Position numbers and translations under genes: made by a program. The notes under the pieces are model-generated. The model ran no database searches, was not told the DNA's origin, and was given only the letters and a program-made list of their open reading frames with translations. DNA of 34,306 nucleotides from a virus, in IMG/VR virus record IMGVR_UViG_3300048591_000552, positions 1-34,306 of that record; one strand, 5' to 3'. Every line of letters starts with the position of its first letter. Position 1 is the first letter of the stretch. Below, piece after piece: positions 1-34,306 of this stretch.

Positions 1-1
1 G

Positions 2-172
2 ATCCAGTTCAAATCGACGTTTGGCACGAGCGATGCCAACTGGGACTGGGAGGAGTGGGGCGTGTTCAACGCGGCTTCGGGAGGCCGGATGCTCAACCGC
101 AAGGTGGAGGATCTGGGCACGAAGACAGGCGCCGCGTCATGGGCGTTCACGGTCACACTCACGCTGGCCTAG
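2..172 (+). CDS. Phage tail fibre/virion protein, C-terminal fragment
   Basis: This is the last 56 codons of a gene that begins before the window; the reading frame is open from base 2 to TAG at 170-172. The peptide contains W-x-W-x-E-W-G-V-F-N-A-A-S-G-G-x-M-L-N-R, then a G-T-K turn, and ends in alternating Thr/Val/Leu strand residues (FTVTLTLA). From family knowledge, this EWG-FNA-GG-MLNR pattern occurs near the ends of phage tail or fibre proteins. A second fibre-like gene follows on the same strand after a hairpin. Its position ahead of the terminase genes is unusual, because fibre genes normally lie at the far end of the virion operon. The function is inferred from a short fragment. Confidence 0.55.
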   Translation: MQFKSTFGTSDANWDWEEWGVFNAASGGRMLNRKVEDLGTKTGAASWAFTVTLTLA

Positions 173-181
173 CAAATATCA

Positions 182-203
182 GGCCGGCTTGCGCGAGCCG
201 GCC
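182..203 (+). terminator. Perfect 8-bp hairpin between fibre genes
   Basis: GGCCGGCT at 182-189 pairs with AGCCGGCC at 196-203 across a 6-nt loop. It starts 10 nt after the stop of the fibre fragment and ends 11 nt before the next ATG. No U-tract follows, so it is either a weak terminator or an RNA-stabilising stem. The following ATTTACATG start context is also found at the protease gene (6708-6715), where a full terminator hairpin precedes it. Confidence 0.5.
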
Positions 204-214
204 ACCCCATTTAC

Positions 215-1678
215 ATGACTGCTGTCGTTTCGGCAACCGCAAGCAACTCCTACTCATCCGCCACCTCCTCCCCGTCGGCTACCATGCCAAGCGGGATAGC
301 GGCGGGGCACCTGTTGCTCACGTCCCTCATGCTGGACAGTGGCAGCGACCTGACCATCACGCCGCCGGCGGGTTGGACGTTGTATACCCGTGCCAATAAC
401 GGCACCGGATCCTTTTTGTGTGCCATCTTCTACAGAATCGCAGACGGAAGTGAATCGAGCAGCTACACCTACACACTGAGCGCCAGTGTCGTCGGCTCTG
501 TCCAAACCCTTCGCATCACATCGCAGGACAGCACATGGGAAGCGGCGACTCCCACCCAAAACACAGGGCTGTCCGAGTCGATGGGATATTACGGCGTCAC
601 AACGTCAGTAGATGACGCGCTCGCGCTTGCCTATGTGGGTGTTGACTCAACATCCAACGTTCCGACCACGCCGAGCGGGTTCACGAGTGAGAGCAGTGGT
701 AATGGCTCGTCACGCGGATGGCGCATCTCTTCACTCGTGGTCGCAACGGCGGGATGGATAGGCAACGGATACACATCGTCTCAGGGGTCAACGCGCCACT
801 GGGCGACGATCATGATCGCCATCGCGCCAGGAAGCGGCGCAACGGACAAAAGCGCATCCGACAGCGCGTCTTTTACCGAGCTGTCGTCTCTCGAAGCGGG
901 TGTGTCGGCATCCGACAGCGCAACTCTCGCCGAAGCGGGTAGCCTGGCCGCATCATCCAGCGCGTCCGACAGTGCGGCGCTGAGTGAAGCAGCCACACTT
1001 CAGGCTTCTCCTGCAGCGACGGATGCAGCTGCGCTCGATGAAGCCGGCGCGATCAATGCGAGTGTGGCGGCCACAGACGCCGGCTCGCTGTCCGACGCTG
1101 GCACCATCATGGCAAGCGCATCGACGGCTGACGACGGGGCGTTGAGCGAAGCGTCCGCGCTCTCGGCAGACGCAGGCGCTGCGGACGCCGGCGCCTTCAG
1201 CGAGTCGGTTGCGCTCGCGCTGGCCGGCCCCTCCGACGCCGGCGCGCTGGATGAGGTTGCAGCCATTGTTGCGGAGGTCAGCGCGTCAGACAGCGCCACA
1301 CTCACCGAAGCGAGCGCGGTCAACACCGGCTCCAACCCAACCTCGTCGGACACGTCAACGCTCGACGAGTCGGCCAGCATCGCGGCCGGCGCGGACAGCG
1401 CGGATGAAGCCGGCCTCGCAGAAGCCGCTTCGCTGTTTGCGTCGCTTGCCGGCGTGGATGGCGCCGCGCTTTCGGAGTCGGTGAGCATCGAGATCATCAG
1501 CGGCGACGTGGTGGACGTGGCCGCCAGCGATGCGTTCACCTTTGCTGAGGCCGCCAGCATCGAGATCATCCCCGCCGGCCAGCCCATGATCCCCTCCAGC
1601 GGATATCGCATCGGCGGGCGCGGCGGCCCGCGCGTCGGGTTGCGCGGTGGCGCAAACATCGGGCGCAGAAGGCGATAG
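215..1678 (+). CDS. Fibre-like virion protein with thirteen 18-residue repeats
   Basis: 487 residues. Residues 1-205 look like a beta-rich phage adhesin/structural domain: SGIAAGHLLL, then a PPAGWTLY turn, then alternating Ser/Thr/Tyr strands. From about residue 210 to 455 the protein is built of some 13 tandem repeats, most exactly 18 residues long, of the type A-S-D-S-A-x-L-x-E-A-x-S-L-x-A. The acidic and hydrophobic positions recur and the linker residues drift. The last 30 residues are Gly/Arg-rich and strongly basic (RIGGRGG to GRRRR). There is no signal peptide or membrane segment. The repeats suggest an elongated stalk, but its role is inferred from composition and from the adjacent fibre fragment. 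No Shine-Dalgarno is seen before the ATG. Confidence 0.7.
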   Translation: MTAVVSATASNSYSSATSSPSATMPSGIAAGHLLLTSLMLDSGSDLTITPPAGWTLYTRANNGTGSFLCAIFYRIADGSESSSYTYTLSASVVGSVQTLRITSQDSTWEAATPTQNTGLSESMGYYGVTTSVDDALALAYVGVDSTSNVPTTPSGFTSESSGNGSSRGWRISSLVVATAGWIGNGYTSSQGSTRHWATIMIAIAPGSGATDKSASDSASFTELSSLEAGVSASDSATLAEAGSLAASSSASDSAALSEAATLQASPAATDAAALDEAGAINASVAATDAGSLSDAGTIMASASTADDGALSEASALSADAGAADAGAFSESVALALAGPSDAGALDEVAAIVAEVSASDSATLTEASAVNTGSNPTSSDTSTLDESASIAAGADSADEAGLAEAASLFASLAGVDGAALSESVSIEIISGDVVDVAASDAFTFAEAASIEIIPAGQPMIPSSGYRIGGRGGPRVGLRGGANIGRRRR

Positions 1679-1703
1679 GGGAAGGCGATACGGGAAGGCG
1701 AAC
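1668..1703 (+). repeat. Three 13-nt tandem copies at a gene end
   Basis: GAAGGCGATAGGG, GAAGGCGATACGG and GAAGGCGAACACG follow one another. The first copy holds the TAG stop of the repeat protein. It is one of a set of stop-containing tandem repeats at virion gene ends. Confidence 0.8.
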
Positions 1704-1738
1704 ACGAACAAGCGAGCACACAGGAGACGAAACAGGAC

Positions 1739-1975
1739 ATGACCACAGGGCAGAACGGTCGCATTTTGCAGATCAATGTCGACGAAGAGGAGGCGAACAT
1801 CATCGCGCTCTTCCGGCAGGAGCGCAGCCGGCTTGTGGCGCTGCCCGACGGCTGGGTGTTCACGGTGGACGCCAATCCAGATCGGCTGGTGAGCACCTTC
1901 CAGCAGAAGGACGTGTGCAAGGTAAAGCGGGGGCAGGCGCAGCTGGTGCAGCCTCCTCGCGTGATGAGCGGGTGA
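1739..1975 (+). CDS. Small acidic hypothetical phage protein
   Basis: 78 residues, not recognised. The N-terminal half is acidic (VDEEEANIIALFRQERSR), followed by a short strand-rich segment (LVALPDGWVFTVDAN) and a basic C-terminus. It is soluble, with no membrane segment. The ATG has an AGGAG too far upstream (about 13 nt) to be certain. It sits between the fibre genes and the structured region before the terminase genes, on the coding strand. Its composition is protein-like and the antisense ORFs here are shadows, so it is probably real. Confidence 0.55.
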   Translation: MTTGQNGRILQINVDEEEANIIALFRQERSRLVALPDGWVFTVDANPDRLVSTFQQKDVCKVKRGQAQLVQPPRVMSG

Positions 1976-1980
1976 CGAAT

Positions 1981-2099
1981 CGGCCTTCGGGTGCGCAGCG
2001 CGGCGCGCGTTGGCCTGTGTTCCTCTGGCGCGGCGGGTAGCTTTCTGGCAACCGCCAAACACACCACAGCCAATCCGCCCAACGATCACCCGAAGGCCG
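1981..2099. repeat. Long imperfect inverted repeat upstream of terminase
   Basis: A perfect 13-bp arm CGGCCTTCGGGTG (1981-1993) pairs with CACCCGAAGGCCG (2087-2099). Inside it, TTGGCCTGTG (2010-2019) pairs with CACAGCCAA (2065-2073) with one bulge. The stretch therefore folds into a roughly 120-nt stem. A further hairpin, GCGTCCT/AGGACGC, lies at 2102-2129. The only long ORF through it is the unlikely N-terminal extension of the small terminase frame. Its place just before the small terminase gene is where pac/cos sites often lie. Confidence 0.7.
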
Positions 2100-2138
2100 G
2101 CGCGTCCTCTTGGCCGGCGGGCAGGACGCAACAATATT

Positions 2139-2152
2139 GTATACGCGTATAC
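2139..2152. promoter_or_regulatory. 14-bp perfect palindrome before small terminase
   Basis: GTATACGCGTATAC is a perfect palindrome in a locally AT-rich patch, ending 12 bp before the small terminase ATG. It could be an operator or terminase recognition site; an overlapping weak -10 box (TATACG) is possible. The dyad is directly visible, the role is inferred. Confidence 0.5.
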
Positions 2153-2164
2153 GATTTAAGAATC

Positions 2165-2650
2165 ATGGCGACGGGAAAGACAACAGGCAAGAAGCCGGCA
2201 AAACGCGCCGCAGTTAAACAACGGCGGAGCAGCGGGAGGAAGGCGAATAAGACATCCTTCAAGCCGGGCAACCCGCACGCCTTCAAGCCTGGCGATCCGC
2301 GCATCAACCGCAACGGCCGGCCCAAGTCGCATGACGAGCTGCGCGAGCTGATCCAGCAACTCGCGGCTGAAGCCGACGAGGACGGCGTGACGCGCATCGA
2401 GTCGCTGTTGATCGCGATGTTCTCAAGCGCGCAGCCGGCGGATCGCACAAACCTCCTGGAGCACGGGTGGGGCAAGGTGCCGCAGGATCACCGCGTCGGC
2501 GGCGACAGGAACAACCCGATCATCGTGAAGACCGATGACTTGCAGCAGGCTGAAGCGGAACTAACCGAATGGCGCAAAAAGATGAGCGAGCAGTTGAGTG
2601 GGCTAAATGTAGTGCCGACCCCGGATACTTCATCGACACCTTCTGCATGA
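2165..2650 (+). CDS. Small terminase subunit-like protein (DUF5681-like)
   Basis: 161 residues from the ATG at 2165. The open frame continues upstream to 1991, but that part runs through the inverted-repeat region. The basic N-terminus is followed by a duplicated FKPGNP/FKPGDP motif and N-R-N-G-R-P-K, the signature of DUF5681-type phage proteins commonly found beside large terminases. A helical, acidic middle (ELRELIQQLAAEADE, ESLLIAMFSS) follows. The 3' end overlaps the large terminase gene by 82 nt in another frame, a compact arrangement usual for terminase pairs. The likely job is recognition of phage DNA for packaging. That role is inferred from the motif and position; no classic helix-turn-helix is obvious. 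Confidence 0.65.
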   Translation: MATGKTTGKKPAKRAAVKQRRSSGRKANKTSFKPGNPHAFKPGDPRINRNGRPKSHDELRELIQQLAAEADEDGVTRIESLLIAMFSSAQPADRTNLLEHGWGKVPQDHRVGGDRNNPIIVKTDDLQQAEAELTEWRKKMSEQLSGLNVVPTPDTSSTPSA

Positions 2651-3936
2651 TCGACGAGCCGCAGGGCGAATCGATCACCGTCATCCCCTTCAAGCTCTGG
2701 CCGGCGCAGGTGGCCACCCTATGGCAATTCCTCCAGCGCCGGCTGTTCATCATCCTCAAGGCGCGCCAGCTCGGCATCTCGTGGCTGTGCTGCGCGTATG
2801 CGCTGTGGCTGTGCGTGTTCCAGCCCGGCCGGCGCGTGCTCTTGTTCAGCCGCGGCCAGCGTGAGGCCGATGAGCTGCTCCGGCGCGTCACGGCGATGTT
2901 CAACCGCCTGCCCGACTGGATGCGCGAGCACTCGCCCTATGCGCGCGACCCCAATACCACGAGCGCCGAATGGGCGAACGGCTCCACGGTCGAGTCGCTG
3001 CCGGCAACCCAGAACGCCGGCCGCTCGCTCACGGCTTCACTTGTGATCGCCGACGAGTTCGCCTTCATGCAGTGGGCGGACCAGCTCTACACCGCGCTCA
3101 AGCCGACCATCGACGGCGGCGGCCAGCTCATCGTGGTCTCCACCGCCAACGGCGCGCGCGGCCTGTTCCATGCGCTGTGGCAGAAGGCCTACGCGCGGCT
3201 GAACGCCTTCCTGCCGATCTTCCTGAACTGGCGCATGCGGCCGGGGCGTGATGACGCCTGGTATCAGCAAGTGGCGTCCGGAGCGGTGTCGAGCGCGCTG
3301 ATGATGCAGGAATACCCCTCGACGCCGGAGGAGGCCTTCAGCGCCACCGACGCGGAGAAGTTCCTGCCTTCGATGGTGTGGTGGAATGCGCTCGGCGTGA
3401 ATTTCTCGCCGCTGGATCGCCACACGCCGATGGTGATCGCCGCCGACGCCGGCGTCAACAACGACTCTTTCGGCGTGGTGGGCTGCACACGCGCGACCGC
3501 CGGCGAGCTGGTTGTGGCGTGCCGCTACGCGCGCGAGTGGAAGCCGGGCAAGCATGCGCCGATTGACTTTAGCGTCGTCGAAGCGGAGATCCGCCGGCTG
3601 TGCGCCGAGTTCAACGTGATCGAGTTCACCTATGACCCCTATCAGCTGCACGACATGGCGACGCGGCTGCAGCGCGAGGGCATCGTCAAGACCAAGCCGT
3701 TCCAGCAGGGCGCCGACCGGCTGGAGGCGGACAAGCAGCTGCTCGACCTGATCATGCAAAAGCGCATCTTTCATGACGGCGACGCGACGCTGAAGGCGCA
3801 CATCGACCACGCCGACAAGAAGGTGGACACTGAGACGCGCAAGCTGCGCATCATCAAGCGCCAGGAGGACTTGAAGATCGACCTGGCCGTGGCGCTGAGC
3901 ATGGCCGCGTATCGCTGCTTGAAGCTGCCGTTATAG
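2569..3936 (+). CDS. terL: Terminase large subunit (ATPase-nuclease packaging motor)
   Basis: 455 residues, a normal length. ATPase domain: KARQLGISW at about residues 64-72 is the terminase Walker A variant, LVIADEFAF near 158-166 holds Walker B with D162 and E163, and VVSTANGARG is coupling motif III. Nuclease domain: the RNase H-like acidic residues appear as AADAG near 293, TYDPYQ near 356, and KIDLAVAL near 436. It powers DNA translocation into proheads through the portal and cuts the concatemer. The gene starts inside the small terminase gene and ends 108 nt before the portal ATG, with regulatory cassette A in that gap. Confidence 0.95.
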   Translation: MAQKDERAVEWAKCSADPGYFIDTFCMIDEPQGESITVIPFKLWPAQVATLWQFLQRRLFIILKARQLGISWLCCAYALWLCVFQPGRRVLLFSRGQREADELLRRVTAMFNRLPDWMREHSPYARDPNTTSAEWANGSTVESLPATQNAGRSLTASLVIADEFAFMQWADQLYTALKPTIDGGGQLIVVSTANGARGLFHALWQKAYARLNAFLPIFLNWRMRPGRDDAWYQQVASGAVSSALMMQEYPSTPEEAFSATDAEKFLPSMVWWNALGVNFSPLDRHTPMVIAADAGVNNDSFGVVGCTRATAGELVVACRYAREWKPGKHAPIDFSVVEAEIRRLCAEFNVIEFTYDPYQLHDMATRLQREGIVKTKPFQQGADRLEADKQLLDLIMQKRIFHDGDATLKAHIDHADKKVDTETRKLRIIKRQEDLKIDLAVALSMAAYRCLKLPL

Positions 3937-3966
3937 CCACTGGCAAATGATTGCTGTCAAAAGGGA

Positions 3967-3995
3967 TACAATACACGCAACACGCAGAGCCGGTT
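3967..3995 (+). promoter_or_regulatory. Cassette A: -10 box and leader
   Basis: GGGATACAAT has a good -10 box (TACAAT, 3967-3972). No clear -35 is seen 16-18 nt upstream, so an extended or activator-dependent promoter is likely. CGCAGAGCC follows at 3983-3991, then 4 nt, then the terminator stem. This is one of four related cassettes (others at 6631, 14465 and 19896). Confidence 0.6.
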
Positions 3996-4040
3996 GGCGC
4001 GCGACATTTCCATGGAAATGCTTGCGCGCTTTTTTGTTTT
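3996..4040 (+). terminator. Cassette A: intrinsic-terminator-like hairpin before portal
   Basis: The stem GGCGCGCGA (3996-4004) pairs with TTGCGCGCT (4022-4030) with G-U pairs, and CATTTC (4005-4010) pairs with GAAATG (4015-4020), with loop CATG. T-rich sequence follows directly (TTTTTTGTTTTT). The portal ATG is at 4045, with no Shine-Dalgarno between. The lower arm and CATTTC/GAAATG are shared with cassette D. Confidence 0.75.
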
Positions 4041-4044
4041 TCAC

Positions 4045-6105
4045 ATGGCCGATCAAGTCATCGACACGGAACTCCTCCGCAAGTCAGTCACCGCCGACGA
4101 GGTGAAGGCCGCGCGGCAGACGTATATGTGGTTCGGCTCGTTTCTCCTGCCGACGCCGCTGATCACACTCCCGCCCGACCCGCCGGCGTATTACACCCGC
4201 GCCGGCGACCAGGTGCTCCTCGGCACCGTTGCGTCTGAAGACAAGTGGGCGAACGCGATCAGCATCGCCGCGACGAAGTGCGCTTCGCTGGAATATGACA
4301 TCGAGGGCGACGTGCCGCTGCGGCGCAACCGCATGCACGACATCCTCACGGCCGTCGACGGCATGCAGGGCTGGGGCCAGTTCATCGCCAAGCAGATGCA
4401 GGACTTCCTGTGCACGAACAACGGCGAGTTCGTCGAGGTCGTGCGCGCCTCCAGGGCCGTCGGCAGCCGCGTGGTCGGCCTGCTGCACCTGGACTCCACC
4501 CGCTGCTATCGCACCGGCGACCCCGAGATCCCCGTGATCTACATGGACCGGCTGGGCCGGCTGCACGAGCTGCGCGCGCACCAGGTCATCGCGATCGCCG
4601 ACATGCCGACGCCGCGCCTGACCTTCAACGGCGTGGGCTTCTGCGCGGCCCAGCGCGTATATCGCACGATTTATCGCATGGCGGCCATCGAGCAATACAT
4701 CGCCGAGAAGGTGACCGGACGCCGGCCGCTCAAGGTCACGCTCATCAACGGCCTGACGCAAAAGCAGCTCGAGCAGGTCTTCGCCTCCGCCGACCAGGAT
4801 GCGAGCGCCAAGGGCCTGACCAGCTACATGGGCGCGGCAGTGAGCGCGGTGCCGACGGATGAGGACATCAGCACGGTCGAGATCGAGCTTTCAGGCTTGC
4901 CTGAAAACTTCGACCTGGAGAAGGAGCGCCTGAACGCCAACCTGACCTATGCCAACACCATCGGGCTGGACATCCAGGACCTGCAGCCCGGCGCGATCGG
5001 CGGATCGCTCGGCAGCTCCACGCAGTCGCAGGTGCTCAACGACAAGGCGAAGGGCAAGGGCCTGGCCTACTGGCGGCGCGCCTTCACCGAGCAGCTCAAC
5101 CTCAAGGTGCTGCCGGACGCGACCGTGTTCATGTTCATCGAGAAGGACTATCGCGATGAGATGGCCAAGGCCGACGCGGCCAGCGCGCGCCAGGCGGTGC
5201 GCTCGCAGATGATCAGCGACGGCATGATCGATCCCCAGCAGGCCCTGCAGATGGCCGCGGATGAGGGCGATGTGCCGAGCGCTTTTCTCGACGAGGACAC
5301 CACGCCGGCCGGCACCATCTCGAGCGACGAGAAGCCGATGGACACGCAAGCGGATACGCAAACGGACACACAGGGCGATGATGCGCAGAACGTGCAGCCG
5401 CCGGCGGAAGATAAGCAGCAGCTGCCAGTACCGCCACAGGCGCGACCTGCCGAGAAGGAAGCGCACATCGATCCTGCCGAAGCCTTTGCTTCAGCCTTCA
5501 AAAGCTATAGCCTGAAAGCCTACCGCACCGAGCTGGTCACCATCAAGCCGGCACTGTCGAAGATGCCGGCGGATCGCGCCGACGTGCGCGCCTACTACGA
5601 GCGGGTGACGAAGGAGGTGCGCGCCTACCTCAAGACACTCGCCGCCAAATGCCGCGAGCTGTGCCCGGTTGACGAAGGCGTGACGCGCGCATCGATCCGG
5701 CCTGAGGTGATCTCACCAGACACATCCTGGGTGCGGGGCGTGCTGTATGTCGGCAACAAGAGCCGGCCCGAGGTGGCGATCCGCAGCGTGCTGTATGGCC
5801 GGCGCGGCTTCGGCCCGAAGACGCCCGGCGGCGTGTTGGCCTTCGAGACGAAGGACGGCAACACCGTGTTCACCACGCACGTGGCCGCGACGGATCCCAA
5901 CAACTGGTTTGCGCAGGCCTGGAAGGAGACCGAGCCGCAGAGACGGGCGATGAGCCGGCGCATCGGGCAGATCGGGCGCGAGATGATCGAGCAGCGCGAC
6001 GTGCGGCTTGTAAACGCGGCGCACATCGACGGCTTCGACCCTTCGAAGGGTGACACGGTGCCGAACACGGCCGTGTGGCGCCGGCGGGGCGGCATGAGCA
6101 AATGA
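4045..6105 (+). CDS. Portal protein with fused C-terminal gp10-like neck domain
   Basis: 686 residues from the ATG at 4045. An upstream ATG at 3994 would place the terminator hairpin inside the gene, so 4045 is preferred. Residues 1 to about 420 have portal features: repeated contacts with membrane-free helical segments, a GAAVSAVPTDEDISTVEI region and a long stem-like helix set. A polar Asp/Thr/Gln/Pro linker lies at about 433-472. Residues 475-686 form a separate domain with CPVDEGVTRASIRPEV, a VGNKSRPEVAIRSV strand and NNWFAQAWKE, resembling HK97-gp10-type neck/tail-completion proteins. Twelve portal copies normally form the DNA gate. Portal assignment rests on position and general resemblance; the fused domain is inferred. 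Confidence 0.75.
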   Translation: MADQVIDTELLRKSVTADEVKAARQTYMWFGSFLLPTPLITLPPDPPAYYTRAGDQVLLGTVASEDKWANAISIAATKCASLEYDIEGDVPLRRNRMHDILTAVDGMQGWGQFIAKQMQDFLCTNNGEFVEVVRASRAVGSRVVGLLHLDSTRCYRTGDPEIPVIYMDRLGRLHELRAHQVIAIADMPTPRLTFNGVGFCAAQRVYRTIYRMAAIEQYIAEKVTGRRPLKVTLINGLTQKQLEQVFASADQDASAKGLTSYMGAAVSAVPTDEDISTVEIELSGLPENFDLEKERLNANLTYANTIGLDIQDLQPGAIGGSLGSSTQSQVLNDKAKGKGLAYWRRAFTEQLNLKVLPDATVFMFIEKDYRDEMAKADAASARQAVRSQMISDGMIDPQQALQMAADEGDVPSAFLDEDTTPAGTISSDEKPMDTQADTQTDTQGDDAQNVQPPAEDKQQLPVPPQARPAEKEAHIDPAEAFASAFKSYSLKAYRTELVTIKPALSKMPADRADVRAYYERVTKEVRAYLKTLAAKCRELCPVDEGVTRASIRPEVISPDTSWVRGVLYVGNKSRPEVAIRSVLYGRRGFGPKTPGGVLAFETKDGNTVFTTHVAATDPNNWFAQAWKETEPQRRAMSRRIGQIGREMIEQRDVRLVNAAHIDGFDPSKGDTVPNTAVWRRRGGMSK

Positions 6106-6584
6106 GGATCAAGCTCACGCCCATTCTGCCCAAGCGCAAGATCTTCGATGTCGATGCGCTTGAGCGCGGCATCGAGGACGCGCTCGACGATGCCGCCGAA
6201 TATGCGCAGGAGCTGTTCGAGAAGACCACCGCCACGTGGGAAACGAAGGTGAACTTCACGATCAACAAGACAAAGAACGGCCGCACGGTCGGCACGCGCT
6301 CGACGATCTATAAGTTCGTCGACCTGGGCACGAAGGCGCACGAGATCACCGCCAGGCGCGCCGACGCGCTGGTGTTCCAGTATGGGCAGGCGCGGCGCGC
6401 CAAGACCAAGCCGAACACCATCAGCTCATACAAGGGCAACGCCGGCGACCAGTGGGCAACGAAGAAAACCGTGCAGCATCCGGGCACGGCGCCCAGGAAC
6501 TTCTCGCAGAAGATCGGCGAGAAGGCGGGTGAGCGATTGCGCGGCAACATCCGGCGCAACCTCAGCAGCCGGCGCACTGGATAG
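6102..6584 (+). CDS. HK97-gp10-like neck/minor capsid protein
   Basis: 160 residues from the ATG at 6102, which overlaps the portal stop by ATGA, so translation is probably coupled. The N-terminal helix (ALERGIEDALDDAAEYAQELFEKTTATW) is followed by strands and a G-T-K-A-H-E-I motif, then HPGTAPRNFSQKI, similar to the HPGTxPxxF signature of HK97-gp10 family proteins. These help join head to tail or complete the tail. It follows a portal whose own C-terminus also looks gp10-like, so two such domains are consecutive. The C-terminus is basic (RRNLSSRRTG). The family call is moderately supported. Confidence 0.55.
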   Translation: MRIKLTPILPKRKIFDVDALERGIEDALDDAAEYAQELFEKTTATWETKVNFTINKTKNGRTVGTRSTIYKFVDLGTKAHEITARRADALVFQYGQARRAKTKPNTISSYKGNAGDQWATKKTVQHPGTAPRNFSQKIGEKAGERLRGNIRRNLSSRRTG

Positions 6585-6597
6585 CTGGCCGGCGCTA

Positions 6598-6640
6598 GGA
6601 TCACAAAAGAGTAGATCACAAAAAAAGTAGTAGAATCACA
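6598..6640 (+). repeat. Tandem ATCACAAAA-type repeats
   Basis: Units GATCACAAAAGAGTA, GATCACAAAAAAAGTA and GAATCACAACC follow the gp10-like gene. The repeat supplies TAG triplets and also forms the -10 box TAGAAT of cassette B. Confidence 0.65.
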
Positions 6641-6663
6641 ACCAATCAAGCGCAGAGCTGACA
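6631..6663 (+). promoter_or_regulatory. Cassette B: -10 box and leader
   Basis: TAGAAT at 6631-6636 acts as a candidate -10 box, followed by CGCAGAGCT at 6651-6659 and 4 nt to the stem. The upstream region is A-rich (UP-element-like). The arrangement matches cassettes A and D. Confidence 0.55.
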
Positions 6664-6700
6664 GGCGCGCGCATCCGAAGAGGATGTGCGCGCCTTTTTT
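6664..6700 (+). terminator. Cassette B: strong terminator-like hairpin before protease
   Basis: A 13-bp stem pairs 6664-6676 with 6682-6694 (one G-U pair, loop GAAGA) and is followed by six T. The protease ATG lies at 6713 after GTTGCCATTTAC, with no Shine-Dalgarno. This is a textbook intrinsic terminator placed directly in front of a start codon. Confidence 0.85.
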
Positions 6701-6712
6701 GTTGCCATTTAC

Positions 6713-7786
6713 ATGTTGCATGTTTTCAAGGCTGCCGACGGGCGCGACCGATGGGTGATCGTGTCCTCCAGCGCGTTCCGTGACCGCGACCGCGAGATCG
6801 TCTCGACGAAGGCGCTCGAAGCGGATGTCGCGCGCGCCGACGCCGACGGCGACTACGGGCCGCTGCGCTGGTGGCATGTGAAGGGGCTGGACATCGGCGA
6901 CTGCGACTTCAATGCCATGCACGGCCGGCTGCTGGTCGAGTCGGGCACCTTTCGCCACCCCGCGTTTGCCGAGATGGTGAAGGCGCACGCCGGCGCGCTG
7001 GGCGTGAGCATCGGATTCCTGCACCCGCAGGACGAGCCGGATGCAACAGGCATCTTTCACCACATCCGGCGCAAGGAACGGTCGTTACTGCCGCGCGGCA
7101 AGGAGAGCAACCTGCTCACCTTCGTCAGCGTGGTCAAGGAGTCAACCATGACGAATGAGAAGGTCGATACGTTGAAGGAGCTGGTCGGCGACCCTGCCGT
7201 GGTTGACGGCCTGCTGGCAGGCGCCGGCGAGGTTGACAAGGCCGCCGAAGCCGCCGGGATCGCGTTCAAGGAAACAGGCAAGGAAACAGGCAAGGAGGCG
7301 GGCGAGCCTGTTGAGGCCGCACCCGAAGACGAGAACGAACCCGCGCCTGAAGCCGCACCCGAAGCTGCAAAGATGGCAGAAGTGCCGGCGGAAGAGGACG
7401 AAGACGAGGATGAAGGCGAAGAAGTCGCGCACGAGAAGCCGGCCAAAAAGACGAAGCGCGCCGAAAAGAACACCGTCGGCGCGATGAGCGTGGACGAGTT
7501 CGCCAGCCGCATGGGCGAGGCGCTCAGCGTGTCGCTTGCAGCCGTGGTTGAGTCAACCAAAGCCACAAAGGCCGCGGTGGATGCGTTTACGGCGAAGCTC
7601 GAAGCGATGGACACGCGCTTAAAGGAGCTCGAAGGCGAGCAGCCGGCGGTCGTGAGACAAGCGCACGTGGCCAGCCAGGAAGGCGACATCGCTGGCGCGT
7701 TGAAGGAAGCGCTCAAGCAGACCGTCAAGACCCAACCCAACGCCATCGACGGCTGGGTGGATTTCATGATGGGCGCGAAGAAGTAG
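6713..7786 (+). CDS. Prohead maturation protease with C-terminal scaffold
   Basis: 357 residues from the ATG at 6713; the upstream ATG at 6686 would lie inside the hairpin. Residues 1-140 form a herpesvirus-like prohead protease: WVIVSSSAFRDRDREIVS start, H55 in RWWHVKGLDIG, GRLLVESGTF near 71-80, and the nucleophile S99 in GVSIGF. Residues 146-357 are acidic and Glu/Ala/Lys-rich with a predicted coiled coil, as in scaffolding proteins. A second start at 7148 has a strong AAGGAG. The protease cleaves scaffold and capsid N-termini during head maturation. It directly precedes the capsid gene, as expected. Confidence 0.85.
   Translation: MLHVFKAADGRDRWVIVSSSAFRDRDREIVSTKALEADVARADADGDYGPLRWWHVKGLDIGDCDFNAMHGRLLVESGTFRHPAFAEMVKAHAGALGVSIGFLHPQDEPDATGIFHHIRRKERSLLPRGKESNLLTFVSVVKESTMTNEKVDTLKELVGDPAVVDGLLAGAGEVDKAAEAAGIAFKETGKETGKEAGEPVEAAPEDENEPAPEAAPEAAKMAEVPAEEDEDEDEGEEVAHEKPAKKTKRAEKNTVGAMSVDEFASRMGEALSVSLAAVVESTKATKAAVDAFTAKLEAMDTRLKELEGEQPAVVRQAHVASQEGDIAGALKEALKQTVKTQPNAIDGWVDFMMGAKK
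7148..7786 (+). CDS. Nested in-frame scaffolding protein
   Basis: The ATG at 7148 is in frame with the protease gene and has AAGGAG at 7136-7141, a 6-nt spacing. The protease ATG itself has no Shine-Dalgarno. The 212-residue product is the acidic, coiled-coil-prone scaffold part alone (MTNEKVDTLKEL onward; Glu/Ala-rich 170-250; C-terminal helices). Phage lambda makes Nu3 from within gene C in the same way. The scaffold guides assembly of capsid protein into proheads and is then removed. The start site is strongly supported by the sequence; separate expression is inferred. Confidence 0.75.
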   Translation: MTNEKVDTLKELVGDPAVVDGLLAGAGEVDKAAEAAGIAFKETGKETGKEAGEPVEAAPEDENEPAPEAAPEAAKMAEVPAEEDEDEDEGEEVAHEKPAKKTKRAEKNTVGAMSVDEFASRMGEALSVSLAAVVESTKATKAAVDAFTAKLEAMDTRLKELEGEQPAVVRQAHVASQEGDIAGALKEALKQTVKTQPNAIDGWVDFMMGAKK

Positions 7787-7810
7787 CGCGAAGAAGTAGC
7801 GCAAAGAGTA
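7773..7810 (+). repeat. 13-nt tandem repeat spanning the scaffold stop
   Basis: GCGCGAAGAAGTA occurs at 7773-7785 and 7786-7798, then GCGCAAAGAGTA at 7799-7810. The first TAG ends the protease/scaffold gene. The second TAG is in another frame. Confidence 0.9.
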
Positions 7811-7862
7811 AGGGAATAGGGCAAGCGCCAGAGGCGGAAGCCGCGCTGCTGCCTGTTGTTTA

Positions 7863-7886
7863 TTAACGTTCAGGTTAACGTTCAGG
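7863..7886 (+). repeat. Tandem 12-bp repeat upstream of capsid gene
   Basis: TTAACGTTCAGG is present twice without a gap. The second copy provides the AGG of the AGGAG ribosome binding site for the capsid ATG at 7895. The repeat may set the spacing or strength of this site, or be an operator. Confidence 0.8.
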
Positions 7887-7894
7887 AGTTGAAC

Positions 7895-9355
7895 ATGGAA
7901 AATCAGATCGACACCACTCAGCTCGCGGCGGCGCTGTTCCAGATGATCGGCGACGTGCAGTCGGGCAACCTGCGCCAGAAGAGCGTGGGCAGTCCCAATG
8001 CCACCTACGGCCATGGGCCGGGCGGCACCTTCTCGTATCCCGGCATCTCGCCGGATGTGGCCAATGCGATGGTCATGCCGGAGCTGGGCCTGCAAACCAA
8101 GCTGCCGGTGCGCGCCAGCCGCGACACCAACCCGCTGCACGCCATTCTGACCGGCGTGACCAACATCAGCGGCGCGACGCCCTCGAGTGAATGCGCCGAC
8201 TGCCAGGAGGTCGGCCTCACGCAGCTGTGCATGCAGACCTACGTGTTCGGCCGCTGGTGCCTGAGCACGAAGGTGCTCGACCTCACCCGCGTCGGCCAGG
8301 TGGTCAACCGCGGCGAGTTCACCGACTTCACGCTGATCGGCGGGCCGTCGAGCAACCAGGTCGCGCCGAGCGTGCCCAGCGATCCCACGCAGGCGCTGCG
8401 CACTGAGCTGGCCAAGACCATGTTCGAGTTCCGCGTCGGCTGGGCGCGTCAGTATGCCAAGAAGATCTACGACGGCAGCCCCTCGAACAACAACGGCACC
8501 GGCTACAAGGAATTCCGCGGGCTTGATCTCTTGATCAACACCGGCTACCGCGACGCGGTGACCGGCACGACCTGCAACGCTGCCGACTCCATCGTGCGCA
8601 ATTTCGGCAACGCCAACATCACGACGGATCCAACGGCTGCGAACAGCCTCATCCGCGAGATCACCTACACATATCGCTATCTCAACGCGCTGGCTTCTCA
8701 AACGGGCCTGGCGCCGGCGACGTGGGAGATCGTGCTGCCGCAGATGCTGTTCAACGAGATCGCGATGGTGTGGCCGATCGCCTACTACACCACGGCTGCG
8801 ACGACCATCGCCGCCGGGCAGACGAACACCCAGCTTGCGGTGGATGCGCGCGGCCAGGCCGAGATGCGCGACCGCATGCTGAACGAGCGCTTCCTGATGA
8901 TCGACGGCAAGCCGGTGAGCGTGACCTTCGACGACGCCGTGGTGCGCAACTACGACGGTGGCACCTACACCAGCCCGATCTACTTCGTGCCGCGCTTCGT
9001 GCTGGGCAACACGCCGGCGACCTACATCGAATACTTCGACTTCAGCGCCCCCGGCGCTGCGCTCGAAGCCGCGCAGGTGCTGGCGATCCAGGACACCTTC
9101 TACACCACGGACGGCGGCCGCTACCTGTGGGTGAAGAAGCCCGCCAACAATTACTGCGTGCAGTCGCAGGCGCTTGAGATGAGCCGCGTCCGCCTGGACT
9201 TCCCGTTCCTGGCCGGTCGCATCACCAACATCAAGTACACGCCGCTGATCAGCACGCACTCGCCGTTCCCGTCGGACACCGACTTCTACAACGGCGGCAA
9301 TTCGTCTGGCTCGAGCTTCGCGCCTTCGTTCTGGTCGCCGAACACAGCCGGCTAG
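7895..9355 (+). CDS. Major capsid protein (HK97-fold)
   Basis: 486 residues. The ATG at 7895 has AGGAG 7 nt upstream; an ATG at 7856 has no such site. Position after protease/scaffold and before the connector genes, length, and a long beta-rich body with RMLNERFLMIDGKPV and a C-terminal region ending in a Ser/Asn-rich tail fit a major capsid protein. The N-terminal helix (DTTQLAAALFQMIGDVQ) may be the delta-domain scaffold part removed by the protease. A Cys cluster (ECADCQEVGLTQLC, about residues 100-113) could form crosslinks or bind metal. A strong hairpin follows. The family call rests on context and general features. Confidence 0.8.
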   Translation: MENQIDTTQLAAALFQMIGDVQSGNLRQKSVGSPNATYGHGPGGTFSYPGISPDVANAMVMPELGLQTKLPVRASRDTNPLHAILTGVTNISGATPSSECADCQEVGLTQLCMQTYVFGRWCLSTKVLDLTRVGQVVNRGEFTDFTLIGGPSSNQVAPSVPSDPTQALRTELAKTMFEFRVGWARQYAKKIYDGSPSNNNGTGYKEFRGLDLLINTGYRDAVTGTTCNAADSIVRNFGNANITTDPTAANSLIREITYTYRYLNALASQTGLAPATWEIVLPQMLFNEIAMVWPIAYYTTAATTIAAGQTNTQLAVDARGQAEMRDRMLNERFLMIDGKPVSVTFDDAVVRNYDGGTYTSPIYFVPRFVLGNTPATYIEYFDFSAPGAALEAAQVLAIQDTFYTTDGGRYLWVKKPANNYCVQSQALEMSRVRLDFPFLAGRITNIKYTPLISTHSPFPSDTDFYNGGNSSGSSFAPSFWSPNTAG

Positions 9356-9372
9356 TCATCTCCTTCTGGATC

Positions 9373-9406
9373 GTGACCGCGCGCTGCGCAAGTGGCGCGC
9401 GGTCAC
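9373..9406 (+). terminator. 12-bp perfect hairpin after the capsid gene
   Basis: GTGACCGCGCGC (9373-9384) pairs perfectly with GCGCGCGGTCAC (9395-9406) across a 10-nt loop, followed by AGGTTCATTCT. The U-tract is poor, so it may partly terminate transcription or protect the abundant capsid mRNA from 3' decay. Confidence 0.65.
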
Positions 9407-9436
9407 AGGTTCATTCTGCATAGAGGCAGACGCCGC

Positions 9437-10609
9437 ATGCACTACCGCTACTTCCTCCAGGCGCCCGGGTATCTCGCGCAGTCCGAGCGCTGGCAGTTGT
9501 ATCTTCTTTCGAACGCGCTGCCCGCCGGCGCTCACATTGTCAACATCGGCGTCGAGCACGGCGCGTCGATGGCCGCGCTCTATCAGGGCAACCCGCGCGC
9601 CCATCTCACCGGCGTGGATCTCGACAACAGCAAGTGGAAGCAGCCGTTCAAGGCGAGCCTGGTCACGTCAGACAGCGCCGCGGCCGGCCGCGCCTACAGC
9701 GGCCCAAGGCTCGACCTGTTGTTCATCGACGGTGATCACACCTACGGCGGCTGCAAGGCCGACATCGATGCCTGGCTGCCGCACATGGCCGCCGGCGGCA
9801 TCGTCGCCTTCCACGACTCCGGCGCGCCGCTGTGCGAGGGCGTGAACCGCGCGATCACCGAATGGCTCGCCGGCGCGGTGGGGTGGGTGGAGCTGCCGAG
9901 GGCCGGCACCATCCGCGCGTTCAAGCATGTCCTGCCGCTGAGCGTGCTCATCCCCACCTACAAGCGCGCGGCCGTCGTGCAGCGCACGGTCGACCTGGTG
10001 CTGTCGAACCTGCGCCATCTTGGCCGGGTGATCATCTACGTCGGCGACGACAGTGGAGACAACGAGACCACGGCGGCGCTGCGCGGGTATCCCTCGACGA
10101 TCGTGCTGCGCACGGACGGGCGCGGGCTGGGCGCGAACCTCAACACGCTCCTCCGCGCTTCGGGTGATGACCTCCTCGTCCAAATGGATGACGATCATCA
10201 TCTGATCGCACCGCTGGATGTGACGGTGCATGCCGACAAGCTCACGCGCGAGCCGCTCGCCGGCTGGGTGCACCTGATGATGAACGCCCAGCTCAACGAG
10301 CACTGGGATGTGAGCGACTTCCACCTGCGCGGCGACGACCTGCGGCACTGGCGCATCATGCCCGACAGCCCGTGCAAGTTCCTCGCCTCGAACCAGCCGC
10401 ACATCAAGCACCGGCGCGTGCATCATTTCTATGGAAATTATCCAGAGCCGGCGAAGACCTGGCAGCAGGAAACCGAGTTCAACGAGCGCGTGCAGGCTCG
10501 TCACCGCGCCGAGCCGGACACCAGCCCGCGCTTCTATGTGCCGGTGGAGGCGTATGGCTTTCGCCACTGGCGTCACGTCGGTGACAGCTACGTTCAAAAG
10601 GGGATGTAA
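9437..10609 (+). CDS. SAM methyltransferase fused to a GT2 glycosyltransferase
   Basis: 390 residues from the ATG at 9437. Residues 1-165 resemble Methyltransf_24-type class I enzymes: HIVNIGVEHGASMAAL as the SAM-binding glycine motif, LLFIDGDHTYGG as the acidic motif, and GGIVAFHDSG. Residues from about 170 form a GT-A family 2 domain: LSVLIPTYKRAAVV, a VGDDSGDNET nucleotide-binding strand and QMDDDHHL as the DxD metal site. The enzyme may make and methylate a sugar. It sits between capsid and connector genes with another GT2 gene downstream, so capsid or tail proteins are likely acceptors. Both domains are clear; the substrate is unknown. Confidence 0.75.
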   Translation: MHYRYFLQAPGYLAQSERWQLYLLSNALPAGAHIVNIGVEHGASMAALYQGNPRAHLTGVDLDNSKWKQPFKASLVTSDSAAAGRAYSGPRLDLLFIDGDHTYGGCKADIDAWLPHMAAGGIVAFHDSGAPLCEGVNRAITEWLAGAVGWVELPRAGTIRAFKHVLPLSVLIPTYKRAAVVQRTVDLVLSNLRHLGRVIIYVGDDSGDNETTAALRGYPSTIVLRTDGRGLGANLNTLLRASGDDLLVQMDDDHHLIAPLDVTVHADKLTREPLAGWVHLMMNAQLNEHWDVSDFHLRGDDLRHWRIMPDSPCKFLASNQPHIKHRRVHHFYGNYPEPAKTWQQETEFNERVQARHRAEPDTSPRFYVPVEAYGFRHWRHVGDSYVQKGM

Positions 10610-10632
10610 GGGAGGCCGAAGGAGGAAACAGC

Positions 10633-10884
10633 ATGCCGCACTTCATTTTGTTTTTTGGAATCCTGATCAACGCCGCCGAACACGCGGCGCTCTACATCAT
10701 CGAGGACCGCACTGATAAAAATGGGAGCCTGGTGTGCGTGCCAAAAGGCGATAGGGACACGTATCGCATCCCGCTGCCGGCGCCGTATGAGCAGGCCAAG
10801 GCCGAATGGGAAGCGCTGCTGAAAGCGCCGCCGGCGTCGCATGCGCACACCCATGCCGACGGCACGACACATTCTCACGCATGA
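10633..10884 (+). CDS. Small hypothetical protein with His-rich tail
   Basis: 83 residues. AAGGAGG precedes the ATG at 10633 with good spacing, one of the best ribosome binding sites here. The N-terminus is hydrophobic (FILFFGILINAAEHAAL) and could be one membrane segment; the C-terminus is histidine-rich (SHAHTHADGTTHSHA), which may bind metal. The gene lies between the methyltransferase-GT2 gene and the GT2-GT2 gene and overlaps the latter by ATGA. Function not recognised. Confidence 0.65.
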   Translation: MPHFILFFGILINAAEHAALYIIEDRTDKNGSLVCVPKGDRDTYRIPLPAPYEQAKAEWEALLKAPPASHAHTHADGTTHSHA

Positions 10885-12899
10885 TCACCCTACTCATGGA
10901 GATCGCCAGCGAGCACGCCACGCTTGAGCGCGACAACCGCGTGCGCGCCGGCGCGCAGTTTGAACGCAACGGCCGGCTGTGCTGCATCATCCCGTCGTTC
11001 AACTATGGCCGCTTCATCGAAACGGCCATCGAAAGCGTGCTCGCGCAAACCCGGCCGGCAGATGAGGTGATCGTGATCGACGACGGCTCCACGGATGGCA
11101 CGCTGGAGAAGCTCGCCAAATATGCTTCAAAAAATCAGGGCCGCGTGCGCGTGGTGCGCAACCAGCGCAACCTCGGCCCGGCGGCCGCGCGCAACCGCGC
11201 GATTGCGCTGACGGATTGCGAATACATCATCAGCATCGACGCCGACGACTGGTGCGAGCCGCAATATTTCGAGACGCTCACGAGGGCACTCGACGAGGAT
11301 CCGTCGCTGGGCGTGGTCTACACCGGCGTGAAGGTGTGGCTGAACGATGCCAGCGCGTTCTTCAGCCAGTCGATGAACTGGCCGATGCCGTTCTCGTGGG
11401 AATGGATGGCCCGGCGCGCGACGCCGCCGCGCACGTGCATCCCGGCAAGCGCGATGTATCGCCGCGAGATGTGGCGCCGGTGCGGCGGCTTCATGGAAAG
11501 CTACGTCCGCGGCGAGGATGCGGAGTTCTGGCTGCGTGGCCTGGCGACAGGGTGGGGCGTCAGGAAGGTCACGGACGAGGCGTTGTATGTGTGGCGCTCG
11601 CACGGCATCAGCCTGTCGCGGGGCGCATATATCGACGTGCACGGCTGGCTGCCGTTCCTGTGGCGTCGCGATGCGCCCAGCGGCGCGCCGGCGCCGGCAG
11701 CGATGAAGACCCAGCGCGACTACACCCGCCCCGTCATCAGCGTGATCGTCACCGTCGGGCCTGGGCACGCGCGCTACGTCACCAGCGCCATAGAGTCGGT
11801 GGTCGGGCAAACGCTCGCGCTGTGGGAGCTCATCGTCGTCAACGACTCAGGCACGCCGCTCGACCTGAGCCGGTATCCCTTCGCCCGGCTCGTGGACATG
11901 GGCGCGGGCAACGGCGCGTCGAAAGCGCGCAACGCCGGCCTTCGCGATGCGCGCGCGTCGTTCGTGCTGTTCCTGGACGGCGACGACTTTCTCCATCCGT
12001 TCGCGCTGCAGCGGCTGGCGACTGCCTGGGCGAAGTATGGCGACGGCTATGTGTATTCGGATCTGTTCGAATACACGAGCGAAGGCGACGACCCGCGCAA
12101 GGGCCATGCGCAGGCGCGCCAGCTCGGCGAGCCGGATCCGGGCCGGCTGGCCATGCAGTGCGGCATCACGACCCTCCTGCGGCGCGAGGACGCCGTGAAC
12201 ATTGGCGGCTTCGACGAGACGATGCTCAACGGCTGGGAGGATGTCGACTTTTACATGCGCCTGCGCCTGGCCGGCGTGTGCGCGCATCACCTGCCCGAGC
12301 CGCTCTTCTATTACCGCCAGCACTCCGGCACGCTCCGCCGGCGCGCGAGCGAGCACCGCGCAAGCCTGGAAGCGCTGCTGGATGAGCGATATGGCGAATA
12401 CAAACGAGGTGAAAAACAAATGGCAACATGTTGTGGAGGCGACAGCGGCGTGTCGCTGAATGAACTGAAGCGCGGCCTGCAGGGCCTGCCGAGCCTGCCG
12501 GCGGCAAGCGCGCCGGTGGAAGGCAAGGTGAAGATGCAATACATCGGCTCGTCGATCGGCGGCGTGACGTGGTTCGGCAAGTATTACGCCGGCAACAACG
12601 ACACCGACCGCTACATCGACGCGGATCCTGCCGACGTGGACAAGCTGGCCAACACCGGCATGTTTGCGCGCGTCGACGTGCTGCCTGTGGTCGAGCCGGC
12701 GACGATGCCGATCGTGGCCACTGAGCCGCCGGTGGACGTGTATCCCGTCGAGCCGATGCCTGAGCCGGCGATTGCGGCAGAGACGATGGATGACGAAGAC
12801 AGTGGCGCAGAAGACAGTGGAGCAGTGGGGCGCGTGTTGCAATCCATTGCCGAACTGACGCCTGAGACGCCGGCGCCCAAGCGCAGGGGGCGCAAGTGA
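10881..12899 (+). CDS. Tandem GT2-GT2 protein continuous with a virion protein domain
   Basis: 672 residues; the ATG at 10881 overlaps the previous stop (ATGA). Two GT-A family 2 domains: the first has CCIIPSFNYGRF (about residue 33), VIVIDDGSTDGT and SIDADDW as its DxD site near 120; the second has ISVIVTVGPGHARYV (about 285), LIVVNDSG and LFLDGDDF near 366. Residues 514-672 are unrelated to glycosyltransferases and begin MATCCGG, with a YIGSSIGGVTWFG/DADPADVDKL region like small virion proteins found after capsid genes. That part also has its own start at 12420. Glycosylation of virion proteins is the likely role, inferred from location. Confidence 0.75.
   Translation: MITLLMEIASEHATLERDNRVRAGAQFERNGRLCCIIPSFNYGRFIETAIESVLAQTRPADEVIVIDDGSTDGTLEKLAKYASKNQGRVRVVRNQRNLGPAAARNRAIALTDCEYIISIDADDWCEPQYFETLTRALDEDPSLGVVYTGVKVWLNDASAFFSQSMNWPMPFSWEWMARRATPPRTCIPASAMYRREMWRRCGGFMESYVRGEDAEFWLRGLATGWGVRKVTDEALYVWRSHGISLSRGAYIDVHGWLPFLWRRDAPSGAPAPAAMKTQRDYTRPVISVIVTVGPGHARYVTSAIESVVGQTLALWELIVVNDSGTPLDLSRYPFARLVDMGAGNGASKARNAGLRDARASFVLFLDGDDFLHPFALQRLATAWAKYGDGYVYSDLFEYTSEGDDPRKGHAQARQLGEPDPGRLAMQCGITTLLRREDAVNIGGFDETMLNGWEDVDFYMRLRLAGVCAHHLPEPLFYYRQHSGTLRRRASEHRASLEALLDERYGEYKRGEKQMATCCGGDSGVSLNELKRGLQGLPSLPAASAPVEGKVKMQYIGSSIGGVTWFGKYYAGNNDTDRYIDADPADVDKLANTGMFARVDVLPVVEPATMPIVATEPPVDVYPVEPMPEPAIAAETMDDEDSGAEDSGAVGRVLQSIAELTPETPAPKRRGRK
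12420..12899 (+). CDS. Nested in-frame virion (connector-region) protein
   Basis: The ATG at 12420 is in frame with the GT2-GT2 gene and has GAGGTGA at 12406-12412, a close match to the anti-Shine-Dalgarno consensus, 7-8 nt upstream. The product is 159 residues: MATCCGGDSG, a short helical region, a YIGSSIGGVTWFGKYYAG and IDADPADVDKLANTGMF core, then a Pro/Glu/Val-rich segment and a basic end (KRRGRK). The core resembles small proteins that follow the capsid gene in many phages. It overlaps the next gene by GTGA. It is probably made both alone and as the tail of the glycosyltransferase. Confidence 0.55.
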   Translation: MATCCGGDSGVSLNELKRGLQGLPSLPAASAPVEGKVKMQYIGSSIGGVTWFGKYYAGNNDTDRYIDADPADVDKLANTGMFARVDVLPVVEPATMPIVATEPPVDVYPVEPMPEPAIAAETMDDEDSGAEDSGAVGRVLQSIAELTPETPAPKRRGRK

Positions 12900-13186
12900 T
12901 CGACCTGCTCCTCGTCGGTGCGCTGGCCACCTACGGCCTGAGTTATGCGATCACATCGCTGGAAGGGCCGGGCGGCCTGTTCGCGCGCATCAGAGGCGCG
13001 ACCGCCCAGCAGCGCAACTGGATCGAGCGCGGGCTGCATTGCGTGATCTGCGTGTCGTTCTGGATCGGCCTGCCGGTGGCGCTGGTGATCCACGGCCCCA
13101 CGGCCTGGGCGCTCGTGAACTGGTTGGGGTATCTCGGCCTGTCGTGCATCACCACGGTGGTGCTCAACCGGCTGCGCACGAGGTGA
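12896..13186 (+). CDS. DUF1360-like small membrane protein
   Basis: 96 residues starting at GTG 12896, which overlaps the previous stop (GTGA). Three hydrophobic segments: LLLVGALATYGLSYAI, CVICVSFWIGLPVALVI and WLGYLGLSCITTVVL. The C-x-x-C-V-S-F-W pattern in the middle segment is the hallmark of DUF1360 proteins, found in many phages beside capsid/connector genes and in Bacillus spore loci. The role is unknown; it probably acts in the host membrane. A 3-nt gap separates it from the next ATG. Confidence 0.65.
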   Translation: MIDLLLVGALATYGLSYAITSLEGPGGLFARIRGATAQQRNWIERGLHCVICVSFWIGLPVALVIHGPTAWALVNWLGYLGLSCITTVVLNRLRTR

Positions 13187-13189
13187 CAA

Positions 13190-14431
13190 ATGACAACACT
13201 GGACCGATCTGCACCACTGCTTTCGCTTGAAGAATGGCGTGAAGCCATCGGCTGGAATCCCTGGCATTTCTGGGGGCTGGCCGGCGACAAGGCGCCCATC
13301 ACGAGCGCGTGCAACACGGCCGTGATGCAATATGGCTGGCAGAACGCCGACGCCGCAGGCCGCGCGGACATCCTGGAGGCGATCCAGGCCGCCGAGCACA
13401 CGCTGATCGATCACCTCGGCTTTGCGCCGGCGCCGCGCTGGGAAGCCGACGAGCTGCCCTTCCCGCAATACAACGACCGGCGCGGCCAGTTCCTCAGCGC
13501 GGTGGATGCGATGGGGCAGTGGATGCCCTTCAAGCTCGCGCGCGGTGAAGTGCTCGAGCTGGGCGCGATGGCGCGCAGCCTGGTCGGCAACGCCAGCGTC
13601 ACGCTCTCCGATGAGGATGGCGACGGCTTGAAGGAAGCCTTCACGCTGTCGATCGCCACCACCGTCACCGACCCCGACGAGCTCGCGGTGTATTTTGCCG
13701 CCGCAGACCGCTTCGACGGCTCGGACGTGAGCGAGCGCTGGCGTGTGCAGCCGGTGCGCGTGACGATCAGCGCCGGCACCGCCACGATCAAGGGCCGCAC
13801 GTGGACGATCGTGAAGCCGGTGCGCTATGAAGGCGTGAGCGCGTCCCCGCTCGACCCCGCCGATGAGGCCAACTTCGCTTCATCGCTTGCGGTATATCGT
13901 CTTTATAGCAACCCCACCGACCAGGGCGCGTTCGTGTGGGAAACGCAACCCGGCGGCTGCGTGGATTGCACGGGGAGCGCCGGCGACCCGAGCGCCACGA
14001 CGACGGCCACAGCGCGCTACGTGATCCGGCACAGTGAGCTGGGCATCGTCGCCGGCGAGTCCGCTGCATATGACACTGTTTCTCAGGCGTGGTGCGCGCA
14101 AGGCTGGCCGGTGGGCTATGCGCCCGCGCGCGTGCGTGTGAACTACCTCGCAGGCCGGCCGCGCATCGACGGGCGAATGGCCACGGCGATGAAGACCGTT
14201 GTGGCGCGCATGGCAGCGGCGGAGCTGTCGCGGCGGATCTGCGCGTGCGATGTAGCCAACCGCGAGCTGTATCGCTGGCAGTTCGACCGCGCCCGGGCGG
14301 CCGGCGCCAACGACGAGCAATACTCGATCGACCCGCGCGACCTCGGCAACCCGTTCGGCACCCGCGAGGGGCATATCTGGGCGTGGAAGCAGGTGAAGAA
14401 CCTCGCGCTCGTAAGCGCGGTGAGCGCTTAG
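13190..14431 (+). CDS. Large connector-region virion protein (unrecognised)
   Basis: 413 residues, no family recognised. The start is Trp-rich (EEWREAIGWNPWHFWG), followed by helices (AGRADILEAIQAAEHTLIDHLG) like those of head-tail adaptor proteins. The middle (130-300) is beta-rich with a cluster of Cys and Ser (GGCVDCTGSAGDPS). The C-terminus is helical with ARMAAAELSRRICACDVANREL. Location between the neck-type proteins and the tail tube suggests a head-tail connector with an inserted domain. Its stop lies in a 13-nt tandem repeat. Function is inferred from position only. Confidence 0.65.
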   Translation: MTTLDRSAPLLSLEEWREAIGWNPWHFWGLAGDKAPITSACNTAVMQYGWQNADAAGRADILEAIQAAEHTLIDHLGFAPAPRWEADELPFPQYNDRRGQFLSAVDAMGQWMPFKLARGEVLELGAMARSLVGNASVTLSDEDGDGLKEAFTLSIATTVTDPDELAVYFAAADRFDGSDVSERWRVQPVRVTISAGTATIKGRTWTIVKPVRYEGVSASPLDPADEANFASSLAVYRLYSNPTDQGAFVWETQPGGCVDCTGSAGDPSATTTATARYVIRHSELGIVAGESAAYDTVSQAWCAQGWPVGYAPARVRVNYLAGRPRIDGRMATAMKTVVARMAAAELSRRICACDVANRELYRWQFDRARAAGANDEQYSIDPRDLGNPFGTREGHIWAWKQVKNLALVSAVSA

Positions 14432-14456
14432 TGGGAGCGCTTAGTGGGAGCGCGTG
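14422..14456 (+). repeat. 13-nt tandem repeat at the connector gene stop
   Basis: GAGCGCTTAGTGG at 14422-14434 and 14435-14447, then GAGCGCGTG. TAG stops occur at 14429 (used) and 14442 (another frame). Confidence 0.9.
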
Positions 14457-14464
14457 ATTGGGGA

Positions 14465-14537
14465 TATAATCCAATTGTTAGAGAACGAGGCGCATCGCCC
14501 AAACAGCCGGGCGCAGCAGCTCCAGAGCCGTAAATGT
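14465..14537 (+). promoter_or_regulatory. Cassette C: consensus -10 box and long leader
   Basis: GGGATATAAT gives a perfect -10 box (TATAAT, 14465-14470); the -35 is weak (TTAGTG, 18 nt upstream). The leader is longer than in the other cassettes and carries CCAGAGCC at 14522-14529 before the terminator stem. Confidence 0.7.
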
Positions 14538-14572
14538 GGCGCGGAACTCAAGAAAGAGTTCCGCGCCTTTTT
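14538..14572 (+). terminator. Cassette C: 12-bp perfect terminator hairpin
   Basis: GGCGCGGAACTC (14538-14549) pairs perfectly with GAGTTCCGCGCC (14556-14567), loop AAGAAA, then TTTTTGTTTTT. Unlike the other cassettes, a Shine-Dalgarno (AGGAGG, about 14591-14596) lies between it and the ATG at 14608. Confidence 0.85.
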
Positions 14573-14607
14573 GTTTTTCGTTCGCAAATCAGGAGGCTAT
14601 ATAACTC

Positions 14608-16176
14608 ATGCCAAAGCTAACCGCCGATGAGATCATCACCCAGCGGCACAAGCGCAACTTCATCCAGCCCGGCGGCCCGCTGCCGAACGCATCGGTGAAG
14701 TATGCCGGCCAGGACACGCAATACATGTCCATCCAGGGCGTCACCATCAACGACCTGGGCGACGTGTCGCCGATCTACGTGCCTGACCCGCGCGTGCAGG
14801 GCGGCTATCGCGCCGTCAACCGCAGCCGCACCGCGCCAGACCTGTCTGAGGCCACGCTCGTGCTGTACGAGAAGCACGGCTCGATTCCCTGGCAACTGTT
14901 CGCGCAAAACTGCCCGTTCAACATCTACGAGCTGACCGGCACCTGCAAGGACCTCTCCGACTTCAGCAATGGCTGGAGCGACTATGTGCTCGTGTATCCG
15001 TCGGCGCTGGTCACCAGCCGCGACCTGGGTGACCGCAGCGCGTGGGACTCGGACGACGCGCAGGAAGACAGCCTGAGTCTGACCTTCGGCGGCAAACCAT
15101 ATCCGGTCGGCGCGCTGACCTTTGCCAACAAGGCGGCCTCGGCGATCGCCACCGTAGCCAAGGACGTGGTGTTCGGCACGCAGATCCGCTGCGGCGACTG
15201 CGGCGTGCCCAACGACGGCACCCGCTTCATTTACATCGCCTGCTCGGGCGCATCCTCGCCGGCGCTGAAGCCCTATGTGGTCTACAGCCTCGACGGCGGC
15301 GCGACCTGGGCGAGCGTGAGCATCGCGACGGCGGCCAACGCTGAAGACGTTGTCGCGATCGACATCGTCGGCGACAAGCTCGTGGTGGCGTCCAAGACGG
15401 GCGGCACGTCGAGCGCTTCGGCGCTGTATGTGTCGAACCTGAACACCGTCACCGGCGCGCCCTCGAGCAGCTTCACAAAGGTGACGCCGAGCGCGTTCAC
15501 GGTCGCGAACACAGTCAACGACATGTATGTGCTGTCGACCACGGAGGTGTTCTTCGCGGCCGATGGCGGCTACATCTACAAGTCCGCCGACGTGCTCAGC
15601 GACATGAGCGTGGTCGACGCCGGCTCTGCGACGGCGCAGAACCTCAGCCGGATCCACGGCATCGACAGCGTGATCTATGCCTCCGGCGCATCCGGCGCGG
15701 TGGTCAAGAGCGCCAACCGCGGCCAGTCGTTCACGGCGACGACCACGTCGCCAGGCTCGGGCACTAACCAGGCGCTGTTCGTCAAGGATGCCCTGGTGGC
15801 GTGGGTGGGCAACAACGCCGGCGCGCTGTATTACACGCTCGACGGCGGCGAAACGTGGACGGCGAAGGGCTTCACCGGCCTGACGCCAGTGGCCATCCAG
15901 GACATCTACTTCGCCACCGACGAGGTCGGCTTCGTGGCGTTCACCGTGTCCGGGCCGGCTGCGCGCGTGGCCTCGACGATCAACGGCGGCGAGCGCTGGG
16001 TGGACTCCTCGCAGTCGACGCCGCGCCTGAACTCGGTCACGAGCGCCGCGACGTTCAACCGCATCGCTGCGCCGATGAGCGGCGAAGCATCGACCGACGC
16101 CAACACGGTGATCCTCGTCGGCCTGGGCACGTCACCCGACGGCGTGGCCTCGCTTGGCACCGCGAACCGCGTGTAA
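14608..16176 (+). CDS. Major tail tube-like protein with beta-propeller (BNR) domain
   Basis: 522 residues with an AGGAGG site about 11 nt upstream of the ATG. Residues 1-180 are placed like a tail tube protein: directly before the tail chaperones and tape measure, with a perfect -10 promoter suited to an abundant product. From about 185 onward the protein reads as a beta-propeller with Asp-box repeats, S-x-D-G-G-x-T-W: YSLDGGATW near 225, YTLDGGETW near 408 and STINGGERW near 456, plus degenerate blades near 323 and 366 (KSANRGQSF). Such propellers occur in sialidases and YCF48/sortilin-like proteins. It may decorate the tail and bind host surface sugars. The propeller is seen; tail-tube identity is inferred. 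Confidence 0.7.
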   Translation: MPKLTADEIITQRHKRNFIQPGGPLPNASVKYAGQDTQYMSIQGVTINDLGDVSPIYVPDPRVQGGYRAVNRSRTAPDLSEATLVLYEKHGSIPWQLFAQNCPFNIYELTGTCKDLSDFSNGWSDYVLVYPSALVTSRDLGDRSAWDSDDAQEDSLSLTFGGKPYPVGALTFANKAASAIATVAKDVVFGTQIRCGDCGVPNDGTRFIYIACSGASSPALKPYVVYSLDGGATWASVSIATAANAEDVVAIDIVGDKLVVASKTGGTSSASALYVSNLNTVTGAPSSSFTKVTPSAFTVANTVNDMYVLSTTEVFFAADGGYIYKSADVLSDMSVVDAGSATAQNLSRIHGIDSVIYASGASGAVVKSANRGQSFTATTTSPGSGTNQALFVKDALVAWVGNNAGALYYTLDGGETWTAKGFTGLTPVAIQDIYFATDEVGFVAFTVSGPAARVASTINGGERWVDSSQSTPRLNSVTSAATFNRIAAPMSGEASTDANTVILVGLGTSPDGVASLGTANRV

Positions 16177-16193
16177 TCATCGCGTGTAACCCA
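16168..16193 (+). repeat. 13-nt tandem repeat at the tail tube stop
   Basis: CGCGTGTAATCAT (16168-16180) is followed by CGCGTGTAACCCA (16181-16193). TAA stops occur at 16174 and 16187 in different frames. The second copy runs into the next ATG (16193). Confidence 0.9.
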
Positions 16194-16681
16194 TGAGTGA
16201 ATCGAGAACTGACAACACCTTCACGTTTGCGAACGGCCGCACGGTCTCCATCACCCGGGTGTCTCCGCTCACGCTGCAAAGCGTCGAGCGGAGCGTCCCG
16301 CGCCCGCAGCCGCCGATGCAGCCCACCGACCTGGGGCCGGAGCCGAACTACGCCCATCCCGACTACGTGCGCGCGGTGGGCGAATGGACGGCGAAGATCA
16401 ACGAAGTGTCGCTCGACACCATGCTGCTGTTCGGCGTCGAGGCGGACATCGACGAGGAGTCGCTGGAGAAGGCGCGCGCGAAAGCCGGGCGCGCCGGCAT
16501 CACGCTGCCCGACGACGATCACCTGTGCTATCTCAAGCACGTGTGCATCGGCTCGCTGGAGGAGCTGACGCGCCTGCGCGCGGCAATCCTCGACACGTCG
16601 CTGCCCACGGAGGAGAAGATCGCCGACGCCGGCGACAGCTTCAAAAGTGACGTGGAAGGGCAGGCCGATCCTCAAGGCTAG
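16193..16681 (+). CDS. Tail assembly chaperone (gpG-like)
   Basis: 162 residues. It lies between the tail tube and tape measure genes, where siphophages encode the gpG/gpGT chaperone pair. The N-terminus is strand-rich (FTFANGRTVSITRVSPLTLQ), and the rest is helical and acidic with DEESLEKARAKAG and an ELTRLRAAILDTSLPTEEKI region resembling other chaperones. It has no conserved catalytic motif. A short overlap with a second frame allows a shifted longer product (next entry). These chaperones coat the tape measure protein during tail assembly and are absent from virions. Family call from synteny and general resemblance. Confidence 0.7.
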   Translation: MSESRTDNTFTFANGRTVSITRVSPLTLQSVERSVPRPQPPMQPTDLGPEPNYAHPDYVRAVGEWTAKINEVSLDTMLLFGVEADIDEESLEKARAKAGRAGITLPDDDHLCYLKHVCIGSLEELTRLRAAILDTSLPTEEKIADAGDSFKSDVEGQADPQG

Positions 16682-16892
16682 GGTGCCGGCGAGTGGCGTG
16701 CAGATCGGCGCCGCGGAGTTCGAATGGCGCGAGGTGGCGCGCGACTACCACCTCACGTTTCAACAGTTCGTGGAGATGCCGGTCGACGAGCAGGCGCGGC
16801 ACATCGCGCATCACCGCATTCGCAACCGCATCGAGGCGGTGCTGGCCAAGGATGCCCTCGACAAATCGAAGGCGAAGGCAAACAGGAAGTAG
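16647..16892 (+). CDS. Tail chaperone frameshift extension (gpT-like)
   Basis: An 81-residue open frame in +1 (equivalently -2) relative to the gpG-like gene, overlapping its last 35 nt and ending just before the tape measure gene. It has no convincing own start: GTG at 16647 lacks a ribosome binding site. The text FEWREVARDYHLTFQQFVEMPVDEQ is typical of the T part of gpGT proteins. A run AAAA at 16643-16646 inside TTC AAA AGT would let a P-site Lys tRNA slip +1 onto AAA again, then read GTG ACG TGG. The product would be a gpG-T fusion of about 235 residues. Coordinates cover the extension frame only. Confidence 0.65.
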   Translation: MTWKGRPILKARVPASGVQIGAAEFEWREVARDYHLTFQQFVEMPVDEQARHIAHHRIRNRIEAVLAKDALDKSKAKANRK

Positions 16893-16920
16893 GGCAGGAA
16901 GTAACCCGCAGGAAGTTAAC
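16883..16920 (+). repeat. Triple CAGGAAGT repeat with three in-frame stops
   Basis: CAGGAAGTAGGG, CAGGAAGTAACCCG and CAGGAAGTTAAC follow each other. TAG 16890, TAA 16902 and TAA 16917 are all in the same frame. The tape measure ATG is at 16923. Confidence 0.85.
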
Positions 16921-16922
16921 CC

Positions 16923-19604
16923 ATGTCGGACCTGATTGAGCAAGGCACCAGACTCATCGCCGAGGGCGCGGACAAGTTCATCTCCGACATCGACCGCGCC
17001 AACAAGGTGCTGGAGAAGAACCGCGAAATGCTCCAGCGCTCCGCGGATGCGGCACGAACCGCTGGCCCCGGCGTGGACGATCTTGCTTCGACCTTCACGA
17101 CACTCGCCGGCGTCGCCGGCGGCGTGGTGGTCGCGCTGGGCGCCGTTGCCGTTGCAGCCGGCGCCGTGGCCGCAGCGGTGGCCGCCGCCGGCGCATCCAT
17201 CAACACCGCGCTCAACTTCGGCGCGGCCATCAACGACATCCAGACCGTCACCGGCCTGAGCGCGCAAATGGCGCAGTCCGTCTACGGCGCGTCGCGCGTG
17301 TCGGGCACCTCGGTCAACACCGTTACGAGCGCATTCGCCAACCTCAACGAGCGCATCGACAAGTCCGAGCAGAAGGCCGGCGTCGCGCTCGGCAAGATCT
17401 CCACGGCCGCCAGCGACGCCGGCAAGCGCATGGCGCGCTTGAACGAGGACTACGCGCAGAGCATTGGCGATATCAACGAGCAGCTCGCCGAGCGCATCGC
17501 CGCGATCAACGAGCGCCGCGTCGAAGCCGAGCAGCAGCTCGCGCAGCGCCTCAGCCAGATCAACGAGGACTACAGCCGCACGATTGCCGACGGCCGCGAG
17601 CGGCTGGCCCAGCGCCTGGGCGACCTTGAAGAATCGCACGCCGATCGCGTCGCATCGATCAACGAGCGCATCGCTGAAGAAACAACCAGCAGCGCCGACA
17701 AGCGCGCGAACATCGAACGCACCCTCACGGAGAAGCTCGAGGATCTCAACTACAAGGCACAGAAAGACATCGGGCGGATCCAGGCCGACGGCGCGAAAGA
17801 CCAGGCGCGCGTGCAGGAAGGGTTGCAACGCGAGCTGGCCAGCATCGAGCAGAAATATGGCTCGCAGCGCCAGAGCCTGCAGGACAAGATCTACAACCCG
17901 TCGACGAACCCGATCCTGCGCGCCTATTACAAGACGCAGCTCAAGAGCCTGGACGCCCAGCAGAAGAACGAGCGCTCGGCTGCCGAGGCCAGCTATCGCG
18001 CCAAGGCTGAGCAGGCCCGGCGCGAAACCCAGATCGCGATCGACGCGGTGAATGAGCGCACGCAGCGCGAAACCGCCATCGAGCGCGCGGCCGCGGCGCG
18101 CAAGCTGGCTGACCTGGCTGCCGACAGCGCCCGGCGCATCGCCGCCCTGCAGGCGGACCTTGCGAAGGAAGACGCCGAATACCAGAAGCAGACCAGCCGG
18201 CTGCAGGCCGAGAATGCGAAACGTGAAGCCGACGCGCGCGCGTCCATGGAGCGCCAGACGGCCGACGCCCGCGCTGCCTACGAACGGCAGATCGCCGATG
18301 CAGCTGCAGCGCAGGCGAAGATCGAAGCGGAGACGGCCAAGCGGTTGGAGCGCGAGAAGCAGCGCTACGACCGCGCCACGCAGGACATCGCCGACTCGCT
18401 GACCAAAGCGCTCAGCACCGGCGGCGGCGGAGGTGGCGCTGCGGCCAAGGCCATCGACCCGGTGACAGATGCGTTCAACCGGCTCGGCATCAGCATCGCC
18501 GAGTTCCAGAAGATGACGCCGGACGAGCAGTTCAACACGCTCAACCAGGCCGTCGGCAAGCTGATCAGCGAGGGCAAGCTCCAGGAGGCCTACGACATCC
18601 TTTCTCAGCTCTTCGGGCCGGCGATGGCCGGGCAGATGCTTGAATTCTTCAAGGAGTCGCAGACGCTGCGCGACCTGGGCTTCACGCAGGAGCAGATCGA
18701 CAGCCTGGTCGAGTTCCGCAAGAAGTCGAACGAGGTCGGGCTCGAGCTGGAGATGCTCGTTGCGCAGATCGGCACGGACCTGCTCCCCATCGTGTCGGAG
18801 ATGATCGCCGGCTTCCAGCGCTTCTGGAAGGAGCACGGGCCGGAGATCACGCGGGTGATCCGCGACATCGCGCAGTTTCTGTCAGGCCGGCTCGCGCCGG
18901 CGATCCGCGATGTGTGGAACTGGATCACGCTGCACTTCATCCCCGGCGTGACGACTGCGGCGAACCAGCTGGGCGGCGCATTCAAGCGCGACCTCGACTC
19001 GGTGACAAACGCGTTCAATCGCGACTTCGGGCCGGCGATTGAATCGGTCAAGACATTCATCGGCAACCTGTTCACGGAGGTGACCAACCTCGGCACGACG
19101 CTGGGCGCATTGGCGACGCAGATCAGCACATCGGTGACCGAAGCCTTCAACAGCGGCAAGGCAGCCGTGGAAGGCTTCCTGAATGGCATTCGCGACATAT
19201 ACAACTTCGTCAACACCACGTTCAACACCGCCATTCAAAACCTGCAGAACACGCTGAGCGGCCTGCGCCCGCCGTCGATCTTCACGCCCGGCTCACCGAC
19301 GCCGTTCGAGATGGGCCTGCGCGGCATCAACGACGCGATGCGGGAGATCAACCGCACCGGCCTGCCGGCCATCGATGCCAGCGCCGGCGTGCAGGCTGCG
19401 CTTGCCGGCGGGGCGCGCACACCGTATGGCATGCGCACCGATGCGACGCCGGCGCAGATGGCCGCGCGGACGATCAACAACAACCGCAGCACGTCGAACG
19501 TCGCCAACGTCAACGTGACCATCGGCGGCAATGCCGACCGGCAGGCGGTGAGCGACGGCGTGTATGAAGGGTTGTATCGCGCCGGCTTTGTCATGGTCAG
19601 TTGA
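16923..19604 (+). CDS. Tape measure protein
   Basis: 893 residues, the longest gene here. A short helical start (GTRLIAEGADKFISDIDRANKVLEKNREMLQ) is followed by one or two hydrophobic segments at about residues 52-98 (LAGVAGGVVVALGAVAVAAG and following), usual for tape measure proteins that later enter the host membrane. Residues about 140-500 are a very long heptad-rich coiled coil of Glu/Arg/Ala/Gln with repeating ERIAAINER/QRLSQINEDY-like units, then a Gly-run hinge near 500 and a helical C-terminal half. The end is Asn-rich (INNNRSTSNVANVNVTIGG). Its length sets tail length. It follows the chaperones as expected. Confidence 0.9.
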   Translation: MSDLIEQGTRLIAEGADKFISDIDRANKVLEKNREMLQRSADAARTAGPGVDDLASTFTTLAGVAGGVVVALGAVAVAAGAVAAAVAAAGASINTALNFGAAINDIQTVTGLSAQMAQSVYGASRVSGTSVNTVTSAFANLNERIDKSEQKAGVALGKISTAASDAGKRMARLNEDYAQSIGDINEQLAERIAAINERRVEAEQQLAQRLSQINEDYSRTIADGRERLAQRLGDLEESHADRVASINERIAEETTSSADKRANIERTLTEKLEDLNYKAQKDIGRIQADGAKDQARVQEGLQRELASIEQKYGSQRQSLQDKIYNPSTNPILRAYYKTQLKSLDAQQKNERSAAEASYRAKAEQARRETQIAIDAVNERTQRETAIERAAAARKLADLAADSARRIAALQADLAKEDAEYQKQTSRLQAENAKREADARASMERQTADARAAYERQIADAAAAQAKIEAETAKRLEREKQRYDRATQDIADSLTKALSTGGGGGGAAAKAIDPVTDAFNRLGISIAEFQKMTPDEQFNTLNQAVGKLISEGKLQEAYDILSQLFGPAMAGQMLEFFKESQTLRDLGFTQEQIDSLVEFRKKSNEVGLELEMLVAQIGTDLLPIVSEMIAGFQRFWKEHGPEITRVIRDIAQFLSGRLAPAIRDVWNWITLHFIPGVTTAANQLGGAFKRDLDSVTNAFNRDFGPAIESVKTFIGNLFTEVTNLGTTLGALATQISTSVTEAFNSGKAAVEGFLNGIRDIYNFVNTTFNTAIQNLQNTLSGLRPPSIFTPGSPTPFEMGLRGINDAMREINRTGLPAIDASAGVQAALAGGARTPYGMRTDATPAQMAARTINNNRSTSNVANVNVTIGGNADRQAVSDGVYEGLYRAGFVMVS

Positions 19605-19641
19605 TGGTCAGTTGATGGCCCGTTGATGCATGGCTCGTTGA
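19593..19641 (+). repeat. 11-nt tandem repeat covering all three frames with stops
   Basis: ATGGTCAGTTG occurs at 19593 and 19604, ATGGCCCGTTG at 19615 and ATGGCTCGTTG at 19630. TGA stops at 19602, 19613 and 19624 fall in the three different frames. Confidence 0.9.
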
Positions 19642-19735
19642 CGCGAAGGTGACATCTGGCTGATGAACGCGCCGGGCAGTGAAAAACAGATGCGCTGCGG
19701 GAATATAAAGGCGACAATCAAAATGGAGGATTGAC

Positions 19736-19867
19736 ATGAAAACAAAGGGTTCGCCTCGCTTTCGCATCAACTTCAATTTCGGCTGCGGCACGATCGCAGT
19801 CCTGGTCTTCACCTGTTCCTGCATGTCGCTGTTTTTGTATGCCGCCGTCAGGACGCCGGCGCCGTGA
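19736..19867 (+). CDS. 43-residue membrane protein between tape measure and distal tail genes
   Basis: A short gene: ATG at 19736, stop TGA 19865-19867. GGAGG at 19725-19729 precedes it, with a candidate -10 box TATAAA at 19704. The protein starts basic (MKTKGSPRFRI), then has one hydrophobic segment with three Cys (CGTIAVLVFTCSCMSLFLYAAV), and ends RTPAP, so it is probably an inner-membrane protein with a single span. It sits in the gap between the tape measure repeats and cassette D. Not recognised; it could be a holin-like or superinfection-exclusion peptide, but there is no direct evidence for either. Confidence 0.55.
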   Translation: MKTKGSPRFRINFNFGCGTIAVLVFTCSCMSLFLYAAVRTPAP

Positions 19868-19895
19868 TGCTGGCACCGTGATCGTTGTGAACGGG

Positions 19896-19922
19896 TAGAA
19901 TATCCGAAACGCAGAGCCAACA
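19896..19922 (+). promoter_or_regulatory. Cassette D: -10 box and leader
   Basis: GGGTAGAATA gives TAGAAT at 19896-19901. CGCAGAGCC follows at 19910-19918, then 4 nt, then the stem. This is almost the same layout as cassette A. Confidence 0.55.
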
Positions 19923-19962
19923 GGCGCGCGACATTTCCACAGAAATGCCGCGCGCCTTTTTT
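19923..19962 (+). terminator. Cassette D: terminator-like hairpin before distal tail gene
   Basis: GGCGCGCG (19923-19930) pairs with CGCGCGCC (19949-19956), and CATTTC (19932-19937) with GAAATG (19942-19947), separated by one A-C mismatch; loop CACA. Six T follow, and the ATG comes 8 nt later at 19971 with no Shine-Dalgarno. Confidence 0.85.
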
Positions 19963-19970
19963 ATTGCCAT

Positions 19971-20795
19971 ATGTGGTATGCCACTGAGTTCAATTCGGTT
20001 CAATTGCCCGCCGGCAACTTCTCGATCGCCATGCCGCGCGCGTTTGTGCAGAATCGCATGCCGCCCACCGGCGCGATTCTGGGCGAGTATGACCTCGAGG
20101 GCGTGAACAACCGGCAGGGGCAGCAGGTGTGCGATGTGGAGTTCGTTGTGGACGCATGCGACTTCCAGGCCAAGCTCGACGAGATCCTCGGCGCGGCCCG
20201 CCGGCAGGGCCAGCTCAAGATCACCGACAACGCCCAGGTGCGGCGCGCCACGGCGAAGGTCGTGAGCGTGGCCGAGAAGACGACGATGGACGACTGGCGC
20301 GACCGAAAGCAGCGCATCGGCCTGCAGCTGTCGTGTGAGCCGCAGTGGTATGACGACTTGCTGACCACGGTCACGTTCACCAGCGCCACCCGCGTCTCGC
20401 TCAAAAACACACCCAACCGGGGCAACGCGCGCGCGATCAAGTATGTGGTGCTGACGATCACATCCAACATCTCCGGCTCGATGGTCATCACCAGCGAGCC
20501 GCAGGGCGATAACTACTACAACACGTTCAAGTATGGCCAGAAGCGCTACGGCTCATCTGCGATCGGCAGCGGCGCGAAGCAGTCGAGCGCGATCGCCTAT
20601 GTCGGGTCGACGACTGCGCCGCTCGTGATCGACGCCGGCGCCTCAACCGTGCGGGTGGGGGGTGTGGACGCCTACAGCAACACGGCACGGCCGGTCACGC
20701 AGATGGCGCTGCTGTGGATCGAGCCGGGCGACAACATCATTCGCTTCTCGCAGGCGGCGACCGGATCGCTCGCGTTCAGGAGCGCATGGATCTGA
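19971..20795 (+). CDS. Distal tail protein (Dit-like)
   Basis: 274 residues starting at ATG 19971, 8 nt after the cassette D U-tract. Two parts: an N-terminal beta domain (about 1-140) with VEFVVDACDFQAKLDEIL, and a C-terminal galectin-like part that opens with LKNTPNRGNARAIKYVVLTI and closes with ALLWIEPGDNIIRFSQ. The G-N-A turn and the L-x-P-G-x-N-x-I motif are typical of siphophage distal tail proteins. It forms the hub at the tail tip, between tape measure and tail-tip genes. The stop lies in a 14-nt repeat. Confidence 0.75.
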   Translation: MWYATEFNSVQLPAGNFSIAMPRAFVQNRMPPTGAILGEYDLEGVNNRQGQQVCDVEFVVDACDFQAKLDEILGAARRQGQLKITDNAQVRRATAKVVSVAEKTTMDDWRDRKQRIGLQLSCEPQWYDDLLTTVTFTSATRVSLKNTPNRGNARAIKYVVLTITSNISGSMVITSEPQGDNYYNTFKYGQKRYGSSAIGSGAKQSSAIAYVGSTTAPLVIDAGASTVRVGGVDAYSNTARPVTQMALLWIEPGDNIIRFSQAATGSLAFRSAWI

Positions 20796-20838
20796 AGGTG
20801 CGGACATGAAGGTGCAGTCATGAAGGTGAGCACATGAG
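20793..20838 (+). repeat. 14-nt tandem repeat with TGA in all three frames
   Basis: TGAAGGTG begins units at 20793, 20807 and 20821, and TGAG follows at 20835. The first TGA ends the distal tail gene. Stops therefore recur every 14 nt and cover all frames. The next ATG (20834) overlaps the last TGA. Confidence 0.9.
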
Positions 20839-22927
20839 CCAGTTCTGGATCGACATCTATTCCGCCGCCGGCGAGCGGCAAAACGCGCACACGCAGGCCG
20901 TGTCGAACGTGCGCATCACCGAGAAGATCAACCAGATCGGCGAATGCGAGTTCACTCTGCCGGCCGTCGTGGCGACCGAGCTCGGCAGCGCCGCCGGCTT
21001 GAAATATCGGCTGTATCACGAAACGCAGGGCGACCTGGGCGAGTTCACCCACGTCGACATGACGCTGGACGCCGACCAGCGCACGGCCACGATCCGGGCG
21101 TATAACCAGCTGATCGAGCTGGCCAACAGCATCATCGGCTTCGGCAAGGCCTACGACGGGACCTATGACCTGGCGTTCATCCTCTCCGATGCCCTGGGCG
21201 GCATCCTGAACACGGTCAGCTTCGATTGCGTGTTCGAGCCCAACTTCGACTTCGCCGACCGGCCGGCGGCGATGGAATTCCGCGGCGAAAGCGTGCTGCG
21301 CGGCATGGACATCATCCGGCAATACTATCGCGGCTACTTCAGGCTCGAGTCCGAAAACACGCTGCTTTTCGGGGACTTCCACTCGCAGGAGGTCACGGAC
21401 AGCGTGACGCCGGTGGCGCGCCTGTTCGGGCCGGTGTTGAACACGCCCGACACGAGCGACTACGCGGTGATCACGTCGCTCAAGCGCGAGCGCAAGGGGT
21501 CGAACATCGTCAACCGCGTGTATCCGCTCGGCTCCGGCATCGGTGAAACGCAGATCGACCTGCGGTATTCCACGCGCACCGCCATCGAGCCGGCCGGCCC
21601 GAACGTGCCGTCATACACCATTACCGTGGATCCGATCGGCAACGCGGAGGACGCATATTACATCCAGGACAACGAGAGCATCCTGCAGTATGGGCTGATC
21701 GAGGCCGTGCTGCCGTTCACCGAAGTCCGGCCCATCACCAACTCCGCCGCCGATCTGGAGAATGCCGCCAACGCGCTGTATGACCTGGGCGTGGCGTTCA
21801 TCCGGCAGCACCGCGCCGAGCAGGACATCTACTCGCTGTCGTGCGTGAACCTGCCGCTGACGGTCAAGCCGGGCGACCCGATCCGCGTCGACTACGCCGG
21901 CGTCGCGCAGCTGGAAACAGGCACCACCGCGTTCCTGACCCTCACAGGCCAGATCTTCTTCGTCACGCAGATCACGCGTTCATACGGGCCGTCAGGCGCG
22001 CCGGTGGCCGACCTGGTCATCAGCCGGAGCGGGGATGACATCGTGGGCAGCACGCACGTGCTGACCAGCGTCATCAGCGACATCCAGCGGCTCAAGCTGC
22101 GCGTGCAGCCGACGATGACGTATTACACGAAGAGCTCGCCGACGCTGCCGATCGACTCGACGCGCTTCGTTGATTTCACCTTCTACATCGGCTCGGAGGT
22201 GCTGGCCATCAACGAGATGAAGGTCGAGTTCCGGCTGATGCCGCTGCGCTCGTTTGCCAACAACGTGTCCACGGCCGCCAGCACCGTCGGCAGCACGACA
22301 TCGGGCGGCGGCTCGACGCCCACCAGCTCGAGCGGCGGCGGCAGCACGGTGTCGAGCGCCTCCGGCGGCGGCACGACCGTGACGAGCGGGAACACGAGCG
22401 TGGACACGTTCCACACGCACACCATCCCCGTGGTGGCCGGCATCGCAGGCACCCAGGTCTACTACTCGGGCGGCTTCTTTTACACGTCCGGCGGCGGCAC
22501 GGTGCTGTCGAACACCAACGGCGTGAATCATCAGCACAGCGTCACCATCGGCAGCCACACGCATGACGTGACAATCCCGTCGCACACGCACAACGTCACC
22601 ATCAGCAGCCACACGCACGACATCACGATCCCGTCACACACGCATTCGCTGGCCTTCGGCGTGACCGATGACACGCAGACGCCGCAGACGGTCACGGTAA
22701 AAGTGAACAACACGGCCGTCGGCGACATCATCAATGCGGCGACCGGCGTCGTGATCGGGTCGAGCGTGAGCGGGGCCGGCCTGTATCTGGTGGACATCCT
22801 GAGCGTGATCACCAGCAGCGACTTTCGCAACCGCACGCACACCATCCGTTTTGAGTGCGGCTCGCAGCAGGGGCAGGTATATGCCCAGCTGCTCAGCCGT
22901 GTCACCATTCAGCCGATCGCAGTGTAA
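20834..22927 (+). CDS. Tail-tip/receptor-binding protein with HxH repeats
   Basis: 697 residues. Residues 1-420 resemble tail-associated hub proteins of the ReqiPepy6-Gp37/gp44 type: WIDIYSAAGERQ, RITEKINQIGECEFTLP, and ESVLRGMDIIRQYYRGYFRL, ending with VKPGDPIRVDYAG. A Gly/Ser/Thr hinge follows (about 485-515, GGGS runs). Then come six HxH motifs; five of them sit 9 residues apart (HQH then SHTH x4), as in metal-binding triple-stranded fibres of T4 gp37 and similar proteins. The C-terminus is beta-rich. It probably reads the host receptor at the tail tip. Hub role by position; repeats seen directly. Confidence 0.75.
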   Translation: MSQFWIDIYSAAGERQNAHTQAVSNVRITEKINQIGECEFTLPAVVATELGSAAGLKYRLYHETQGDLGEFTHVDMTLDADQRTATIRAYNQLIELANSIIGFGKAYDGTYDLAFILSDALGGILNTVSFDCVFEPNFDFADRPAAMEFRGESVLRGMDIIRQYYRGYFRLESENTLLFGDFHSQEVTDSVTPVARLFGPVLNTPDTSDYAVITSLKRERKGSNIVNRVYPLGSGIGETQIDLRYSTRTAIEPAGPNVPSYTITVDPIGNAEDAYYIQDNESILQYGLIEAVLPFTEVRPITNSAADLENAANALYDLGVAFIRQHRAEQDIYSLSCVNLPLTVKPGDPIRVDYAGVAQLETGTTAFLTLTGQIFFVTQITRSYGPSGAPVADLVISRSGDDIVGSTHVLTSVISDIQRLKLRVQPTMTYYTKSSPTLPIDSTRFVDFTFYIGSEVLAINEMKVEFRLMPLRSFANNVSTAASTVGSTTSGGGSTPTSSSGGGSTVSSASGGGTTVTSGNTSVDTFHTHTIPVVAGIAGTQVYYSGGFFYTSGGGTVLSNTNGVNHQHSVTIGSHTHDVTIPSHTHNVTISSHTHDITIPSHTHSLAFGVTDDTQTPQTVTVKVNNTAVGDIINAATGVVIGSSVSGAGLYLVDILSVITSSDFRNRTHTIRFECGSQQGQVYAQLLSRVTIQPIAV

Positions 22928-22947
22928 ACATTCGCGGTGTAACCATG
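22918..22947 (+). repeat. 15-nt tandem repeat at the tail-tip stop
   Basis: CGCAGTGTAAACATT (22918-22932) is followed by CGCGGTGTAACCATG (22933-22947). It has two TAA stops in the same frame and ends with the next ATG. The unit resembles the one at 16168. Confidence 0.85.
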
Positions 22948-23301
22948 GCATATGCACTCCCATCGCCCGTCCCGCTCGAGACGTACAACCGGGTCCAGAT
23001 CGAAAGCTTCAGCTGCGAAATGCAGACGCTGGAGTTCACGCTGATCATCGGCCGGTATCTCGACCAGAACCGCGTGCGCACGAAGACCATCGCCGTGCCG
23101 CAATCGGCGCTCGTGAGCTACATGACGCGGCCGCTCACCGGCGAGTCGATGTATGCGGCCATGAAGCGCATGCTGTATGAATACCTCATCGCGACCGGCG
23201 AGATCCCGCCCGGCGCGGTGAATGAGGAAGCGCCGGCGCCGCCAGCGCCTGATCCTGAACCAGAGCCGGCGCCTGATCCTGAGCCAGAGCCGCAAGCCTA
23301 A
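22945..23301 (+). CDS. Small tail-region protein with Pro/Glu tail
   Basis: 118 residues from ATG 22945, directly after the repeated stop. The N-terminal part is beta-rich (QIESFSCEMQTLEFTLIIGRYL), followed by a helix (GESMYAAMKRMLYEYL). The C-terminus is a duplicated acidic proline tract (EAPAPPAPDPEPEP, then APDPEPEP), which may act as a flexible spacer. Not recognised. It lies between the tail-tip protein and a small fibre-like protein, so a tail accessory role is inferred. Confidence 0.65.
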   Translation: MAYALPSPVPLETYNRVQIESFSCEMQTLEFTLIIGRYLDQNRVRTKTIAVPQSALVSYMTRPLTGESMYAAMKRMLYEYLIATGEIPPGAVNEEAPAPPAPDPEPEPAPDPEPEPQA

Positions 23302-23313
23302 AGGAGTCATCCC

Positions 23314-23829
23314 ATGCCCACAAACTTTCCCTCTTCACTCGACAGCTACACGACGAAGGTCGACGGCGTCGACACCGTGCTGGCTGCGCACATCAACAAC
23401 GTGCAGGATGCGATTGTTGCCATCGAAACGCTGCTCGGCGCCGGCAGTGCTGCAGGCACCTTCTCGCCGGCGCTCTCGTTCGGTGGCGCAGCGGTCGGCA
23501 TGACGCACGCCGCGCAGAACGGCCGTTACCTGCGCCTGGGCAACGCCGTCTTCGTGACCGGCTATATCGTGCTGTCTGCGAAGGGCAGCTCCACCGGCAA
23601 TGCCGCCGTGTCGATGCCGGTCGCGGCCGGCTCTGCCTATCAAGGGTATCTCAACACCTTCTGGTCACTGGCCGCCAACTATGTGCACGTCGGGCTTCGC
23701 ACTGCATTCGGCGGCGCAAGCGCAGACGTGCTGGGCGCAACAGCTGCTGCTGCAGCGCCAACGCAGTTGACCGACACCGCGTTCAACAACTCCAGCCAGC
23801 TGCGCTTCTCAGGGGTGTATTTCACGTAA
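23314..23829 (+). CDS. Small fibre-like virion protein
   Basis: 171 residues. AAAGGAG lies before the ATG at 23314. A helical start (LDSYTTKVDGVDTVLAAHINNVQDAIVAIETLLG) is common at the N-terminus of phage fibre proteins. Then comes a small beta domain with NGRYLRLGNAVFVTGYIVLSAKG, a pattern of phage fibre head domains (GxYxKxGxxV). It is the last gene of the virion operon and is followed by a strong hairpin. No lysis gene follows, which is unusual. Confidence 0.65.
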   Translation: MPTNFPSSLDSYTTKVDGVDTVLAAHINNVQDAIVAIETLLGAGSAAGTFSPALSFGGAAVGMTHAAQNGRYLRLGNAVFVTGYIVLSAKGSSTGNAAVSMPVAAGSAYQGYLNTFWSLAANYVHVGLRTAFGGASADVLGATAAAAAPTQLTDTAFNNSSQLRFSGVYFT

Positions 23830-23832
23830 AGC

Positions 23833-23877
23833 GCGCCGGCGAACGAGCCCAGGGGGATAGGGCACGCTCGCCGGCGC
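23833..23877. terminator. 18-bp imperfect hairpin at the end of the virion operon
   Basis: The left arm 23833-23850 matches the reverse complement of 23860-23877 at 16 of 18 positions, with a 9-nt loop. It separates the plus-strand virion operon from the converging minus-strand genes. No U-tract, so it may act on both strands as a partial terminator. Confidence 0.65.
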
Positions 23878-23893
23878 AGGTGCAGTATACAAA

Positions 23894-23919
23894 ATGACCA
23901 CCGGTCTCTCGGTGGTCAT
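23894..23919 (-). terminator. Terminator downstream of the serine integrase
   Basis: ATGACCACCG (23894-23903) pairs perfectly with CGGTGGTCAT (23910-23919), loop GTCTCT. Read on the minus strand the stem is followed by TTTTG, as expected for an intrinsic terminator of the integrase transcript. Confidence 0.7.
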
Positions 23920-23966
23920 ATGACTCAGACGGAAGCGACGGGCGTCAAGTTCGCGTGAGTCATATG
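23917..23966. other. Candidate serine integrase attP: 50-bp dyad centred on GG
   Basis: CATATGACTCA (23917-23927) and TGAGTCATATG (23956-23966) are perfect 11-bp inverted repeats. The interior is also symmetric: 18 of 24 positions match across each half, closing on GACG-GG-CGTC at 23937-23946. The centre is a single non-palindromic dinucleotide GG (23941-23942). Total length is 50 bp. Serine integrase attP sites are known to be about 50 bp with imperfect dyad symmetry around a 2-bp crossover core. The site overlaps the last codons of the integrase gene, whose TGA is at 23960-23962, so recombination at GG would leave the gene intact. Integration has not been shown. Confidence 0.6.
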
Positions 23967-25504
23967 CGCCACACATCACCCTCACGCCTCAGCCGCGTGC
24001 GTTCGAAGAGCAGCACAAACTCAGGATGGGGCTTGATGCCGGCGATTCTCCTGCGCTCGGTGTCCACCACGACTGCTGCGCAGATCGCCTGCACGATCTC
24101 GCGCCGGATGTATTTGCTGGCTGTCGGCCAGATCTGCCGCAGGCGCACCATGCGCTCGCCGGCTTCCACCGTCCGCGCCGGCGCAGGGATCACCATATTC
24201 TCGACCTGCTCTTTCAGCGCCCGAGCGCGTCGCTCCATGGCCGGCAGATCATCGTCGAGCACCATGCCGGCGTTGATCTGGTAGTTGATCCGCCTGAGCT
24301 GGGCAGCCAGCCTCTCCCGCGCTTCGAGCGCTTGCGCCCGCGCATCGTCCTGGGCATTCACCTCACGGATCGCCTCGCGCCAGTCGTCGGGCAATTCCAG
24401 ATCGGCGATGTAATCGTTCATCGCCTCGACGAGCACGTCTTCGGCCACAGGGCGCGCCGGCGCCGCGCAGGCCTCGCCGCGCTGGGCGGCCGCGCAGCGA
24501 TAGTAGGCGCGCTTGCCGGTGGTGCTTTGCCAGGCGCGCAGAGGCTTGCCGCACACGCTGCACACGGCCACGCGCTCGCCGAATATGTAGTCGTGCTTCA
24601 GCGGCGCCGTGGCCAGCCGGCCCGGGTTGCGACGTTTCGCGCGGGCAGCCAGCGCCGTGCGCGCCAGCTCGTCATCGATGACGGCGGGGTGGGTGTCGCG
24701 CAGGATCTCCATGCGCCGGTCGCGCTTGCGCTTCTTCCGCTCGCCCTCGCCGATGTAGGTGGTGTGGCCGCTGTAGAACGCGGCGGCCTCCGGCGTGAAG
24801 AGCGCGCCGACGCTGTCTTTCGTCCACGGCCGGCGCTCGTCGATCGGCGTGTCATAGGTCGCCTTCTTCTTGCTGTTGCTGCGCAGGCGCAGTGTGCGCG
24901 CGCCGTCGGTGTTCATGGCGTCGGCTACCTGCTGGTCGCTCTTGCCGGCGGCGCAGAGCTGATATGCCGTGAGCACGTGGCGCGAGTCGTCCACGAGCTG
25001 GGGCTTGCCGTCGTCGCTGCGGATGTAGCCATACCGCAGGTCGCCGTTCCACAGGCCGGCCTGAAAGCGCTCGCGCTTGCCCTTTGTCGTTTCTGCGCTG
25101 AGGTTTTGCAGATACCACTCGGCGAAGAACGCCAGGATGATCAGGACGACCTTGCCCAGCGGCGTGGTGAAATCGATCGGCTCCGTGGCGCTGGCAAACG
25201 CCACATCGTGTTTTTGCAGGTCGTCCAGCGTGAGCAGCACGTCGACCAGGTTGCGGCTGAAGCGGTCGAGCTTGTGGCACACCAGCGCGTCGAATTCGCC
25301 GGCGTGCGCGGCTTTGAGCATGTCCTGAAAGCCTGGCCGGTCGGTCGACTTGCCGCTGCGCGCCTCGTCGGTGTAGATCGCGGTGATGGCCCAGCCGGGC
25401 TTGCTGTCGACGAACGACCGGCAGCCGCGTTCCTGCGCTTCCAGGCTCCAGCCCTCGGATTGCTCTTCGCTGCTGTAGCGCAGGTAGAGGGCAATGCGCG
25501 TCAT
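23960..25504 (-). CDS. Large serine recombinase/integrase
   Basis: 514 residues, usual for phage serine integrases. Residues 1-145 form the resolvase domain: Y7-L-R9-Y-S11-S-E-E-Q15 gives the Y-x-R-x-S-x-x-x-Q catalytic motif with S11 as the likely nucleophile, and KLDRFSRN carries further active-site residues. A recombinase domain follows (ERFQAGLWNGDLRYGY), then a zinc ribbon with CSVCGKPL near 314 and YYRC...C near 336-345, a coiled coil near 370-430, and a C-terminal helix-rich part. It catalyses integration between attP and attB. Its start overlaps the previous gene by ATGA, and a candidate att site overlaps its end. Confidence 0.95.
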   Translation of the reverse strand: MTRIALYLRYSSEEQSEGWSLEAQERGCRSFVDSKPGWAITAIYTDEARSGKSTDRPGFQDMLKAAHAGEFDALVCHKLDRFSRNLVDVLLTLDDLQKHDVAFASATEPIDFTTPLGKVVLIILAFFAEWYLQNLSAETTKGKRERFQAGLWNGDLRYGYIRSDDGKPQLVDDSRHVLTAYQLCAAGKSDQQVADAMNTDGARTLRLRSNSKKKATYDTPIDERRPWTKDSVGALFTPEAAAFYSGHTTYIGEGERKKRKRDRRMEILRDTHPAVIDDELARTALAARAKRRNPGRLATAPLKHDYIFGERVAVCSVCGKPLRAWQSTTGKRAYYRCAAAQRGEACAAPARPVAEDVLVEAMNDYIADLELPDDWREAIREVNAQDDARAQALEARERLAAQLRRINYQINAGMVLDDDLPAMERRARALKEQVENMVIPAPARTVEAGERMVRLRQIWPTASKYIRREIVQAICAAVVVDTERRRIAGIKPHPEFVLLFERTRLRREGDVWRI

Positions 25505-25683
25505 GCGGTTTCTGGCTGTGGATCCAGCTGCTGGGATTCAGCCGCGGCAATGGCACGCAGAAGGCGTTGCACGCGTGGGGGGTAGGTGTCGAGGCGCTTG
25601 CGCGCGACCACGGGCAGTCGCGACACGTTGGGCGCGCGCTTGGGCCGGCCGGGCCGGCGAGGGTGGGGGAGTTTGCGGGTCAT
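25501..25683 (-). CDS. Small basic protein with AT-hook-like motif, coupled to integrase
   Basis: 60 residues. Its ATG at 25683 overlaps the upstream stop (ATGA) and its own stop overlaps the integrase ATG (ATGA), so all three are probably translated together. The N-terminal half is strongly basic with RRPGRPKRAP, an AT-hook-like core (GRP flanked by basic residues). The second half may be one helix (PPRVQRLLRAIAAAES). It probably binds DNA. A tiny basic protein locked to a serine integrase could be its directionality factor, but no known factor is recognised and the ATGA coupling implies simultaneous rather than regulated synthesis. An inert short ORF is a less likely alternative. Confidence 0.6.
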   Translation of the reverse strand: MTRKLPHPRRPGRPKRAPNVSRLPVVARKRLDTYPPRVQRLLRAIAAAESQQLDPQPETA

Positions 25684-26168
25684 TTGCCGTCGTCCTCGCA
25701 CGCGCTCAACCGCTCCTGCAGCTCGGCGTTGGCTCTGGCCATGTCGTCGCGCTCGCGGCCGAGGCGCTCCACGTCGGCGCGGAGGCTATCGATCTTGTCG
25801 CTCAATCCGGCCGCCATGTTGCTGATCTGGAGCACCACGCCGGCGGTTGTTTGATTCGGCACGGCTTCGCTGTCTGGATAATGCCGTTGCTTCATGGAGA
25901 GAAACAGTGTGCGCGCCTCTGCGTATCCTTCCATCAGCCGACACTCCAAGTCGCCGGCGTGGTCGATGGCCATCTGCTTCCACCGATCATGTTCGCCAAT
26001 CTCGGCCCGCAGCCGGCGCACCTCAGCCACCAGCGCCGGCACGTCGCCATTTGCGTGCACGAAAAGTTGAGTGTTGTCAGACGGCTTGCCGCTTGCATTC
26101 GCCCGCGCTTCGATGGCGTCCAGATCAAGCGCCGGCGTTGCTGTGTAGGTCTCTCGTTCTTCGCTCAT
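25680..26168 (-). CDS. Ead/Ea22-like coiled-coil phage protein
   Basis: 162 residues with GGGAGG about 6 nt before the ATG at 26168. The N-terminal LDAIEARANASG and the LVAEVRRLRAEI patch are typical of the Ead/Ea22-like family found in temperate phage early regions. The C-terminal third is a coiled coil (LRADVERLGRERDDMARANAELQERL). Function is unknown in the family. The gene opens a run of ATGA-coupled genes ending with the integrase. A -10-like TATATC in the 43-bp gap upstream is a weak promoter candidate. Confidence 0.65.
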   Translation of the reverse strand: MSEERETYTATPALDLDAIEARANASGKPSDNTQLFVHANGDVPALVAEVRRLRAEIGEHDRWKQMAIDHAGDLECRLMEGYAEARTLFLSMKQRHYPDSEAVPNQTTAGVVLQISNMAAGLSDKIDSLRADVERLGRERDDMARANAELQERLSACEDDGK

Positions 26169-26211
26169 CGTTGCCCTCCCATATTCCGATATAAGTTGAT
26201 TTACTGTCGGA

Positions 26212-26703
26212 TTACACTTTGTTTAACCATGCGGTGTTGAGGCCGTTCGCAACAACAAAAGCGTTGTATGTCCTCGCTGCTTCAATCTCGTCTTCATACA
26301 TCCCAACATGACGAGTTTTGCCATTTATCCAACACAGCACCTGCCACTTGCCAGATCTATTGTTCCAGTAAACGCCTTTGAATGACGACTTCTTGCCGGC
26401 GCGCGGGCCTGTGTTCCTTCGGTTCTGCGAGGAAGAGACAAGCCGAAGGTTGGCGCGCCTGTTGTTTCGCTTGTTGCCATCAATGTGATCAACCTGCACC
26501 CCTTTAGGGATGGAGCCGAACATGCGCTCGACAATTACACGATGCATCAAAATTACGCCTTGCTTCCCATCGACGCGTTCTGATCGCGGTGTTGCACGCT
26601 GGGCATAGCCATCGGTGTGCGTTGTCCAATTGAGGTTAGCCAGATCTGCATCCAGCTCGTCAACCTCGCACACAAACCCCTTGGTCATTGGTATTGTTGT
26701 CAT
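26212..26703 (-). CDS. HNH-AP2 homing endonuclease
   Basis: 163 residues. Residues 54-93 carry the HNH motif: MHRVIVERMFG, then VDHIDGNKRNNRRANLRLVS with the catalytic His in DHIDGN and Asn in NLR. Residues 107-150 carry an AP2 DNA-binding domain (SSFKGVYWNNRSGKW, RHVGMYEDEIEAARTYNAF). This pairing is common in free-standing phage homing endonucleases that spread by cutting alleles that lack them. Its codon use is more AT-rich than its neighbours, suggesting recent insertion. It lies beside a tyrosine recombinase gene and a 14-bp inverted repeat. No intron or intein is visible nearby. Confidence 0.9.
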   Translation of the reverse strand: MTTIPMTKGFVCEVDELDADLANLNWTTHTDGYAQRATPRSERVDGKQGVILMHRVIVERMFGSIPKGVQVDHIDGNKRNNRRANLRLVSSSQNRRNTGPRAGKKSSFKGVYWNNRSGKWQVLCWINGKTRHVGMYEDEIEAARTYNAFVVANGLNTAWLNKV

Positions 26704-26732
26704 GTCTTGAATCGTCTAAAAATCGTCTATCT

Positions 26733-26767
26733 GTCGTGATTGATAATAAAAGGTTATCAATCACGAC
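26733..26767. repeat. 14-bp perfect inverted repeat with 7-bp spacer beside tyrosine recombinase
   Basis: GTCGTGATTGATAA (26733-26746), spacer TAAAAGG (26747-26753), then TTATCAATCACGAC (26754-26767). It begins 12 bp beyond the stop of the tyrosine recombinase gene at 26780. Two inverted arms of 11-14 bp around a 6-8-bp asymmetric spacer is the core layout of lox, FRT and similar sites. A hairpin terminator is the alternative, but there is no adjacent U-tract on the minus strand. Confidence 0.7.
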
Positions 26768-26779
26768 AACCAAAAGGCG

Positions 26780-27748
26780 CTATCCCATCACCTTGTTCAC
26801 GGCCTTGCGTTGTGCCTGGCCGGCGTCGGCGCGGTAGTCGCGCAAAACCGCAATCGACTTGTGGCCGGTGACCTGTTGAATGTCGGCCTCGGCCACCTCG
26901 GCCTTGAACGCTTCGGTGATGAAGCCGCGCCGCGCGCTGTGGCCACTCACCCGATCTGCTGCAATCCCCACCCGCTCGGCGGCTCGCTTCCAGACCAGCG
27001 CGATGTTGCCAGGCGTCAGCGCGCCGGCACCGACGTGGCCATGCTGATCAACCCCGCGAAACACCGCGCCGTCGTCAATGCCGGCAGTGGTCAGCCAGCG
27101 TCTGAGCAGCCGCACGGGGCAGATGGCTGGATCGCTGGAGGCCGGCAGCACCTTGCGCATGCCTTCGCCGGCCTGGTCGGTCTTCGAGCGCCGGATGGTC
27201 AGCGCCACCTCATCCACGCCCCACTCCACATCCTCGACGAGAAGGCTCGACAGTTCAGACCTGCGCATGGCGCCGGCAAACTGCACGCACAGGATCGCGC
27301 GATCTCGATATCCGGCGAGCGTGTCGGGCATGGCCGTGCACATGGCGCGCAATTCGCGCACGGACACGGCGCGCACCTTGCGCCTGGGCGCGCCGTGTTC
27401 GCGTCGAATGCCGCTCATCGCCTTGCGCACGATCTCAGATGCGGTCGGGTTCGGCACGCCGGCGGACTTGTGCGCCTCGCTGATGGCCACATTGCGACGC
27501 TCAATGGTAGAAACCTTCATGCCTTTATCGGCCAGGTATGAGAGGTAATCTGCAACCGTCTTGGGTACCGCCGGGAAATGCTCGCGGTTGTTGTCCTCAC
27601 ACCACTCACTGAAGTCGCGCAGGTCGGACTGGTAAGCGCGGCGGGTGTTGTGTGCACGCGAGGCGCGAATGTAGTGAGCCGTTGAATCAGACACAGTGAT
27701 CGTGTCCGGCGCGCCGGCGCTTCTGGTGGTGGTCAGAGATTGATTCAT
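26780..27748 (-). CDS. Tyrosine recombinase 1
   Basis: 322 residues, a usual length. N-terminal core-binding domain (about 20-105): NTRRAYQSDLRDFSEWCE and TIERRNVAISEAHKSAG. C-terminal catalytic domain: Arg in FAGAMRRSEL, Lys in RRSKTDQ, His-x-x-Arg in GHSARRGF, His in TGHKSIAVL, and the nucleophile Y305 in LRDYRADAG. All six catalytic positions are present, so it is probably active. The first 13 residues (M-x-Q-x-LTTT-x-x-AGA) match those of the second recombinase. A lox-like inverted repeat lies just beyond its stop and an HNH gene beyond that. Its partner site and role (integration, resolution or inversion) are unknown. Confidence 0.92.
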   Translation of the reverse strand: MNQSLTTTRSAGAPDTITVSDSTAHYIRASRAHNTRRAYQSDLRDFSEWCEDNNREHFPAVPKTVADYLSYLADKGMKVSTIERRNVAISEAHKSAGVPNPTASEIVRKAMSGIRREHGAPRRKVRAVSVRELRAMCTAMPDTLAGYRDRAILCVQFAGAMRRSELSSLLVEDVEWGVDEVALTIRRSKTDQAGEGMRKVLPASSDPAICPVRLLRRWLTTAGIDDGAVFRGVDQHGHVGAGALTPGNIALVWKRAAERVGIAADRVSGHSARRGFITEAFKAEVAEADIQQVTGHKSIAVLRDYRADAGQAQRKAVNKVMG

Positions 27749-27841
27749 GTTTGGCCTGTAATCACTCTAATAGGCAAAGGCAGAACAGGCGTGCGACATT
27801 CTGTTAAATAATGTAGGTCAGTATTAGGTGCGGCTATTCGT

Positions 27842-28249
27842 CTAGTCGCGGATGCTTTTAATGTGGCTCACCATGTCATCGTAAGCGCTCGGCATGTGCT
27901 CCGCCGCCCAATCTAGCGCCGCGCGCGTCCCTTGCTCCACAAGCTCAAAACGCCTCCCGCACTTCATACAAAGCAATAGGCTAGTAAGTTGCCCTCTGCA
28001 CTCCGGACACTGGAGCAAATGCCCATGTATCCCGATTGATTCCGATACATCCACGAGCGCCGCGAATAGCTTAGAAATTAGCACGAGCCGGGAATGTCCA
28101 TCCGTGCCGTGTAGGAATTCGTGCGCGTATACATTGGCGAGCCGGACCTCCTCTATTTCCCGCGCCGTAAGCCCTTGCTCTATCAGGAGCGCAAACGCCG
28201 GGTTTTCTTTCGCCCATTGGGTGATTTCTGCCTCTGTTTTTGCTGTCAT
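27842..28249 (-). CDS. Hypothetical protein with zinc-ribbon-like Cys motif
   Basis: 135 residues with GGGGA about 9 nt before the ATG at 28249. The N-terminal half is helical (IEQGLTAREIEEVRLANVYAHEFLHG). Two CxxC pairs, LQCPECRG and LLCMKCGR, could bind zinc. The rest is helical. Not recognised. It lies between recombinase 1 and tiny minus-strand genes in an AT-richer segment, so a host-takeover or regulatory role is possible but unproven. Confidence 0.6.
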   Translation of the reverse strand: MTAKTEAEITQWAKENPAFALLIEQGLTAREIEEVRLANVYAHEFLHGTDGHSRLVLISKLFAALVDVSESIGIHGHLLQCPECRGQLTSLLLCMKCGRRFELVEQGTRAALDWAAEHMPSAYDDMVSHIKSIRD

Positions 28250-28299
28250 GTTTTCATCCCCTTTTCTGATCGCTGCTGATTCTGTGTTAGTCGCGGCAT

Positions 28300-28419
28300 C
28301 TAATTACTCAGAGCCAACAACGCCCTTTGCCGCGCCTGCTGGATGCAGTCACAATAGGTTTCGCCGTCACGGTCACAAGAGAAACACGTGACTTCGTGCG
28401 TTTCTACCATCTGGCACAT
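28300..28419 (-). CDS. Tiny Cys-rich protein
   Basis: 39 residues from ATG 28419 to the stop at 28300. Short sequence with four Cys in the middle (TCFSCDRDGETYCDC) in a zinc-finger-like spacing and a helical end (QQARQRALLAL). The open frame reaches back to 28527, but that part overlaps the upstream small membrane gene out of frame, so the later start is chosen. No convincing ribosome binding site. Possibly real; an upstream TTG start is the alternative. Confidence 0.4.
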   Translation of the reverse strand: MCQMVETHEVTCFSCDRDGETYCDCIQQARQRALLALSN

Positions 28420-28465
28420 ATTGAGCAATTCGGCTTTCGCCAAACTGCATCGCGCCAAATATCGG

Positions 28466-28588
28466 CTATCTTGTTTTGTCTTGTTTGGTTTTGCCTTCCA
28501 GCTTATCGACTCGCTTCTCCAAATCATCGACTCGGATGACGAGCGTGACGATCACAAACGCCACGAGAAGAAGAATCCAAGACTCCAA
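28466..28588 (-). CDS. 40-residue membrane protein with TTG start
   Basis: This short gene is read on the minus strand from TTG (28588-28586) to TAG (28468-28466). AGGAG lies 6 nt upstream of the TTG, an excellent ribosome binding site. The protein begins with one hydrophobic segment (WILLLVAFVIVTLVI), followed by an amphipathic charged helix (RVDDLEKRVDKLEGKTKQDK). It looks like a one-span membrane peptide with a cytoplasmic coiled-coil tail; small spanin/holin-like or regulatory peptides can look like this, but no family is recognised. Confidence 0.6.
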   Translation of the reverse strand: MESWILLLVAFVIVTLVIRVDDLEKRVDKLEGKTKQDKTR

Positions 28589-28747
28589 TGCAATCTCCTG
28601 AACAGCCGGCACAATCAAGTGCCGGCTGTTCAATTCGCAGCGGCTCGCCGCTCCTCACCGTTCCCGGTCGCGACTCGCCGTGCCCGGCCCCGACTGCCGA
28701 TCCGCACCGGACCCAACCGAACCATGACACGCCACGTCTGCCATGAC
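28589..28747. other. Non-coding stretch with a 13-bp hairpin and GC-rich repeats
   Basis: GAACAGCCGGCAC (28600-28612) pairs perfectly with GTGCCGGCTGTTC (28619-28631), 6-nt loop. A second dyad AGCGGC-TC-GCCGCT lies at 28639-28652. Then two imperfect 18-bp direct repeats of the type CCCGGnCnCGACTnGCCG lie near 28663-28702. No convincing gene. The first hairpin sits directly before the ribosome binding site of the small membrane gene, so it may regulate that gene or terminate upstream transcripts. Confidence 0.55.
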
Positions 28748-29260
28748 TTAAGCCAACTCCAACTTCCAATACCACTTATCAGCCACCACACCAACCTCGC
28801 GCAACAATCCTTGCAACTCTTCAAACCCGGCATACTGAGGTGAGTTAGCGATGCGCTTAAGGTCTGAAACCAATTGCCTTGCCATCTGTCGCCTGCGATC
28901 TGGATCATCCTTGACACTGTCAAACGTCAAGTAGCCACCGCCGAGTGATCGCTGTTCAGGCGGACTTATATACACGCGAACGGGTTTACCTTTCTCGTCA
29001 TCATCTGCTGGCAGTGCTTTGTGAATAAACACTCTGATGATCTGGCGTGCCTGTGTTAACCGCCACTTCTCAGCAGCAACAGAGTCATCCCATGTGAACA
29101 AAGAATGCAACGCTGTAGCCTCATCACGCGCGGCATCCACAACATCCTCAGCACGCAATAGACCCCCATGCGACGTACGCACCCGTTCGCACTCAGCTCT
29201 TACCAAGTCAGTATCAGCGCGAATTTCTGGCAACACTTGATCAACCGCTTTCGTCTTCAT
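28748..29260 (-). CDS. Conserved phage early protein
   Basis: 170 residues; its ATG at 29260 overlaps the previous stop (ATGA), so it is coupled to the gene at 29257-30033. The core LRAEDVVDAARDEATALHSLFTWDDSVAAEKWRLTQARQIIRVFI recalls a family of short phage proteins that often follow the preceding gene family. The C-terminus is helical with aromatic residues (ADKWYWKLEL). No catalytic motif is seen and no function is assigned. The core positions are W-D-D, A-A-x-x-W/Y-R and Q-A-R near residues 57-75. Confidence 0.6.
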   Translation of the reverse strand: MKTKAVDQVLPEIRADTDLVRAECERVRTSHGGLLRAEDVVDAARDEATALHSLFTWDDSVAAEKWRLTQARQIIRVFIHKALPADDDEKGKPVRVYISPPEQRSLGGGYLTFDSVKDDPDRRRQMARQLVSDLKRIANSPQYAGFEELQGLLREVGVVADKWYWKLELA

Positions 29261-30033
29261 CGAGTTGGCGCAAACCCCCTTTCTTCGGTGTAGCTAAAAA
29301 ACCACTTCATAAGGTTGGCTGTCTCTTGGTCATACATCGTCGGCACCTCGCGAGCGGATACTTGTGCATCAACGTTGCCGTTCGACACGATGGATGTGAA
29401 TTCGGGATCGTCCACACTCGCCAAACGCCATCTGCCGTAGCTGCCGCTGCCTTTCTCTTGCCGCCAATCGCCAACGCCTGCGGTCACCCCTGCAAACGCC
29501 ATTAAGTTGACGATGTCTTGGTATTTCATGAGTGAGGCTGCAAACGTAACCACGACGCGGGCAGCCCATGCAGGCAGGATTGCACGTGTGCGCACATCAG
29601 GCGTTTTAGCTATGTCACTAGATCGTGTTACGGCGCAGAACAACTGAGGCACGCCGTAAATCGGCACCATGTCGCTTTCCACAAATGTAAGCCGGCCTAT
29701 CTGAGCTTTCTTTGCGCCAGGAGAATCAAGAGCTGCAGTGGTCATAGCTTTTTTGAATGCAGTTGCAGGCATGCCCAGTAAGGTTGGCACTTGATCGCGC
29801 ATGTAATACATACTGTTTCGGTATTCAGCCATGGGATCATGCTTCAGCTTCGTTGCGCGCTCTGCCATTGACTTGCGCGGCGGCGGTGCAAGTAGTTGCT
29901 GTTGTACGTGGTTGCTCATTGAATTCATGATTAATGGGCTTACACCTACTAGAAACAGCTCGACTCTATCCATCTTGAATTCCGGGATGCTGATACCTAC
30001 CTTCGTGCTTGTCGTTTTTGTCGTTGTTGCCAT
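29257..30033 (-). CDS. Conserved phage early protein with GVGDWRxEKG motif
   Basis: 258 residues with GAGGA about 5 nt before the ATG at 30033. Features: an N-terminal strand (VELFLVGVSPLIMNSM), a polar linker, a helical GMPATAFKKAMTTAAL region (88-101), PDVRTRAILPAWAARVVVTF (145-164), and GVGDWRQEKGSGSYGRW (186-202). This combination is seen in a phage protein family that is usually next to the following gene family; its function is not established to my knowledge. A nucleic-acid-binding role is plausible from the basic Gly-rich loop, but this is inference. It lies 24 nt after tyrosine recombinase 2 on the same strand. Confidence 0.65.
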   Translation of the reverse strand: MATTTKTTSTKVGISIPEFKMDRVELFLVGVSPLIMNSMSNHVQQQLLAPPPRKSMAERATKLKHDPMAEYRNSMYYMRDQVPTLLGMPATAFKKAMTTAALDSPGAKKAQIGRLTFVESDMVPIYGVPQLFCAVTRSSDIAKTPDVRTRAILPAWAARVVVTFAASLMKYQDIVNLMAFAGVTAGVGDWRQEKGSGSYGRWRLASVDDPEFTSIVSNGNVDAQVSAREVPTMYDQETANLMKWFFSYTEERGFAPTR

Positions 30034-30057
30034 TTGATCCTCTTGATGCTTTGTGTT

Positions 30058-31056
30058 TCAATACGCCGCCCTGCCGACGCGCACATCGTCGCCGGCATTG
30101 CGGTCAATGTATTTCTTCGTGGTCTCAAAACTCTTGTGCCGCGCTCGTTTCGAGATGAGCGCGGGATTCTCATCAGCATGCGCAGCGGCGGTGATCGGTG
30201 ACGCCCTGAAGGCGCGGTGAGGCGCAATACGATCCACATCCAGCCCCGCCCGACCTGCCACGCGCGCCACGATCTCGTTGATGTAGCTCTCGCAGGTGAG
30301 CGGCTGGTGCGTGAGCTTGCCGTAGGTGATCTTCACGAACGCCGGCCCCGATGTGATGCCGGCGGCATCCAGCCAGGCGCGCAGCGCTCTATACCCGCAC
30401 AGCTCGTCATCGTCGATCTTCGGCACGGTGATGTATTCATTCGCCGCGCCGGTCTGGTCGGTCTTGGTCTTGCCCAACCAGCAGCGCACATAGTCAGCGT
30501 GCCATTCCATCGCCTCGACGCGCAGCTTCAGCGGCTCGCCTCGGCGCATCCAGCCGGCGTAGGCCGACAGGATGATGGCGCGGTCGCGCAGGCCGATGAG
30601 CGTGTCGCCGCAGGCGCGGCTCATGGCGCGCAGGTCTTCGAGGTTGATGATCGGCTTCACGCGCGGCGTGGTGCGGCCTTCGTCGGCCAGCGTGCGAATG
30701 ACGCCGCTATACATCTTCTCCAGATCGGCATCGTTGAACGGATTGGTGTAGCCGGCGTCGAGGTGATACCACTTGATCGCAGCACGAGCGATGTCAATCG
30801 TTGAGCGCTGCTTGCCTCGGCTGTATAGATGCTCAATGTAGGCACTCAACGTCACCGCCTCTGCTGGCAATGATGGCAACCCATTCTTCCTGCACCACTT
30901 CTCAAAGGTGCCCCACTGAGACGCATACGTCTTGCGCGTGTTGGCACTCATCTCGTTTGCCTTAAACTTCTCGAAGTTGGCGCGCAGGCGCATCGGATCG
31001 ATGCGCTCTGAGGTGAGCGCGCCGGCGGGGTTGGTTGTGGTCAGAGCTTGTGTCAT
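30058..31056 (-). CDS. Tyrosine recombinase 2 (variant active site)
   Basis: 332 residues. The N-terminal core-binding domain has NTRKTYASQWGTFEKWC. In the catalytic domain Arg I is in AGWMRRGEPL, Lys in GKTKTDQTG, and Y316 in TTKKYIDR. The usual His-x-x-Arg box is altered: APHRAFRASPITAA aligns with Arg in the first His position, with a His one residue earlier, and the GH box reads RARHKSFET. It may be active with shifted geometry, or partly disabled. The first residues match those of recombinase 1 at protein and DNA level. It is followed closely by two early genes in the same direction. Confidence 0.88.
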   Translation of the reverse strand: MTQALTTTNPAGALTSERIDPMRLRANFEKFKANEMSANTRKTYASQWGTFEKWCRKNGLPSLPAEAVTLSAYIEHLYSRGKQRSTIDIARAAIKWYHLDAGYTNPFNDADLEKMYSGVIRTLADEGRTTPRVKPIINLEDLRAMSRACGDTLIGLRDRAIILSAYAGWMRRGEPLKLRVEAMEWHADYVRCWLGKTKTDQTGAANEYITVPKIDDDELCGYRALRAWLDAAGITSGPAFVKITYGKLTHQPLTCESYINEIVARVAGRAGLDVDRIAPHRAFRASPITAAAHADENPALISKRARHKSFETTKKYIDRNAGDDVRVGRAAY

Positions 31057-31090
31057 CGTTTACTTTAACTGGACTTAAATTAAGTGATAC

Positions 31091-31113
31091 TGAGGCCGAT
31101 TAAGCCGGCCTCA
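31091..31113 (-). terminator. 8-bp hairpin overlapping a small gene's stop
   Basis: TGAGGCCG (31091-31098) and CGGCCTCA (31106-31113) form a perfect stem with loop ATTAAGC. On the minus strand it follows the small membrane gene and is then followed by an AT-rich 13-bp palindrome ACTTAA-A-TTAAGT (31073-31085), upstream of recombinase 2. It is probably a terminator plus a control site. Confidence 0.55.
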
Positions 31114-31260
31114 CCAGCGCCTCGACCCGCCCAATAGCCGGCGGTGCTCGGCCTCAATCTCCGCGTCGGTCATGATCCAGTGCACCCAGGCATACCGCGC
31201 GAGCGCAGCGCCGATCAGGGCCAACGTCAGAAAGCCGGCGATGCAGATCTCAATGTTCAT
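31111..31260 (-). CDS. 49-residue membrane protein
   Basis: ATG at 31260-31258 overlaps the stop of the previous gene (ATGA), indicating coupled translation; stop TGA at 31113-31111 within a hairpin. The protein has one hydrophobic span (MNIEICIAGFLTLALIGAALA) followed by RYAWVHWIMTDAEIEAEHRR and a short basic end. It is read in one of several open frames here, but only this start is supported by the coupling. No family recognised; a small phage membrane accessory protein is likely. Confidence 0.6.
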   Translation of the reverse strand: MNIEICIAGFLTLALIGAALARYAWVHWIMTDAEIEAEHRRLLGGSRRW

Positions 31261-31595
31261 GCCTTCGACTCCTCGATGGCGCGCTCGAACGGCTCGCTCA
31301 CGTGCGGCCAGGCCTCCATCCACGCGCGCACCTGCTGCAGGTCGTAGTTCGGCCACACGTGCAGCGTGAAGAGCGTCTCCGGCGTCGTGGGTTGCGCCGG
31401 CGTCTTCCCCACCAGCATCGACAGGATGGATGCCGGCGCGCTGTTGTGGTCGACCGGCTTGAGGATGCCGAAACACTCACACTCGGCCTTGAGGAATGCG
31501 CGGGCCGGCGCGCTGACGGCATACAGCGTCAGGCAGCGGTCGCATGCGTCGCTGGGCTCGATGACCAGCTCGCGGGTCGGATCTGGCTTGTTCAC
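31257..31595 (-). CDS. Hypothetical early protein
   Basis: 112 residues from a GTG at 31595 that overlaps the stop of the RuvB-like gene; GGAG lies about 8 nt upstream. It has a Cys cluster (DACDRCLTLYA and ECECFG) that could bind zinc, an uncharged Ala/Pro stretch, and a helical C-terminus (QQVRAWMEAWPHVSEPFERAIEES). Not recognised. Coupled to the RuvB-like gene before it and the small membrane gene after it. Confidence 0.6.
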   Translation of the reverse strand: MNKPDPTRELVIEPSDACDRCLTLYAVSAPARAFLKAECECFGILKPVDHNSAPASILSMLVGKTPAQPTTPETLFTLHVWPNYDLQQVRAWMEAWPHVSEPFERAIEESKA

Positions 31596-32656
31596 TATTG
31601 CTCCTCCTGGAATTCGTCCAGGAGCATGCGGCCTCGCGAGGTGATCACGCGGCCGCGCTCGGTGCTGGCGATGTAGTTGTTGCGCAGGAGGAACGGCTCG
31701 ATCTCGTCGCGGATCTCGATGCGGTCAATGTCCTGCAGCTGGCTGGCGATCAGGCCGGCGCCGGCGGGCCGCGGCTTCAGCGCCGGGCCGTTCAGCTTCG
31801 CGATCGCGCGCAGCACGTGGATGTCGTTGCGCGTGGTGCCGTTCTTGCCGAGGATGCCCCGCCCTCTTGCCACGCGGGCGAAGCACTGGCGCAGGTCAGC
31901 ATTGCCACGCGTGGCCGATTCGGCAACCACGTCGCGCGCGAAGTCCAGCGCCTTTCTGGGGATGCACTTGCAGCAGGTCGCGATGTCTGCGATCACCTCG
32001 GTAGGCAGATCGGGGAACTGGTTGCGCACCATCTCAGCGACCTCGCCGGCGGTGTATGACCGCAGCGCGATCTCGGTGCAGCGGTTGCGGAACGTCCGGA
32101 TCAGCAGGTGCGGATGCGTGGTGGCGAAGATGAAGCCCACGTCGCTCACGTCATACACGCGCATCTCGCGGTCGATCTCGATCACGGCCGTGCGGTCCTT
32201 GGCTTCGATCAGCGTGAGGAACGTTTCCTGCACGCCCTCTTTCATGTCATGCGCCTCGTCGACAAACACCAGCATCGGCGGCACCTTGAACACCGGCATG
32301 CCGCCGCGCTCGCCGGTCTGCTTCACCGGCAGACCGTGCGACGCGGCCGCGCGATCCATCGTGGAGATGAGCTGCTTGACGTTCTTCAGCGTTGCGCCGG
32401 CATATGACGAGAACGGCAGATCCATGATCACCGCCACGCGCTTGGCCATCTCGGTCTTGCCGGCGCTCGATGGCCCCCACAAGAGGAAGGCGCGCGCCAG
32501 GCGCGGCTGCTCGTCGGCGAGCGCAAGGATGAGGTCGCGCTCGATGGCATACACCGCTTCCTCGTTGCCGATGTAGCCATAGAAGCCTTCGCGCACGCGG
32601 TTCTCGATGACCTGCTGGCGCTCGAAGGGGATGGGAATGGTCGGCGTGCGGATCAT
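31595..32656 (-). CDS. RuvB-like AAA+ ATPase
   Basis: 353 residues, close to RuvB length. Walker A GPSSAGKT at 61-68, Walker B LVFVDEAHD with D133 and E134, a sensor segment GFIFATTHPHLL, and an Arg-finger-like FRNRC. The C-terminal part (about 285-353) looks like the RuvB winged helix: IRDEIEPFLLRNNYIASTERGRVITSRGRMLLDE. RuvB drives Holliday junction branch migration; phage relatives may instead load or drive a replication helicase. Directly preceded by a small gene whose product ends in a clamp-binding-like motif, hinting at a replication/recombination module. ATPase certain; exact role inferred. Confidence 0.85.
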   Translation of the reverse strand: MIRTPTIPIPFERQQVIENRVREGFYGYIGNEEAVYAIERDLILALADEQPRLARAFLLWGPSSAGKTEMAKRVAVIMDLPFSSYAGATLKNVKQLISTMDRAAASHGLPVKQTGERGGMPVFKVPPMLVFVDEAHDMKEGVQETFLTLIEAKDRTAVIEIDREMRVYDVSDVGFIFATTHPHLLIRTFRNRCTEIALRSYTAGEVAEMVRNQFPDLPTEVIADIATCCKCIPRKALDFARDVVAESATRGNADLRQCFARVARGRGILGKNGTTRNDIHVLRAIAKLNGPALKPRPAGAGLIASQLQDIDRIEIRDEIEPFLLRNNYIASTERGRVITSRGRMLLDEFQEEQ

Positions 32657-32962
32657 CTAAAACAGGCTCTCCTGCTTCGCCGCCGGCTGCACCGGCTCCA
32701 GCTTCACGAGCTGCAACAGGTAGCCGACGAAGCTGTTGATGCCAGGCTCGATCTCCGCCGGCGACGATGTGCTGACGCGATACCCCACCCGCTTGAGATA
32801 TGCGCGGAAGATGGCCATCTCTCGATCATCCGGCGCGCGGTTGATGCGCGTGACGGTGAGCTGATGACTTTGCGTGTCGTAGTCCAGCCGCGCGCCGTTG
32901 GTCATGTGGTGCGGCGTCAGGCGCGTGCCGGCGATGATCTCGCGAAGAATGATTTCAAGCAT
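32657..32962 (-). CDS. Small protein with C-terminal clamp-binding-like QESLF
   Basis: 101 residues from ATG 32962, which overlaps the previous gene by 8 nt; its stop abuts the RuvB-like ATG. It starts with a helix (LEIILREIIAG), continues with a strand-rich middle (LDYDTQSHQLTVTRINR) and a helix (MAIFRAYLKRVGYRV), and ends QESLF at the very C-terminus. Q-x-x-L-F is the bacterial sliding-clamp binding pattern. This suggests recruitment to the replisome, but a five-residue match is weak evidence. Not recognised as a family. Confidence 0.6.
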   Translation of the reverse strand: MLEIILREIIAGTRLTPHHMTNGARLDYDTQSHQLTVTRINRAPDDREMAIFRAYLKRVGYRVSTSSPAEIEPGINSFVGYLLQLVKLEPVQPAAKQESLF

Positions 32963-33458
32963 GTTTGTTGGTTCTCCAATGCGCCTGCACGCCTCGCGCG
33001 CGCGGCCACTCAATCAGTCCTTTTCGCTCCAGCTCGGCGAGCACCTGGCGATGCAGCCGCGGCGACACGCCCAGCGCCCTCGCCGTCAGCCGGCGGGTCT
33101 TGATGGCATGCTGCACCAGTGCTGACACAAGCTGCAAGCGCTTGGTGTTTACCGGCAATGTGCCGGCGAAGTCGATCACTACCCGACCGCGGCCGTTCAC
33201 ATTGAATGCGGTTGCCCGCAAAAAATCGCTCCGCTGCATGATCAAATCGATCACATCGTTCGATTCCATGACTACCCCGGCTGAAATTGGCCGGGGGGAC
33301 TTTGCCTGAGGCAAAGTCACTCCGTCCGTCCGTCCGTCCTGTCCGTCCTGGGAAAGGACGGCTGCGGACGGCATAGGTGTCACCGGCGGAAGAGGGGAGG
33401 GACTGCCAATCGTCACGCGTGCGCGCACGCGCGCGGGCGCGCCTATCACAGCATTCAT
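32955..33458 (-). CDS. Winged-helix-like DNA-binding protein
   Basis: 167 residues if started at ATG 33458, which overlaps the previous stop (ATGA). The first 63 residues are low-complexity (Pro/Ala/Arg/Gly, GQDGRTDG) and run through three DNA hairpins; a second start at 33269 (MESNDVIDLIM) gives a 104-residue protein. The C-terminal part LTARALGVSPRLHRQVLAELERKGLIEWPRARG is a typical winged-helix/MarR-like DNA-reading segment. It may regulate the early operon or the hairpin region in its own gene. The DNA-binding call is fairly good; the start is uncertain. Confidence 0.65.
   Translation of the reverse strand: MNAVIGAPARVRARVTIGSPSPLPPVTPMPSAAVLSQDGQDGRTDGVTLPQAKSPRPISAGVVMESNDVIDLIMQRSDFLRATAFNVNGRGRVVIDFAGTLPVNTKRLQLVSALVQHAIKTRRLTARALGVSPRLHRQVLAELERKGLIEWPRARGVQAHWRTNKHA
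33275..33361 (-). promoter_or_regulatory. Three consecutive hairpins and a TCCG microsatellite
   Basis: In minus-strand order: CCGTCCT/AGGACGG (33343-33349 with 33355-33361), GACTTTGCC/GGCAAAGTC (33298-33306 with 33310-33318) and CCCCGGC/GCCGGGG (33275-33281 with 33290-33296). A (TCCG)n-type tract lies at 33321-33340. All lie just upstream of the alternative ATG at 33269, so they may be a regulatory leader rather than coding sequence. Confidence 0.5.
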
Positions 33459-34207
33459 TGCGGGTTACCTCTCTTCGCGCGCTCCCACCAGGCGAGCACC
33501 TGGTCATGTGGCACGCGCCACCCCCACCCGTTCCCGTTCTTGACCAGCGGCGAGCCGTTGATTGCTTCAAGAACGCCGGCGGTCTCGCCATACTTTGCGT
33601 TCTCGTGAGTCCACAGATCGCGCGATGGGTTGGCCATGCGGATGAAGTCGTCGAGCAGCGAGTAGCTGTATTCGATCTTGCGCCACTGCGTGCCCTCGCG
33701 GATCCATACCGTCACCACGTCGTCGTCATCCTGGCCGTCGCCGTCGGCATCCTGGAACTGGCCCAGCTCGAAGCGCTGCGGCACGCGCGTCGATCCGGTG
33801 AGTTGCATCGGCGCGGCGCGCTGGTTCATTGTTTGCGATGTGAGTGCGACCAATGCGCTCATGGCCGCGCCTGTCTGGTCGATGCTTGACTGCACCAGCC
33901 GATTGGTTTCCGTGACCTGCTGGCTGACCCCGGCCACGCTCCCTTTGGCAATTTCTTTGACAAGCCACACAAGGAGGGGGAATGCGCAGATGGCAGCGAA
34001 GGCGATGATGCAAGAGAATGCGCTCAGCGCCAGCGCCAGCTTGGGATCTTCGACAAACTCACCCACAAATGCGCGCACAGCAATAAACGCGCCGATCAGC
34101 ACAAGCGCGGCCGCCGCCATGAACCTGGGGCCGTTGGCAAGCAACTGGCTGCCCCACCCCTGTGTTGTTTCGGTGGTCACGTCGTTGTTGTTTATCGCTT
34201 GAGCCAT
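33455..34207 (-). CDS. Membrane protein with soluble C-terminal domain
   Basis: 250 residues from ATG 34207. Two hydrophobic spans: FMAAAALVLIGAFIAVRAFVG (about 29-49) and ALALSAFSCIIAFAAICAFPLLVWLV (about 58-84). A polar helical segment with SQQVTETNRLVQSSIDQTGAAMSAL follows, then a Asp/Gly-rich patch (DADGDGQDDDD) which could bind calcium, and a C-terminal domain with Trp and Lys/Arg residues (GVLEAINGSPLVKNGNGWGW) that resembles a small helix-turn-helix fold. Role unknown. It is overlapped by the small upstream membrane gene and coupled (ATGA) to the winged-helix gene. Confidence 0.6.
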   Translation of the reverse strand: MAQAINNNDVTTETTQGWGSQLLANGPRFMAAAALVLIGAFIAVRAFVGEFVEDPKLALALSAFSCIIAFAAICAFPLLVWLVKEIAKGSVAGVSQQVTETNRLVQSSIDQTGAAMSALVALTSQTMNQRAAPMQLTGSTRVPQRFELGQFQDADGDGQDDDDVVTVWIREGTQWRKIEYSYSLLDDFIRMANPSRDLWTHENAKYGETAGVLEAINGSPLVKNGNGWGWRVPHDQVLAWWERAKRGNPQ

Positions 34208-34306
34208 TTGCTCACCATCCTCATGGCAATCCCCACACCGCCACAGATCAACAGGATCCCGACAATGCACCACAGCTCCACCGGCAACCCTGCCCCGCGC
34301 TGCGGC
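34192..34306 (-). CDS. Small membrane protein, C-terminal fragment
   Basis: The minus-strand frame is open from the window edge to TAA at 34194-34192. The last part reads LPVELWCIVGILLICGGVGIAM then RMVSKWLKR: one hydrophobic span with a basic end on the cytoplasmic side. It overlaps the next gene's start by 16 nt. Its 5' end lies outside the window, so length and function are unknown; holin-like peptides can look like this but cannot be claimed. Confidence 0.45.
   Translation of the reverse strand, partial: PQRGAGLPVELWCIVGILLICGGVGIAMRMVSKWLKR

Follow-up and report, generated by a model that had tools for sequence, protein, structure and literature searches.

Candidate promoter-proximal terminator gates with a phage-specific box at virion modules of an IMG/VR phage and its relatives

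The window, meaning the whole stretch of DNA analysed here, corresponds to a virus record in IMG/VR and is 34,306 bases long. It contains four cassettes, each consisting of (5’ to 3’) a TAnAAT −10 sequence, a CAGAGC box, a GC-rich hairpin with a T-tract, and a start codon. The genes headed by the cassettes are the portal, the prohead protease, a gene at the tail-tube position, and a distal-tail gene. The cassettes split the virion region into four units, namely the portal; the protease, capsid, and their neighbours; the tube to the tape measure; and the distal tail onward. The features are as follows.

3967-3972, plus strand: −10 of the portal cassette (TACAAT); the same TACAAT precedes the portal gene in relatives G326 and G317
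3985-3990, plus strand: CAGAGC box of the portal cassette; conserved in relative G001 at L004:2978
3997-4040, plus strand: predicted terminator of the portal cassette, hairpin (3997-4029) and T-rich tract
4045-6105, plus strand: portal gene, ATG at 4045, no Shine-Dalgarno; weak Pfam portal match, orthologues 35-70% identical in relatives
6631-6636, plus strand: −10 of the protease cassette (TAGAAT)
6653-6658, plus strand: CAGAGC box of the protease cassette; G001 counterpart at L004:5755
6663-6700, plus strand: predicted terminator of the protease cassette, hairpin (14 bp) and T-tract
6713-7786, plus strand: probable prohead protease gene; Foldseek pairs its structure model, with modest confidence, with prohead proteases and T4 gp21
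14465-14470, plus strand: −10 of the tube cassette (TATAAT), 52 nucleotides from the box
14523-14528, plus strand: CAGAGC box of the tube cassette; G001 counterpart at L023:1456
14538-14579, plus strand: predicted terminator of the tube cassette, hairpin (12 bp, 14538-14567) and T-rich tract
14591-14596, plus strand: Shine-Dalgarno (AGGAGG) of the tube-position gene
14608-16176, plus strand: 522-aa gene at the tail-tube position (putative tube); weak BNR-like match
19896-19901, plus strand: −10 of the distal-tail cassette (TAGAAT)
19912-19917, plus strand: CAGAGC box of the distal-tail cassette
19922-19963, plus strand: predicted terminator of the distal-tail cassette, hairpin and T-tract
19971-20795, plus strand: distal-tail gene; weak SPP1 Dit match

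For the 522-aa protein, the predicted structure was of too poor quality for use.

A sequence-only reading of this DNA had described the four-copy cassette, and its coordinates all hold. The −10 sequences begin at 3967, 6631, 14465, and 19896, and each is followed by CAGAGCY (starting at 3985, 6653, 14523, and 19912). The gap between the box and GGCGCG, given as four nucleotides in three copies and eight in the fourth, measures 4, 4, 8, and 4 nucleotides. The hairpins with T-tracts were recovered in all four copies. Three of the starts lack a Shine-Dalgarno, as had been noted, and the tube copy has AGGAGG. At the sequence level, each hairpin has the form of an intrinsic terminator, a GC-rich stem with a T-tract directly after it, and lies between the predicted promoter and the first gene. 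The stem begins 24, 26, 67, and 20 nucleotides past the end of the −10 in the portal, protease, tube, and distal-tail copies, respectively, and the start codon lies 15, 18, 40, and 21 nucleotides from the beginning of the T-tract. The tube copy is the most extended, with 52 nucleotides between −10 and box versus 10 to 16 in the other three.

CAGAGCY alone is not enriched in the window (16 occurrences versus 11.6 expected). The combination CAGAGC-N6-GCGCG is enriched (3 versus 0.25 expected, and 0 of 100 shuffles), and CAGAGC, which all four leaders contain, has a shuffle p of 1e-4 as a shared word. This word sits downstream of the −10; no common element was found upstream of the −10 when the four window copies were compared by eye. 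The −10 matches of the window are individually modest, with per-copy shuffle p values of 0.005 to 0.10.

The close relative G001 has a portal 70% identical and a capsid 61% identical to those of the window. It carries cassettes at the portal, protease, and tube starts, with −10 sequences TAGAAT, TATAGT, and TATAGT and with CAGAGC 12 to 14 nucleotides further on. Its hairpins differ from those of the window. A strict exact-pattern scan of viral contigs for the cassette returned nothing, and a relaxed scan returned the full cassette only as the three matches in G001. The cassette is neither a chance arrangement nor specific to the window. Pairing of CAGAGC with the 3’ arm of the terminator, as an alternative structure, is possible in the G001 protease copy and not in the window, and this candidate was dropped.

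More distant phages carry the same arrangement with other boxes. The portals of G326 and G317 are about 35-38% identical to the window portal. G326 has four cassettes, three of them at the portal, protease, and tube genes and one at the gene orthologous to window gene 12896. There are three in G317 (portal, protease, and tube), and G318 has cassettes at the portal and protease. The sequence-only reading had looked to the orthologous gene starts of related phages for the hairpins; G001, G317, and G326 all have them at the portal, protease, and tube starts, and the distal-tail cassette is absent at the orthologous position in G001. Cassette copies of different phages share little sequence. What is kept is the −10, which is TAGAAT or TACAAT in most copies (but TATAGT in two G001 copies and TATAAT in the tube copy of the window), and the leader from −10 to stem, which is 20 to 36 nucleotides in 12 of the 14 copies of the window, G001, G317, and G326.

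The box is CAGAGC in the window and G001, CGAACG in G326, and CTGTCG in G317. The word common to the four leaders of G326 is CGAACG, and that common to the G317 leaders is ACTGTCG. Sharing of the box by all leaders within a phage has a shuffle p of 0.0001 to 0.0014, depending on the phage (for G326, none of 20000 shuffles gave it). No box was found in the leaders of a phage bearing another box, and CAGAGC is absent from the leaders of G326 and G317. G317 and G326 are closely related, with terminases 71% and portals 67% identical, yet the box differs between them at every copy. Hairpins mostly differ among the copies within a phage. They are all different in G326, and the sole identical pair is that of the portal and protease copies of G317, whose tube hairpin differs. 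Because each genome uses one box throughout but mostly different hairpins, and because all copies are switched between kin, a phage-specific box is best explained as the site of a trans-acting reader.

The reading favoured here, to which we assign a probability of about one in two, is that the cassettes are promoter-proximal terminator gates heading virion modules, and that a phage-encoded trans-acting factor opens them together. RNA polymerase would initiate about 7 nucleotides past the −10, transcribe a leader of roughly 15 to 30 nucleotides carrying the phage-specific box, and halt at the intrinsic terminator. The predicted product would be an RNA of about 50 to 60 nucleotides (about 98 for the tube copy). 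The module would be expressed once polymerase gets past the terminator. The predicted factor would read the box in the DNA or in the nascent RNA, most likely with readthrough at all cassettes at once. Such antitermination would turn on all four modules (portal, protease-capsid, tube, and distal-tail) at the same time.

For the box taken by itself, the strongest competing account is a stoperator-like operator. The box would be bound by a phage repressor just past the late-promoter start, with the terminator as a second lock silencing virion genes in lysogeny; induction would free the promoters, and readthrough would be passive or due to another factor. The window encodes one serine recombinase and two tyrosine integrases (23960-25504, 26780-27748, and 30058-31056), and because of these integrases the phage is probably temperate, in favour of this account. 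Stoperators of Cluster A mycobacteriophages are short, asymmetric, and mostly in one orientation, and their consensus is distinct between heteroimmune phages (PMC6550527), a pattern that the boxes here share. They differ in lying mostly away from promoters, and their coupling to a terminator hairpin is not described. The account is judged unlikely, given that box words found outside the cassettes are not arranged in any obvious way at early promoters, with CAGAGCY near chance in the window and CGAACG scattered in G326, and that the constant presence of a terminator is left unexplained.

A −35 cannot be made out in any of the window copies, in which the bipartite sigma70 score is no better than that of shuffles; the case for a promoter is therefore built from the −10, its spacing, and what the relatives show. 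Significant bipartite sigma70 promoters lie 5’ of the hairpin in the G001 protease copy (TTGACA-15-TATAGT), G005, G006, G313, and G314. The same search recognised none upstream of the hairpin in G008 and G010.

Every relative considered here is either a metagenomic record or a contig of a MAG. A search with a protease alignment yielded 59 loci (49 non-redundant). Among the 49, a strong terminator was called no more than 45 nucleotides before a start at 22 of 42 protease ORFs versus 18 of 305 other plus-strand ORFs, which served as the comparison set (odds ratio 17.5; Fisher p 5e-13, in a test that ignores phylogeny). A few of the 22 automated calls are doubtful by eye (for example, L157 and L158). 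The by-eye count is about 23 loci with the arrangement at the protease, and in many of these the hairpins are unrelated in sequence. In several relatives, the protease start has no terminator. Four of the loci (L110, L111, L114, and L145) have none at the protease and have a similar arrangement before the gene just upstream. That gene is small and ferritin-like (by eye), and the promoter-terminator arrangement there heads the capsid operon.

The leaders of L116, L117, L144, L146, and L150 (with a variant in L109) have CGCTGAAAAGCC in common, with a possible GCU-GAAA-AGC mini-hairpin; it immediately precedes the terminator stem or sits at its base, close to where the window has CAGAGC. In relative G002 (L025 17267-17310, about 16930, and 15224 on the minus strand), a repeated TATAATCAAGCCATG sequence has the start codon 6 nucleotides after the −10, which suggests leaderless transcripts; the terminator there precedes the promoter. 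The prohead protease ORF at L043:17275-19509 has an N-terminal 2H phosphoesterase/LigT-like domain, where other relatives have DUF7218 or DUF3140. One relative was found in a Chloroflexi (Chloroflexota) MAG. The cassette pattern occurs in 0 of 301 genomes of that phylum, with no sign of a host element.

A further alternative is that the cassettes are passive module boundaries, in which the hairpin ends the transcripts of the upstream unit and fixes the readthrough for the next, with a weak or absent promoter and no trans-acting factor. Every hairpin is indeed also at the end of a preceding unit, and the lack of a −35 in the window and of a recognised promoter in G008 and G010 fits. Against it, the −10 and its spacing are constant, and the box is identical within a phage and changed at all copies between phages; passive boundaries are accordingly an improbable account of the cassettes.

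The predicted terminated RNAs of the window are 58, 59, 98, and 56 nucleotides long, and the promoter-to-terminator distance gives about 51 to 59 nucleotides in most window and G001 copies. Lengths of this kind would suit terminated phage small RNAs or a cis-acting Put-like RNA acting on polymerase, both raised in the sequence-only reading and both rather improbable. The position is always directly before virion gene starts, and no Rfam covariance model matched in the window (0 matches). HK022 put and lambda nut are leader elements near a promoter that control readthrough, and Put RNA works in cis with no need for a phage protein. The two-hairpin arrangement of put and the boxA/boxB arrangement of nut are not seen here, and the leader is too short for two hairpins, with 20 to 26 nucleotides before a single strong hairpin in three of the four window copies, which speaks against the Put-like alternative.

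A translation or mRNA-stability element for starts lacking a Shine-Dalgarno is very improbable, even with several such starts after the U-rich tract and a hairpin without a U-tract before the window start at 215, given that genes lacking both a Shine-Dalgarno and a hairpin are common in the window phage (so the missing Shine-Dalgarno is not peculiar to the cassettes), that some cassettes have one (window tube, G005, G313, and G314), and that the T-run begins at the stem end, as in a terminator.

In anatomy, the gates proposed here are, on the best reading, closest to AlpA and Q control, but would be spread across several virion modules. AlpA of Pseudomonas aeruginosa has two target promoters, those of alpB and PA0807, and bypasses the predicted terminators that directly precede these genes; the PA0807 terminator begins 26 bp after the start site (PMC7969949). 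The likeness is an intrinsic terminator near the promoter and directly before the first gene, with one factor serving several promoters. The AlpA element, however, lies between −35 and −10, and a −10-like pause sequence is required (PMC9371919), whereas here the box is in the transcribed leader, in three to four copies for virion modules. Q is loaded at a single late promoter, which carries a QBE and a pause element (PMC6606751). In the Q systems of lambda, 21, and 82, a terminator past the late promoter holds back the late phage genes, a likeness to the proposed gates; here the gates are distributed rather than at a single promoter, and neither a QBE nor a pause element was recognised. GafY and GafZ, activator and antiterminator for the phage-particle genes of the Caulobacter GTA cluster, act at a promoter with a degenerate −35 (PMC11150451), and this is where the likeness to the gates as proposed lies. 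GafZ differs in having a single promoter target, with a terminator placed after the first gene and built of 150-bp repeats. The elements of Q, AlpA, and GafZ lie between −35 and −10, unlike the box; because the shared element follows the predicted start site, membership of the Q/AlpA kind is not claimed. The SAS/ESAS of Cluster K mycobacteriophages resemble the cassettes in that a promoter with an inverted repeat recurs ahead of many genes (PMC3203893, PMC11373665), but the inverted repeat is within the promoter motif, is not described as a terminator, and is followed by the 13-bp SAS.

The sequence-only reading had proposed a phage factor that lets polymerase pass all of the terminators. The phage-uniform box fits such a trans-acting factor. 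On the other side, neither of the Q families, PF06530 and PF03589, turned up in 14 partial records (controls were positive), and no −10-like sigma-dependent pause element was recognised by eye in the window leaders. Since the right-arm proteins of the window have no counterpart in G317 or G326, no shared factor can be named. The product of G317 35754-36182 (weak SWIM zinc finger) and its neighbour, both also in G326, are leads only. More tentatively, the cassettes may belong to an antitermination system unrelated to Q, in which the factor would read a leader box at three to four late promoters and box-factor specificity classes would switch in concert between close kin.

Few phages have had their control of late genes worked out in detail. 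A code word that varies between phages and not within one is a natural experiment, open to box swaps and to the search for the cognate factor by comparative genomics. The cassette may also mark the late operons of uncultivated phages.

Three further observations concern the window. A strong hairpin lacking a clear T-tract follows the capsid gene both here (9371-9408) and in G001 (L004 8356-8385). At 27774-27815, GGCAGAACAGGCGTGCGACATT resembles the distal-tail cassette, with 15 of 16 bases matching over ACAGGCGcGCGACATT, and adjoins a tyrosine integrase; its 3’ arm and T-tract are missing, and it is possibly a degenerate cassette copy. The product of 215-1678 is about 85% identical in amino acids to that of a G317 gene, far above the 30-55% or so of most structural genes, which marks a recent exchange.
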